Positions 1 to 64,000 of a DNA stretch of 64,000 bases are shown one piece after another. The notes under the pieces are model-generated. The model ran no database searches and was not told the DNA's origin. It saw only the letters and a list, made by a program, of their open reading frames with translations. The DNA comes from an uncultured Pelagibacteraceae bacterium (GTDB lineage: Bacteria; Pseudomonadota; Alphaproteobacteria; Pelagibacterales; Pelagibacteraceae). The stretch lies in the NCBI GenBank assembly GCA_902618855.1, contig CACNCD010000003.1, positions 33,878 through 97,877 of the forward strand. The letters are read 5' to 3'. Each line of letters opens with the position of its first letter. Position 1 is the stretch's first letter. Made by a program: the position numbers and the translations under genes.

Positions 1-804
1 TAGTTTAAAATTTAAATCATGGGATATATCAGATTTTCCAAAATTTTCTAAAACATCGTTAAATTTATGTTTAGATATAGATTTTAAAGTATTTTTCATT
101 TGTTTATCTAAATATCCATAATCTATTATTAAAAGCCCGCCATTATTAAGTTTAATTGATTTCGAAATATACTTTAAATATTTTAACGACAGTGGAGAAA
201 ATTCAATAAATTTTTGCCCACTGGATATTTTAAATCCAACTTTTGTTTCTAATTTTTTAACAGTTGTTAATAAATCTAATATTTTTGCTTTTGAAGACTT
301 TGAATATTTTATATTTCTTTCATACCATTTATTTTTCTTTTTAATAAATTGTTTTATTGGCAAAGCATCAAAAAATTCATTTGCTATAAATATAGTCGGA
401 AAATTAGGTAAATCGGTTAAATGATTTAACCATCTAATTTTATATTTTTTTAACTTTTTTTTTTGTATTTTTTTTAGGTATGAACTCTTTTCAAAAATGC
501 TAATTGAGCATGATTTTTGAATAAAAGGAAATTTTTCTAATGTTTTACATATTTGCAATATCATTTCACCGTTTCCTGATCCAAGTTCTACAAGATTGAA
601 TTTTGAAGGCGACTTTAATTCTTTCCAAAATAAAACTATCCAGATTGCAATAATCTCAGAAAATAATATAGAAATATTAGGCGCTGTTATATAATCTCCT
701 TTTTTACCAAAAGGATTAGCTTTCATATAGTAACCAGACTTTTTATTATATAGCGCCTCGTTGATATATTTATCAATTGGTGTAATTTTTTCTTTAAGTG
801 ACAT
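1..804 (-). CDS. SAM-dependent methyltransferase, MidA/NDUFAF7 family (COG1565-like); 3' part runs off the window
   Basis: Hand translation from ATG at 804 (minus): MSLKEKITPIDKYINEALYNKKSGYYMKANPFGKKGDYITAPNISILFSEIIAIW...NLVELGSGNGEM, typical of the family; no stop before position 1. Confidence 0.8.
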   Translation of the reverse strand, partial: MSLKEKITPIDKYINEALYNKKSGYYMKANPFGKKGDYITAPNISILFSEIIAIWIVLFWKELKSPSKFNLVELGSGNGEMILQICKTLEKFPFIQKSCSISIFEKSSYLKKIQKKKLKKYKIRWLNHLTDLPNFPTIFIANEFFDALPIKQFIKKKNKWYERNIKYSKSSKAKILDLLTTVKKLETKVGFKISSGQKFIEFSPLSLKYLKYISKSIKLNNGGLLIIDYGYLDKQMKNTLKSISKHKFNDVLENFGKSDISHDLNFKL

Positions 805-1564
805 TATTTTTTTTAAAAAATAAGTAAATTCCAAATATAAGGAATAAAAAACTAACTATTTGTCCCATACTAAGATTTAAAATTACATAACCAATTTGTG
901 GATCAGGAACTCTTAAAAATTCTATTAAAAATCTAAATATAGAATAAAAAATTAAAAATAATGATGAAATAACACCTGGCTTAGTTTTACTGCTCCTTAA
1001 AATAAAATTTAACAAAATAAATAAAATGATACCCTCAAAAAATGCTTCATAGATTTGGGTTGGGTGTCGTGGAATATTGTCTACAGCCAAAAATTTTACT
1101 GACCATAATATATCAGTTTCTTTTCCATAAAGTTCAGAATTAATAAAGTTTGCTATTCTGCCAAAAAATATACCAATTGGCGCTACGAGTGAAATTAAAT
1201 CTAGAAAAATATATGAGTTAACTCCATGTTTTTTACTAAATAAAAAGGTAGCAATTATTACCCCTATCAAGCCACCATGAAAGGACATGCCACCATTCCA
1301 AATCATAAAAACTTCTAAAATGTTATCTAAATAGTATTTAAAATTATAGATTAATACATAACCTAATCGTCCACCTATAATAATTCCTATAATTATATAA
1401 GCTAATAAATCATCGAATAAATTAGCAATTTTAATATCTACGATTAATTTCTTTTTGCAGTATAACCAACCTAAAACAATTCCTAAAATATAAGCTATTG
1501 AATACCATCTGACTTGAAAGTAATTAAAATCAAATGCAACTGGGTCAAAATTGTTTATAAACAT
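794..1564 (-). CDS. lgt: Prolipoprotein diacylglyceryl transferase
   Basis: 256 aa, multi-TM; RWYSIAYILGIVLGW, GGMSFHGGLIGV, GRIANFINSELYG, RHPTQIYEAFFEG motifs. Confidence 0.95.
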   Translation of the reverse strand: MFINNFDPVAFDFNYFQVRWYSIAYILGIVLGWLYCKKKLIVDIKIANLFDDLLAYIIIGIIIGGRLGYVLIYNFKYYLDNILEVFMIWNGGMSFHGGLIGVIIATFLFSKKHGVNSYIFLDLISLVAPIGIFFGRIANFINSELYGKETDILWSVKFLAVDNIPRHPTQIYEAFFEGIILFILLNFILRSSKTKPGVISSLFLIFYSIFRFLIEFLRVPDPQIGYVILNLSMGQIVSFLFLIFGIYLFFKKNNVT

Positions 1565-1609
1565 TTTAATTATTTAGATTTAGAGTATATTAGATTTTAA
1601 TAGGAATGT

Positions 1610-1861
1610 ATGTCAAAATCAAAATTTGTGATTGATAAATTAGCTAAATTATTCGAACAGGGCCTAGTATCTTATAAAGATCTCAGCGCTGAAATTTTAA
1701 ATATATTGAAATCAAAAAGGGATGAAATAATTTTTAAAATGAAAATAACAAGCAAAGAGGAAACTGATGTTCAAAATCAGAGAATCGAAAATTTAGAAAA
1801 AAAAATTGAAAAAATTGAGAAAAATCTCAAAACAAAGTTTAAAAAGGGAAAAAAACTTTAA
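1610..1861 (+). CDS. UbiK/BMFP-domain accessory protein (YqiC-like)
   Basis: 83 aa, C-terminal coiled coil, FDKLAKLF-like N terminus and RIENLEKKIEKIE tail. Confidence 0.65.
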   Translation: MSKSKFVIDKLAKLFEQGLVSYKDLSAEILNILKSKRDEIIFKMKITSKEETDVQNQRIENLEKKIEKIEKNLKTKFKKGKKL

Positions 1862-3152
1862 CTCTTAAACCTTCATGTGGGGATTTTTCTAAAATAATAT
1901 TTCCGCCGTGCGACCTTACAATGTCAGAAGCTATAGACAATCCTAAACCAACACTAGATTTTGCACCACCACGACTTTTATCTATTTTATAAAATGGTTT
2001 GAAAACATTGTCATATTCTTTTTCATCTATTCCTGGCCCGTCGTCATCGATAATTATTATATTATTATTATTGGTTTTATTAAGTTGAATATGAACTTTT
2101 TTTGCATATTTAGTACTATTTTCGATAAGGTTATTTATACATCGTGTAATTAAATTTTTTCTTCCATGCATATTAATACTTTCGTTAATTTCAGAGGTAA
2201 TATTATGATTTTCGTATTTTTTAATAATATTTTTTACCAAATCAGATAGGTTAAATTTTTCACTTTTTTCGGCAGATCCAGCGCTCGCAAATTGCAAGTA
2301 CTCATTGAGCATTTTTTCCATTTCTTGAACATCATCTGATAGTTTTTTCGAGATTTGTTCATCTTTAATAAATGCTAATTGCAATTTAATTCTCGTCAGT
2401 GGTGTTCTTAGGTCATGACTGATACCAGATAGCATTTCTGATCTTTGATTTAAATGGCGCATTATTCTTTTTCTCATTCTATCAAATTCATAACCTGCTT
2501 GTCTTATTTCTAAAGCTCCTGACGGTCTAAATTCGTCAATATCTTCTCCTCTTCCAAATTTAGCAGAGGCTTTAGCCAAGTTAATAATTGGTCTAGTTTG
2601 ATTTTTTAAAAAAATTAAAGCAATAGCAATTAATAAAATAGCTGGAAGGGTAATCCATAATGCAAAAATTCTTGCTGATGAATTTGTTACTCTATTTTTT
2701 GGGACAAAAAATTGAAAATAGCCATTTGAATACTTTATTCTTAAATCAATTATTTCTTTTATTGAAGTTGTATCAAACCAATAATTTACAAAGTGTGTTT
2801 TTAATTCTCTCCTTAAGGTTCTGTCCATTGGACTAAACCACCTCTCATGTTCATCTTTAGGTAAAATTTTATTTGGTATGTACTGTACTTTTATATTATG
2901 TGCTTTAGAAAAAAGTTCAGTTAAAGATTCTTTGTTATATTGATCATTCTCATAAGAGTCGTAAAAAAATTTAATCTCATTTGCAAGAGCTCTAGTCATT
3001 CCTTTATTTGTTTTAATCCAAAGACTATCAAAAAAAACTATTGAAATTGTTATTTGTAAAATAATAATTGGAGTAGCAACTATAAGTAACGCCCTATAAA
3101 ATAATTGCTTGGGCAAAAGATTTTTTATAAATTTATTCAATCCATAAAACAT
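1839..3152 (-). CDS. EnvZ-like sensor histidine kinase (start trimmed to internal Met MFYGLNKF; ORF extends to 3206)
   Basis: Two TM segments, HAMP, H-box SGISHDLRTPLTRIKLQL, N-box NLIENSTKYA, G-boxes DDGPGIDEKEYDNVFKPF and GLGLSIASDIVRSHGG. Confidence 0.88.
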   Translation of the reverse strand: MFYGLNKFIKNLLPKQLFYRALLIVATPIIILQITISIVFFDSLWIKTNKGMTRALANEIKFFYDSYENDQYNKESLTELFSKAHNIKVQYIPNKILPKDEHERWFSPMDRTLRRELKTHFVNYWFDTTSIKEIIDLRIKYSNGYFQFFVPKNRVTNSSARIFALWITLPAILLIAIALIFLKNQTRPIINLAKASAKFGRGEDIDEFRPSGALEIRQAGYEFDRMRKRIMRHLNQRSEMLSGISHDLRTPLTRIKLQLAFIKDEQISKKLSDDVQEMEKMLNEYLQFASAGSAEKSEKFNLSDLVKNIIKKYENHNITSEINESINMHGRKNLITRCINNLIENSTKYAKKVHIQLNKTNNNNIIIIDDDGPGIDEKEYDNVFKPFYKIDKSRGGAKSSVGLGLSIASDIVRSHGGNIILEKSPHEGLRVKVFFPF

Positions 3153-3810
3153 AGCCCGACCCTCTAATTGTTTGAAGATATTTTGGATTTTTTGGATCAA
3201 TTTCAATTTTTTTTCTTAGTCTTGTAATTATAACGTCAACTGATCGTTCTTTGTCTATATCTATTAATTTTCCAATAGACTCTCTTGAAAAAGTTTCTCC
3301 AGGTGCATTTATCATTTTTTCAAGTATAATTTTCTCTGTATTATTGATTTTAAACTCCTCGTTATTTTTAACTATTAGTAATTTATTCAAATCTATTTTA
3401 ATATTGTCAAATTCAATAAATCTCTTCTGGTTTTTACTTTTTGTCTTATTAAGAATATTTTTAATTCTTAAAACCAATTCTTTTGGTTCAAAAGGCTTAG
3501 GAAGATAATCATCCGCACCTACCTCTAAGCCCTCAATTCTCTCCACAGCCTCTCCTTTTGCTGTTAATAAAATAATAGGTGTATTGACTTTATCTTTATT
3601 TTCCAGGGTAAATTCTAAACCACTTTTACCTGGCATCATTATATCAAGGACAATTAAGTCAAATTTTATCATTGATGTTTTTTCTTTAGCATCTTCAGCG
3701 CTATTTGCAGTAGTAATTAAAAAGTTATTTTCATTTAAGTATTGTTTAACTAAATTTCGAATACCTTCATCATCGTCAACCACTAATATATGTGCATCAA
3801 ATTTATTCAT
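3133..3810 (-). CDS. OmpR-family response regulator
   Basis: Receiver domain (DDDEG, DLIVLDIMMPGKSG, LTAKG) plus winged helix ending RGSGYVLWIE; overlaps the kinase ORF. Confidence 0.92.
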   Translation of the reverse strand: MNKFDAHILVVDDDEGIRNLVKQYLNENNFLITTANSAEDAKEKTSMIKFDLIVLDIMMPGKSGLEFTLENKDKVNTPIILLTAKGEAVERIEGLEVGADDYLPKPFEPKELVLRIKNILNKTKSKNQKRFIEFDNIKIDLNKLLIVKNNEEFKINNTEKIILEKMINAPGETFSRESIGKLIDIDKERSVDVIITRLRKKIEIDPKNPKYLQTIRGSGYVLWIE

Positions 3811-4240
3811 TAATTATTTTTTTTAAAACATTATCAAAAAATAAAACCTCTTCAGACTTAGAGTTTAAAAAGGCTCTATAAATTCTTTTTTTTTGCACTG
3901 AAAATATTTCATTAAAAAGTTGTTTACCTTTTTCATTTAAAAAAACATGTTTGAGCCTACTGTCTTTTTTATCTTTTTCAAAAGAAATTACTTCAAGTTT
4001 AATCAAATCCTTTAAAATTCTGTTTAAACTTTGTTTTGTAACTTTAAGTTTTTTCATTAGTTCTGAAACAGTAATTCCTTCATAAATTGAAAGCAGATGT
4101 ATAACTTTATGATGTGCGATCCCTATAGAGTGTTTATCTAAAATCTTTTTAGCATCGGCAAAAGTCTCTCTATAGCCCATAAAAAGCTTTTCTACGAAAC
4201 CTTTTAATTGTTCATCTTTTAAATATAAAAGTTCTTTCAT
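3803..4240 (-). CDS. MarR-family transcriptional regulator (start trimmed to MKELLYLKDEQ; ORF extends to 4303)
   Basis: wHTH with HKVIHLLSIYEGITVSELMKKLKVTKQSLNRILKDLIKLEVI. Confidence 0.8.
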   Translation of the reverse strand: MKELLYLKDEQLKGFVEKLFMGYRETFADAKKILDKHSIGIAHHKVIHLLSIYEGITVSELMKKLKVTKQSLNRILKDLIKLEVISFEKDKKDSRLKHVFLNEKGKQLFNEIFSVQKKRIYRAFLNSKSEEVLFFDNVLKKIINE

Positions 4241-4303
4241 TATTGGTAAGTTATATTGACATATTATATATACAAAGATATTTTTTTGGATAAATAAAAT
4301 CAA

Positions 4304-5185
4304 ATGATAGATTACGGCAAAAGAACAGGTAAGATTTGGTACAACAATGAGCTAGTTGATTGGCAAGATGTAAAATTACACGTCTTAAGTCATGGTTTAC
4401 ATTATGCAAGCTGTGTTTTTGAGGGAGAAAGAGTTTATGATGGATCCATTTTTAAACTTGAGGAACATACCTCCCGATTTTTTCATTCCGCTAAAAGAAT
4501 GGGCTTTGAAATACCCTATTCGGAGAAAGATATAAACAGCGCTTGTAATAAAATTATTTCAGTTCAAAACGTTCAAAATGGTTATGTAAGACCAGTGGCT
4601 TGGAGAGGCAGTGAGATGATGGCTATTTCTGCACAGCAAACTAAAATTCATGTAGCTATTGCTACTTGGGAATGGGGATCTTACTTTGATCCCAAGCTTA
4701 AGATTGATGGTATAAAATTAAATATTTCAAAATGGAGAAGACCTGCTCCGGATACTATTCCTTGGGATACAAAAGCCTCAGGACTTTATATGATATGCAC
4801 TTTATCAAAACACGAAGCGGAACAACAAGGGTATAGCGATTCATTAATGTTAGACCATGAGGGCAATGTTGCAGAAGCTACAGGCGCTAATATTTTTTTT
4901 AAAGATAATGAAGGAAACTTACATACACCTATTCCCGATTCTTTTTTAGATGGCATCACTAGAAGGACAGTAATTGAAATTGCAAAATCAAAAAAAATAA
5001 AAGTTATCGAGAGAAAAATATCACCAGATGAATTATCAAAATTTGTTGGGTGTTTTTTAACTGGTACAGCCGCAGAAGTTACTCCAGTGTCATGTATTGA
5101 TAAATTTAAATTTAAAGTTTGTAGTACAATTTTAGATTTAAATGAAAGTTATCAGTCGTTAGTAAGAAAAAAGAAAGCCGCTTAA
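4304..5185 (+). CDS. ilvE: Branched-chain amino acid aminotransferase (class IV PLP fold)
   Basis: 293 aa; HGLHYASCVFEGERVYDG, EATGANIFF, TGTAAEVTPV. Confidence 0.92.
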   Translation: MIDYGKRTGKIWYNNELVDWQDVKLHVLSHGLHYASCVFEGERVYDGSIFKLEEHTSRFFHSAKRMGFEIPYSEKDINSACNKIISVQNVQNGYVRPVAWRGSEMMAISAQQTKIHVAIATWEWGSYFDPKLKIDGIKLNISKWRRPAPDTIPWDTKASGLYMICTLSKHEAEQQGYSDSLMLDHEGNVAEATGANIFFKDNEGNLHTPIPDSFLDGITRRTVIEIAKSKKIKVIERKISPDELSKFVGCFLTGTAAEVTPVSCIDKFKFKVCSTILDLNESYQSLVRKKKAA

Positions 5186-5766
5186 TTTTTTTTATCTTCA
5201 GAAATAGCATGATCTATACCTTTTCTGAGATATTCATATCCTGTGAATAGAGTTAAAAAGGCTGAAAGCCACAACAAAATAATCCCTATAGTTTGAGCAT
5301 CATAGTCTTGAAAATTTATTACTCTTTTTCCAGTTTCACCAGTAAGTAAAATTGAAATTGAGAACATTTGTAAAAATGTTTTTAATTTTGCTAAATTGGA
5401 AACTGGAAGTTTAATTTGTCCTTTAGCTAAAAATTCTCTTAAACCTGAAATTAAAATTTCTCTTGTTAAAATAATTATAGCGGCAATCACCTCAAAGTTT
5501 TTAATAGTTCCATCCATTACTAATAAAATTAAAGCTGCAGCAACAATTATTTTATCTGCAATTGGATCCAAAAGTTCTCCAAGCTTAGACTCTTCTTTAA
5601 ACATTCTTGCTAATAACCCGTCGAGAAAGTCTGTAAAAGACGCCACAATAAATAAAATGAAAGGAATTATATCACCGTAAAAACCTGGGAGATAAAAAGA
5701 AAAAACAAAGATGGGTACTATTATTATTCTACCAATAGTAAGAATATTTGGTATTTTAGTTTTCAT
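5182..5766 (-). CDS. pgsA: CDP-diacylglycerol-glycerol-3-phosphate 3-phosphatidyltransferase
   Basis: CDP-alcohol phosphotransferase motif SFTDFLDGLLARMFKEESKLGELLDPIADK. Confidence 0.93.
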   Translation of the reverse strand: MKTKIPNILTIGRIIIVPIFVFSFYLPGFYGDIIPFILFIVASFTDFLDGLLARMFKEESKLGELLDPIADKIIVAAALILLVMDGTIKNFEVIAAIIILTREILISGLREFLAKGQIKLPVSNLAKLKTFLQMFSISILLTGETGKRVINFQDYDAQTIGIILLWLSAFLTLFTGYEYLRKGIDHAISEDKKN

Positions 5767-5768
5767 AT

Positions 5769-7634
5769 TTATTCGTGAAAAAAATTATATATCTTTTTTG
5801 CAACTTTTTCCTCTACACCATCTACAGACTTTATCTCATCAAGACTTGCAGATTCTACGGCTCTAGCTGAACCAAAATGATTTAAAAGCGCTCTTTTTCT
5901 TATTGAACCAATCCCCTCAATTTGATCTAGAAGAGATTTACTTAAGCCTTTTTTTCGTCTTAACCTATGTGCACTGATTGCAAACCTGTGCGCCTCATCT
6001 CTTATTCTCTGTAAAAAAAACAATGTTGGTTCATTTTTCTCAAATTTAAACTCTTTTCCATTATGAAAAAAACTTTCATTTCCGCTATTTCTAAATTTCC
6101 CTTTTGCTATTGCAATAACAGGAATGTCGTATAGTCCTAATTCATTAAGTGTATCTCTTGCACTAGAATATTGGCCTTTTCCACCGTCTATCAAAACTAA
6201 ATCAGGAAATGTTAGGTAATTTTCTTTCTCATGCATCGCTCTCTTAAACCTTCTATTTAAAACCTCTTTTATCATGCCATAGTCATCTTGTTCATTTTTT
6301 TGTAATTTTATATTAAATTTTCTATATCTTTTTTTAATAAAACCTTCTTCTCCATAAGTAATTAATGCTCCAACACTATTCGTACCTTGCATGTGACTAT
6401 TATCATACACTTCAATCAAACTTATATTGGAATGCAGGTTAAATTTTTGCGCAATCTCTTCGAAAAAGTTTTTATTATTTTGACTTTCATATATTTTACG
6501 GTTCAAACTTTCTTTAGCATTTTTAATTGCTAACTCTACAATTTTTAATTTTGTTCCTTTTTTTGCAATGGAAATTGAAACATTTTTATTTTCTTTTTTT
6601 GAGAAAGTTTTTTCTAGTAAATCTTTTTCCTTAATTTGATGGCTTAGAATCAATGTTTGTGGGGCATTTTTGTTTTCATAAAATTGTGCAATAAAAGAGT
6701 TGATAATATCTTCTAACTTGTCATCTGGATCATGTTTTGGAAAAAAAGCCTGATTGCCCCAATTTTGTTTTGATCTGTAAAAAAAAACTTGAATACAGGT
6801 CTTTCCAGACTCCTTAAAACCCGCAATAACGTCTGCCTCAACTAAATTTGCTTCATTAACTCTTTGCGAAGATTGAATAATATTTAAAGACTTTATTCTA
6901 TCTCTAAGTATCGCTGCTTTTTCGAAATCTAAATCTTCACTAGCCTTTTCCATTTGATCAGAAAGATTTTTTTGAATTTTCCTCGATTTTCCTGAAACGA
7001 ACTCGATAGCACTATCAACCGTTTTTGAATAATCTGTTTTTTCAATATATCCAACGCATGGTCCTGAACATCTTTTTATTTGATATAAAATACAAGGCCT
7101 TTCCCTTTTTTTAAAAACTGCGTCGTCACATACTCTTAATTGGAATATTTTTTGAATCATTTTAATTGTCCAGTTTGCTGATCCTGCAGATGCAAATGGT
7201 CCGAAATAAAAACCATCTTTGTTTTTTTTTCCTCTGTGCTTTGTAATTTGAGGCCACTTATCTTTATTTCCAATATAGATGAATGGAAATGACTTATCAT
7301 CTCTTAGAAGGATATTAAATTTTGGTTTATATTTTTTAATTAAGTTAGCCTCAAGAAGCAGAGCTTCGCTCTCGTTTGATGTTGTAGTAATTTCAATTTT
7401 TCTAGTTTGAGACAACATTCTCTCAGTCCTAATTATATGATTCTTTTCTGACACATATGATTTCAATCTATTAGGAAGATTTTTTGCTTTTCCAACATAT
7501 AGAATTTCGTTTTTCTCATTTAACATTCTATAAACTCCAGGAAGCTTAGGAATTACGGGTAGTTCTTTTTTTATAGCATCTTTGCCGATTTCAATATTTT
7601 TCATGGCTTCTTTTTTTTGAAATTTGAATACCAA
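5769..7634 (-). CDS. uvrC: UvrABC excinuclease subunit C
   Basis: GIY-YIG N terminus ([22 protein letters not shown]), UVR motif, [14 protein letters not shown]-terminal HhH; true start possibly 7604 (MKNIEIG). Confidence 0.96.
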
Positions 7635-8043
7635 CAGAAGAACAATCTTTCATTATTTCAAGCTTTTCAATTTGAAGTGAAATTTTATCAATCCTTTTGT
7701 CTTTAAATAATTCATCAAAAACATCCTCAGCAAGGGTTTCTAAAAAGTTATAATGTTTATTTTTAGTTAATTTTTTAATTAACCTGACAAGCTTATCGTA
7801 GTTAACTATCGACTTTAAGTCTTTGTCGTTAGTAGGTTTTTTATCTTTGTAATTTGCTTCTAAGCTAAATTTAACTTTTTGAGGCTTTTGTTTTTCAAAA
7901 TCATAATATCCGAGTTTAAGATTTAGTATCAGTTCTTTTATAAGAACTTTTTTCTCATAATTAAATAAAGATTTTTCTAACTTGATAATTTTTAGATTAT
8001 TTTTTTTCATTCTTTTCCACTCATAATATCTGGTGTTTGCCAA
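7591..8043 (-). CDS. folB: Dihydroneopterin aldolase-like protein
   Basis: Short FolB fold: [25 protein letters not shown]...[10 protein letters not shown]...FLETLAEDV. Confidence 0.7.
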
Positions 8044-8762
8044 TTTAAACTTTGTCCACTATCTAAGGCTAATACCTGACCAGTAATAGACTTATTTTTT
8101 ATAAAAAAGTCAACCGCATTACAAATCTGCTCAACACCTACCTGCCTTTTCAAGGGTGTAGCTAAATATTGTTTTCTAAAATGTTTCTCTGATTGTCTTT
8201 TATTCTTTAATGTTGGGCCTGGCGCTATACCATTGACTCTAATTTTTGGCGCTAAACTCATAGCGCTTGTTTTTGTTAAAGTATAAAGCCCAGTTTTACT
8301 CAAGGTATACGAAAAAAAAAAGGGTGTGAGTTTAAAAACTCTTTGGTCAATTATATTGATAATATTATTATTGTTCGCTCTAACATTCTTTGAAAATTCT
8401 TTTGAAAGAGTCGCGGGTGCTTTAAGATTAATTGACATATGTTTCTCCCAACTTTCAGAACTAAAATTTTCTATTTTATCATTCTCAAAGAGTGAGGCAT
8501 TATTAATTAAACAATCAAAATATTTTAATTTCGTTTTTGCAAATTTAATTATTTTTTTTACATCCTTATCTTTACTTAAATCAGCTTTTATCAAATAAAT
8601 TTTTGTACCTCTAAGAGATAATTTTCTTTTTAGAGCTTCGGCATTAGATTTTGATTTATTATATTGAATTACTATTTCTTTATTAAAACCAGACAATTTT
8701 TCAACTATCGCTGCCCCAATTCTTGTGGCTCCACCAGTTATGATTATCTTTTGTGCTTCCAT
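8007..8762 (-). CDS. SDR oxidoreductase, pteridine/dihydromonapterin reductase-like (FolM type)
   Basis: [41 protein letters not shown]; next to folB. Confidence 0.75.
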
Positions 8763-10918
8763 TTTTTGTCTCTTTTTTTTGTTACTTTTGTACCTGGCAT
8801 GCCCATTGTAGAACGACCTTTCGGATAGAGTTTATTTTTTACATCGTACTGTCTTATTTTGGGATTTAAAGTGATTTCTAGCTCTGTAGTTTCAAGCTTT
8901 CTAATTTCATCTCTTATTTTTGCAGCCTCCTCGAACTCTAAGTTTGAGGCAGCATCTTTCATTTTTTTATTTAAGCCTTTGAGATGTTTTTTTAGGTTTC
9001 CACCTATATTCGAGCCCTCACTGATTTTAACATAATCTTTTTCATATACACTTTCTAAAATATCACTTATTTCTTTTTTTATAGATTTTGCATCTATCTT
9101 ATTTTTTTTATTATACTCTAATTGAATTTGTCTTCTTCTATCAGTTTCCTTAATTGCTTTCTTAATGCTTTTTGTTTCTTTATCTGCATAAAGAATTACT
9201 TTTCCCTCAACGTTTCTTGCAGCTCTACCAATTGTTTGAATAAGAGATGTTTCTGATCTTAAAAATCCTTCCTTATCTGCATCAAGAATACCAACCATGG
9301 CACACTCAGGTATATCCAACCCTTCTCTTAAAAGATTAATTCCAACAAGTACATCGAATACTCCCATTCTCAAATCTCTCATGATTTCTATTCTCTCTAG
9401 TGTATCTATATCAGAATGTAGATATCTAACTTTTATTCCATTTTCATGTAAATATTCTGTCAGATCTTCGGCCATTTTTTTTGTTAATGTTGTAACGAGA
9501 ACTCTGTGATTTTTTTCAATTACATTTTTACATTCATGCATTAAATCATCCACTTGATTTTTTGCTGGTCTTATTTCAACCTCAGGATCAATTAGACCAG
9601 TAGGCCTAATTACTTGATCGATAAACTTTCCTTTAGTTTGTTCAAGTTCCCAAGGGCCAGGTGTTGCAGAAACAAAAACTGTTTGAGTTCTCATTAGATC
9701 CCATTCTTCAAATTTAAGAGGCCTATTATCCATGCAAGATGGTAGACGAAAACCATATTCAGCAAGAGTACTTTTTCTTGATCTATCTCCTTTGAACATA
9801 CCATTGAGCTGTGGAACAGTTACATGGGATTCGTCAACAAATATTAGTGTGTTGTCTGGAAAATATTCAAAAAGAGTAGGCGGAGGTTCGCCTGGTTTTC
9901 TGCCAGATAAAAATCTAGAGTAATTTTCTATACCCGCACAAGTGCCTGTAGCCTCAATCATCTCTAGATCAAATTTAGTTCTTTCTTCTAATCTTTGAGC
10001 TTCTAATAATTTATTCTCATCCTTATGTTTTTTAAGAGTGATTTCTAATTCTTTTCTAATATTTATTATTGCTTGTTCTACTGTAGGCTTAGGGGTGATG
10101 TAATGGCTGTTGGCGTAAACTTTTATCAAATTTAATTCTCTAATTTGATCGCCAGTCAGTGGATCAAATTCCTCAATTTTTTCTAGTTTATTTCCAAATA
10201 AACTTAACCTCCAAGCTCTATCCTCTAAATGAGAGGGAAAAATTTCAAGATATTCACCTCTTGCCCTAAAAGTACCTCTAAAAAAATTTTGATCATTTCT
10301 TTTATACTGTAGAGCAACCAAAGATTTAATTATGTGTTCTCTATTATAATCATTATTTTTTTGAAGAGTTAATGTCATTTTACTGTAAGCTTCAACTGAC
10401 CCTAACCCATAAATACAAGAAACACTTGCAACGATTAAAACATCATCTCTTTCAAGAAGAGATCTTGTTGCCGAGTGTCTCATTCTATCGATCTGTTCGT
10501 TTATTGATGCTTCTTTTTCAATATAAGTATCAGATCGAGGCACATAAGCCTCTGGTGTGTAGTAATCATAATAAGATACAAAATATTCTACAGCATTATC
10601 TGGAAAAAAAGACTTCATTTCGCCATAAAGCTGCGCAGCAAGAGTTTTATTGGGTGCTAAAATTAATGCCGGTCTATTTGTAGCCTCAATAACTTTTGCC
10701 ATTGTAAAAGTTTTTCCTGAACCAGTTACTCCAAGTAAAACTTGATTAAATTGATCTTTATTAGCACCATTAACTAGTTTTTTAATTGCCTCAGGTTGAT
10801 CTCCTGCTGGTTTAAAGTCGGATTTTATTTTGAACTTTTTACCACCTTCTAGTTTACCGCTAATTTCAGGTTTTTTTCCTTCTAAATCTGTAATTAAATC
10901 TTGATATGTATTTTGCAT
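8744..10918 (-). CDS. uvrB: UvrABC excinuclease subunit B
   Basis: 724 aa; [33 protein letters not shown]-terminal UVR motif. Confidence 0.97.
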
Positions 10919-10942
10919 ATATTAAACAAAGTAATAAAATAA

Positions 10943-13207
<2,265 letters not shown>

Positions 13208-14144
13208 GTGCCGCCATGCATCCCATTCCTGCAGCAGTTACAGCCTGTCTAAATATTTTATCTTTAACATCTCCAGCAGCAAATACTCCAGGAACATTAG
13301 TTTCAGTTGAATCTGGTTTAGTAACTAAATAACCTTCTTTATCCATTTTAAGTTGATCTTTAAATAGCTGGGTAGCAGGGTCATGACCTATAGCAATAAA
13401 AAGACCATCAATTTTCATTTCTTCAGATTGATTTGTTTTTACATTCTTTACTTTTAAACCTGTTACATTTTTAGGATCTTTATTTCCCAAAACATCTTCA
13501 ACTACAGTATCCCATACTATTTCAATTTTTTTATTATCCATTAATTTTTTTTGTAACATTTTCTCAGCTCTTAATTCGTTTCTTCTGTGAATAAGTTTTA
13601 CTTTAGATGCAAATTTTGTAAGAAACATTGCTTCTTCAACTGCTGCATTTCCTCCACCAACAACCGCAACAGTTTTGTTCTTAAAGAAAAACCCATCACA
13701 TGTTGCACATGCAGAAACACCAAAGCCTCTAAATTTTTGTTCAGACTCGATATTTAACCATCTTGCTTGAGCCCCAGTAGAAATTATAATTGTATCAGCA
13801 GTATATTTTTGTCCACCATCCCCAATAGCTTCAAAAGGTTTTGATTTGAAATTTACGGATGATATATGGTCTTGAATCATCTCAGTGCCTACAGCTTGAG
13901 CCTGTTCTTTCATTTGTTCCATTAACCAAGGACCCTGGATAACTTCAGCAAACCCTGGGTAGTTTTCAACATCAGTTGTAGTTGTTAGTTGACCACCTGG
14001 CTCCATGCCAGTAACCATTATAGGTTTAAGCATTGCTCTTGCAGCATAAACTGCAGCAGTATATCCAGCTGGGCCAGATCCAATTATTAACACTTTTGTG
14101 TGTTTAGTTGGATTTTGATTCATATCAAAGCTATATAGTAATTT

Positions 14145-15101
14145 ATGTCTAAATTAAAAGGGTTATTATTAACAGAGGGCATGCATGGCATGATAAGCCA
14201 AGCCGAAGGCCTAGCAAGAGGTTTAGAACTTGATTTTATACACGAAAAAATTGAACTTAATAATTTTTGGAATTTTTTACCCCCAAAAATAACTCCCGCT
14301 AAAAATTTTGTTTTTAAAAATAATTTAGATAATGATAATTTTAATATCGTAATTTCATGCGGAAGAAAAAGTGTTATCCCATCTATATATTTAAAAAATA
14401 AATTTAAGAATAAAATTATAAATATACACGTACAAAATCCTAAAGTATCCCTTAAAAATTTTGATTTTGTTGTTGTTCCTGAACACGACAGTTTAACTGG
14501 GGAAAATGTCATATCTACGAAAGGAGCAATACACTATTTAACAAAAGATGAATTAGTTCTTAGTCAAAATTATCTAAAATCTAAAATTAACCCCAAAAAA
14601 AAGATAGTATCATTTGTTATTGGAGGTCCTAATAAATATTATAACTATAATGATAAAATGATAGATGATATTTTTCTTAAAATTAAAAAAAATTTTATTC
14701 AAAATAATTATCAAGCAATTATTATACCCTCTATGAGAACGCCCAAAAATGTTATTCAAAGGGCACAAAATTATTTCGATAAACAACAAATTATAATTTC
14801 AGATATTGATAAACAAGCTTATCTTTCATCTCTACAATTGGCTGATCATATCGTTGTAATGTGCGACTCAACGTCAATGATATCCGAAGCTGCTTTAACC
14901 GGAAAACCAATATATGTTGCGCAAATGCCACCGAAAAAAAATAACAAGAGATTTAAAGACTTTTTTAAGCTTTTTGAGAATTTAAATATTATTAAAAATC
15001 TTGGGACAACTGTAGAAGAGTGGAGCTATCAAAAATTAGATGAAACTCAAAGAGTATCAAGTTATATAAAGGAAAAAATTAAAAATTATGACTTTTCTTA
15101 A
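14145..15101 (+). CDS. Mitochondrial fission ELM1-like protein (COG3660/DUF1022)
   Basis: EGMHGMISQAEGLARGL, ISCGRKSVIPSIYLKN, DSTSMISEAALTGKPIYVAQM. Confidence 0.75.
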   Translation: MSKLKGLLLTEGMHGMISQAEGLARGLELDFIHEKIELNNFWNFLPPKITPAKNFVFKNNLDNDNFNIVISCGRKSVIPSIYLKNKFKNKIINIHVQNPKVSLKNFDFVVVPEHDSLTGENVISTKGAIHYLTKDELVLSQNYLKSKINPKKKIVSFVIGGPNKYYNYNDKMIDDIFLKIKKNFIQNNYQAIIIPSMRTPKNVIQRAQNYFDKQQIIISDIDKQAYLSSLQLADHIVVMCDSTSMISEAALTGKPIYVAQMPPKKNNKRFKDFFKLFENLNIIKNLGTTVEEWSYQKLDETQRVSSYIKEKIKNYDFS

Positions 15102-15750
15102 CTCTTTAACAAACAATTCTAAAGAACACAACGAACCTTTTAAACATTGGGAGCTAAATGAGCCTCTATCTAATGAAGCGATTAGCGAGATTATAAATGC
15201 AGATATACCCAACGTAGCAGAACATAATTTAACTTATGATGGAACTCGAGCTATCGATGGTGGTGCGCCTGAATTTAGAGAAGGTATTGCTTCTGGAGGA
15301 AAGGCAATAAAATTTAGATGTTTTGTTACTAAACAAAATGCAGATCAATTTCCCAATCTAGTAAAGTTCATAAAAGAACTTCAATCAGAGAAAACTTATA
15401 GAAAAATTTCTGAACTCATAAATAAAGATTTATCAAATTCATTTGTAAGAGTGGAGGTGATATGCGATCGAAAAGGTTTTTGGCTTAAACCACATTGTGA
15501 TATAAAAGAAAAATTACTATCTTGCCTATTGTTTGTTAATAAATTCAATGAGTCAGAAAGCTTAGGTACAGACTTTTATAATTCTAATCTTGAAAAAATT
15601 AAAACAGTTCCATACAAACATAATTATGGGTATTTCTTTTCAAGCGGACCAAATACTTGGCATGGAATGGAAAAGAAAGAAATAGTAAAAGAAAGAAGAT
15701 GCCTTCAAGTAAATTATGTTTCTTTCCCTACCGATTGGAAAGTCGATTAA
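15088..15750 (+). CDS. Putative 2-oxoglutarate/Fe(II)-dependent oxygenase-fold protein
   Basis: HxD (LKPHCDIKEK) and distal H...R (TWHGMEKKEIVKERR) spaced as in a double-stranded beta-helix; overlaps the upstream gene by 14 bp. Confidence 0.6.
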   Translation: MTFLNSLTNNSKEHNEPFKHWELNEPLSNEAISEIINADIPNVAEHNLTYDGTRAIDGGAPEFREGIASGGKAIKFRCFVTKQNADQFPNLVKFIKELQSEKTYRKISELINKDLSNSFVRVEVICDRKGFWLKPHCDIKEKLLSCLLFVNKFNESESLGTDFYNSNLEKIKTVPYKHNYGYFFSSGPNTWHGMEKKEIVKERRCLQVNYVSFPTDWKVD

Positions 15751-18700
15751 TTAAACATCTTGAAGAGAATTTACAGTTATTTTTTTTGTTTTAAGCGATC
15801 TAATGCCCTCTAAACATGCTTGAGCAGTAGACATATTGGTACAATAGGGAACTTTATTTATTAGTGTTGCTCTCCTTAAAGCAATAGCGTCATTCAAACG
15901 ATGTTCGCTTCTTCCTCCGCCAGTATTTATTACCAAAGCAATTCTTTTTGAGTTTAAAACGTCTACTATGTGCGGAGAACCACCGCTAACTTTATTAATT
16001 ATTTTACATTTCATACCATTTTTCCGTATATAATTTGCGGTACCTTCAGTTCCACATAGTGTAAAATTTAATTTGAGAAGTTTTTTTGCTAAATCTACTC
16101 CTTCCTCTTTATGACTATTTTTTAATGAAATAAAGGCCAATCCTTTTGTTGGTAAAGAGTTTGAGGAAGCAATTTGACTTTTAGCATAAGCAAGACCAAA
16201 ATCTTTATCAAATCCCATAACTTCTCCAGTGGATTTCATTTCAGGTCCAAGCAATACATCCACATTAGGAAATTTATTAAAGGGAAAAACAGCCTCTTTA
16301 ACTGCATACATATTTTTACTCATATTTTTAAGATTAAATTTTTTTAATTTATCACCTGTCATTACTCTAGAAGCTATTTTAGCTAAAGGTATTCCTTTTG
16401 CTTTTGATACAAATGGAACTGTCCTGCTAGCCCGAGGATTTACTTCTATAATAAAAATTTCATCATTTTTAATTGCATATTGTATGTTCATGAAACCTTT
16501 AACTTTAAGAGCCAGGGCTAATTTTTTAGTCTGGTTATTTATTTCTTCTATTAACTCTTTTTTTATCGCAATAGGTGGCAAGCAACAGGCCGAGTCTCCT
16601 GAATGAATTCCTGCCTCTTCAATATGTTGCATTATGCCTGCAACAAAAACCTCTTTTCCATCTGAAATAGCATCAACATCTACCTCCATTGCATTATTTA
16701 TAAATTTATCAATTAAAATTGGATTATTTTCACCAGCTTTAAATGCCTGTTCAACAAGTTCTTTGAGTTGGTCTTTCTCATATACTATTTCCATAGCTCT
16801 TCCACCAAGAACGTATGAAGGTCTAACCATTAAAGGTAATCCAATTTTTAAGGCAATTTCAATTGCCTCATTATACGTTTTTGCAATCCCACTTTCTGCT
16901 TGTTTTAACTTTAACTTGATTAAAAGCTTTCTGAATCTATCTCTATCTTCCGCTAGATCTATTGAGGAATATTGGGTGCCTATTATTGGCAGTGAATTTT
17001 CGTGAAGAAATTTAGCTAATTTTATGGGAGTTTGACCTCCAAATTGTGCAATTATTCCGACTAAATTTCCAGCAGACCTTTCTTTTAATATAATGTTATG
17101 AACATATTCCTCTATCAATGGTTCGAAATACAATCTATCACTTGTATCATAATCTGTTGATACTGTTTCGGGATTGCAATTTATCATAATAGTCTCATAT
17201 CCGGCTTCTTTCAAAGCATAGCTTGCTTGACAACAGCAGTAATCAAATTCTATACCTTGGCCTATTCTGTTTGGACCTCCACCCAAAATAATTATTTTTT
17301 TTCTTGAAGTAGGGTTTGCCTCACATTCACTTTTTAATGAAAAATTCCTTTGATATGTAGAGTACATATAGGGCGTAAATGATTTAAATTCAGCTGCACA
17401 AGTATCTACCTTTTTGTAAACAGGAAAAACTTTTAAAGCTATTCTTTTTTGTCTAATTATTTTTTCACTAGTTTTTGTAAGTTCAGATATTTTTTTATCA
17501 GAAAAGCCTATAGATTTAATCTTATTAAAATTTTCAAAGTTTTTAGGAATTCCATTTTTTTTTAGATTATTTTCTTCCACTACAATTTCTTTTATTTGAT
17601 CCAAAAACCATGGATCTATTCCAGATAATTTATGTATTCGATTTAAACTTATTTTTTTTCTAATAGCTTCTGCAACTAATAATAATTTATTCGGTATATT
17701 TATTTTGAGCTGTTTTTCTATCTCTTTATAACTTAAATTAAAAATTCTGTCTAAACCAGAAAAACCTATTTCCAGAGATGACAATGCCTTTTGCAAAGAT
17801 TCTTTAAAATTTCTTCCTATAGCCATTGCCTCACCTACAGATTTCATTGAGGTTCCTAAAACAGCAGGTGATTGTGAAAATTTTTCAAATGTAAATCTTG
17901 GAATTTTAGTTACTACATAGTCAATGGTTGGTTCAAATGAAGCAGGGGTTGTTTTTGTTATTTCGTTTTTTAATTCATCAAGCGTGTATCCAATAGCCAA
18001 CTTTGCTGCAACTTTTGCGATAGGAAAACCCGTAGCTTTAGATGCTAGAGCAGAGGACCTAGAGACTCTAGGATTCATCTCAATTACAACCATTCTTCCA
18101 TTTTTTGGATTTATTGCGAATTGAACATTTGACCCACCAGTTTCAACACCAATTTTTCTTAAGCATGCGATCGATGCATTTCTCATTACTTGATATTCTT
18201 TATCTGTTAGAGTTAAAGCTGGAGCAATTGTTATTGAGTCACCGGTATGAATGCCCATAGGGTCCACATTTTCTATTGAACAAACTATTATACAATTGTC
18301 ATTTTTATCTCTTACAACTTCCATTTCAAATTCCTTCCATCCTTCAAGACATTCTTCTATTAAAACTTGACTGACAGGGGACTCGTTTAAACCATTTTTG
18401 ACAATTTTAAAAAATTCATTTTTATTTTTTGCAATGCCACCACCTAGTCCACCTAAAGTAAATGCTGGTCTAATTATTGCAGGTAAACCAATTTTTCTCA
18501 AAGCTTTAGCTGCATCCTTATATTTCTTTATTATTTTTGATTTGGGAAGATCTAAACCTATATCAATCATATTTTTTCTAAACTTTTTTCTGTCCTCTGC
18601 GTTTTCGATAGCTTTTGACTTTGCTCCAATAAGTTCAATTTTATATTTTTTTAAAATACCTTTTTTTTCTGCTTCCATTGCTAAATTTAGTGCCGTTTGA

Positions 18701-18975
18701 CCTCCCATGGTAGGCAAGATTGCATCAGGTTTTTCCTTTTGAATTATTTTTTCTAAAATGTCTAAAGTAATAGGTTCTATGTATGTTTTGTCAGCAACAT
18801 TAGGGTCAGTCATAATTGTTGCTGGATTAGAATTAATTAAAATGACTTTATAACCTTCATCTTTGAGGGCTTTACAGGCTTGTGTTCCTGAATAATCAAA
18901 CTCACATGCCTGACCAATTACTATAGGCCCCGCACCAACAACTAAAATTTTTTTAAGATCTTTTCTTTTTGGCAT
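15751..18975 (-). CDS. carB: Carbamoyl-phosphate synthase large subunit
   Basis: 1074 aa, duplicated ATP-grasp halves and MGS-like C terminus. Confidence 0.97.
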
Positions 18976-20149
18976 TTTTTTTCATATTGTTGATAAATTC
19001 TTGAAATAAATAAACACTATCTTGAGGGCCAGGGTTAGATTCAGGATGATATTGGACAGAGAACACAGGTTTGTTTTTCAATCTAATTCCTTCAATACTA
19101 TTATCAAATAAAGATGTGTGAGTTACTTGAATATTTTTGGGTAAATTTTCTTTAACAATCTCGAAACCGTGATTTTGACTTGTAATTTCAACTTTATTTT
19201 CAATCAAATTTTTTACAGGATGATTTGCCCCTCTGTGTCCTAATTTCATTTTTCTCGTTTTTGCACCTAGTGCTAAACCTAATATTTGATGACCTAAACA
19301 TATTCCAAAAACAGGTAAGTCTTTTTTGATAAGTTCATTAATTATTCCTATAGCATATTTTCCTGTTGCAGCAGGATCACCAGGTCCATTAGATAAAAAA
19401 ATACCATTTGGTTTTAATTTTAAAATCTTTTCAACACTAGTTTTGCATGAAACTATATTTACTTTACAATTAAAATCTGAAAAATATCTTAAAATATTTT
19501 TTTTAATACCATAATCTATAGCAACTACATTAAGTGATTTGGTGTTATTTCTTATATACCCAATTTCTTTTTTCCAAGTTTTAAATCCTTTCCATATATA
19601 ATTTTTTTTAGTTGTTACTTTTTCAGCTAAATCTAAATTTTTTAACCCATTCCATTTTATGGTTATATTCATTAATTTTTTTAAATTAAATTTCCCTTTT
19701 TTATTTAAAGCAATTGTTCCTTTGGGAGCGCCCTTGTCTCTAATGAAATTAGTTAAGCTTCTAGTATCTAACCCAGTTATCCCGACTACTTTATTTCTTT
19801 TAAGCCATAAGTCTAAATTTGCCAAAGATCTATAATTTGATGGGTTTGTAATTTCAGAGTTGAATATCACACCTTTTGTCCAAATTTTATCAGACTCATG
19901 ATCCTCTTTATTTGTTCCAACGTTTCCTATATGAGGAAAGGTAAAGTTAATTATTTGTCCCGCATATGAGGGGTCAGAAATAATTTCTTGGTAACCAGTT
20001 AAAGATGTATTAAAACAAACTTCTCCAGTTGCGGTACCTTCATATCCAATGCCAATACCTTTTAACACTGTCCTATTTTCAAGAACTAAAACACCTGTAT
20101 GAATCTTTGAGATTTTATTTGAGTTATTTTTTTTTGCTTTTTTCTTCAA
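18953..20149 (-). CDS. carA: Carbamoyl-phosphate synthase small subunit
   Basis: GATase class [10 protein letters not shown]-like [39 protein letters not shown]. Confidence 0.96.
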
Positions 20150-20266
20150 TTACAACTCATGAGTTAAAGGTTAATACAATAAATCCCTTATTACCGCAAC
20201 AGATGTAATGTGGAAAAATTAAAAATTTTCTTTTTAACAATTTTGTCTTTGAAGTAAATTAAAAAA

Positions 20267-20728
20267 ATGTCATTAAAAGATAAAATCAATATTAGCTACC
20301 AAAACTCTTTAAAATCGAAAGATAGAATGCAGATATCAACCTATAGGTTAATCATATCAGGTATAAAAGATTTGGATATAGCCAACCGCTCTGGACCGAA
20401 TAAAAAGGACACTGATGACGAAGACGTAAAAAAGCTTTTAAAAAAAATGATGAAACAAAGGGCCGAATCTATAGATATTTACAAAAAAAATAACAGAATA
20501 GATTTACTGGAGATAGAACAGAAGGAACATGATATATTAGCAAGCTTCTTGCCAAAACAATTATCAGACGAGGAAACAAAAAAAATTTGCTCCGAATTAA
20601 TCAACTCAACCGGAGCAACTTCTTTAAAAGATATGGGTAAAGTAATGGGAGAATTAAAAAAAAAATATTCTGATAATTTAGACTTTGCCAAAGCAGGCTC
20701 ATTATTAAAAGAGTTATTAAAAAATTAA
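20267..20728 (+). CDS. GatB/YqeY domain protein
   Basis: 153 aa; FLPKQLSDEE, GATSLKDMGKVMGELKKK. Confidence 0.9.
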   Translation: MSLKDKINISYQNSLKSKDRMQISTYRLIISGIKDLDIANRSGPNKKDTDDEDVKKLLKKMMKQRAESIDIYKKNNRIDLLEIEQKEHDILASFLPKQLSDEETKKICSELINSTGATSLKDMGKVMGELKKKYSDNLDFAKAGSLLKELLKN

Positions 20729-20730
20729 TT

Positions 20731-22503
20731 ATGAAGTATCCAAAGGAATATTTAGATGAAATTAAGATGAGACTTAAAGTTTCTACCGTTGTAGCAAGAA
20801 CTGTGAATTTGAAAAAAAGAGGAAAAGAATTTGTAGGATTATCTCCTTTTAAGAATGAAAAAACACCGTCATTTACAGTCAATGATGATAAACAATTTTA
20901 TCATTGTTTTGCAACATCTGAACATGGAAATATATTTGATTTTGTAATGAAAACTCAGAACCTGAAGTTTGGTGAAGCAGTTAAATTTTTAGCTAACCTA
21001 GCTGGAATGCGTCCTTATACTTTTTCTAAACAAGATGAGGAAAGAGAAAAAGCATGGAAAGAATATAGCTCAATTTATAATCAATATGTAAAATTTTATC
21101 ATGATGCGCTTTTCAAAAATGAAGACTCAAACAATGCAAGAGATTATTTAAAAAAAAGAAGTCTTTCTAAAGAAGAGGTTAAAAAATTTAAAATAGGATA
21201 TGTAAAAAGAAATTCAAACTTTTATGATCAAATTAAAAAAGATTTTAGCGATAAAGTCTTAATAGAAAGTGGCCTTTTTTATTTTGATGAAAAAAATAAA
21301 ATTTTTTTAGAAAGGTTTAGAGATAGAATTATTTTTCCAATAAACAATATTTCTGGACAACCCATTGGGCTTGGTGGCAGAACTTTTCAAGATAAAAATT
21401 ATTTAGCAAAGTATATTAATTCACCTGAGACATCTTTTTTTAGGAAAGGATCTAATTTATATAACTTAGATTTAGCGAGAAAATTATCAAATAAAATAGA
21501 ATATGTTTATCTTGTGGAGGGGTACATGGATGTTATTGGATTAAGCAAAAATGGAATTGAAAATGCTGTTGCAAATTTAGGAACCTCTCTAACTGATAAA
21601 CAAATTTTAGTTTTGAATCAATTTTTTAATGACATAATAATTTGTTTTGATGGAGATGAGAGTGGCTATAAAGCGGCATTAAGAGCAGCAGAAAATTCAA
21701 TTAAAGAGCTAAAGCCAGAAAAAAAAATTTCTTTTTTATTTTTACCTGAAAAAGAAGACCCAGATAGTTTTGTAAATAAAAATGGAAAAGATGCTTTTGC
21801 TAAATTTACAAATGAAAATAAAGTACCAATACATAAATTTATATTTAATCATTATATGAAAGAAACAAGTGACGATCCATCTTCAATGGCTATATTTGAA
21901 AAAAAATTAAGAGCTATTGCAAATACTATAAAAGATAATTTTATTAAAAAATATATTCTGGAATTTTTTTTAGAACAAATTTCTTCTCTTACGCCATATT
22001 CAAATTTGAGTACATCTAAAAATGATCATAAAAAATCCAAGTCATTAAAAAGTACCCAAAAATATTTCAATGATAGTAAATCCTTAAGCCCAATTGAGAT
22101 AAAAGAATTTTCTTTGTTATATATTCTCTTAAACAATCTTGATTTATTTAAGTTAAGACCTGAATTAATTGAAAATATTAAATTTTTTACTAGTGAAAAT
22201 AAGATGATTTTTGAAAAAATTTTAGGAGAATTAAATATTAAAGATAATTTAAAATTAAATGATTTAGAAATAGATACACAATTAACAGATAAAATTTTCA
22301 AATTTGCCTCAATAAAACATATTTTATATAACAACAATGATGAACAAAAGGTTCTTGAACTTTTTGAGGAAATTAAAAGAGATCTAAAAAACTATGAATT
22401 GGAGTATAGAATTGAAGAGCTAGAATCAAAATTTTCAAAAGATTTGAGTGAAAGTACATTTAATGAAATAAGGGAGTTGAAAAAATTACAAAATATCAAT
22501 TAA
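20731..22503 (+). CDS. dnaG: DNA primase
   Basis: LSPFKNEKTPSFTVNDDKQFYHCF, Toprim VEGYMDVIGL and FDGDESG. Confidence 0.95.
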   Translation: MKYPKEYLDEIKMRLKVSTVVARTVNLKKRGKEFVGLSPFKNEKTPSFTVNDDKQFYHCFATSEHGNIFDFVMKTQNLKFGEAVKFLANLAGMRPYTFSKQDEEREKAWKEYSSIYNQYVKFYHDALFKNEDSNNARDYLKKRSLSKEEVKKFKIGYVKRNSNFYDQIKKDFSDKVLIESGLFYFDEKNKIFLERFRDRIIFPINNISGQPIGLGGRTFQDKNYLAKYINSPETSFFRKGSNLYNLDLARKLSNKIEYVYLVEGYMDVIGLSKNGIENAVANLGTSLTDKQILVLNQFFNDIIICFDGDESGYKAALRAAENSIKELKPEKKISFLFLPEKEDPDSFVNKNGKDAFAKFTNENKVPIHKFIFNHYMKETSDDPSSMAIFEKKLRAIANTIKDNFIKKYILEFFLEQISSLTPYSNLSTSKNDHKKSKSLKSTQKYFNDSKSLSPIEIKEFSLLYILLNNLDLFKLRPELIENIKFFTSENKMIFEKILGELNIKDNLKLNDLEIDTQLTDKIFKFASIKHILYNNNDEQKVLELFEEIKRDLKNYELEYRIEELESKFSKDLSESTFNEIRELKKLQNIN

Positions 22504-22572
22504 ATCATTAAATTTAAACATGGATTTTTATAAAATTGTCATTATATAGATCTTCCGTACTTTTTTATTATT

Positions 22573-24423
22573 GTGGAAAGAATTATTACAAAATCATTTG
22601 CAAGATTAATGGGCAGAGGTGTCCATAGGGGCTTCATTACATATGAAGAACTAAACAAATCTTTAGGAAAAAGAAATCTTTCCAGTGAAAATCTAGAAAA
22701 AGCATTTTTACATATACTTGATGAAAAAATAAGTTTAGTAGAAAAAAAATCTGATTTTAAAGTTTTAAGAAAAAAAGAAAGTTCTTCTAAAGAAGAAGGA
22801 AAGACAATTGAAAAAAGTGACGATCCGATCAGAATGTATCTAAGAGAGATGGGTGGAGTTGAGCTTCTTTCTCGTGAGGGAGAAATTGCAATTGCGAAAA
22901 GAATTGAAGCCGGAAAAGATGTTATGTTAAATGCATTATCTCAAAGTCCAATTACCGCCCAACAATTTTATGAGTGGAATACTAAACTTCAAAACGATGA
23001 AATAATGGTAAGAGAAATTATAGATATAGATACAAACTATATGGAGGATGAAACAAATAATGCCTCTCTAAAACAAAAAACTTCTAGTGCGCCAGACGAA
23101 AAAAAGAAATCAGAAGAGAATGAAACCACAGAAAATAATGATGAAACAGAAGATGAGTTTAATCCCACACTTGCTGCGATGGAATCTGAAATTAAACCAA
23201 AGGTATTAGAGACAGTAAACACATTAACAAAAGACTATAGTAAACTAATAAAGTATCAGAAAGAAAAATTAGACTGTATTCTAAATTCAACTAGTTTTTC
23301 TTCATCTAAGGAGAAAAATTATCAAAAAATTGTAAATGAAATACTTGAAAATATAAAATCTCTTCAGTTATCTCCCTCCATACTCGAAGAGTTAGTTCAA
23401 AAGCACTATATTGAAAATAAAAAAATAGTTTCTCTTGAAGGCAATTTGTTAAGGCTTGCAATGGAACATAAAATACAAAGAAATGAGTTTGTAAAATTTT
23501 ACATTGGAAATGAAATAAATCCAAACCTAAAATCTTTTCTAGATACAAACCAAATATGGAAAAGTTTTTTTCAAAAAAATAAAAATGAATTTAAAAATAT
23601 AAGGGATAGATTAGTCGAAATAAGTCATAAGCTTGGAATTTCTGTCACAGATTTCAAAAAATTAGTAAGCAGAGTTCAAAAGGGAGAAAAAGAATCTAGA
23701 ATTGCAAAAAAAGAAATGGTTGAAGCTAATTTGAGATTAGTAATTTCTATAGCAAAAAAATATACTAACAGAGGATTACAATTTTTAGATCTTATTCAAG
23801 AAGGAAACATTGGATTGATGAAAGCTGTAGATAAATTTGAATATAGAAGAGGTTATAAGTTTTCAACTTACGCAACTTGGTGGATAAGACAAGCTATTAC
23901 TAGATCAATCGCAGACCAAGCAAGAACCATAAGAATCCCCGTTCATATGATAGAAACAATAAATAAAATAGTTAGAACACAAAGATTAATTCTGGGCGAG
24001 TTTGGAAGAGAAGCTACTCCAGAGGAGCTGGCTAAAAAATTAAGAATGCCTCTTGAAAAAGTCAGAAAAGTATTGAAAATTTCTAAAGAGCCTGTTTCTC
24101 TAGAAAAACCCGTTGGAGATGAGGAAGACAGTAGTCTGGGAGACTTTATAGAGGATACGAAAGCTCTTGCTCCTTTGGAGCAAGCTATTAAAGCAAACTT
24201 AAGTGAAGCAACAACTAAGATATTATCAACTTTAACACCAAGAGAAGAAAGAGTTTTAAGAATGAGATTTGGTGTTGGAATGAATACAGATCATACGTTG
24301 GAAGAAGTTGGTTTACAGTTTTCAGTTACAAGGGAAAGAATAAGGCAAATAGAAGCAAAAGCATTAAGAAAACTTAAGCATCCAAGTAGATCAAAACAAT
24401 TAAAAAGTTTCTTGGAAAGTTAA
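22573..24423 (+). CDS. rpoD: RNA polymerase sigma-70 (housekeeping), GTG start
   Basis: [91 protein letters not shown]. Confidence 0.97.
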
Positions 24424-24425
24424 TT

Positions 24426-24500
24426 GGGCCGTTAGCTCAATAGTAGAGTACTGCATTGACATTGCAGGGGTAGTTGGAGCGTAACCAACACGGCCCACCA
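24426..24500 (+). tRNA. tRNA-Val (anticodon GAC), CCA encoded; atypical T-loop and D-loop
   Basis: Acceptor GGGCCGT/ACGGCCC, anticodon stem-loop CTGCA-TTGACAT-TGCAG, T stem GTTGG/CCAAC with loop AGCGTAA, D arm GCTC-AATAGTA-GAGT. Confidence 0.88.
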
Positions 24501-24560
24501 CGATCAACTAACTTTAATTGATAAGTATGAAAAAATGTTATAATTAAATAACTATTATTT

Positions 24561-24637
24561 GGGCCTGTAGCTCAGTTGGTTAGAGCAGTACACTCATAAT
24601 GTATTGGTCCCAGGTTCGAGTCCTGGCGGGCCCACCA
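24561..24637 (+). tRNA. tRNA with CAT anticodon (elongator Met or Ile2/lysidine type)
   Basis: Full cloverleaf: GGGCCTG/CGGGCCC acceptor, loop CTCATAA, T arm CCAGG-TTCGAGT-CCTGG, CCA encoded. Confidence 0.93.
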
Positions 24638-24643
24638 AATTTA

Positions 24644-25243
24644 CTATTTTTTAACAAAATCTTTAAGACTGGTAAACAAAGCTTCAATATCACCATCATT
24701 ACTTTGGATAATAGAATTAAATTCTTCTTTTTGAGTTCTAGCTAAACTTAAACCCTCGATTATTAGATCTCTTATTAAAGGTTTTTCAGGATTCTTTGTG
24801 TATATTCTCCAATCAATTTTTACCTCTGGCCTTTCTTTTGTTGCAACTAAAATACTTGATACAATAGTATACTTATCATTTAATTTCTCCTGTGAAGTTA
24901 CCTCAATTTCAGGATTTGAATATTCAGCCAACCTGCTTGAAAAACTTTTTAAAAAATAATCCTCAAACAGTTCAGTATACTGTTTTTTTTGTTGGTCATT
25001 TATGCTTTTTCTATGTTTGCCAAGTGTATAAAAACCTATACCTCGAATATCAACTGTTTCTTTTGCTATCTGTTTAAGTTTTTCTATTTTTTGTTCTTTT
25101 CCTAAATCACCTCCTAAAATTGTAGATGCTCTATTAACTGTAGATTGCACAAAAATGTTAGGCTCAATAGATATTGAGTTGTCTATGTGAACAAAAAATA
25201 TTAAAAAAATTATTAAAAAATTAATTTTTGTTTTTGAAAACAT
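24644..25243 (-). CDS. MlaC/Ttg2D-family phospholipid-binding periplasmic protein
   Basis: 199 aa with signal peptide; YTELFEDYFLKSFSSRLAEY, VDWRIY, VIIEGLSLARTQKEEFNSII-like C terminus. Confidence 0.8.
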   Translation of the reverse strand: MFSKTKINFLIIFLIFFVHIDNSISIEPNIFVQSTVNRASTILGGDLGKEQKIEKLKQIAKETVDIRGIGFYTLGKHRKSINDQQKKQYTELFEDYFLKSFSSRLAEYSNPEIEVTSQEKLNDKYTIVSSILVATKERPEVKIDWRIYTKNPEKPLIRDLIIEGLSLARTQKEEFNSIIQSNDGDIEALFTSLKDFVKK

Positions 25244-25256
25244 TTTGGTTATTCTA

Positions 25257-26018
25257 CTAATCGGTGCTTACGTCATCCCAATCACTATCATCTTGGGACT
25301 CTGTACTTTTTTTTGAATTTAGGATTTTCTGTTGTCTATCTTGAAGGTATAAACTTTTAACAGAAGCATAAAAATCCATTGAATTTTCTTCTAAATTATC
25401 TAGAGCGTTTAAATTCTTTGCTCTAAAGTCAACTCCATTGGTAGCTCTACTTATATAAAAATCAGAGTCTTTAAAGTGTCGAGTATCATTTTTAACAGTA
25501 ACATTATACCAAGGGTCACCACCAAACATACCTATTACCGTCCCAAACGTATCTCTTGCTGTACTAGGACCCAGTATTGGCAATACTAAGTAACAACCTG
25601 GTCCATTACCCAACTTTCCAAGAGTTTGTCCATAGTCTTCTTTTTCATATTCTTCAAATCCCATTGCGGTTGCAACATCGAATAATCCCAATATACCAAC
25701 TGTAGAGTTTATTCCCAATCTAGCTAAATTATTTCCTGCTTTACCAAGTTCACCTTGTAGAGCATTATTTGGTATTGTAACAAGATTTGATAGATTATTA
25801 AGAAAGTTACTTGTTACAGTTCGTATGCCATTAGGTAATTTTCTGTAACCTACCGCAAGTGGCCTTACTATTGCTCTATCCAAACCTTGATTAAATTTAA
25901 AACTAGCTCTATTGAAAGTTTCTGAGCAGTCTTTAACATTTTCAGGGCCATTATTTTCTGCATTTGCTGAAAAAGCAACGGTTATAGCCAGTAGTGTTAT
26001 AATTATAATTTTTTTCAT
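25257..26018 (-). CDS. MlaA/VacJ-family lipid asymmetry protein
   Basis: FNRASFKFNQGLDRAIVRPLAVGYRKLP, FEEYEKEDYGQTLGKLGNGPGCYLVLPILGPSTARDTFG. Confidence 0.9.
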   Translation of the reverse strand: MKKIIIITLLAITVAFSANAENNGPENVKDCSETFNRASFKFNQGLDRAIVRPLAVGYRKLPNGIRTVTSNFLNNLSNLVTIPNNALQGELGKAGNNLARLGINSTVGILGLFDVATAMGFEEYEKEDYGQTLGKLGNGPGCYLVLPILGPSTARDTFGTVIGMFGGDPWYNVTVKNDTRHFKDSDFYISRATNGVDFRAKNLNALDNLEENSMDFYASVKSLYLQDRQQKILNSKKSTESQDDSDWDDVSTD

Positions 26019-26076
26019 TTTTTAAAGTATGTGTATAATAACATATTTTTTAATGCAAACTAACCTTTAAACATTT

Positions 26077-26793
26077 ATGGCAATAACTACTACTTTTAAT
26101 TATTCACCAAATTTTAAAGATAAAAAAAGGTCAAAAAAAAGTATTAAATTTTTAATATTCCATTACACGGGCATGAAAAGCGAAATAAAAGCCATAAGAA
26201 GATTAACTGATTTTCAATCTCAAGTTGCAAGCCACTATTTAATTAAAGCTAGTGGAGATATAGTTGTTTTTGTTCCAGATTTATATATTGCTTGGCATGC
26301 AGGGCTTTCATCCTGGAAAAAATATAATTTTTTAAATAAAAATTCTATTGGTATTGAAATAAGTAATCCAGGTCATGAATTTGGATATAAAAAATTTTCA
26401 AAAAAACAGATCAATTCTTTAGTGAAATTAAGTAGCTTTTTAATAAAAAAATATAAAATTAATAAAAAAAATATTTTAGGTCATTCGGATATATCTCCAT
26501 TAAGAAAAAAAGATCCTGGTGAGAAATTTCCGTGGGAGTATTTAGCTAAAAGAAATATTGGTTATTGGCACAATATAAAAAAAAATACCTTGATAAAGCT
26601 AAGATATAAAAAATGTAGTAAAATATTTAAAAAACAGTTTTTTAATAATTTATTTAAAATTGGATATTCTAGGATTTATAAGAATCAAAATGAAAAATTA
26701 CTTATAAAAGCTTTTCAAAGACGTTTTAGACCAAAGCTAGTTAATGGCATAATCGACCATGAATGCTTAAAAATAAGTAAAAACTTGATATAG
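26077..26793 (+). CDS. N-acetylmuramoyl-L-alanine amidase, AmpD-like
   Basis: FLIFHYTGMKS, ASHYLIKASGDIVVFVPDLYIAWHAG, GHSDISPLRKKDPGEKFPW. Confidence 0.88.
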   Translation: MAITTTFNYSPNFKDKKRSKKSIKFLIFHYTGMKSEIKAIRRLTDFQSQVASHYLIKASGDIVVFVPDLYIAWHAGLSSWKKYNFLNKNSIGIEISNPGHEFGYKKFSKKQINSLVKLSSFLIKKYKINKKNILGHSDISPLRKKDPGEKFPWEYLAKRNIGYWHNIKKNTLIKLRYKKCSKIFKKQFFNNLFKIGYSRIYKNQNEKLLIKAFQRRFRPKLVNGIIDHECLKISKNLI

Positions 26794-26844
26794 AATTTAT
26801 CATTATTTTCTTGAAAAACTAAAAATTAAGAATATTTTGCTATT

Positions 26845-27200
26845 GCCAGATAAACGACTTATCGCTTTAAATTATTTTAAAGAGGAAAGTCCGGGCTCTA
26901 CAAAGACGCAGTGCCAGGTAATGCCTGGCGGGGGAAACCCTAGGGATAGTGCCACAGAAAATAAACCGCCTCATCAAGGCAAGGGTGAAAAGGTGTGGTA
27001 AGAGCACACCGGCTATATTGGTAACAATTAGCGCATGGAAAACCCCACTGGGAGCAAGACTGAGTAGAGATGACATTGTTGAAAAACTAAAAGCTGTCTT
27101 TGGCTAGTCATCTGGGTTAGTTGCTTGAGCCTAAGAGCGATCTTAGGCCTAGATAAATGATAAGTTTAAACGACAGAACCCGGCTTATAGTTTATCTGGC
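26845..27200 (+). ncRNA. rnpB: RNase P RNA, bacterial type A
   Basis: P1 GCCAGATAAAC pairs with GTTTATCTGGC; conserved GAGGAAAGTCCGGGCTC and ACAGAACCCGGCTTA cores. Confidence 0.95.
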
Positions 27201-27270
27201 TTTCTAAACTCTAACAATTCAACATACAAACCGTTTCAAAATTTAAGTATATCAAGGCTTAAATTAGTTA

Positions 27271-27313
27271 TTGACGTGTAGGTTGAAAACCCATAATATC
27301 CCATATATTCCCA
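27271..27313 (+). promoter_or_regulatory. Predicted mraZ promoter (TTGACG N17 TAATAT) overlapped by three MraZ-box-like repeats
   Basis: ACCCA(27289-27293)-N5-TCCCA(27299-27303)-N5-TCCCA(27309-27313), reverse complement of the TGGGN-N5 operator spacing known for E. coli MraZ; -35-like at 27271-27276, -10-like at 27294-27299. Confidence 0.75.
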
Positions 27314-27340
27314 AATAAGGGAAAAGGGAAATTATGAAAT

Positions 27341-27796
27341 ATGTTTTTATCTACTTACGAAAACAAACTGGACAAAAAGGGACGGGTTTCTGTGCCTGCT
27401 AGTTTTAGATCATATCTTTCAAATTTAGGCTACAATGGAGTAGTTTGCTATCCATCATTTAACAATCAATCAATAGAAGCTTGGCCACAAGATAGAATAG
27501 AAAAAATTTCAAATGCAATCGATGCTTTGAATCCTTTTGAAGAAAAGAAAGATTACTTTGCAACATCAATTTTGTCTGAAAGTATTAATTTACAGTTTGA
27601 TAGCGAGGGAAGAATTTCCTTAACATCGAAACTATTAAAACATGCAAAAATTAAAAATAGCATGTTATTTGTTGGCCAAGGAAAGACATTTCAAATTTGG
27701 GAGCCAACTGCATTTGAAAAATTTAAGGCCCAAGCAAGAAAAAAATCCAATATAAATCGAGCAAGCCTTAAATGGGAAGAGATGGGTAAAAAATAA
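27341..27796 (+). CDS. mraZ: Transcriptional regulator MraZ
   Basis: Two SpoVT/AbrB-like repeats: FLSTYENKLDKKGRVSVPASFR and INLQFDSEGRISLTSKLLKHAKI. Confidence 0.93.
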   Translation: MFLSTYENKLDKKGRVSVPASFRSYLSNLGYNGVVCYPSFNNQSIEAWPQDRIEKISNAIDALNPFEEKKDYFATSILSESINLQFDSEGRISLTSKLLKHAKIKNSMLFVGQGKTFQIWEPTAFEKFKAQARKKSNINRASLKWEEMGKK

Positions 27797-27984
27797 TGAG
27801 AAAGATGGAACAAATTATTTTAATGCAAAAGATAGAAAATCTTCAAAACAATTGTTTAACAGCAATAGAAAAATCTATTGAAGGTACTTGGGCATATGAT
27901 TTTTGGACTAATACTTTCGATAAGTTAGAAAAAAACTATAAATTAATAAAAAATGGAGAGGGGATAAATGACAATAAATTTTAA
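27796..27984 (+). CDS. Hypothetical 62-aa protein between mraZ and ftsZ, overlapping both
   Basis: ATG overlaps the mraZ stop (TAATG); stop lies inside the 5' end of ftsZ; charged helical sequence. Confidence 0.65.
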
Positions 27985-29401
27985 AACACCAGATATAAGA
28001 GAATTAAAACCAAGAATATTAGTTCTTGGGGTTGGTGGAGCTGGAGGAAATGCAATTAATGGAATGATAGATAACGGTCTTCAAGGAGTAGAATTCATAG
28101 CTGTAAACACTGACGCTCAAGACCTTAAACATAGTAAAGCTAAACAGAAAATCCAAATCGGATTGAATTTGACAAAAGGATTAGGAGCTGGATCTAAACT
28201 AGATATTGGTCAGGCTGCAGCCGATGAATCGTTAAATGATATAGTAAATGTTCTTCAGGGTGCAAATATGGTTTTTATAACTGCAGGGATGGGCGGTGGA
28301 ACAGGAACTGGATCTGCGCATGTAATTGCAAGGGCAGCAAAAGAATTAAATATTTTAACAGTTGGAGTTGTTACTCTACCATTTTTATATGAAGGTCCCT
28401 CTAGAATGAGAAGAGCACAACAAGGTTTGGAAGAACTTAGAAAACATGTTGATACAATTATTGTAATACCAAATCAAAATTTGTTTAAAGTAGCAAGTGA
28501 ACAAACTACATTTGAGGAATCTTTTGAACTTTCAAATCATGTTTTGCTTCACGGAGTGCAAAGTATAACAGACTTGATGGTAAGACCTGGTCTAATTAAT
28601 TTAGATTTTGCAGATGTTGAACATGTTATGAGTTCAATGGGCAAAGCAATGATGGGAACAGGCGAAGCTGAGGGTGAAGGAAGGGCAGCAAAAGCAGCTG
28701 AAATGGCAATTACCAATCAATTAATTGACGACTATACACTGAAGGGCGCTAAAGGGTTGCTTGTCAATATTACTGGCGGAAAAGATCTTAAACTTTTTGA
28801 GGTTGACGAAGCAGTAAATAAAGTAAGAGCAGAAGTTGATCCTGAGGCAGAATTAATAATTGGAGCAATAACTGACCCTGCTCTCGAAGGTATTATGAGA
28901 GTTTCAATTGTTGCCACTGCTCTTGATGGTCAACAACCAGAGTCAAAATCAGTAATTAATATGGTTCATAGGATTCAAAATAGAAACCCTGGATACTCTG
29001 ATTTTTCAAATATTAATAATTCTAATAGTTTTAATTTGACTGCTACCGTGTCAAATACCATGACAAGTGGAGCTAATGCATTAAAACTTGAAAATGAAGT
29101 TATAAGTGAGGCAGAGACATCGTCTGATTTAGTTGATGCACATGTGCTTAATACAGAGGATACTGGCACCAATCACAAAATTGAGACAACCGAGATAGAA
29201 AATCCTCAGCCTGCCATGGACGAGGTAAAACCACAAACTTCAAATGGATTGGAAAATTTTGGAATTGAGGAGGAAACTCCAGATCTTTTTAGTTCTAATG
29301 AGGATAATAAAATTCATGAAATCACATCTTCGGAAGACGATGATGTTAACGAGGATGATGATTTTGAAATTCCAGCTTTTTTACGGAGACAAAAAAATTA
29401 A
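27968..29401 (+). CDS. ftsZ: Cell division GTPase FtsZ
   Basis: [28 protein letters not shown] tubulin signature, C-terminal peptide [13 protein letters not shown]. Confidence 0.98.
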
Positions 29402-29449
29402 TGGTCTTCGAAAAAAAATATGTGTGCCACTATACTACCGGAAAAGCAT

Positions 29450-30430
29450 ATGCATTACCCGGTACTGCTAAATGAAATTATTAGCATTATTTCCCCTCAA
29501 TATGGTGGCACATTTATTGACTGTACTTTTGGACAAGGTGGCTATTCATCAAAGATTTTAGAGTTTCCAGATACAAAAGTAATCGCAATTGATAGAGATA
29601 AAGACTCTCTCAAAAAAAGTACAGATATAAAATTAAAGTTTGAAGGGAGATTTTTTTTTAAAAATTTAAAATTTAGTCAACTAAATAATTTAAAACTTAA
29701 AAATGAAAATGTAAAAGCTATAATTTTTGATCTTGGCTATTCCTATTCACAAATAAAAGATAATAAAAAAGGACTTTCTTTTGACTCAAAAGGAGAATTG
29801 AATATGAAAATGGGTCTCAATGATTTTTCTGCTTCAGATGTGATTAACAAACTTGATGAAAAGGAATTAGAACAAATATTCAAATTTTTTGGAGAAGAAC
29901 GAGAAAGTAAAAAAATTGCAAGAGAAATAGTTTTAAAAAGAAAAGTAAAAAAAATAAATACTGAAGAATTAGTAAAAATAATTGAAAAAACCAAAAAAAT
30001 AAAAAACTTTAAGATTCATAGCGCTACAAAAGTTTTTCAAGCACTAAGAATATTTGTAAATAAAGAAATAAGTGAATTAATTTATGGACTTATAAATGCA
30101 ACAAAAACTTTAAAAAAGGATGGAGTTATTGCTGTTGTTAGTTTTCATTCATTAGAGGACAAAATAATTAAATATTTTTTTAAAAGTTTATCTGAGGCAA
30201 AAAGTATTTCAAGATACGTACCGAAAACTCCAACAAAAAAAAATCTTCTTAATCTTATTAGCAAAAAACCTATTCTACCTTCATCAACTGAAGTAAAGCA
30301 AAACCCACCCTCAAGATCAGCAAAATTAAGATATGCAGTTAAAAAGTACGAATTTTACAATTTTGAAACAGATATTTTAAATAAATTTAAATATTTAATT
30401 GATATTGAAAATTATTCAAAAAAATTATGA
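29450..30430 (+). CDS. rsmH: 16S rRNA (cytosine1402-N4)-methyltransferase (start trimmed to MHYPVLLNE)
   Basis: [54 protein letters not shown]. Confidence 0.94.
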
Positions 30431-30735
30431 AGAAAACACTTTTGTTCATAGTAATTATTTCTTTAATAGTGATTACAACTCTCACTAAAAATTCTACAAT
30501 AAAATTGGAAAACCAAATTTTCAATGCAAAAGAAAATATAAGTTTATTAAAAGATAAATATGAGCTTATTCGACTTGATTATAACTATCTAACAAATCCA
30601 AAAAAATTATTAGATTATCAGGCTCAATATTTTGAGAATGAACTGTCCAAAATTGAAATTAAGCAAATTAAAGAATTAATTATAAATGATGAAAAAATAT
30701 TAATCAGAGATTTTAAAACATTTAGCAATGAGTGA
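30427..30735 (+). CDS. FtsL-like short bitopic division protein
   Basis: 102 aa, single N-terminal TM plus coiled coil, between rsmH and ftsI. Confidence 0.65.
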
Positions 30736-32419
30736 AAATAATTTTGAAAGAATAGTTATTGAAGATTACAAAAGCGATTTCTTATATAAAAAAAATAAGT
30801 CAAATTTGAATATTACTTTCAACAGAATCGCATTTATATTTTTTGTTTTTTTAATTGTTTGTTCAATATATTCGATAAGAGTTGTATATTTGGGAGGTCT
30901 AAATATTTCAAAAGTAGAAAATATTACCCATCCTTTAAAGTCAAACTATAGAGCTGACATCATTGATAATAATGGAAGTTTTATAGTAAAATCAGTAAGA
31001 ACTACAGATGTAGGCATTAATCCAAAGCTTGTTATGGATAAAAAAAAACTACTTGTAAGTTTACAGTTAATTTTTCCTAATAAAGATTTTACGAAAATTA
31101 AAAAAAAAATTTACAAGAAAAAGTTCTTTTACCTAAAAAAAAAAATTAGCCAGCAACAGTATGAAAAACTTCGTTTACTTGGAGAAAAATCTATTATCTT
31201 TGAAGAAAAATTAACAAGAATCTATCCCCAAGAAAATTTATTTAGCCATGTAATTGGTCAAATAGACAATGATAACAATGGAATTTCAGGAATTGAAAAA
31301 TTTTTCGATTATGAACTTAAAACTAGAAAAGATCCCTTAGAACTAACAGTTGATACTGATATTCAATTTTTAGTAAGAGAGGAACTTTTAAAATTCGAAG
31401 ATATTTTTAGAAGCAAAGGGTCAGCTGCAATTTTAATGAACGTAAAGAACGGTAATATTATTTCAATGGTTTCTTTACCTGATTTCAATCTTAATAAAAG
31501 AGAACAGATTAATGATGTGAAATTTATTAATAGAGCAACAAAAGGAGTGTATGAACTTGGTTCAGTTTTTAAAACATTCACTATAGCGGCAGGAATAAAT
31601 GAGGGAGAGATTGAACCAGGTACAATTTTTGAAGACCTGCCAAAAAGTATTACTTGTGCTGGAAGACCAATTAGAGAATATGATAATGAAATTCCAGCTA
31701 ATCTAACTGCAGAGGATATTTTAATAAGATCTGGAAATATTGGATCGGTCAGAATTGCACAAATATTAGGCGTTGAAAAATTTAAAAATTTTTTAGAGAA
31801 AATTGGTGTTTTAAACAAAATTGAATTTGATATTGAAGAAGTGGGTCAACCCATACCATTTAGATGGGGAAAGTGTAAACTAGCTACATCATCATTTGGG
31901 CATGGCATCACTACAACACCCTTACAATTAGCAAAAGCTTATGCAATAATTGCAAATGGTGGCTACAATATAAGACCTACATTAATTAAAAAAAATATTT
32001 CAGATAATAAAATTAAAAGTAGAGTTTTAAACGATGGTGTATCAAAAAAGATTAATAAAATATTAAGGAAAATTGTTTCAACAAAAGAGGGAACAGCGGG
32101 ATTTGCTAATATTAAAGGGTACCAGGTCGGTGGAAAAACAGGTACCGCTCAAAAAACGATAGGAGGCAAATATTCAAAGAATAAAGTAAATACTTTTGTT
32201 GCTGTTTTTCCAACCTCTAAACCACAATATGTTTTAGTAATTTTATTGGATGAACCTAAACCAAGTAAAGATTATATTTATCATTACAAAGATGGCTCGG
32301 GTTGGAAATATAAGGGAACTGCATACAATACAGCCGGCTGGACATCTGTTGAGGTTGCAGGCAAAATAATAGAGAAAATTGGACCTATTTTAGCCACAAA
32401 ATATATCGAAGTTAAATAA
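30728..32419 (+). CDS. ftsI: Peptidoglycan transpeptidase FtsI/PBP3
   Basis: Transpeptidase motifs: YELGSVFKTFT (SxxK), SGN (RSGNIGSVRIA), KTGTAQKT. Confidence 0.94.
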   Translation: MSENNFERIVIEDYKSDFLYKKNKSNLNITFNRIAFIFFVFLIVCSIYSIRVVYLGGLNISKVENITHPLKSNYRADIIDNNGSFIVKSVRTTDVGINPKLVMDKKKLLVSLQLIFPNKDFTKIKKKIYKKKFFYLKKKISQQQYEKLRLLGEKSIIFEEKLTRIYPQENLFSHVIGQIDNDNNGISGIEKFFDYELKTRKDPLELTVDTDIQFLVREELLKFEDIFRSKGSAAILMNVKNGNIISMVSLPDFNLNKREQINDVKFINRATKGVYELGSVFKTFTIAAGINEGEIEPGTIFEDLPKSITCAGRPIREYDNEIPANLTAEDILIRSGNIGSVRIAQILGVEKFKNFLEKIGVLNKIEFDIEEVGQPIPFRWGKCKLATSSFGHGITTTPLQLAKAYAIIANGGYNIRPTLIKKNISDNKIKSRVLNDGVSKKINKILRKIVSTKEGTAGFANIKGYQVGGKTGTAQKTIGGKYSKNKVNTFVAVFPTSKPQYVLVILLDEPKPSKDYIYHYKDGSGWKYKGTAYNTAGWTSVEVAGKIIEKIGPILATKYIEVK

Positions 32420-32423
32420 CCTT

Positions 32424-35264
32424 ATGTTGATAGGGAACTACTTTAAAAATATAAATTCAAAATTTAAAAACCATAAATTTTCAGGTTTAAGTTTTAATAG
32501 CACAAAATGCAAAAAAAATTATATTTTTTTTGCAGTAAAAGGAAATAATAATGATGGAAATAGATATATATCCCATGCAATAAAAAATGGTGCAAAAACA
32601 ATAATATCAAACAATAATTTCGAGGGTAAAAAAAATGATGTTTTGTTTATAAAGTCATCGAATGTAAGAAAATTAATCGCTGAAATTGCAAATAAAGTTT
32701 ATAAAAAAAAACCTAAGAATCTTGTTGCAGTTACTGGAACAAATGGCAAATCATCAATTGCTAATTTTTATTTTCAAATATTAAAATTAAATAAAAAAAA
32801 AGTGGCATCAATTGGAACTTTAGGAATTCAAACAAACTTAAACAAAAAAAATTTAGAAAACACAACAATAGATCCTATAGAATTATCAAAATATCTTCTA
32901 AAATTAAAAGATCAAAATATTGACGATGTAATACTGGAAGCTTCGAGCCATGGATTAAAACAATATCGTCTTGATGGATTAAACTTTAAAATTGGAATAT
33001 TTACTAATTTATCTCGTGATCATTTAGATTATCATAAATCTTTTAAAGATTATTTAAATTCAAAACTTCATTTATTCAAAAAATTATTACAGAAAAATTC
33101 AAAAGTAATTACAGATTTAGATATTCCAGAGTATAAAAAAATTAAGTCAATAGTCAGAAGAAAAAGACTCCAATTAAATACAATATCAAATAAGTATGGT
33201 GATTTAAATCTCATATCTCATAAATATAAGGGAGAAAAACAAATTTTGAAAATTAGCTACAAAAATAGACTACATACTCTCGAATTGAATTTGATCGGTA
33301 AAATTCAATTAAAAAATCTTTTAATGTCGATGATAGCAGCAAATATGAGCAATATCGATTTTAAAAAAGTAGTAAATGTTGTAAAAAAAATTAAATCTGT
33401 TGCAGGACGTTTTGAGAAAATTGGAACATTAAAAAATAAATCACTAGTAATATTAGATTATGCACATACACCTGATGCCTTAAAAATATGTTTGCAGAAT
33501 ATTAAAGATCAATTTCAAAATAGAAAAATTTCATTAGTTTTTGGATGTGGTGGAGAGAGAGATAAAAATAAAAGACCTATGATGGGGAAAATAGCTAATA
33601 ATTATTGTGATAAGATTTATTTGACTGATGATAACCCTAGAAATGAAAATCCAGGAAAAATAAGAGCTGATATAAAAAGAAAAATAAAAAGATCTAAATT
33701 ACATGAAATTTCTAATAGAGAAATAGCAATTAAACACAGTATTCAAAATTTAAGTTCAGGAGAAATTTTAGTAGTAGCGGGAAAAGGACATGAAAAAGTA
33801 CAGGATTATGGAAAATATAAAAATTTTTTTTCAGATAAAGATTGTATTCAAAAATATATAAATAAAAAAAATAAAGAACTAAATAAGGATCTCAAATTAA
33901 ATATAATAAATGATATAAGAAAAAACAAAAAAATATCTTTTAAAGGAAAAATCAGAAATGCATCAATTAATTCAAAAGAAATAAAAAAAAATGATATTTT
34001 TTTTGCAATTCAGGGAAAAAACAAAGATGGAAATAAGTTTATCGGAGAAGCTTTTAATAAAGGCGCGTCTTTAGCTGTTGTAAATAAAATTGATAAATCC
34101 AAAAAAAGGAACAGGCAAATAAAAGTTGAAAATACCCTTGCTTTCCTAACAAAAACTTCAGAAATTATCAGACAAAACTCTTTATCCAAAATTATAGCGA
34201 TTACGGGAAGTTGTGGAAAAACTTCCCTAAAAGAACTTTTAAGGAAAACTTTAAGTAGATTTGGAAATGTAAGTTCCTCTCCTAAATCTTTTAATAATAA
34301 ATATGGTGTACCACTAAGTCTATTTAATCTGAATGTAAATCACGACTATGGAGTTTTTGAAGCTGGCATGGATAAAAAAGGCGAGATAGATAGATTAACT
34401 AAAATAATTAAACCTGATGTCGGTATAATTACCAATATATCTTATGCTCATGCAAAAAATTTTAAAAACATAAACCAAATAGCTTTAGCTAAGGCTGAAA
34501 TAATCAACAACATAAAACCAGGTGGTTTAATAATATTAAATGCTGATGATAGCTTTTTTTCTCTACATAAAAAAATAGCTCTTAAGAAAAAGTTACAGGT
34601 TTTGACCTTTGGCATGTATAAAAAAGCTAATGTACAATTTAGATCAATTTCAAGAAATAAAAATAATTTTAAAATTTCGGTAGCAATAAATAATAAAAAA
34701 ACTTTTTTTAATTTGTCTAGCAACTTTGAAAATTTTATAAAAAATATACTGGCGGTAATTACTGTTATTTCATATTTTACAGATCCGTTTAAATTGGACA
34801 AAAATATTTTTAGGAATTTTCAAACACCAGAGGGCAGAGGAGATATTTTAAAAATTAAAATTAATAAAAAGAACATTAATTTAGTTGATGAAAGTTATAA
34901 TTCGAATCCGCTTTCATTAAAAAGTGCAATACAAAATTTTAATATGATAAAAACTCGCAATAAAAAATATATGATTTTAGGAGATATGATGGAGCTGGGA
35001 AGGCACTCAAAAATTCAACATAGAAAAATAGCGCCAATTATTAATTCTTCTGGAATCGATAAAATTAATATCTTGGGGAATCACATAAAAGAAACCTTTA
35101 AAAATATAAAACCTGTAAAAAAAGGATTAATTTTAAGTGAAAGTTTACAAATAATTGATTTGATTAAAAATCAATTAAATAATAATGATTATTTAATGAT
35201 CAAAGGATCAAATTCGACAGGACTTAACAAATTCACAAAAGAACTTAAAAAAAATGTTATATAG
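32424..35264 (+). CDS. MurE-MurF fusion (UDP-MurNAc-tripeptide synthetase plus tripeptidyl:D-Ala-D-Ala ligase)
   Basis: 946 aa with two Mur-ligase modules: VTGTNGKSSIANF (MurE half) and ITGSCGKTSLKELL (MurF half). Confidence 0.93.
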   Translation: MLIGNYFKNINSKFKNHKFSGLSFNSTKCKKNYIFFAVKGNNNDGNRYISHAIKNGAKTIISNNNFEGKKNDVLFIKSSNVRKLIAEIANKVYKKKPKNLVAVTGTNGKSSIANFYFQILKLNKKKVASIGTLGIQTNLNKKNLENTTIDPIELSKYLLKLKDQNIDDVILEASSHGLKQYRLDGLNFKIGIFTNLSRDHLDYHKSFKDYLNSKLHLFKKLLQKNSKVITDLDIPEYKKIKSIVRRKRLQLNTISNKYGDLNLISHKYKGEKQILKISYKNRLHTLELNLIGKIQLKNLLMSMIAANMSNIDFKKVVNVVKKIKSVAGRFEKIGTLKNKSLVILDYAHTPDALKICLQNIKDQFQNRKISLVFGCGGERDKNKRPMMGKIANNYCDKIYLTDDNPRNENPGKIRADIKRKIKRSKLHEISNREIAIKHSIQNLSSGEILVVAGKGHEKVQDYGKYKNFFSDKDCIQKYINKKNKELNKDLKLNIINDIRKNKKISFKGKIRNASINSKEIKKNDIFFAIQGKNKDGNKFIGEAFNKGASLAVVNKIDKSKKRNRQIKVENTLAFLTKTSEIIRQNSLSKIIAITGSCGKTSLKELLRKTLSRFGNVSSSPKSFNNKYGVPLSLFNLNVNHDYGVFEAGMDKKGEIDRLTKIIKPDVGIITNISYAHAKNFKNINQIALAKAEIINNIKPGGLIILNADDSFFSLHKKIALKKKLQVLTFGMYKKANVQFRSISRNKNNFKISVAINNKKTFFNLSSNFENFIKNILAVITVISYFTDPFKLDKNIFRNFQTPEGRGDILKIKINKKNINLVDESYNSNPLSLKSAIQNFNMIKTRNKKYMILGDMMELGRHSKIQHRKIAPIINSSGIDKINILGNHIKETFKNIKPVKKGLILSESLQIIDLIKNQLNNNDYLMIKGSNSTGLNKFTKELKKNVI

Positions 35265-36339
35265 TTTGTCACTCAATTTTGTAGAAGTATTTACATTCCT
35301 TAATGTATTTAAATATTTGACTGTAAGAACAGGACTAGCAGTTTTTACCTCAATGTTTGTAGTATTTATTGTTGGGACTCCATTTATAAAATTTTTTTCA
35401 ACTAAACAAATTTTAGATCCAATTAGAGAGGATGGTCCAAGTGAACATATTATAAAAAAAATTGGTACGCCAACAATGGGAGGTGTTTTAATTTTATTGG
35501 GCCTTTTTTCGGGGATATTACTTTGGGGAGATTTATCGAATTTTTTTATATGGTTTTTAATTTTTATAGTTGGGTCTTATGGATTATTAGGTGCATATGA
35601 CGATTACAGAAAAATTAAATATAAAAATTCTTCTGGTGTTTCTTTTAAATTTAAAATTATTACACAAATCCTAATTGCAGTAGTAGGCATTATATTCTTA
35701 ACATATTTTACTGAACACTCAGAGCTTGAATATTTATATTTTCCTTTTTTTAAAAATCTAATGATTAATTTAGGATGGTTTTTTATCCCTTTTTCTGTTT
35801 TTATAATAGTTGGTTCATCTAATGCAGTAAACTTAACTGATGGTCTCGATGGGCTTGCAACAGTCCCAGTTATATTAGTTGCGGGATGTTTTGCTTTTAT
35901 AAGCTATGTTACCGGGAATATTGTTTTTTCTGATTATCTTCAAATTCCTTATATTGAGGGAATAGGTGAAGTGTCAGTTTTTTGTGGTTCTATAATTGGA
36001 GCTTGTATAGGCTTTTTATGGTTTAATGCACCTCCTGCAAAAATTTTTATGGGAGATACCGGATCACTTTCACTTGGTGGATCCCTGGGGGCAATTGGCA
36101 TTATTACAAAACATGAAATTGTTTTAGCGATTACTGGAGGATTATTTGTGTTAGAGGCAATATCTGTAATTGTTCAAGTTATGTCTTATAAAATTACCGG
36201 TAAAAGAGTTTTTAAAATGGCACCAATACACCATCACTTTGAAAAGAAAGGTTGGCCCGAGTCAACTGTAGTAGTTAGATTCTGGATTATTTCGATCATT
36301 TTGGCAATGATAGGTCTGGCAACTTTAAAATTCAGGTAA
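35254..36339 (+). CDS. mraY: Phospho-MurNAc-pentapeptide transferase
   Basis: GTPTMGGVLIL, NAVNLTDGLDGLA, FMGDTGSLSLGG, APIHHHFEKKGWPE. Confidence 0.97.
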   Translation: MLYSLSLNFVEVFTFLNVFKYLTVRTGLAVFTSMFVVFIVGTPFIKFFSTKQILDPIREDGPSEHIIKKIGTPTMGGVLILLGLFSGILLWGDLSNFFIWFLIFIVGSYGLLGAYDDYRKIKYKNSSGVSFKFKIITQILIAVVGIIFLTYFTEHSELEYLYFPFFKNLMINLGWFFIPFSVFIIVGSSNAVNLTDGLDGLATVPVILVAGCFAFISYVTGNIVFSDYLQIPYIEGIGEVSVFCGSIIGACIGFLWFNAPPAKIFMGDTGSLSLGGSLGAIGIITKHEIVLAITGGLFVLEAISVIVQVMSYKITGKRVFKMAPIHHHFEKKGWPESTVVVRFWIISIILAMIGLATLKFR

Positions 36340-37640
36340 TGAAAAAGAAACAGAAAATTTTTTCTAAAAAAAAAATTTTAATTTATGGTTTGGGAAAAAC
36401 TGGAGTTTCTAGTCATTTATTTTTAAAAAAAAATAATGAAACCCTTCTTTTTGATGATATTAAAAAAAATTTAATCATAAATAAAAAATTCTTTATAAAT
36501 AAAAAGAAAATTTATAAATATAATTTTGATTATATTTTGGTAAGTCCCGGGATAAATATTAGAAAATGTAGTTTAAAGAAATATATATCCAAAAACTTAA
36601 ATAAAGTAATTACAGATTTAGATATATTTTATAGCCATTATTTTAAAAATAAAATTATATCAATTACTGGAACCAATGGGAAATCAACTACAGCTCAAAT
36701 TTTATTTGAGGTTTTAAAAGACCAAAAAAAAGATGTAAGGCTGGTGGGAAATATTGGAAATCCTATTTTAAATGAAAAAAAAGTAACTCCCAAAACTATT
36801 TTTGTTATCGAGGCATCTTCTTATCAATTAGAATATAGTAAAATTTTTAAGGCAAATTATGCCGCGATTCTAAATATCTCACCTGATCACATTGAAAGAC
36901 ATGGAAACTTAAATAATTATGTTAAATCTAAATTTAAATTAATTAAGAATCAAAATGAGGAAGACTACTCATTTCTAGATTTTAAAAATAAATACCTCAA
37001 AAAATTTTTAAAACAAAATAATTCAAAATCTAAAATGATCAATGTTCACAAAAAACTATTTTCAGAAAATATTGCAAAAATTAAAAATCCTTATTTTCTT
37101 ACTAATGGAAACAAGCAAAATTTGAGTTTTGTGTGTGCGATTTCAAAAAAACTAGGTATCCAACAATCTCAATTATTTAAAACTATCAATAAATTTAAAG
37201 GTTTAAATTTTAGACAACAAGTTATTTATAAAAATAAAAATTTTAAAGTTATTAACGACTCTAAGGCTACAAGTTTTTCATCAACTATAAATATTCTTGA
37301 ATCTTTAAATAAGGTTCATTGGCTTCTTGGTGGAATTCCAAAATCTGGTGATAATTTTAATATGAGCAAAAAAAAATGTATAAATTTTAAGGCTTATATA
37401 TATGGCAAAAATAAAAATCATTTTATTAAAATATTGAAAAATAAAATAAGATATGAATCTTTCAAAAACTTAGAAAGTGCACTAAAAAAAACTATTTACG
37501 ACATCAAAAATGAGAAAAGTCAAATTGATAATACTATTCTTTTTAGCCCATCTGCAGCATCTTTTGATAGTTATAAAAATTTTGAAGACAGAGGAAAAAA
37601 ATTTAATGAACTTTTCAAAAAAATTTATTTAAACAAATAG
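36339..37640 (+). CDS. murD: UDP-N-acetylmuramoylalanine-D-glutamate ligase
   Basis: GLGKTGVSS, ITGTNGKSTTAQ, EASSYQLEY, NDSKATSF, LLGGIPKSGD. Confidence 0.95.
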   Translation: MKKKQKIFSKKKILIYGLGKTGVSSHLFLKKNNETLLFDDIKKNLIINKKFFINKKKIYKYNFDYILVSPGINIRKCSLKKYISKNLNKVITDLDIFYSHYFKNKIISITGTNGKSTTAQILFEVLKDQKKDVRLVGNIGNPILNEKKVTPKTIFVIEASSYQLEYSKIFKANYAAILNISPDHIERHGNLNNYVKSKFKLIKNQNEEDYSFLDFKNKYLKKFLKQNNSKSKMINVHKKLFSENIAKIKNPYFLTNGNKQNLSFVCAISKKLGIQQSQLFKTINKFKGLNFRQQVIYKNKNFKVINDSKATSFSSTINILESLNKVHWLLGGIPKSGDNFNMSKKKCINFKAYIYGKNKNHFIKILKNKIRYESFKNLESALKKTIYDIKNEKSQIDNTILFSPSAASFDSYKNFEDRGKKFNELFKKIYLNK

Positions 37641-37643
37641 TTT

Positions 37644-38753
37644 ATGTTGCAAATTAATAAAATTTATTATGGATGGTGGAAAAATATAGATAAATCAATT
37701 TTTTTTTTAATTACGATTCTTTTTTCTTTGGGATTATTTTTTTCCTTAGTTTCAACCTCGCTTATTGCTTCTGATAATCTTAATACAAATAGTTATTATT
37801 TTTTTTTAAGACACCTATTTTATACATTCCTAGGTTTTTTCTTTATAATTTTTTTTTCATCATTGGACGAAAAAAATTTCTACAGAATATCAAATGCTTT
37901 ATTTTTGATTTGTTTCATTTTTTTAGCTTTAGTTCCCATCATAGGTGTAGAGGTAAAGGGATCTAAAAGATGGCTAGATATTTTGTTTTTGCCACGATTT
38001 CAACCTATTGAAGTTTTAAAACCATTTATCATTATAATGATAGCTACAATTTTAAGTTCAGAGAAAAATAAAAATATTTATTATAAATATCTTTTGAGTT
38101 TTTTTTTAATTGCTCCAATCATTTTTTTATTAATAACTCAGCCGGATATTGGACAAACTTTTTTAGTTCTTTTGACATGGCTTAGTTTAATTTTTATTTC
38201 TGGAATAAATTTAATAGTTTTTTTTCTTTTTTTTGGTTTAATGTTTTTATTATTACTTTATTTAATTTTATTCATTCCAAAGTTTTCTTATATTTTAATT
38301 AGACTAAAATCCTTTTTTGATCCAACATCAGGAAATAATTATCAATCCGAGAAAGCCTCTGAAGCAATTATTAACGGAGGTTTTTTTGGCAAAGGTATTG
38401 GAGAAGGGGTTTTAAAGAATAGAGTTCCTGAAGCTCATACTGACTATATTGTCTCAGTTATCTCAGAAGAATTTGGAGTAATTGTTATAATTATATTAAT
38501 GATAATTTTTTTATTTTTTATATATCAAGTGTTCAAAAAACTTTATTTCGAAAAAAATAATAAAGCGAAATTAATTTTAGTTGGATCTGCATCTATAATA
38601 TTATTCCAAGCATTAATTCACCTTGGGGTAAATATAAGATTGCTTCCAACAACAGGCATGACTTTACCATTTTTAAGTTATGGAGGCTCTTCTATAGTTG
38701 GAACAGCTATATTGTCAGGAATTATTTTAAATTTAACAAAAAGAAGAATTTAA
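37644..38753 (+). CDS. ftsW: Lipid II glycosyltransferase FtsW (SEDS family)
   Basis: GSKRWLDILFLPRFQPIEVLKPF, NRVPEAHTDYIVSVISEEFG, GMTLPFLSYGGSS. Confidence 0.95.
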   Translation: MLQINKIYYGWWKNIDKSIFFLITILFSLGLFFSLVSTSLIASDNLNTNSYYFFLRHLFYTFLGFFFIIFFSSLDEKNFYRISNALFLICFIFLALVPIIGVEVKGSKRWLDILFLPRFQPIEVLKPFIIIMIATILSSEKNKNIYYKYLLSFFLIAPIIFLLITQPDIGQTFLVLLTWLSLIFISGINLIVFFLFFGLMFLLLLYLILFIPKFSYILIRLKSFFDPTSGNNYQSEKASEAIINGGFFGKGIGEGVLKNRVPEAHTDYIVSVISEEFGVIVIIILMIIFLFFIYQVFKKLYFEKNNKAKLILVGSASIILFQALIHLGVNIRLLPTTGMTLPFLSYGGSSIVGTAILSGIILNLTKRRI

Positions 38754-38758
38754 ATGTA

Positions 38759-39832
38759 ATGAAAAAAAAAATCTTAATTAGTACCGGAGGAACCGGCGGA
38801 CATGTCATTCCTGCTAATGTGTTTTTTGAACATTTAAAAAATGATTTTGAAGTATTTATCACTTCTGATCAAAGAGGTACAAAATTTTTGTATGAGAAAA
38901 CAGAAAATATAAAAATAATAAATATGCCGAAGATAAAAAAAAATATTTTAAATTTACCTTTAAATTTTATTTTAATTATTTTTTTAACTATAAAATCAAT
39001 TTTATTTATGAGAAGGAAAAATATAAGTGTTCTAATATCTACAGGTGGCTACATGTCATTACCATTATGTATTTCAGCAAAGATTTTAAATTTAAAAATA
39101 TATTTATTTGAACCAAATATGGTTTTAGGAAGAGCAAATGCTTTTTTTATGAGGTTTTGTAAAAAAATATTTTGTTATTCTAGTAATATTAAAAATTTTC
39201 CTAAAAAATATTTAAATAGAATAATAGTTATAAATCCTTTACTGCGAAAAAATTTTTATTCAATAAAATCTGATAAAAAGAAAATTTCAGAAGAAGTAAA
39301 CTTGTTAATAATAGGTGGAAGTCAAGGCGCAAAAGTTTTTGATCAAGATTTGAAAAATGTAGTTTATGAATTATCAAAAAAACATAAATTGACGATATAC
39401 CAACAAAGTAGCAATGAAAACTATGAGGATTTAAGAAATTTTTATAATTCAAAAAATATCGAACATCAGTTATTCAATTATGATAAAAATATTTTAGATG
39501 TTATATCTAGCTCAAACTTATGCATCACTAGAGCTGGGGCCTCGACATTATCAGAGTTAACTTATTTGAATATTCCGTACTTAGCAATTCCCTATCCTTT
39601 CGCTAAAGATAATCATCAATACGAAAATGGACTTTTCTATAAGAACCAAAATTGTTGTTGGCTACTTGAACAAAATAATATTACAAGTGAAATATTATTA
39701 AAAAAATTATTACAAATAATTGAAAATGAAAACGACTATCTAGAAAAAATAAAAAATATGAAAAATTTCAGGCAACAAAACAGCTGGAAAAATATTAACA
39801 AAAAAATTATACAGACCATAAATGAAAATTGA
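38759..39832 (+). CDS. murG: UDP-GlcNAc:lipid I GlcNAc transferase
   Basis: STGGTGGHVIPA, STGGYMSLPL, IGGSQGAKVFD, ITRAGASTLSEL. Confidence 0.96.
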   Translation: MKKKILISTGGTGGHVIPANVFFEHLKNDFEVFITSDQRGTKFLYEKTENIKIINMPKIKKNILNLPLNFILIIFLTIKSILFMRRKNISVLISTGGYMSLPLCISAKILNLKIYLFEPNMVLGRANAFFMRFCKKIFCYSSNIKNFPKKYLNRIIVINPLLRKNFYSIKSDKKKISEEVNLLIIGGSQGAKVFDQDLKNVVYELSKKHKLTIYQQSSNENYEDLRNFYNSKNIEHQLFNYDKNILDVISSSNLCITRAGASTLSELTYLNIPYLAIPYPFAKDNHQYENGLFYKNQNCCWLLEQNNITSEILLKKLLQIIENENDYLEKIKNMKNFRQQNSWKNINKKIIQTINEN

Positions 39833-41216
39833 ACTTGCACAAAAAGAAAATATACATTTTGTCGGTATAGGTGGTATTGGCATGAGTGGTCTTGCATTAA
39901 TTATGAAAGGTATGGGATTTAAAGTGCAGGGAAGTGACATCTCAAAAAATAAAAATATAGATAGACTAAAAAAAAATAAAATTAAAATTTTTACAGGTCA
40001 TAGTAAAAAAAATATTGATAGAGCAACAATACTTGTTATTTCCTCTGCAATAAAAAAAAATAATTCAGAAGTTCAGCAAGCAAAAATTAAAAATCTTCCT
40101 ATTTATAAAAGAGGAGACATGTTAGCGCACATTGTTTCTTTAACACAAAATGTTGTTGTCGCTGGCTCGCACGGCAAAACGACTACAACCTCACTTATTT
40201 CAGGGATCTTTTCTAAAGCAAAATTAGACCCAACTATAATTAATGGCGGTGTGATAAATTCTATACAAAATTCAGCGAGGTTAGGAAAAAGTAAGTGGTG
40301 TGTATTAGAGTCAGACGAGTCTGACGGAAGCTTCATAAAGGTTCCTCCAACATATTCTGTTGTAACAAATATAGATAGAGAACACATGGATTATTATAAA
40401 TCTATGGAAAAGTTAAAAAATCATTTTTTAGAATTTATTAATAAAGTCCCATCTTTTGGAAAATCTTTTATTTGTAAAGATGATAAAATTAATAGCCAAA
40501 TAATTAAAAAAATTAAAACAAAAAATTTTTATACGTATGGAACAAAGAAAGATTCAAATTTCGTAATTCAAAATATCAGACGTTTTAGAGATATGTCAAT
40601 TTTCGATGTAATTATATCTTTACCAGGTAAAAAAAAAATTACACTAAAAAATATAAATATTCCTTTGTTAGGTTTGCATAATATAAGAAATGCTACAGCT
40701 GCTGTAGCAGTTGCATTTACAATCGGAATATCTACTGAAATTATTAAAAATTCACTAATAAAATTTCAAGGAGTACAAAGAAGGTTTAATAAAATTTTTA
40801 ATTATAGAGGAGTAAGTTTTTTTGACGATTATGCGCATCACCCAACTGAAATTAAAGAACTGATAAATGGCGTTCATCAGGTTTATCAAAAGGAAAAAAT
40901 ATACTGTATTTTCCAACCGCATAGAATATCAAGATTAAAAGACTTGCGAAAAGAATTTAGCTCCTCTTTTAGTAAAACAGAGGCGGTAATTTTGTGCCCA
41001 ATTTACAAAGCAGGAGAAAAAATAAAATTAGGATTTGATTATTTAAATTTTGCAAAAGAAATATGTCGAAACTCAAAAGTCAAAGTTTATTTAGTCAAAG
41101 ATCAATATGAGTTAAGTAAATTCGTAAAGCAAAATATTTATGGTGATAAAATTGTAATTGGTATGGGCGCAGGTTCAATTTCAAACTGGATGAAGGAACT
41201 GCCAAAATTATTATGA
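39822..41216 (+). CDS. murC: UDP-N-acetylmuramate-L-alanine ligase
   Basis: HFVGIGGIGMSGLA, VAGSHGKTTTTSLI, ESDESDGSF, DDYAHHPTEI. Confidence 0.97.
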   Translation: MKIELAQKENIHFVGIGGIGMSGLALIMKGMGFKVQGSDISKNKNIDRLKKNKIKIFTGHSKKNIDRATILVISSAIKKNNSEVQQAKIKNLPIYKRGDMLAHIVSLTQNVVVAGSHGKTTTTSLISGIFSKAKLDPTIINGGVINSIQNSARLGKSKWCVLESDESDGSFIKVPPTYSVVTNIDREHMDYYKSMEKLKNHFLEFINKVPSFGKSFICKDDKINSQIIKKIKTKNFYTYGTKKDSNFVIQNIRRFRDMSIFDVIISLPGKKKITLKNINIPLLGLHNIRNATAAVAVAFTIGISTEIIKNSLIKFQGVQRRFNKIFNYRGVSFFDDYAHHPTEIKELINGVHQVYQKEKIYCIFQPHRISRLKDLRKEFSSSFSKTEAVILCPIYKAGEKIKLGFDYLNFAKEICRNSKVKVYLVKDQYELSKFVKQNIYGDKIVIGMGAGSISNWMKELPKLL

Positions 41217-42124
41217 CGAATATTGATGAATTAAAAAACTTTTCAAAAGATATACAAGGTAAAATTTTTTTTGACTATAATCTTAAAAAAACAAACTGGT
41301 TCAATATTGGTGGTATAGCATCTGTATATTTTAAACCTGAAAGTTTAAATGAATTAATTTCATTTTTAAAAAGATTTGGCTCTAAAGAAAAAATATTTCT
41401 TTTGGGCGCAGGATCAAATATTTTGATAAATGATGGTATTTTTCAAGGTATAGTGATTAAATTAGGTAAAAAATTTTCTAATATCTCTCAGTTATCAGAT
41501 ACCACTTTAGTTGCTGGAAGTGCTGCCACAGACAGACAAGTATCAGAATTTGCTTGTGAAAATCATCTAGGAGGATTTGAGTTTTTATCTTGTATTCCAG
41601 GTACTATTGGAGGAGGATTAAAGATGAATTCCGGATGCTTTGATAGAGAATTTAAAGATATTTTGCTATCAATACAGGCTGTTGATAATACAGGAAAGAT
41701 AGTAACTATACCATCATCTAAAATAAATTTTGTATATAGAGGAAATAACTTAAGAAAAAACTTAATTTTTTTAAGTGCTTCCTTTAGATGTAAAATTGGA
41801 GATAAGTCAATTATCCAAAATAAGATAAATGAATTAAAATTTAAAAAAAATCAATCACAACCAACTAAAATTAAAACTGGCGGTAGTACTTTTAAAAATC
41901 CTATAAATCAAACTAAAGAGAAGGTCTGGGAATTGATCAAAAAATCAGTCCCCTTAGATACAAAATTTGGGGGCGCAGAAATTTCAGAAAAACATTGTAA
42001 TTTTTTTGTTAATAAAAGAAACGCAAGTTTTAATGATATGAAAAAATTAATTGATTTTGTTAAGAATAGCGTAAAATCTAAAACTGGAATTGATATAGAA
42101 ACAGAAATTGAGATTATAAAGTGA
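41213..42124 (+). CDS. murB: UDP-N-acetylenolpyruvoylglucosamine reductase
   Basis: LGAGSNILINDG, GTIGGGLKMNSGCF, GGSTFKNP, HCNFFVN. Confidence 0.95.
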   Translation: MTNIDELKNFSKDIQGKIFFDYNLKKTNWFNIGGIASVYFKPESLNELISFLKRFGSKEKIFLLGAGSNILINDGIFQGIVIKLGKKFSNISQLSDTTLVAGSAATDRQVSEFACENHLGGFEFLSCIPGTIGGGLKMNSGCFDREFKDILLSIQAVDNTGKIVTIPSSKINFVYRGNNLRKNLIFLSASFRCKIGDKSIIQNKINELKFKKNQSQPTKIKTGGSTFKNPINQTKEKVWELIKKSVPLDTKFGGAEISEKHCNFFVNKRNASFNDMKKLIDFVKNSVKSKTGIDIETEIEIIK

Positions 42125-43035
42125 AAAAAGTTATTATTTTAGGAGGTGGAATTTCAAAAGAAAGACTCATAAGTCTAGAAACTGCTAGAAGTGTATTAAA
42201 ATCATTAAAAAAAAATAAAAAATACAAATCAATAATTTCAGAGCCTGATGAAGATTTTTTTAAAAAAGTAAAAACTTTTAAACCTGACATAGTATTTAAT
42301 GCATTACACGGTCAATTTGGAGAAGATGGCTATATACAAACCATATTAGAGTCCCAAAAAATAAAATATACACACTCAGGAGTGCTTGCATCCTCAATTG
42401 CAATGGATAAAGAAATATCTAAAAAAATTTTTTTGAAAAATAAAATCCTTACACCCAAACATATAAAATATGATTTCAATAAAAAAAATAAAAATATTAC
42501 TTCACAAATTCAAAAAAAACTTAAATTCCCAGTAGTGATCAAACCAATTAATGAAGGATCAAGTGTAAATGTTTACATTTGTTCAAAACGAAACTTTTTT
42601 AAAAACTTAAAAAAATTATCAAATTACAATCAAATTTTAATAGAAGAATACATACCAGGTCGAGAAATTCAGGTGGCGATAATGGGAAAAAAAAAATTAG
42701 GTGCCATTGAACTTAAACCAAAAAGAAAATTTTACGACTACAAGGCGAAGTATAGTGTGAAAGCGCAAACTAAACACATAATACCTGTTGATCTAGAAAA
42801 AAATAAAATAAAGGAAATAATGAATATTGCCTTAAAAGCACATAAATTAATTGGTTGCAGGGGAGTAACTAGATCAGATTTTAAATTTTTTAAAAATAAA
42901 TTTTATCTTTTAGAAATAAATACTCAACCGGGTATGACAAATCTTTCTTTAGTTCCTGAAATTGCAAATTACTATGGAATTAATTTTGCAAATTTAATTG
43001 AATGGATTTTAAAAGATGCATCTTCCAATAGATAA
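42121..43035 (+). CDS. ddl: D-alanine-D-alanine ligase
   Basis: NALHGQFGEDGYIQTILE, KPINEGSSVNV, EINTQPGMTNLSLVPEIA. Confidence 0.94.
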   Translation: MKKVIILGGGISKERLISLETARSVLKSLKKNKKYKSIISEPDEDFFKKVKTFKPDIVFNALHGQFGEDGYIQTILESQKIKYTHSGVLASSIAMDKEISKKIFLKNKILTPKHIKYDFNKKNKNITSQIQKKLKFPVVIKPINEGSSVNVYICSKRNFFKNLKKLSNYNQILIEEYIPGREIQVAIMGKKKLGAIELKPKRKFYDYKAKYSVKAQTKHIIPVDLEKNKIKEIMNIALKAHKLIGCRGVTRSDFKFFKNKFYLLEINTQPGMTNLSLVPEIANYYGINFANLIEWILKDASSNR

Positions 43036-43702
43036 AAAAAATAAAATTTATTTATATTTAGTTATATTTTTTTTATTTACAACAATTAGTAATTTGCAAG
43101 TATATAATTCGAATTTATTCAAATTTGGTTCAAAAGATATAAAGGTTTCAGGTCTTTCAGAAAAAAATAATTTATCTATTGTCCAAGAGTTGAAAAAAAT
43201 CCAGGTGAAAAATATTTTCTTTATTCAAAAGGATATTCTAATTAAAATTTTGAGTCAAAATAATTTAGTAAATTCTTTTGAAATTAAAAAGGTATTTCCA
43301 AATACAATAGAAATAAAAATAAAAAAAACTCAATTCTTAGGTATAATTAATATTGATGGAATTTTCTATTTTATAGGATCAAATGGCAAATTAATTAATT
43401 ATGATGAATCAACTAAAAATTTACCTTACGTTTTCGGAAAAATAAATACATTTAGTTTTATAGAATTTATTAATATTATTAAACAGTCAACAGTTAATAT
43501 CAAAAATATAAAAGAAATTTATTTTTTTCCATCAGGAAGATGGGATATTAAAACAAAAGAAGACAAGTTATTTAAATTACCAAGCAAAAATATATTGTCA
43601 GCTTTAAATATTATAAGTAAATTAAATAATTCAAAAGAATTTAAAAAAGCCTCAATAGTTGATTTAAGATTTAATAAAAAAATAATTTTTACTAATGAAT
43701 GA
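43016..43702 (+). CDS. ftsQ: FtsQ/DivIB-like division protein
   Basis: One N-terminal TM, POTRA-like KIQVKNIFFIQKDILIKIL...VFPNTIEIKIKKTQF; between ddl and the ftsA-slot gene. Confidence 0.8.
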   Translation: MHLPIDKKNKIYLYLVIFFLFTTISNLQVYNSNLFKFGSKDIKVSGLSEKNNLSIVQELKKIQVKNIFFIQKDILIKILSQNNLVNSFEIKKVFPNTIEIKIKKTQFLGIINIDGIFYFIGSNGKLINYDESTKNLPYVFGKINTFSFIEFINIIKQSTVNIKNIKEIYFFPSGRWDIKTKEDKLFKLPSKNILSALNIISKLNNSKEFKKASIVDLRFNKKIIFTNE

Positions 43703-44405
43703 AAAAGCAACAGATGTTTACTTTAGTCTAGATCAAAACAGATTAAGTTTTGGGGTTTTTCAAAAAATAAATAACCGTTTGATTTTTTCTGACGCGGAAA
43801 ATATCAGCGTTGTCAGTATTAATGAAGACACAGATTTTGATTTTTTAAAAAAACCACTTGAAAAAAATATTAAAAAGATCGAAAAAAAAATTAATTCTTT
43901 CGTCAATAATATTTGTTTAATGGTAGAAACAAATAGATCAATATCTATCTGTATTTCTTTAATGAAAAATCTCGATAATAAAAAAATTCAAAATAAAGAT
44001 ATTAAATATCTTATTCAAGATGCGAAACAACAGATACTTAGAGCATATCCTAATAATAGTATTGCGCATATAATTGTAAAAAAATATATGATTAATGACC
44101 TTGAATATAATTTTGCACCAAGTAACATCGTATGTGAAAAAATTTCTTTAGATATTGAATTTATTTGCCTACCTAAAAACTTAATTAAAAGATTAGAATC
44201 ATTGTTTCGGGGATTTGAAATCACTATTGATAAATTTGTATGTGCTTTATATGCAAATTCTTTTGCCTCTAAGTTGGAAGGTCAAAATATTTGTCAAATT
44301 GGATACAATTTAAGTAATGGTTTCAACAAGCAAGAGGTTGTGTTAATACCCAAAAAAATTGAAAAAACAGGATTTTTTGAGAAACTTTTTCATTTTTTTA
44401 AATAA
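43695..44405 (+). CDS. Drastically shortened FtsA-like protein (1A/1C-like region plus amphipathic tail; no actin domain 2)
   Basis: 236 aa in the ftsA slot, overlapping ftsQ; IQNKDIKYLIQDAKQQI...IIVKKYMINDLEYN...EISLDIEFICLPKNLIKRLESLFRGFEITIDKFVCALYANSFA follows the FtsA 1C order; tail KKIEKTGFFEKLFHFFK resembles the FtsA membrane-targeting helix. Confidence 0.65.
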   Translation: MNEKATDVYFSLDQNRLSFGVFQKINNRLIFSDAENISVVSINEDTDFDFLKKPLEKNIKKIEKKINSFVNNICLMVETNRSISICISLMKNLDNKKIQNKDIKYLIQDAKQQILRAYPNNSIAHIIVKKYMINDLEYNFAPSNIVCEKISLDIEFICLPKNLIKRLESLFRGFEITIDKFVCALYANSFASKLEGQNICQIGYNLSNGFNKQEVVLIPKKIEKTGFFEKLFHFFK

Positions 44406-44468
44406 AAACCTGTATTTTCTCGTAACATTTGTTGTTTTTTAATTTTTTAACGTTGCTTCTATAACCAC

Positions 44469-45392
44469 ATGATGTCAGTTTTAAATCAAAAAACACTTAA
44501 AAGCACCATGACCTTTGAAGGTATTGCCCTTCATTCAGGAAAAATGGTTAATATGAAAGTAAAACCCGCACAGCCAAATACAGGAATAGTTTTTAAAAGA
44601 ACTGACTTAAAAAATAACAATACAGTAATTCCAGGAATTTTTAATGTTAGTAGCGCGATTTTTTGTACAACAATATCAAATGATTATGGCGTTAATATTT
44701 CAACTATAGAACATTTGATGGGAGCACTTTATGGCACAGGAATAGATAATGCATTAGTTGAAGTTGATAGTGATGAACTTCCAATTTTAGATGGTTCAGC
44801 AAAAGTTTACGTTGAGCAGATTAGTAAAACAGGAATTGAAATTAGCAATTCCCCAATAAAAGTTATTAAAATTGAAAAGAAAATTCTATTTGAAGATGGA
44901 AAAAAATATATTTCTATAGAACCAAGTAAATTAAGTTTAGACATAGATTTTGAAATCAAATATGAAAATTCATTAATTGGAAATCAAAGAAATACGATAA
45001 AAGTTTATGAGGACGACCTTAAAGATATATTTAACTCTAGAACTTTCTGTTTGTATGAAGATATAGATAAATTAAAGAAAATGGACTTGGCAAAAGGTGG
45101 ATCATTAGAAAATGCTATAGTAGTTCAGGATGAAAAAATTTTGAATAAAAGTGGTTTAAGAAATAATTTAGAATTTGTTAACCATAAAATTCTAGATTGT
45201 ATGGGAGACTTATACCTTTCTGGATATAAGATAATTGGAAAATTAATATGCTCACAAGGCGGCCATAAACTTACAAATGAATTATTAAGGAAAGTTTTTG
45301 AAAATGATCAAAACTTTTCCATTATAGAAGTCCGAGAGAACAAAATTCCCCATTCATTCGTTAATAAAAGATATCTAAAATCAATAGCTTAA
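44469..45392 (+). CDS. lpxC: UDP-3-O-acyl-GlcNAc deacetylase
   Basis: TLKSTMTFEGIALHSGK, STIEHLMGALYG, DNALVEVDSDELPILDGSA, FVNHKILDCMGDLYL. Confidence 0.96.
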   Translation: MMSVLNQKTLKSTMTFEGIALHSGKMVNMKVKPAQPNTGIVFKRTDLKNNNTVIPGIFNVSSAIFCTTISNDYGVNISTIEHLMGALYGTGIDNALVEVDSDELPILDGSAKVYVEQISKTGIEISNSPIKVIKIEKKILFEDGKKYISIEPSKLSLDIDFEIKYENSLIGNQRNTIKVYEDDLKDIFNSRTFCLYEDIDKLKKMDLAKGGSLENAIVVQDEKILNKSGLRNNLEFVNHKILDCMGDLYLSGYKIIGKLICSQGGHKLTNELLRKVFENDQNFSIIEVRENKIPHSFVNKRYLKSIA

Positions 45393-45431
45393 AGGTTTAG
45401 ATTTTTTAAAAAAATCTGTTAAAACTTTTTA

Positions 45432-46265
45432 ATGGATAATTTAAAGAAATTTATTATTATTTTTTTGTTACTACTTCAATCATGCTCGAGTACACCCAAA
45501 AAGGTAGAGTCGATAATTGAGGAAAAAGATTTAGATCAACAAATGATAGCAGCTTATAACGAGGGCCTGGATGCATTAAAAAAAGGAGATGTCTATTATG
45601 CAGGAAAAAAGTTCAATGAAGCGGAGCTTTTATACCCGCAATCTGAGTGGGCAGCTAAAGCTGTATTAATGGCTTCTTACGGTTATTATACTCAAGCATA
45701 TTATAACAGTGCTGCTGAAGAATTAAATAGATTTATAATCAAGTATCCAAAAAATCCTAATTTAGATTATGCTTATTATCTCTTAGCGATGTGTCATTAC
45801 GAAAGTATTGTTGATGAGAAAAAAGATTTAAAACCTCTTTTATACGCCAAAGATAGTTTTAATCTGGTTATAGAAAAATTTCCACTTACTGATTTTGCAG
45901 TTGATGCAAAATATAAACTTGGTTTGATTAATGATCTACTCGCTGCAAAAGAAATGTATATTGCAAGACATTATATAAAAAAAGAAAAATGGATAGCAGC
46001 AGTCAATAGATTAAAGGTCATAGTCGAAGATTACGATACCACTATATATATTGAAGAGGCACTTCATAGATTAGTTGAAATTCACTACAAACTTGGTTTA
46101 GTTTCAGAGGCAAAAAAATATGCTAACACTTTAGGTTATAATTATTTATCAAGTCAATGGTATAAAGAATCATATAGAGTATTTAATAAAAATTATAAAA
46201 TTGAGAGAAAAACCTCAAAGAAAGATAAAAAGAGATTAAGAGATAGAATTAAATCCTTTTTTTAA
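45432..46265 (+). CDS. bamD: Outer membrane assembly lipoprotein BamD
   Basis: Lipobox-like LLLQSCSS, TPR-type repeats typical of BamD/ComL. Confidence 0.88.
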   Translation: MDNLKKFIIIFLLLLQSCSSTPKKVESIIEEKDLDQQMIAAYNEGLDALKKGDVYYAGKKFNEAELLYPQSEWAAKAVLMASYGYYTQAYYNSAAEELNRFIIKYPKNPNLDYAYYLLAMCHYESIVDEKKDLKPLLYAKDSFNLVIEKFPLTDFAVDAKYKLGLINDLLAAKEMYIARHYIKKEKWIAAVNRLKVIVEDYDTTIYIEEALHRLVEIHYKLGLVSEAKKYANTLGYNYLSSQWYKESYRVFNKNYKIERKTSKKDKKRLRDRIKSFF

Positions 46266-46268
46266 TTA

Positions 46269-48290
46269 ATGAAAAATTTAAAAATAGAGAAAGAGTATTT
46301 AAAAAAAATTAAACTTTTTCAAGAATATAATAAATATTACTATGACAAGAGCGACCCAAAAGTAAGTGATAGTAAGTTTGACCAGTTAAAGAAAGAAATA
46401 ATTGACTTAGAAAATAAGTATAAGTATTTAAATTCTAAAAACTCTCCATCTAAAACAGTTGGTTTTACACCATCAAAAAACTTTAAAAAAGTAAAACACA
46501 AAACTCAAATGTTGTCATTATCTAATGCTTTTGGTGAAGAAGATCTAAAAAATTTTGAAAAAAAAATAAGAAACTTTTTAAGTTTATCAAAAGACTTTGA
46601 ACTGGAGTATAGTGCCGAACCAAAGATAGACGGGATCTCAGCTTCACTAACCTATAAAAATGGAAAATTTATAATGGGATTGTCAAGAGGCGATGGTAAA
46701 GAAGGAGAAGACATAACTGAAAATTTAAAAACTATCAAAGATATACCAAAAATCATTACTGCAAAAAACTTTCCAGTAGAAATAGATATTAGAGGAGAGG
46801 TATTCATTCAAAATAGTGATTTTTCAAAGATCAAAACAAAATTTGCAAACCCCAGAAATGCAGCTTCTGGAAGCTTAAGACAAAAGGATCCAAAAGCAAC
46901 TAGTAAAATACCTTTAAAATTTATTGCCTATACATATGGATTTGCAAAAAATCTGAGCATTAAAACTCAATCAAGTTTTTTAAAAAATCTTAAAAATTGG
47001 GGTTTTAAAACAAATGAATATAATAAAACTATTTGCGGGATTAATAACTTAATTGTTAATCATAATCACTTAGAAAAAAAAAGATATGAGATAGATTTTG
47101 ATATAGACGGCATTGTTTACAAGATAAATGATATTGAACTACAAAAAAGACTTGGATACGTAACAAATGCTCCCAGGTGGGCTATTGCTCATAAATTTTC
47201 TGCGAATAGTTCAATTTCAGAAATTTTAAATATAGAAATTCAGGTTGGCAGAACAGGCGCTTTGACTCCAGTAGCAAAAATAAAGCCCGTTAAAATAGGT
47301 GGTGTTACGGTATCTAATGCAACGCTTCATAATGAGGACGAAATTACAAGAAAAGATATAAGAGTTGGCGATACCGCAACTATTGAAAGAGCAGGAGATG
47401 TAATACCCCATGTAATATCTGTTGATTTAAATAAAAGAAAAAAAAACTCACAAAAATTTATTTTTCCAAAAAAATGCCCATCATGTGGATCGTCAACTGT
47501 AAAAGAATTTAACGAGAGTACGAAAAGAAATGATGCGGTAAGACGTTGTTCCAGTGAAGGATTTGAATGTGATCAGATTTCAATAGAAAAAATAAAACAT
47601 TTTGTGTCAAAAGAAGCATTAAATATTGAAGGTTTTGGAAAAAAAATTGTAGAAAATTTTTGGGAACTCAATTTAATAAAATTTCCACATGATATTTTTA
47701 AATTAAATTATGAAAAAATAAAAAAATTAGAGGGTTGGGGAAATCTGTCAGTATTTAATTTAAAATACGCTATAGACAATAAAAAAAAAATTAGTTTAGA
47801 TAAATTTATTTATTCTTTAGGAATAAGACATATCGGCCAAGAAAATGCGAAACTTTTAGCGAGACATTTAAAATCAGCAAGTAATTTTTTTAAATTATCA
47901 TTAAGTAAAGATATTGATGAACTTAAAAATATAGATGGCATAGGGAGTACACAAATAAAGTCTATCTTAAACTTTTTTTCAAACCAAACTAATCAAAAAT
48001 TTCTAATTGAATTAAAAAATCATTTGGAAATTACAGATACTATTCAAATAAATCAATCTGGTTTATTAAAAAATAAAAATTTTATGTTTACTGGAAAATT
48101 AGAAGGAATTAGTAGAGCTGAGGCAAAATCAATCATAGAGCAAAATTCTGGCAAAATAATAAGTAACGTTACTAAAAAACTGGACTATTTAATTATAGGA
48201 GAAAAACCAACAACAAAAAAAATAAATTTAGCAAAAGAATTAAATATTAAAATATTAAGTCAAAAGGAATGGTTAAAAATGTTAGATTAA
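46269..48290 (+). CDS. ligA: NAD-dependent DNA ligase
   Basis: EPKIDGISASLTYKNG, CPSCGS...CSSEGFEC zinc finger, HhH, C-terminal BRCT. Confidence 0.96.
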   Translation: MKNLKIEKEYLKKIKLFQEYNKYYYDKSDPKVSDSKFDQLKKEIIDLENKYKYLNSKNSPSKTVGFTPSKNFKKVKHKTQMLSLSNAFGEEDLKNFEKKIRNFLSLSKDFELEYSAEPKIDGISASLTYKNGKFIMGLSRGDGKEGEDITENLKTIKDIPKIITAKNFPVEIDIRGEVFIQNSDFSKIKTKFANPRNAASGSLRQKDPKATSKIPLKFIAYTYGFAKNLSIKTQSSFLKNLKNWGFKTNEYNKTICGINNLIVNHNHLEKKRYEIDFDIDGIVYKINDIELQKRLGYVTNAPRWAIAHKFSANSSISEILNIEIQVGRTGALTPVAKIKPVKIGGVTVSNATLHNEDEITRKDIRVGDTATIERAGDVIPHVISVDLNKRKKNSQKFIFPKKCPSCGSSTVKEFNESTKRNDAVRRCSSEGFECDQISIEKIKHFVSKEALNIEGFGKKIVENFWELNLIKFPHDIFKLNYEKIKKLEGWGNLSVFNLKYAIDNKKKISLDKFIYSLGIRHIGQENAKLLARHLKSASNFFKLSLSKDIDELKNIDGIGSTQIKSILNFFSNQTNQKFLIELKNHLEITDTIQINQSGLLKNKNFMFTGKLEGISRAEAKSIIEQNSGKIISNVTKKLDYLIIGEKPTTKKINLAKELNIKILSQKEWLKMLD

Positions 48291-49979
48291 ACCCGCTAAC
48301 CACTTTCTTTCTTTTATATCTAAAAATTTAGATATTTTTGTATAAACATTTAAATGATAATCAAACAAGTAATTTTTTTCTTTTTTACTAAGTAGATCAA
48401 AATTAATTAAGTCTTTTTCGATTGGAGCCAATGTTAGATTTTCAAAATTTAATTTTTTTTTATCTTTTTTTATAAAAACTAAATTTTCAATTCTTATTCC
48501 ATAAAATCCTTTTTTATAATATCCTGGCTCATTACTTATGACCATTCCCTCTTCTAACTTAATTGAATTGTATTTGGAAATAGATTGAGGACCTTCGTGT
48601 ACATTTAAAAAAAAGCCTACTCCATGGCCCGTACCATGGGCATAATCCAAACCATCTTTTTTTAAATACTTTCTAGCTTTAATATCTATTTGTTTACCTT
48701 TGCTATATTTATTAATATCTGTTGTTGCTACAGCTATATGTCCTTTTAAAACTTTTGTAAAATTATTCTTAATAGTTTCTGGTTGTTTAGAAAAACATAT
48801 TGTTCTTGTAACATCAGTTGTTCCAAATTTATATTGACCACCTGAGTCACATAGAAATATATCTTTTTTTTTTATAATTCTATTTGAATTTTTTGTAGCA
48901 CGGTAGTGAACTATTGCTCCATTTGAACCAGTTCCTGCAATTGTATTAAAACTTGGAAATAAATAGTTTTTATTCATTTTTCTAAATTTTTCTAATTTCT
49001 TTTCTGCATCGATTTCAGTTATTTTTTTTTTATTTATTTTTTTTATCCAATAAATAAACTTTGTTAGAGCAACTCCATCTTCAACATGAGCATTAATCAT
49101 ATTTTTTAGCTCAATTTGATTTTTTAAAGATTTAAGTAAATAACATGGATCATTTTTAGAAATAATTTCAAATCTTGATTGGATAATACTTTGGTTTTTA
49201 ATTGAACAGGTTAATGAATCGATAATAATTTTTCCAGCTCTAATTTTTTTTATAACTTTTTCAAAATTGTTTAAATCTATTATTTTAAATTTTTTAAATC
49301 TTTTCTCTTTTGCTATTTTGGAAACTTTATATTTATCGGCAAATAAAAAAATTTCTTTTTTTTTGCTTATTAAAAGTCTAGAGTTAGGTATAGGACTATT
49401 AGGACTATCATGACCCCTAATATTAAGTAACCAAGCTACATTTTCCGGCGCACTTATAAATATATAGTCAGCCTTATAAGATACTATTTTTTTTATAATT
49501 TTATTGATCTTTGAAATATGACTTTCTCCAACAATTTTTTGATTCATTGAGAAAAAAGGTTTATTTTTAATATTTCTTTTTTTGTTTATTTGATCAACTA
49601 AATTTTTAGATAGTGGCACCAATGTTGATGTATTTTTAAAATAAATTTTTAATTGTCTTTCAGTAAACAAATTTGGATCAAAACCTAATTTGAGATTATT
49701 TATAATTTTGTGTGGAAGAAATTTGTGAATTTCTACTATCCTAAAATTTTTACCTGACTGTTTTCTTGCCTGTATAGTATATCTTCCATCTACAAATAAA
49801 AAATTCTTATCTTTCAAAATAATTGCAAATCCAGCAGACCCGTCAAAATTTGAAATACTTTTTAATCTATCGTGGCTAGAATATTCACCAAAAAATTCAT
49901 CATTTTTTGGTACAATATATCCATCAATTTTATTTATTTTAAATTTTTTTCTGAATAAATTAATTTTTTTTTTTATCAT
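48282..49979 (-). CDS. M24 family aminopeptidase P-like (Xaa-Pro aminopeptidase)
   Basis: DGYIVPKNDEFFGEY, CDSGGQYKFGTTDVTRT, GTGHGVGFFLNVHEGPQSIS, NEPGYYKKGFYGIRIENL. Confidence 0.92.
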   Translation of the reverse strand: MIKKKINLFRKKFKINKIDGYIVPKNDEFFGEYSSHDRLKSISNFDGSAGFAIILKDKNFLFVDGRYTIQARKQSGKNFRIVEIHKFLPHKIINNLKLGFDPNLFTERQLKIYFKNTSTLVPLSKNLVDQINKKRNIKNKPFFSMNQKIVGESHISKINKIIKKIVSYKADYIFISAPENVAWLLNIRGHDSPNSPIPNSRLLISKKKEIFLFADKYKVSKIAKEKRFKKFKIIDLNNFEKVIKKIRAGKIIIDSLTCSIKNQSIIQSRFEIISKNDPCYLLKSLKNQIELKNMINAHVEDGVALTKFIYWIKKINKKKITEIDAEKKLEKFRKMNKNYLFPSFNTIAGTGSNGAIVHYRATKNSNRIIKKKDIFLCDSGGQYKFGTTDVTRTICFSKQPETIKNNFTKVLKGHIAVATTDINKYSKGKQIDIKARKYLKKDGLDYAHGTGHGVGFFLNVHEGPQSISKYNSIKLEEGMVISNEPGYYKKGFYGIRIENLVFIKKDKKKLNFENLTLAPIEKDLINFDLLSKKEKNYLFDYHLNVYTKISKFLDIKERKWLAGLI

Positions 49980-52012
49980 TTTAATTTTTTTTGATATCTA
50001 ATCCATCCTGGACTTCTCATCGTTTCTTGCGCCTCAAAGTCTTGATTAAAATCAAATTCCTCTTCATTATTTATTTGATCCTCATCAAAATAGCTATTCT
50101 TTAACAAGTTTTTCTCAGGTAGTTCATCTAAAAATCTTGACGCCATACTATCGATCCAATCACCTTGATAAAATCTATTCATAGAAAATGAGATTATTGC
50201 AATACACTTTGCTCTTGTAATACCTACATAAGCTAGACGTCTTTCTTCTTCTAAACCATCTTGACCTTTTTCATCAATGGTTTTTTGATGAGGAAATAAA
50301 CCTTCTTCCCATCCTGGTAAGAAAACAACATCAAACTCCAAACCTTTTGATCCATGCATTGTCATTAAATTCACTTTTTCACCATCCCATTTTTGATCAA
50401 TAGAAGTTGCTAATGAAACGTGTTCAAGAAAACTTTCTAAATTATCAAATTCTTTCATTGCATTTAATAATTCTTTAATATTTTCTAGTCTATTTTCATT
50501 ATCTAAATCTTTTTTATTTTTTAACATTGAAGAATATCCAGATTCATCAATTATCATTTGCATTAATTTAACATGATTCATTTTTTTTATAGTTAGATCA
50601 TTTCTCCATTTAGATACCATGTTGAGAAAAGAACTAAGTCCAATTTTTGTTTTTGGTTTTATTAAATTTAACTCGATTAGTTTTTTTGCAGCCAATTCAA
50701 GACTTAACGAATTTTTTTTCGCATAGTCATTTATTTGTTTAATCGTAGTATCCCCTATAGATCTTTTTGGAGTGTTTACAATTCTTTCAAATGCTAAATC
50801 GTCTTTACTCTGATAAATTAATCTTAAATAAGAAGTGCAATCTTTTATTTCTGCTCTTTCATAAAATTTAATTCCTCCTATAATCCGATATGGTAAACCA
50901 ATTTTAAGAAATCGTTCTTCAAATTCTCTTGTTTGAAAGATAGCCCTAACTAAAATTGCAATATTATTTAATGAATAATTTTTTTTTAATTTTTCGATTT
51001 TATCACTGACTCCCATAGCTTCATCTTTTCCATTTCTAAAACATTCAAGTGATACTAATTCTCCATCTGTACTGTTTGTATATAAGTTTTTTCCAACTCT
51101 ATTTTTATTATTTTCTATTAATTTTGATGCAACCGTGAGAATATTTTGGGTTGATCGGTAATTTTCCTCTAATCTTATAATTTTAGTATCCTTATATTTT
51201 TTATCAAAATCTAAAAAATTTTTTATTTCCGCACCTCTCCAACTATAGATTGACTGATCATCATCACCAACACAGCAAATGTTATTGTATTGGTTTGTTA
51301 AACAGCTGAGCCATCTACTTTGTATATGATTAGTATCCTGATACTCGTCAACTAGTATATATTTAAAACTTTTAGAATATAATTCTGCTATATCTGGATT
51401 TTTTTCGAATATTTTTACACAATGTAAAATTAAGTCACCAAAATCGCATGTATTTAAATCTATTAGTTTTGATTGGTAAATTTTATAAATTTTCAAAAAG
51501 CCTTTTTCTAAAATGTCTTTTTTTTTTAAAATTACATCTTCGGGGTACCATCCTTTATTTTTCCATTTATCAATAATCGCCAATATAAAATTTGGTGAAA
51601 TTTTTTTAATATCTATGTTTTCGGCTTTACAAATATTTTTTATTAATCTTGTTTGGTCATCTTGATCAATTATAGAAAAATTGGAATTTAAACCAACAGC
51701 CTTCGCATGTTTTCTTAATAATTTTGCACTTATAGAATGAAAAGTTCCAAGCCATGAAAGTCCAACAGCTTCTTTGCTCAAAATTGAACTTACTCTATTT
51801 CTCATTTCACTTGCGGCTTTATTTGTAAAAGTTACTGCTAGTATTTGATTAGGATAAGCTTTTTTTTCCTTAATAATGTGAGCAATTCTAGAGGTTAAAA
51901 CTTTTGTTTTTCCAGATCCTGCTCCAGCGACAATAAGTAAAGGCCCGTTAAGGTACAAAACCGCCTCTTTTTGAGAGTTATTTAATTTTTTTAGGTATTC
52001 AGAGTTTATCAT
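49976..52012 (-). CDS. UvrD/PcrA-like superfamily 1 DNA helicase
   Basis: VAGAGSGKTKVLTSRI, VDEYQDTNHIQ, GDDDQSIYSWRGAE, MTMHGSKGLEFDVVFLPGWEEGLFPH. Confidence 0.95.
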   Translation of the reverse strand: MINSEYLKKLNNSQKEAVLYLNGPLLIVAGAGSGKTKVLTSRIAHIIKEKKAYPNQILAVTFTNKAASEMRNRVSSILSKEAVGLSWLGTFHSISAKLLRKHAKAVGLNSNFSIIDQDDQTRLIKNICKAENIDIKKISPNFILAIIDKWKNKGWYPEDVILKKKDILEKGFLKIYKIYQSKLIDLNTCDFGDLILHCVKIFEKNPDIAELYSKSFKYILVDEYQDTNHIQSRWLSCLTNQYNNICCVGDDDQSIYSWRGAEIKNFLDFDKKYKDTKIIRLEENYRSTQNILTVASKLIENNKNRVGKNLYTNSTDGELVSLECFRNGKDEAMGVSDKIEKLKKNYSLNNIAILVRAIFQTREFEERFLKIGLPYRIIGGIKFYERAEIKDCTSYLRLIYQSKDDLAFERIVNTPKRSIGDTTIKQINDYAKKNSLSLELAAKKLIELNLIKPKTKIGLSSFLNMVSKWRNDLTIKKMNHVKLMQMIIDESGYSSMLKNKKDLDNENRLENIKELLNAMKEFDNLESFLEHVSLATSIDQKWDGEKVNLMTMHGSKGLEFDVVFLPGWEEGLFPHQKTIDEKGQDGLEEERRLAYVGITRAKCIAIISFSMNRFYQGDWIDSMASRFLDELPEKNLLKNSYFDEDQINNEEEFDFNQDFEAQETMRSPGWIRYQKKLK

Positions 52013-52046
52013 TTATAAACTATCATTATAAAACTATTAAAACTCC

Positions 52047-53564
52047 ATGAAAAATATAATTTTTAAAAAAATTGCAAAAGTTAACAATTTTTTTATCAAT
52101 TATTTTAATAAAATAAATGAGTTTATAAAGGCAATAAATCATAAATTTAAAAATATTAGTAGTTTTAATAGATATTTAATTTTTTTTATAACTTTACTAT
52201 TTCTTTATTTATTTTTTTTATCGATACCTAGTCTATATGACAAAGAGCCACTACAAACAAAACTAAATAAGATTATAAATGAGGAATATAATGTAAATTT
52301 AAGTTTATCTTCAGAAATTCAGTATAATATTTTACCAAAACCTCACTTTTTAATTAAAAACGTTAAATTCTTTTCAAATGAAACCGATTTACCAAAAGAA
52401 CTTGGTCAAATTAAAAAGTTAAAGGTGTTTATAAGCCAAAAAAATTTTTTAAAACGAGGAATTATTGAAATAAATTCTATATCTTTAAATAGAGCTAATT
52501 TTTCAATTCACCAAAATGATTTAAAATATTTTATAAATTTTTTAGGAGAAAAATTTTCCAGTCAAAAACTAAAAATAAAAAATAGTAAATTTTTCTATAT
52601 AGATGATAATAAAAACGTAATTTCAATATTTCCCATATCTAAACTTAAACTATTTTATAATAATGAAGATTCTAAAAATTTGTTAATATCTAAAGGAGAA
52701 TTTTTTACAATTCCATATTCTTTAAATTGGAATAAAGATTTTTCTAAAAAAAAAAGTTCAACAATTTTCAAGTTAAAGAAGCTTAATCTTAAAATAGCAA
52801 ATTTTAAAATGGAAGAAAAAAATAATGTTCAGGAAATCAAAAATATCATTAATTTTAGAAATATTGAAATGGAATCAAAAATTATTTTAAATAAAAATCA
52901 AATTGAAATTAAATCTCAAGAAAACTCAAAAATAAAAAATAACAAAATTGAATATATTGGCAAAATAGATTTAAGCCCTTTTTATTTAAAAATGGATTTA
53001 AACCTTGAGAAATTAAATTTCAAAAAAAATATCTTTGATAATAACCTTTTAAGAAACCTGCTTTTGATTGAACCATTATATGATGAAAATCTAAATGCAA
53101 AATTTATATTTAATGTTGAAAAATTAATCAAAGGTAAATTATTTAACTCTTCGAAAATATTGGTCAGTTTAGAAAATGGAGCTATAAATTTTGATAATAC
53201 AATTTTTAAAGGGGATTTAGGAAATCTTAATTTAATTAGTGGTAATTTAGTAAATACAAAGGACGATTTAATTTTTACCGGAAACTTTGTATTTAAGATT
53301 TTGTCTGAAGATTTATTTTATAGATTGTTTCAGGTTAGTAAAAAAAATAGAAATAAAATTAACAATATTTATTTTGATATAAGTTATAATTTAATTAAAG
53401 ATAAAATTATTATAAATAATTTGATTTTAGAACCAGGCAAAATTAAAGCAGAGGAAGAATTACAAGATACTTTAAATTTAATTGAGAATGAAAACAAAAT
53501 TCATAATTGGATTGATTTTAAAAATTTTGTTAGAAAAATATTTGTAAACTATTATGAGGGATAA
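52047..53564 (+). CDS. AsmA-like membrane-anchored protein
   Basis: N-terminal TM then AsmA-type sequence ([26 protein letters not shown]). Confidence 0.6.
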
Positions 53565-54940
53565 ATCATTTTTTTTGGATTAATGATCTTGTTATATTCA
53601 TTCTCATTTATCAAACCTGATTTTAGTGTTTCGTACTTAAGTGTAGTTTTATTTTTCAAAGCTTTTTTTGCAATTTTAGCAGCATTATCATAGCCAATTT
53701 TTGGCGTAAGGGCCGTTACTAACATTAATGAATTATCCAATAATTCTTTAATTCTATTTTTATCAGCTTTAATTCCAGAAACACAATATTTTGCAAAACT
53801 ACCTGTACTGTCTGACAAAATTTTTATTGATTGAAGTATATTATGAATAATTAAAGGTTTAAAAACATTTAACTCAAAATGTCCATGAGATCCAGCCATA
53901 GTAATTCCATTATGATTTCCAATTACTTTGACACAGACCATAGTTACTGCTTCACATTGTGTTGGATTAATTTTTCCTGGCATAATAGAAGATCCCGGTT
54001 CATTTTCGGGAAGAATTAATTCTCCGTAACCAGCTCTAGGACCTGACCCCAAAAATCTTATATCATTAGCAATTTTCATCAAACAAACTGCAGTTGTATT
54101 TAAAGTTCCAGAAAAATTTACTATTGAATCATGAGCCGCCAAAGCTGCAAATTTATTTTTCGCAGGTTTAAAAGGAAGTTTTGTAATTTTTTTTATTTCA
54201 TTAACAATTTTTTTATCAAAATTTTTCTTTGTATTAATCCCTGTTCCTACCGCTGTACCTCCTTGTGCTAGAAAATATATTTCATTCAACGCATTTTTTA
54301 TTCTTTCAATACTTTTTTCTAATTGAGACTGATATCCAGAAAATTCCTGTCCAAGCGAAAGAGGAGTCGCATCTTGGAGATGAGTTCTTCCAATCTTAAC
54401 AATTTTATTAAATTGCTTAACTTTTTTTTTTAGTTCAATATTAAGTTTATTAAGTGATGGGATTAATAAATCTCTAGTTTGTAATGCGATCGCAATATGC
54501 ATTGCTGTTGGAAAAACATCATTTGTTGACTGAGATCTATTAACATGATCGTTTGGATGAACAGGTTTTTTTGTACCTTTTTTACCGCCTAAAATTTCTA
54601 TCGCTCTATTTGAAATTACTTCATTAACATTCATATTTGTTTGAGTTCCGGAGCCAGTTTGCCAGACTTTAAGAGGAAAATTGTCATCCATTTTTCCCTG
54701 AATAACTTCATTGGCTGCTTTGATTATTGCTCCTGAAATCTTTTTATCTATATCTTTATTTTTGTAATTAACAATTGCGGCAGCTTTCTTAATAATTGCG
54801 ATAGATTTTATTAAAACTGGTCTTACTAGAAAATCTCCAATATCGAAGTATTTTTTTGACCTTTGAGTTGATGCACCCCAATATTTATCAGAGGAAACTT
54901 TAATACTACCTATACTATCATATTCTTTTCTATATTTCAT
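53552..54940 (-). CDS. fumC: Fumarate hydratase class II (start trimmed to [11 protein letters not shown])
   Basis: [19 protein letters not shown], signature [15 protein letters not shown]. Confidence 0.96.
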
Positions 54941-55000
54941 TTTTAGAACAAAGTATAAATTCTTATACAATAAAAAATATAAAATTCATATAGGAGCCTT

Positions 55001-55372
55001 ATGACAAATTTTGAAAAAGTTGGTTTGTTTATGAAAACATTTGGACAAGAGGTAAAATCCAAGCCAGCCTTAAGTACAAAAAAAATAAACGACTTAAGAA
55101 TTGAGTTAATTGGTGAGGAATTAGAAGAATTCAAAGAGGCAATAAAAAACAATGATTTAAAAGAGGCAGTTGATGCGCTTACAGATATTTTATATGTAAC
55201 ATATGGAGCGGGTCATGCTTTTGGGGTAAATCTTGATAAATGCTTTGATGAAGTTCAAAGATCAAATATGAGCAAGCTTGGAATGGATGGAAAACCAATT
55301 TATAATGACAAAGGTAAAGTTATGAAAGGTCCAAATTACTTTAAGCCAGACTTGTCAAAGTTTATAGGTTAA
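55001..55372 (+). CDS. MazG/PRA-PH-like all-alpha nucleotide pyrophosphohydrolase
   Basis: LRIELIGEELEEFKEAI...EAVDALTDILYVTYG (EExxE/ExxD motif). Confidence 0.8.
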   Translation: MTNFEKVGLFMKTFGQEVKSKPALSTKKINDLRIELIGEELEEFKEAIKNNDLKEAVDALTDILYVTYGAGHAFGVNLDKCFDEVQRSNMSKLGMDGKPIYNDKGKVMKGPNYFKPDLSKFIG

Positions 55373-55373
55373 A

Positions 55374-56801
55374 ATGAGTAAAATTAAAAAAGTTTTTATA
55401 TTCTCAGGTGGCAGAGGTAAAAGATTGGGCGTTTACAAAAAAAATAATATAAAAGCTTTTGCTAAAATAAATTCAAAAAAAAATTTATTAAATCATATTG
55501 AAAATATAAATAAAAATCTCAATATAGAAAAAATTTATATAATTATTACAGAAAAAAAAGATTTTTTTGAAAAAGAATTTGAAGAATATAAAAATGTTGA
55601 GATTTTAGAAAACGAAAAAACCTATACATACAAAGGAATTTTAAGTGGTCTTAAATTGATTAAAAATTATGTTTCTGAAAATGAAAAATTTATAATTTTT
55701 TTAGCTGACGAATATTTTGAGGAAAATGATTTCAAAAATTTTTGCAAGGAAGCTTCAAATATAAGTTTGGAAGAAAATTTAATTGCAATTAAAAAATTCG
55801 AATTTCCACAAGAATATTTTAAAAATTATTCAGTGATAATTGATGAGCAAAAAAATACAATCTTAGAAAGTTTTGAAAAAAATAAAAATATAGTTTCTGA
55901 GTTTTATGGAACTGGTCTAATGTGTTTAAATAATGAATTGTTTACTTTATTAAAGGATAATGACGACAAAAAACCTTTTTACTCTATAATTAATAAATTC
56001 AAAAAACCTATTTATTTTAAACTTAAAAACTACGTTAATATAAATACAAAAGTTGATATTTATAATTTACAAAAAAATCTTAAAAAAAACACACCATTAA
56101 AAATCGATGTTGTAATACCAGCATATAGAGAGGAAGAAAGTATAGCTTACGTAGTTAGAGATTTTAAAAAAGTATGTAGAAATGTTATTGTTGCCTGCAA
56201 AAAAAGCGATGATAATACAGAAGTCTTAGTTGAGCAAAATGGTGGAAAATTAGTATCTGGAGACTTTCTTGGATATGGCCACGCTATTAAGCAAGGAATA
56301 AAAAACTCTGATGCTGATATAATAGTTTTATCCGAGGCAGATGGAACATTTAGATCTTCTGACGTTGAAAAATTTATTACATTACTTAAAGAATCTGACT
56401 TGGTAGTTGGCACCAGAACAAACCCTTCATATATTCAGTATGGAGCCAGCATGGGAATTTTAAAAAGATTTTTTAATATTTTATACGGTAAAATAATTAC
56501 AATTTTATGGCTTGATAGATCTGTATCTTTAACAGATGTTGGATGTACATTAAGAGCTTTTTGGAGAGAAGATTATTTAGAAATAGAAAAAAATTTAAAT
56601 TCTAATAATGCTTCATTTGCTCCAGAACATACAATAGAATTTATTCAGAATGGATTTAGAGTTATTGAGATTCCAGTATGCTATTATCCAAGATCTTTAG
56701 GAATGTCAAAGATTTCAGGAACATTATTTCAATCAGCAATTACAGCTTTAAAAATGATAAAGACTATTTCTTTTAAAAGAATTTATTATTTTTTCAAATA
56801 A
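55374..56801 (+). CDS. Fusion of N-terminal nucleotidyltransferase-like domain and C-terminal GT2 (DPM1-like) glycosyltransferase
   Basis: N-term FSGGRGKRLG; C-term DVVIPAYREEESIAYVVRDF, VLSEADGTFRSSDVEKF. Confidence 0.8.
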   Translation: MSKIKKVFIFSGGRGKRLGVYKKNNIKAFAKINSKKNLLNHIENINKNLNIEKIYIIITEKKDFFEKEFEEYKNVEILENEKTYTYKGILSGLKLIKNYVSENEKFIIFLADEYFEENDFKNFCKEASNISLEENLIAIKKFEFPQEYFKNYSVIIDEQKNTILESFEKNKNIVSEFYGTGLMCLNNELFTLLKDNDDKKPFYSIINKFKKPIYFKLKNYVNINTKVDIYNLQKNLKKNTPLKIDVVIPAYREEESIAYVVRDFKKVCRNVIVACKKSDDNTEVLVEQNGGKLVSGDFLGYGHAIKQGIKNSDADIIVLSEADGTFRSSDVEKFITLLKESDLVVGTRTNPSYIQYGASMGILKRFFNILYGKIITILWLDRSVSLTDVGCTLRAFWREDYLEIEKNLNSNNASFAPEHTIEFIQNGFRVIEIPVCYYPRSLGMSKISGTLFQSAITALKMIKTISFKRIYYFFK

Positions 56802-56808
56802 AATTATT

Positions 56809-58284
56809 TTAGAAACTACAATTTTTTAAATCTACTAAAATGTAATTATCTACAAATTTTTTTTCATTTTTACATTTAATTATCTCCAAATGAGATTTAG
56901 AAAAAAGTATAAAGTCAATTTTACTTATTTTTAAAATCTCTTTTAAATTATTATTAAATTCTTCAATTGATTTTGAATTAAAAAAGGAGTCTGCAAGATC
57001 AATTCTTTTTTTCCACTCAATTACGTCTTTAGGATGACTTGGATGGGTTTTAAAATCCACAAATAAGGGTTGGGAAAAATTTAATCTAAGCTGGGAAACT
57101 ATATCTGGTTTAAGAGATTTTATTGACTGAACTAGCCAAATATCTTTACTATTTGTAAAAGTTTCAACTAATTTTGACTTTTGAATAAAATTTTTATTAG
57201 CGTTAATATTTATATTTAAACCAATTAAAAATAAAATAGTAATCACTAAATAAAATAATGACTGCGATAATTTTTTAAATTTTTCAATCTTTATGGATAA
57301 ATTTATTTTATTATCAAAAAATGTATAAATTTCTTTTATTATAACGAAATAGGCTATAGGGATTAATACAACATTGAGTCTGTGCAAAAACATTAATTTA
57401 ACTGTATTTGATTGCAGGTAACTCACTAAAAAAAGAGAAATTAAAATATAGGTAAGCCCAAGAATTAAAATCAATTTAAGATTTTTATTACTACACAACA
57501 ATGATCCAAAGATTAAAATTAAAAAAGATACTATATCTCTTTTTCCTAAAAAACTTATATCAGAGTGGTGTGGAACTCTAAAATTCGCAAGTATATCATG
57601 AGCAATTCTTAAATCTTCTGTGGTGCTTAACTGACTTTTTAAAGCAAACAAAATAGATGGTGAAATTAAAAAAATTCCAAATAATAAAAAAAAAGCAGTT
57701 TTTTTCAAATCATTCCTAAATATTAATAAAGTATAAATAAAACCCAAAACCATTGTCGTCGGTATTATAGATGGATGAAATAATGGTGGCACTGCAAGAA
57801 AAATTATCGATAAATAAAAATTTTTTCTTAAGAAAAAGTGAATACTAGCTATAAAAAATACGTTAAATATACTTGGTTGATATACTTCTCCTAATATATG
57901 TTGATTTTTTATTCCATTAAAACCCACACCCAAATAATATGCAATAACACTTAATATTAATATTATTGAAATTAAAATTAGTTTATTTTTTTCTTCATTA
58001 TTAAGAATTATTTTTAATAAAAAGTAAAAAAAAATTATTTCAAAAAATTTATTTATTAATTTTGGTAAATATTCATTTATTTTCATCAAAAAAAAGCTGA
58101 ACTGGGAAAAAATATAATTCCCATCCTTTGTAGTTGAAAGCCAATCATTCTGGAGAATGTTAGGATTGTTTAAAATGTATGCTTGAAAGAGGTAAACATT
58201 TTGATTGGAAAAGTAAAAAATTTTGATTGTTGGAAGAAGAATAGAAAAGGCAAGTGAAAATAAAAATATTTTTTTATTCATCAC
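56809..58284 (-). CDS. Polytopic membrane protein, hypothetical
   Basis: 491 aa, about ten hydrophobic segments, C-terminal soluble domain. Confidence 0.7.
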   Translation of the reverse strand: MMNKKIFLFSLAFSILLPTIKIFYFSNQNVYLFQAYILNNPNILQNDWLSTTKDGNYIFSQFSFFLMKINEYLPKLINKFFEIIFFYFLLKIILNNEEKNKLILISIILILSVIAYYLGVGFNGIKNQHILGEVYQPSIFNVFFIASIHFFLRKNFYLSIIFLAVPPLFHPSIIPTTMVLGFIYTLLIFRNDLKKTAFFLLFGIFLISPSILFALKSQLSTTEDLRIAHDILANFRVPHHSDISFLGKRDIVSFLILIFGSLLCSNKNLKLILILGLTYILISLFLVSYLQSNTVKLMFLHRLNVVLIPIAYFVIIKEIYTFFDNKINLSIKIEKFKKLSQSLFYLVITILFLIGLNININANKNFIQKSKLVETFTNSKDIWLVQSIKSLKPDIVSQLRLNFSQPLFVDFKTHPSHPKDVIEWKKRIDLADSFFNSKSIEEFNNNLKEILKISKIDFILFSKSHLEIIKCKNEKKFVDNYILVDLKNCSF

Positions 58285-59018
58285 AAGCGAATTTTTTTAT
58301 AAATAAAGCCTGGTATATACTTTATAATTAACATAATTATTTTCCAGAAAGACGGAACATAAATTTCACTTTCTCCATTATCAATTGCTTTTACAATTTT
58401 AGGTGAAATTTTTTCTGGGGACGACCATAGGAAATTTTTTTTATAATTTTTTGTCATTGGAGTATCAATGAATCCTGGTTTTATATCTACTACAGAAATA
58501 TTACTCTTATCAAGTCTTTGTCTAAGACCAGATAAAAAAGTACTTACCATTGCTTTTGCACTACCATAAACATAATTACTAGCCCTACCTCTATCTCCAG
58601 CTACAGAGGTAATTACTGCAATTGTTCCAGATTTTTTCTTTGATAATATTTTCGATATTTCAGTTAAAAGAGCAATTGTAGAAATTGCATTTGTTTTTAT
58701 TTCATCTAAAGTAGTTGACACATCTTCCTCACAATTTTCCTGATTAGGTAAATTTCCATAAGCAATTAATATTATATTTAAATCGCCAAGTTTATTTTGT
58801 GCTACGTCTAACATTTTTTTATGTTCTTCAATTGTATTTAAATTCATTAAATAAGAAAAAATTTCTTTGGATCCATTTAATTTCAAATCAGAATTTATTT
58901 TATTTAATTTTTCCTCATTTCTTCCAACTAAAAATAGACTTGCACCTTTTCTGGCCCATATTTTTGCACAGCTTTCAGCAATTGCAGAGGTTGCTCCTAA
59001 AATTAATATCTTTTTCAT
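58281..59018 (-). CDS. SDR oxidoreductase, DprE2-like
   Basis: ILGATSAIAESCAKIWARKGASLFLVGRN, YVYGSAKAMVSTFLSGLRQRL, VVDIKPGFIDTPMTK; translationally coupled to a DprE1-like gene. Confidence 0.8.
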   Translation of the reverse strand: MKKILILGATSAIAESCAKIWARKGASLFLVGRNEEKLNKINSDLKLNGSKEIFSYLMNLNTIEEHKKMLDVAQNKLGDLNIILIAYGNLPNQENCEEDVSTTLDEIKTNAISTIALLTEISKILSKKKSGTIAVITSVAGDRGRASNYVYGSAKAMVSTFLSGLRQRLDKSNISVVDIKPGFIDTPMTKNYKKNFLWSSPEKISPKIVKAIDNGESEIYVPSFWKIIMLIIKYIPGFIYKKIRL

Positions 59019-60319
59019 TTTAAACCTAGTCTTAATGATTGATCAGAACGAAATTTGTTAGTAGCACCATATTTTTCTCTAATCTCTTCGAATTGTTTCC
59101 ATTTTGTATAACTATTTTTAAATATTTCTTCTTTCATCAAAGAGTCTTTTGTTAAATAAATTCTTCCTCCTAAGTTAGCTACAACCTTATCAAGCTCTTC
59201 AATACTTTTAAATAATTTTTTATCTATTTTGATATCCATGGCCAATGTATATCCTGACATCGGGAATGATAATAAATTATCATTTTGTTTTCCAAATTTT
59301 TTCAATACACCTAAAAAAGGGTTAATTCCAAATTCAGAAATTTTTTTAAATATAAGCTTAAGATTATTTACTATTTGGTCATTAGGGATTACAAACTGAT
59401 ATTGAATAAAACCATTTTTTCCATAAAGTCGATTCCAATTATTAATCTTATCTAAGGGATAGAAATAATCAAATAAATGCACTAATCTTTTTCTATTATT
59501 TTTATGATATGCATAATAAAGTTTATTAAACATTGATATAGAATACTTATTTAAAATAAATGAAGGGAAATTTTTAGATATATTAATTTTTCTTTTAATA
59601 TTAAAATTTAAATTCCCTTTTTCACTGTGTTCTCCTAATGTTATTATGCCTTTACCGATAGATTTTTCTTCTGCAAAGCAATCTAGCCACGCAACACTAT
59701 ATTGAGCTTTATCATTTTCTTCAAAAATTGAACAGGTATCTTCTAATGATTTCGATTTTAGTTCTGTTTGAATTATTTGTGATGATTTTATTGAAATTAA
59801 TTTTATAGTTGCTGAGAGAATAACGCCAGTCAATCCCATTCCTCCACATGTCGCATAAAACAAATCAGAATTATTTTCAGTAGAGATATTTTCAATATTT
59901 CCATTGCCCAACATTATTTTAATGTCTTTTACATGTTCTCCAAATGAACCTGATCTATGATGATTTTTTCCATGCACATCGCTAGCTATGGATCCTCCAA
60001 GTGTAGCAAAGCTTGTACCAGGTGAAACGGGTATGAACCATCCCGATGGAACAATATTTTCCAAAATTTTCTTAATAGTAATTCCTGCTTCGCAAGTTAT
60101 TAAACCATTTATTTTATCGAAGTGGATAATTTTATCCAAAAAACTTGTTTGAAGGACAGTTTTATAATTAGCACTATCCCCATAGCTACGACCTTTTCCT
60201 CTAGCAATAAATGTTTTTTTTAAATTGATTTTATATTCATCAATATTTCTAGGTAATATGACCTCTGAATTTGTTTTAGGATATCCTCCCCAGCCAGAAA
60301 TGGTTTTAAATGAATTCAT
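59015..60319 (-). CDS. FAD-binding oxidase, DprE1-like (decaprenylphosphoryl-beta-D-ribose 2-oxidase family)
   Basis: ARGKGRSYGDSA, SDVHGKNHHRSGSFGEHVKDIKIML, CGGMGLTGVI, QYQFVIP, GVLKKFG. Confidence 0.85.
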   Translation of the reverse strand: MNSFKTISGWGGYPKTNSEVILPRNIDEYKINLKKTFIARGKGRSYGDSANYKTVLQTSFLDKIIHFDKINGLITCEAGITIKKILENIVPSGWFIPVSPGTSFATLGGSIASDVHGKNHHRSGSFGEHVKDIKIMLGNGNIENISTENNSDLFYATCGGMGLTGVILSATIKLISIKSSQIIQTELKSKSLEDTCSIFEENDKAQYSVAWLDCFAEEKSIGKGIITLGEHSEKGNLNFNIKRKINISKNFPSFILNKYSISMFNKLYYAYHKNNRKRLVHLFDYFYPLDKINNWNRLYGKNGFIQYQFVIPNDQIVNNLKLIFKKISEFGINPFLGVLKKFGKQNDNLLSFPMSGYTLAMDIKIDKKLFKSIEELDKVVANLGGRIYLTKDSLMKEEIFKNSYTKWKQFEEIREKYGATNKFRSDQSLRLGLK

Positions 60320-60387
60320 TTTTTTTTAAAATTTATACAATTCTTCCTTAGTTTAATTTACTCTCTAAAATCTATTAAATTTAAATA

Positions 60388-61326
60388 TTATAATAATTCG
60401 CTAATTTTAACTAGTTTATTGTCCTTTAGATTTATTACTTCACAATCTTTAATTTTTTCTAATATTTTTTTGGGTTCGATAAAACTAAGTTTCCCATCTT
60501 TGTCCCGGCTTTCTCTATATGTGGCATTTGTAAATTCATATAAATTTTCTATATTTGGTTTTTTAAGTTTTATTTTATCGATATAATCATTTGATACAAA
60601 AAAAGCATTATTTCTAAATTCATTAGAACCTACAAAACTATAATTTTTATCAGCCATAATTTTTATTAAAGATTTAAGTGAAACTCCCCAGCATAAATTT
60701 GAATAATGATAAGATGTTCTATGAAAATTTTTTATATAAGGTACGGTAATTTCTAAATCAGGACCAAAATAAGGATTGTATTCTGCAACGAATATTTTCG
60801 AAATATTTTTTTTTAATTCTTTAATAACCCAATAATCAATACCATCAATATCAATAGAAAATAAGTCAATTTTATCATCAAAGTCATTTTTCTCTAGAAT
60901 AAAATTTATATTTTCAGGAGTAGCTAAATCATTAACAATAACTAAATTATTTTTCCAAAAATCTATTGTATTTTTTCTTACTTCATTTTTAAGGTTTTTT
61001 AGAGGATCAACTATAAGACCATTACATCTCATAGATTCAAAAATATATCTTGTATTGCTCTCAGAGTAATCCTGTGTTCCAATTTCTATAAATTTGATAT
61101 TTTTAAGTTTTAGTGATTTTATCAAGTATTGTATGATCCCATCCTCACCATTTTGTGAAAATACTTTATAATTAATACTATCTATGTCCTCAATTTTTTC
61201 TAAATTTAATTCTAAATTGAAAAAAAAGTTTTTAGAGTTTTGTATCTTTTGTTTTTCAAATTTTTTTTCTAAAAAAAAATTAAATCTTCTTAAAAAAGGT
61301 TTATAGATATTATTTAATATTTTCAT
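60388..61326 (-). CDS. Putative methyltransferase-fold protein (FkbM-like)
   Basis: SQNGEDGIIQYL, FIEIGTQDYSESNTRY, FSIDIDGIDYWV. Confidence 0.5.
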   Translation of the reverse strand: MKILNNIYKPFLRRFNFFLEKKFEKQKIQNSKNFFFNLELNLEKIEDIDSINYKVFSQNGEDGIIQYLIKSLKLKNIKFIEIGTQDYSESNTRYIFESMRCNGLIVDPLKNLKNEVRKNTIDFWKNNLVIVNDLATPENINFILEKNDFDDKIDLFSIDIDGIDYWVIKELKKNISKIFVAEYNPYFGPDLEITVPYIKNFHRTSYHYSNLCWGVSLKSLIKIMADKNYSFVGSNEFRNNAFFVSNDYIDKIKLKKPNIENLYEFTNATYRESRDKDGKLSFIEPKKILEKIKDCEVINLKDNKLVKISELL

Positions 61327-61333
61327 TTTTTAT

Positions 61334-61356
61334 AGGGGCGTTCTGTTGCCAGGTGC
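61334..61356 (+). repeat. 23-bp direct repeat copy 1 (AGGGGCGTTCTGTTGCCAGGTGC)
   Basis: Identical to 63178-63200; near-identical copy at 63389-63408. Confidence 0.9.
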
Positions 61357-61464
61357 CCCGAACTTTGTACCATTATTCGCGAATAATTTGAATTGAAAAG
61401 TGAGGTTTTGCAACCAAATTGCGGATATAGTGCGGTCAAGTTTTTTGTGTTAGGGTAATGAATC

Positions 61465-62322
61465 ATGAAAAAGATTTTAACAATTATTTTTTCATTTTTT
61501 TTTATGTCAGCTTCACATGCTGATCTTGAAAATAGAATATCAGAAATCATTGCAGGCTGGATACCAGGAGATGGTATAACTGAAGTCGGAGTTGAATTAA
61601 ATGATGCAGATAACGATAATATCAATTTTTCAATTCTAGGAGTTCGAAGTATAGAAAAAAGTGATGATTCAAATTTTTTTACACAATTTAGTTTAAGAAA
61701 TGAGGAAAAAAATAGCTCAGGAAGATTGACTGGAAATTTAGGTTTTGGTTTAAGAGAATTAAGTGAAGATCAATCTTTTATGTATGGAGCTAATTTTTTT
61801 ATAGATGGAGATTTATTAGAAGGACATAAAAGATTAGGATTAGGTTTGGAAACTAAATCGTCTTTGGTGGATTTAAGCACAAATTATTATCAAGGATTAA
61901 CTAGAATGAAAGTAGTCGATGGAATTGAAGAAAAAGTCTTGAGCGGTTGGGACTATAATTTAACAACGCAAGTTCCATATCACCCGTGGATTAACTTAAA
62001 TCTAGAGGGATATAAATGGAAAGCCGAAAAAGCAACTATAGACTCTAAAGGAATTGTCTATGGAACTGAATTTTATATTAACCCGGTAGTACAATTTAAT
62101 TTTTCTCTGGATAAATCAAGCAATGAAGGCGTTGAAGACATTTACAAGGCAGAGGTATTATTTGCTTACCCGCCAAGGGAAAATATTAGAACAATGCAAG
62201 ATGGTAAATCAGATGTTGCATTTGAGAAAGATAATATACAGGCAAAACTAACTGAAAAAGTAAGAAGAAATAATAACTTGGCAGTTGAGATTCAAGGAGC
62301 AGTTATAGTAACGAGCAAATAA
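61465..62322 (+). CDS. Secreted inverse-autotransporter (intimin/invasin-type) beta-barrel protein without passenger
   Basis: Signal peptide; FTQFSLRNEEK, LGFGLRELSEDQSFMYGANFFIDGDLLEGHKRLGLGLETKSSLVDLSTNYYQGL, GWDYNLTTQVPYHPW, matching the family's order of motifs. Confidence 0.75.
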   Translation: MKKILTIIFSFFFMSASHADLENRISEIIAGWIPGDGITEVGVELNDADNDNINFSILGVRSIEKSDDSNFFTQFSLRNEEKNSSGRLTGNLGFGLRELSEDQSFMYGANFFIDGDLLEGHKRLGLGLETKSSLVDLSTNYYQGLTRMKVVDGIEEKVLSGWDYNLTTQVPYHPWINLNLEGYKWKAEKATIDSKGIVYGTEFYINPVVQFNFSLDKSSNEGVEDIYKAEVLFAYPPRENIRTMQDGKSDVAFEKDNIQAKLTEKVRRNNNLAVEIQGAVIVTSK

Positions 62323-62324
62323 TT

Positions 62325-63041
62325 ATGAAAAAAATAAAAACATTTTTTATTTCAATTATATTTACATTTATTTTTTATGGTAATGTTGTTGCCGGAACAG
62401 GCGAAGCAACAGAGTATAAAATAAATATATATAAGATAGAATTATGTGACAGTAGCAGTACAGCATCGGCGTGTAATGGTGCTGTTACTATTTTTGATGG
62501 TAACTCAGGTGATATTGATATTGCTAATACAACTGCTGGAGCAGCTGCAGCAAGTTTAGGAAATGCATCTGCTGCAACATTTGGAACAGTGTATACTTAT
62601 TTACAAATAACGATGGGTAGAGACTTTACAGTTAAAGGATCTGCGGCTGATGATAGTGGAACTACTTGCTATACTAAAAGTGATGGATCAGCAGGAACAC
62701 TTGCTAAAGGATCAGAAGACTCAGGAGATGAAGCATCGGCAACTTTGTATGCAGCAATGATTGGTACAAGTGTTGGTGATAATTTAACTGGGTTACAGAC
62801 TTTAACAGACACTACAGGTGTAGCGTCAACAATTGAAAATAATGATGAATTCTTTCAATATAGACAAGAATTAGCAAGTACATTTATTATGGAACCAGGA
62901 AATATACCAAGTGTAACTATTGCGTTTGGTACTAGTGCAGCTGTAGGGGCTATTGATGATATGGGAGACTCATGTGAGACCGTTGGTGCTGCAAAAGGAT
63001 TGTACGCAGCAGAACCTGATGTAACCGTCACAATAGATTAA
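62325..63041 (+). CDS. Secreted Ala/Gly/Thr/Ser/Asp-rich hypothetical protein
   Basis: 238 aa with signal peptide ending near VVAG; 2 bp after the barrel gene. Confidence 0.7.
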   Translation: MKKIKTFFISIIFTFIFYGNVVAGTGEATEYKINIYKIELCDSSSTASACNGAVTIFDGNSGDIDIANTTAGAAAASLGNASAATFGTVYTYLQITMGRDFTVKGSAADDSGTTCYTKSDGSAGTLAKGSEDSGDEASATLYAAMIGTSVGDNLTGLQTLTDTTGVASTIENNDEFFQYRQELASTFIMEPGNIPSVTIAFGTSAAVGAIDDMGDSCETVGAAKGLYAAEPDVTVTID

Positions 63042-63177
63042 TTATTTTATAATAAGATTACTTATTAAAAATTCTAATTAATTTTTCTTTTTTTTGAACC
63101 AACTGCGGTACAACTGCGGTCAAACCACAACTCTTTATTTATTTTCGTTGAGATGCTTTGCTAAACACGGATAAGAA

Positions 63178-63200
63178 AGGGGCGTTCTGTTGCCAGGTGC
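63178..63200 (+). repeat. 23-bp direct repeat copy 2
   Basis: Identical to 61334-61356. Confidence 0.9.
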
Positions 63201-63382
63201 TAAGAACCTCCTAAACTCTTACAATATAAAATCACATAATTTGGATCAGTATATCTTTTACTTGCCGCTTTTTTACATTGTTGAAATGGTGAAAAAAATA
63301 AATTGTATAACAGAAACATTATAAAAACTGCCGCAATTCCGATCAAAATAATTTTCTGATTATTATTAAATTTATTTTTCAT
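63200..63382 (-). CDS. Small single-TM hypothetical protein (60 aa)
   Basis: MKNKFNNNQKIILIGIAAVFIMFLLYNLFFSPFQQC...; lies between repeat copies 2 and 3. Confidence 0.5.
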   Translation of the reverse strand: MKNKFNNNQKIILIGIAAVFIMFLLYNLFFSPFQQCKKAASKRYTDPNYVILYCKSLGGS

Positions 63383-63388
63383 AATTTT

Positions 63389-63408
63389 AGGGGCGTTCTG
63401 TTGCCCGG
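63389..63408 (+). repeat. Direct repeat copy 3, diverged at its 3' end (AGGGGCGTTCTGTTGCCCGG)
   Basis: First 17 bases identical to copies 1 and 2, then CGG instead of AGG. Confidence 0.8.
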
Positions 63409-63546
63409 CATTAGATTAGAAATTAGCATATTTGCTTACTTATTAAAACTACTTCGTTGTAAACTTCGTTGTCAGAATGACTTATTTTCTTTTTAGTTGG
63501 TTTTTTTTGATCTAATACTTCGTTGTAAATTTGATATTATAGAAAG

Positions 63547-63999
63547 ATGAAAAAAATTGCTTATGGATTAATTGGTTTCGTTATTTTTATCTTAATAGGT
63601 TTTTTTATCTATGGTGGTTTTTTTGTTATTCTTGAAGAAATCTTTAGAGTAAGATTTAACTATGGTTTTATTGCAAGACTTGGAGTTTGGTTAATTCTTG
63701 CCTTTGGAATTTTTGGTTATCACACGTTTGCATCGGAAAAATTTTCTAATTCATTAATTTCTAAATATGTTGTTAAAATTAAGAAAAAAATCGATCTTAC
63801 AAATAAATATGTCCGAGTTTATTTAGTTAGTTGGTTATTGTATGATTTTCTTTATATAATCTATTTATTTTCCGCAGAACCGTATGGTTATAGAATTCGA
63901 GGAGATGAATGGTTATCAGTTTTATCTTGGATGTTTTTATTGCCAATGGTTTTTGTTGGATTTGTGCTTTTGTATAAATGGGCATTGAAAGGAAAATAA
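63547..63999 (+). CDS. Hypothetical membrane protein, 150 aa
   Basis: Four hydrophobic segments; begins MKKIAYGLIGFVIFILIGFFIYGG. Confidence 0.6.
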   Translation: MKKIAYGLIGFVIFILIGFFIYGGFFVILEEIFRVRFNYGFIARLGVWLILAFGIFGYHTFASEKFSNSLISKYVVKIKKKIDLTNKYVRVYLVSWLLYDFLYIIYLFSAEPYGYRIRGDEWLSVLSWMFLLPMVFVGFVLLYKWALKGK

Positions 64000-64000
64000 A

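What the first reader, a model, noticed from the sequence alone, without database searches (positions are those of the whole stretch)
43695..44405. Miniature FtsA: the ftsA-slot gene lacks the actin ATPase domain 2 but keeps a 1C-like region and a C-terminal amphipathic tail
Seen directly: an intact 236-aa ORF between ftsQ and lpxC, overlapping ftsQ. Established: FtsA is normally about 400-420 aa, with subdomains 1A, 1C, 2A, 2B and a C-terminal membrane-targeting helix. By eye the ORF follows FtsA through 1A/1C: YFSLDQNRLSFGVF sits where GLDIGTTKVCALV is expected, and IQNKDIKYLIQDAKQQI through FEITIDKFVCALYANSFA follows the 1C region. It then jumps from where the 2A strand LIDIGGGTTDIAVF should be (ICQIGYNLSNGFNKQEVVLI) straight to the tail KKIEKTGFFEKLFHFFK. 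No phosphate-binding or adenosine motifs are recognisable. Only 63 bp separate it from lpxC, so the missing part is deleted rather than frameshifted. Inference: FtsA reduced to a non-ATPase membrane adaptor for FtsZ and divisome contacts, which would be a notable simplification of the Z-ring anchor.
Basis: partly seen in the sequence, partly recalled or inferred. Interest (0 to 1): 0.88.

Follow-up and report, generated by a model that had tools for sequence, protein, structure and literature searches.

The report
FtsA missing its ATP/FtsZ-binding half
Most sampled species of the ocean bacterium Candidatus Pelagibacter (SAR11) carry a shortened version of the cell-division protein FtsA from which exactly the half that binds ATP and grips the FtsZ ring is gone, so one of the most abundant bacteria on Earth probably ties its division ring to the membrane in an undescribed way.

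Summary
The 236-aa ORF at 43695-44405, in the ftsA slot between ftsQ and lpxC, is an FtsA orthologue. It keeps subdomains IA and IC, the last IA helix and the C-terminal amphipathic tail; subdomains IIA+IIB are cleanly missing. AlphaFold (pLDDT 84) plus Foldseek returns FtsA as the top 19 PDB hits over 189 columns; a full-length relative from the same genus gives 388. It is not an artefact: 220-246-aa versions occur in well over 100 Candidatus Pelagibacter species-genomes, several single-contig, under purifying selection (dN/dS 0.09-0.26). Those complete genomes hold no second FtsA, SepF, ZipA or MinC. In the samples searched the form is confined to this genus and patchy there (44 short, 22 long in one high-quality sample). 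Full-length relatives keep the FtsZ-docking Arg/Glu of IIB invariant; short forms lack that helix, yet the FtsZ tail EIPAFLRRQ is identical in both groups. So "reduced non-ATPase FtsA" is right, but "adaptor for FtsZ" is not shown, because the known FtsZ site is what was lost. I propose a non-polymerising membrane adaptor that keeps the IA-IC cleft. Whether the form arose once (then spread) or repeatedly is unresolved.

The parts
43695..44405 (+). short ftsA (236 aa): IA + IC + last IA helix + amphipathic tail, no IIA/IIB
43695..43940 (+). subdomain IA, first part (residues 1-82), with a degenerate phosphate-1 loop YFSLDQNRLSFGVF
   Evidence: model secondary structure E6-12, E16-23, E28-36, H48-66, E72-77; motif comparison
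43866..43868 (+). codon of Asn58: Asn in 95% of short forms (Gln in the rest); mostly Ile/Leu/Val in long forms
43941..44174 (+). subdomain IC / SHS2-like (residues about 83-160)
   Evidence: Pfam PF02491 hit 89-157; model; FtsA alignments in PDB
44175..44270 (+). subdomain IA, second part (residues 161-192)
44265..44280 (+). deletion junction: 130-160 residues of IIA+IIB present in long relatives are missing here
   Evidence: alignment; missing elements are long-form residues about 190-328
44289..44315 (+). last IA helix (residues 199-207), retained after the deletion
   Evidence: model H199-207 versus long-form H329-341
44370..44402 (+). C-terminal amphipathic tail GFFEKLFHFFK (hydrophobic moment 0.69)
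   Evidence: same motif in long forms
43016..43702 (+). ftsQ, overlapping ftsA by 8 bp
44469..45392 (+). lpxC, 63 bp downstream
27968..29401 (+). ftsZ, located after mraZ and away from ftsQA
29366..29398 (+). conserved FtsZ C-terminal peptide [11 protein letters not shown], unchanged although its IIB docking site is gone

Best explanation
This is a functional FtsA orthologue from which subdomains IIA and IIB were removed. What is left is a stable IA+IC body held to the membrane by the usual C-terminal amphipathic helix. Shown here: the anatomy, the fold prediction, the wide occurrence, the purifying selection and the absence of a second FtsA. Inferred: it no longer binds ATP (half the cleft is gone and the phosphate-1 loop has decayed); it no longer forms canonical FtsA filaments, whose longitudinal contacts run through IIA-IIB; and it cannot hold the FtsZ tail in the known way. 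The IA-IC cleft, where FtsN binds in solved structures, and the IC face are retained. It therefore most likely works as a nucleotide-independent membrane adaptor that passes the divisome signal to FtsQLB/FtsWI-type partners, while the unchanged FtsZ tail is held either by a new contact on this same protein or by an unidentified anchor.
For: Top 19 PDB fold matches are FtsA (7q6i_B E 6.8e-12, TMq 0.69, 189 columns); the long form from the same genus matches FtsA over 388 columns as a positive control. Profile hits to FtsA in PDB cover IA-IC only. Short frames fill the same slot in well over 100 genomes: 131 of the 150 best-listed genus matches, and 44 short against 22 long in the high-completeness sample. 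dN/dS 0.09-0.26 in short ftsA, like ftsQ and long ftsA. Complete short-form genomes hold only MreB- and DnaK-like frames as further actin-family hits, no SepF, no ZipA, no MinC over cut-off. The amphipathic tail is kept. The IIB docking residues (T. maritima R301/E304; HTCC1062-type R274/E277) are invariant in 17 long forms and absent with the domain in short ones, while the FtsZ tail is identical with short or long FtsA in this genus. Literature: 2B deletion abolishes FtsZ interaction and 1C recruits FtsQ/FtsN (PMC4281207); FtsN binds the IA-IC cleft and longitudinal filament contacts are IIA-IIB (PMC7613929).
Against: No binding, polymerisation or essentiality test exists. No bitopic FtsN was recognised in these genomes (SPOR hits are RlpA-like lipoproteins), so the partner of the IA-IC cleft is not identified. 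The FtsZ tail's full conservation suggests that something still binds it, possibly this protein. The tail helix has low model confidence (<50).
Confidence: 0.66

Rival explanations
1. The short FtsA is still the Z-ring anchor: the FtsZ C-terminal peptide (or the xPxLF linker motif) docks on a new site on IA/IC, and only ATP control and polymerisation were lost.
For: FtsZ tail invariant in short-form genomes; membrane tail kept; no SepF, ZipA or MinC found; Asn58 and other changes are shared by short forms.
Against: The characterised docking helix is deleted, and no new pocket was demonstrated. The tail is equally conserved in long-form relatives, so its conservation may serve another partner.
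Confidence: 0.45
2. Z-ring anchoring has passed to another, unrecognised protein that binds the FtsZ tail; short FtsA keeps only its late role (activating septal wall synthesis through IA/IC).
For: FtsZ tail kept although IIB is gone; the IA-IC cleft, which binds FtsN elsewhere, is kept (for the literature).
Against: No candidate found among the tested families; no genome-wide gene comparison of short against long genomes could be done here.
Confidence: 0.4
3. The missing domain is supplied in trans by a split gene or by MreB.
For: MreB-like frames are present in complete genomes.
Against: With the whole-FtsA model at E up to 10, complete short-form genomes show only ~348-aa MreB-like and ~648-aa DnaK-like frames besides the short gene; long-form genomes have the same MreB-like frames.
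Confidence: 0.03
4. The gene is a decaying remnant, or an assembly or sequencing artefact.
For: Fast divergence (24-32% identity between short clades); one single-contig genome (size equal to HIMB5) has a frameshift in a T7A8 run.
Against: Same length and boundaries in well over 100 genomes, including single-contig ones; dN/dS well below 1.
Confidence: 0.02

Closest known systems
FtsA (TIGR01174; PDB 1e4f, 4a2a, 7q6d, 7q6f/i)
   Same: gene slot between ftsQ and lpxC, IA and IC subdomains, last IA helix, C-terminal amphipathic tail; orthologous by alignment to full-length relatives in the same genus
   Different: IIA and IIB missing, with the second half of the nucleotide cleft and the FtsZ-tail docking helix; phosphate-1 loop decayed; far below the family cut-off
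Full-length FtsA of HTCC1062-type Pelagibacter
   Same: up to 43-44% identical over IA/IC, same tail GFFEKLFHFF, same synteny
   Different: carries IIA/IIB with invariant R274/E277; its own phosphate-2 motif is already degenerate (FIDIAFKKTSII in place of DIGGGT)
PilM and the cytoplasmic domain of GspL/EpsL
   Same: related actin-like fold (PilM E about 1e-6, EpsL E 4e-5)
   Different: weaker match, other gene context; PilM keeps IIA/IIB
SepF / ZipA (non-FtsA Z-ring anchors)
   Same: possible functional analogy: small membrane-bound division adaptor
   Different: unrelated fold; no member found in these genomes

Membership tests
FtsA | IA subdomain of the actin-like fold | tested here: met
   AlphaFold model and Foldseek, 189 columns to FtsA
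FtsA | IC (SHS2) insertion | tested here: met
   PF02491 at 89-157 E 1.4e-4, slightly below its cut-off; profile and fold alignments cover it
FtsA | IIA/IIB subdomains (PF14450) | tested here: not met
FtsA | nucleotide-binding motifs | tested here: not met
   phosphate-1 residues lost, phosphate-2 and adenosine motifs absent with domain II
FtsA | IIB docking helix for the FtsZ tail (T. maritima R301/E304) | tested here: not met
   aligned; region absent in the short form
FtsA | C-terminal amphipathic membrane helix | tested here: met
   hydrophobic moment 0.63-0.74 in short forms, 0.65-0.79 in long; membrane binding itself not tested
FtsA | gene position after ftsQ in the division cluster | tested here: met
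FtsA | score above the curated TIGR01174 cut-off | tested here: not met
   37.3 bits against 175.85; long Pelagibacter forms also fail, 71-88 bits
FtsA | binds FtsZ and polymerises with ATP | not testable with these tools
   needs biochemistry or complex prediction
SepF | SepF domain PF04472 | tested here: not met
   none over cut-off in 18 genomes
ZipA | ZipA_C domain PF04354 | tested here: not met
   no match in 18 genomes
PilM/GspL | closest fold and gene context of pilus or secretion genes | tested here: not met
   FtsA ranks first by several orders of magnitude in E-value; context is the division cluster

The most novel reading that the evidence does not exclude
In most Candidatus Pelagibacter species the Z-ring is coupled to the membrane and to wall synthesis without an ATP-binding, filament-forming FtsA: an IA-IC remnant carries the essential function, and the invariant FtsZ tail is held by a site or protein not yet described.
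Probability: 0.6. Interest if true: 0.88.

Novelty: new variant of a known kind. Interest (0 to 1): 0.8.

Why it matters
FtsA is treated as an ATP-dependent, filament-forming actin whose IIB subdomain grips FtsZ. Here that half has been dropped in many species of one of the most abundant bacterial groups, with the rest of the gene under selection and the FtsZ tail unchanged. That makes directly testable which FtsA functions are indispensable (IA-IC signalling against ATP, polymers and FtsZ docking) and what else can hold FtsZ. Closely related genomes with long and short forms (sizes equal to those of the cultured strains HTCC1062 and HTCC7211) offer a natural comparison. I found no description of it in the held literature.

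Tried and rejected
1) Full-length FtsA elsewhere: rejected for complete short-form genomes; the window's own genome is only 87.65% complete, so its own absence is weak evidence. 2) SepF, ZipA, MinC as replacement anchors: none over cut-off. 3) FtsN: SPOR hits turned out to be RlpA-like lipoproteins. 4) A first 65-genome species tree was discarded because Mur-ligase paralogues had been mixed; corrected. 5) Repeated independent loss: suggested by the species tree (6 changes, 5 forced) and flanking genes (5-6 changes each), but the ftsA gene tree puts all 38 short forms together (98/98) and mostly rejects the species groupings (AU p 0.0008-0.053). Without the phosphate-1 and junction columns the support falls (62/73); without N58/F69 as well, one origin is not rejected (p 0.30) and two of four species groupings are not either (p 0.06, 0.11), the other two having p 0.01-0.03. 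Left open: one origin with horizontal replacement, or parallel loss with convergence.

Full report
WHAT IS THERE. The 236-aa ORF at 43695-44405 is intact, overlaps ftsQ by 8 bp and ends 63 bp before lpxC. The window is from Candidatus Pelagibacter; the nearest named relative is single-cell isolate AG-414-D15, 91% identical. NCBIfam ftsA matches residues 47-191 (E 1.6e-9, 37 bits against a cut-off of 176), Pfam SHS2_FTSA matches 89-157 (E 1.4e-4). Domain-2 model PF14450 finds nothing in the genome, although that genome is only 87.65% complete.

FOLD. AlphaFold2 on 18 short forms gives pLDDT 84, pTM 0.79, with only the tail (218-236) below 50. Foldseek against the PDB returns FtsA for the first 19 hits (best E 6.8e-12, TMq 0.69, 189 columns), then PilM and cytoplasmic EpsL. 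As a positive control the full-length form from a genome whose size equals that of HTCC1062 (pLDDT 83.4, pTM 0.83) matches FtsA over 388 columns. The elements missing in the short form are those at long-form residues about 190-328, i.e. IIA+IIB. The last IA helix (long H329-341) is kept (short H199-207).

NOT AN ARTEFACT. Of 150 best-listed matches in the genus, 131 are open frames of 220-246 aa, 17 are long and 2 unclear (my count). In the high-completeness sample the genus has 44 short and 22 long (my count), the rest partial or unlisted. Single-contig genomes at 99% completeness carry it (G003, G017, G035, G063). dN/dS of short ftsA is 0.09-0.26; ftsQ in the same short-form pairs gives 0.15-0.36 and long ftsA 0.12-0.16.

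RANGE. Other genera of the family have frames of about 380-430 aa, apart from contig ends and a few broken frames; a second family of the order has about 397-403 aa. Of 144 alphaproteobacterial genomes, 134 have an FtsA-1C match; all frames are 398 aa or longer except the window's own and one at a contig end.

WHAT WAS LOST. In 17 long forms across Pelagibacteraceae, R274 and E277 (HTCC1062-type numbering) are invariant. The HMM alignment places them on T. maritima R301 and E304 in helix HARLREIM (the residue numbers are my count from the printed alignment end, and that this helix docks the FtsZ tail in 4a2a is from my own knowledge). Published work summarised in PMC4281207 states that removing 2B abolishes the FtsA-FtsZ interaction and that 1C recruits FtsQ and FtsN. 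PMC7613929 shows FtsN in the IA-IC cleft and longitudinal filament contacts between IIA and IIB. The short form therefore keeps the FtsN-type cleft and loses the FtsZ and filament surfaces. Long Pelagibacter forms already have a degenerate phosphate-2 motif (e.g. FIDIAFKKTSII) and low family scores (71-88 bits, against 169 and 214 in two other genera). This suggests that nucleotide dependence weakened before the domain was lost (inference).

WHAT WAS KEPT. The amphipathic tail is equally strong in both forms. The FtsZ tail [10 protein letters not shown] is the same in this genus whichever FtsA is present, and nearly so (EIPAFLR[R/K]Q) across the family. Complete short-form genomes have no second FtsA, SepF, ZipA or MinC over cut-off. 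So the FtsZ tail is kept although its only recognised receptor is gone.

HISTORY. A 65-genome tree of 12 cluster proteins needs 6 changes of form, 5 forced by well-supported branches; the neighbouring genes ftsQ, lpxC, ddl and murB need 5-6 each. The ftsA gene tree instead joins all 38 short forms (98/98). That signal rests largely on the phosphate-1 loop, the junction and Asn58/Phe69. With these removed, one origin is not rejected (AU p 0.30) and the species groupings are rejected only in part (p 0.01-0.11). I leave open whether there was one origin with horizontal replacement or several parallel losses.

MECHANISM. Shown: anatomy, predicted fold, distribution, selection, absence of a known substitute. 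Inferred: no ATP control, no canonical filaments, no canonical FtsZ docking; an adaptor acting through IA-IC at the membrane. Open: what holds FtsZ.

LITERATURE. No paper in the held library describes this.

Noticed in passing
L089:16363-17062 (G078, size equal to HIMB5): The short ftsA is split by a frameshift at a TTTTTTTAAAAAAAA run in a complete genome; sequencing error, slippage or a true break cannot be told apart here.
   Followed up: partly
window 29276-29290: A second conserved motif, xPxLF (TPDLF here), lies in the disordered FtsZ linker upstream of the C-terminal peptide; it recurs across most Pelagibacteraceae genera with either FtsA form.
   Followed up: partly
window 27341-29401: ftsZ sits directly after mraZ at the start of the cluster instead of next to ftsA; the same order holds in two other genera of the family (L099, L100).
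   Followed up: partly
window 32424-35264: A 946-aa ORF looks like fused MurE and MurF; it is single in this genus, while two other genera (L099, L100) have a 460-466-aa match.
   Followed up: no
L145-L153: The only SPOR-domain proteins found look like RlpA-type lipoproteins; no bitopic FtsN was recognised in these genomes.
   Followed up: partly
L022 and L025: In another genus of the family, ftsA frames end early inside domain 2 (332 and 294 aa) and lack the tail; probably frameshifts.
   Followed up: no
L161 and L174 (G011): One draft genome holds two different ftsZ copies; could be contamination (2% reported).
   Followed up: no
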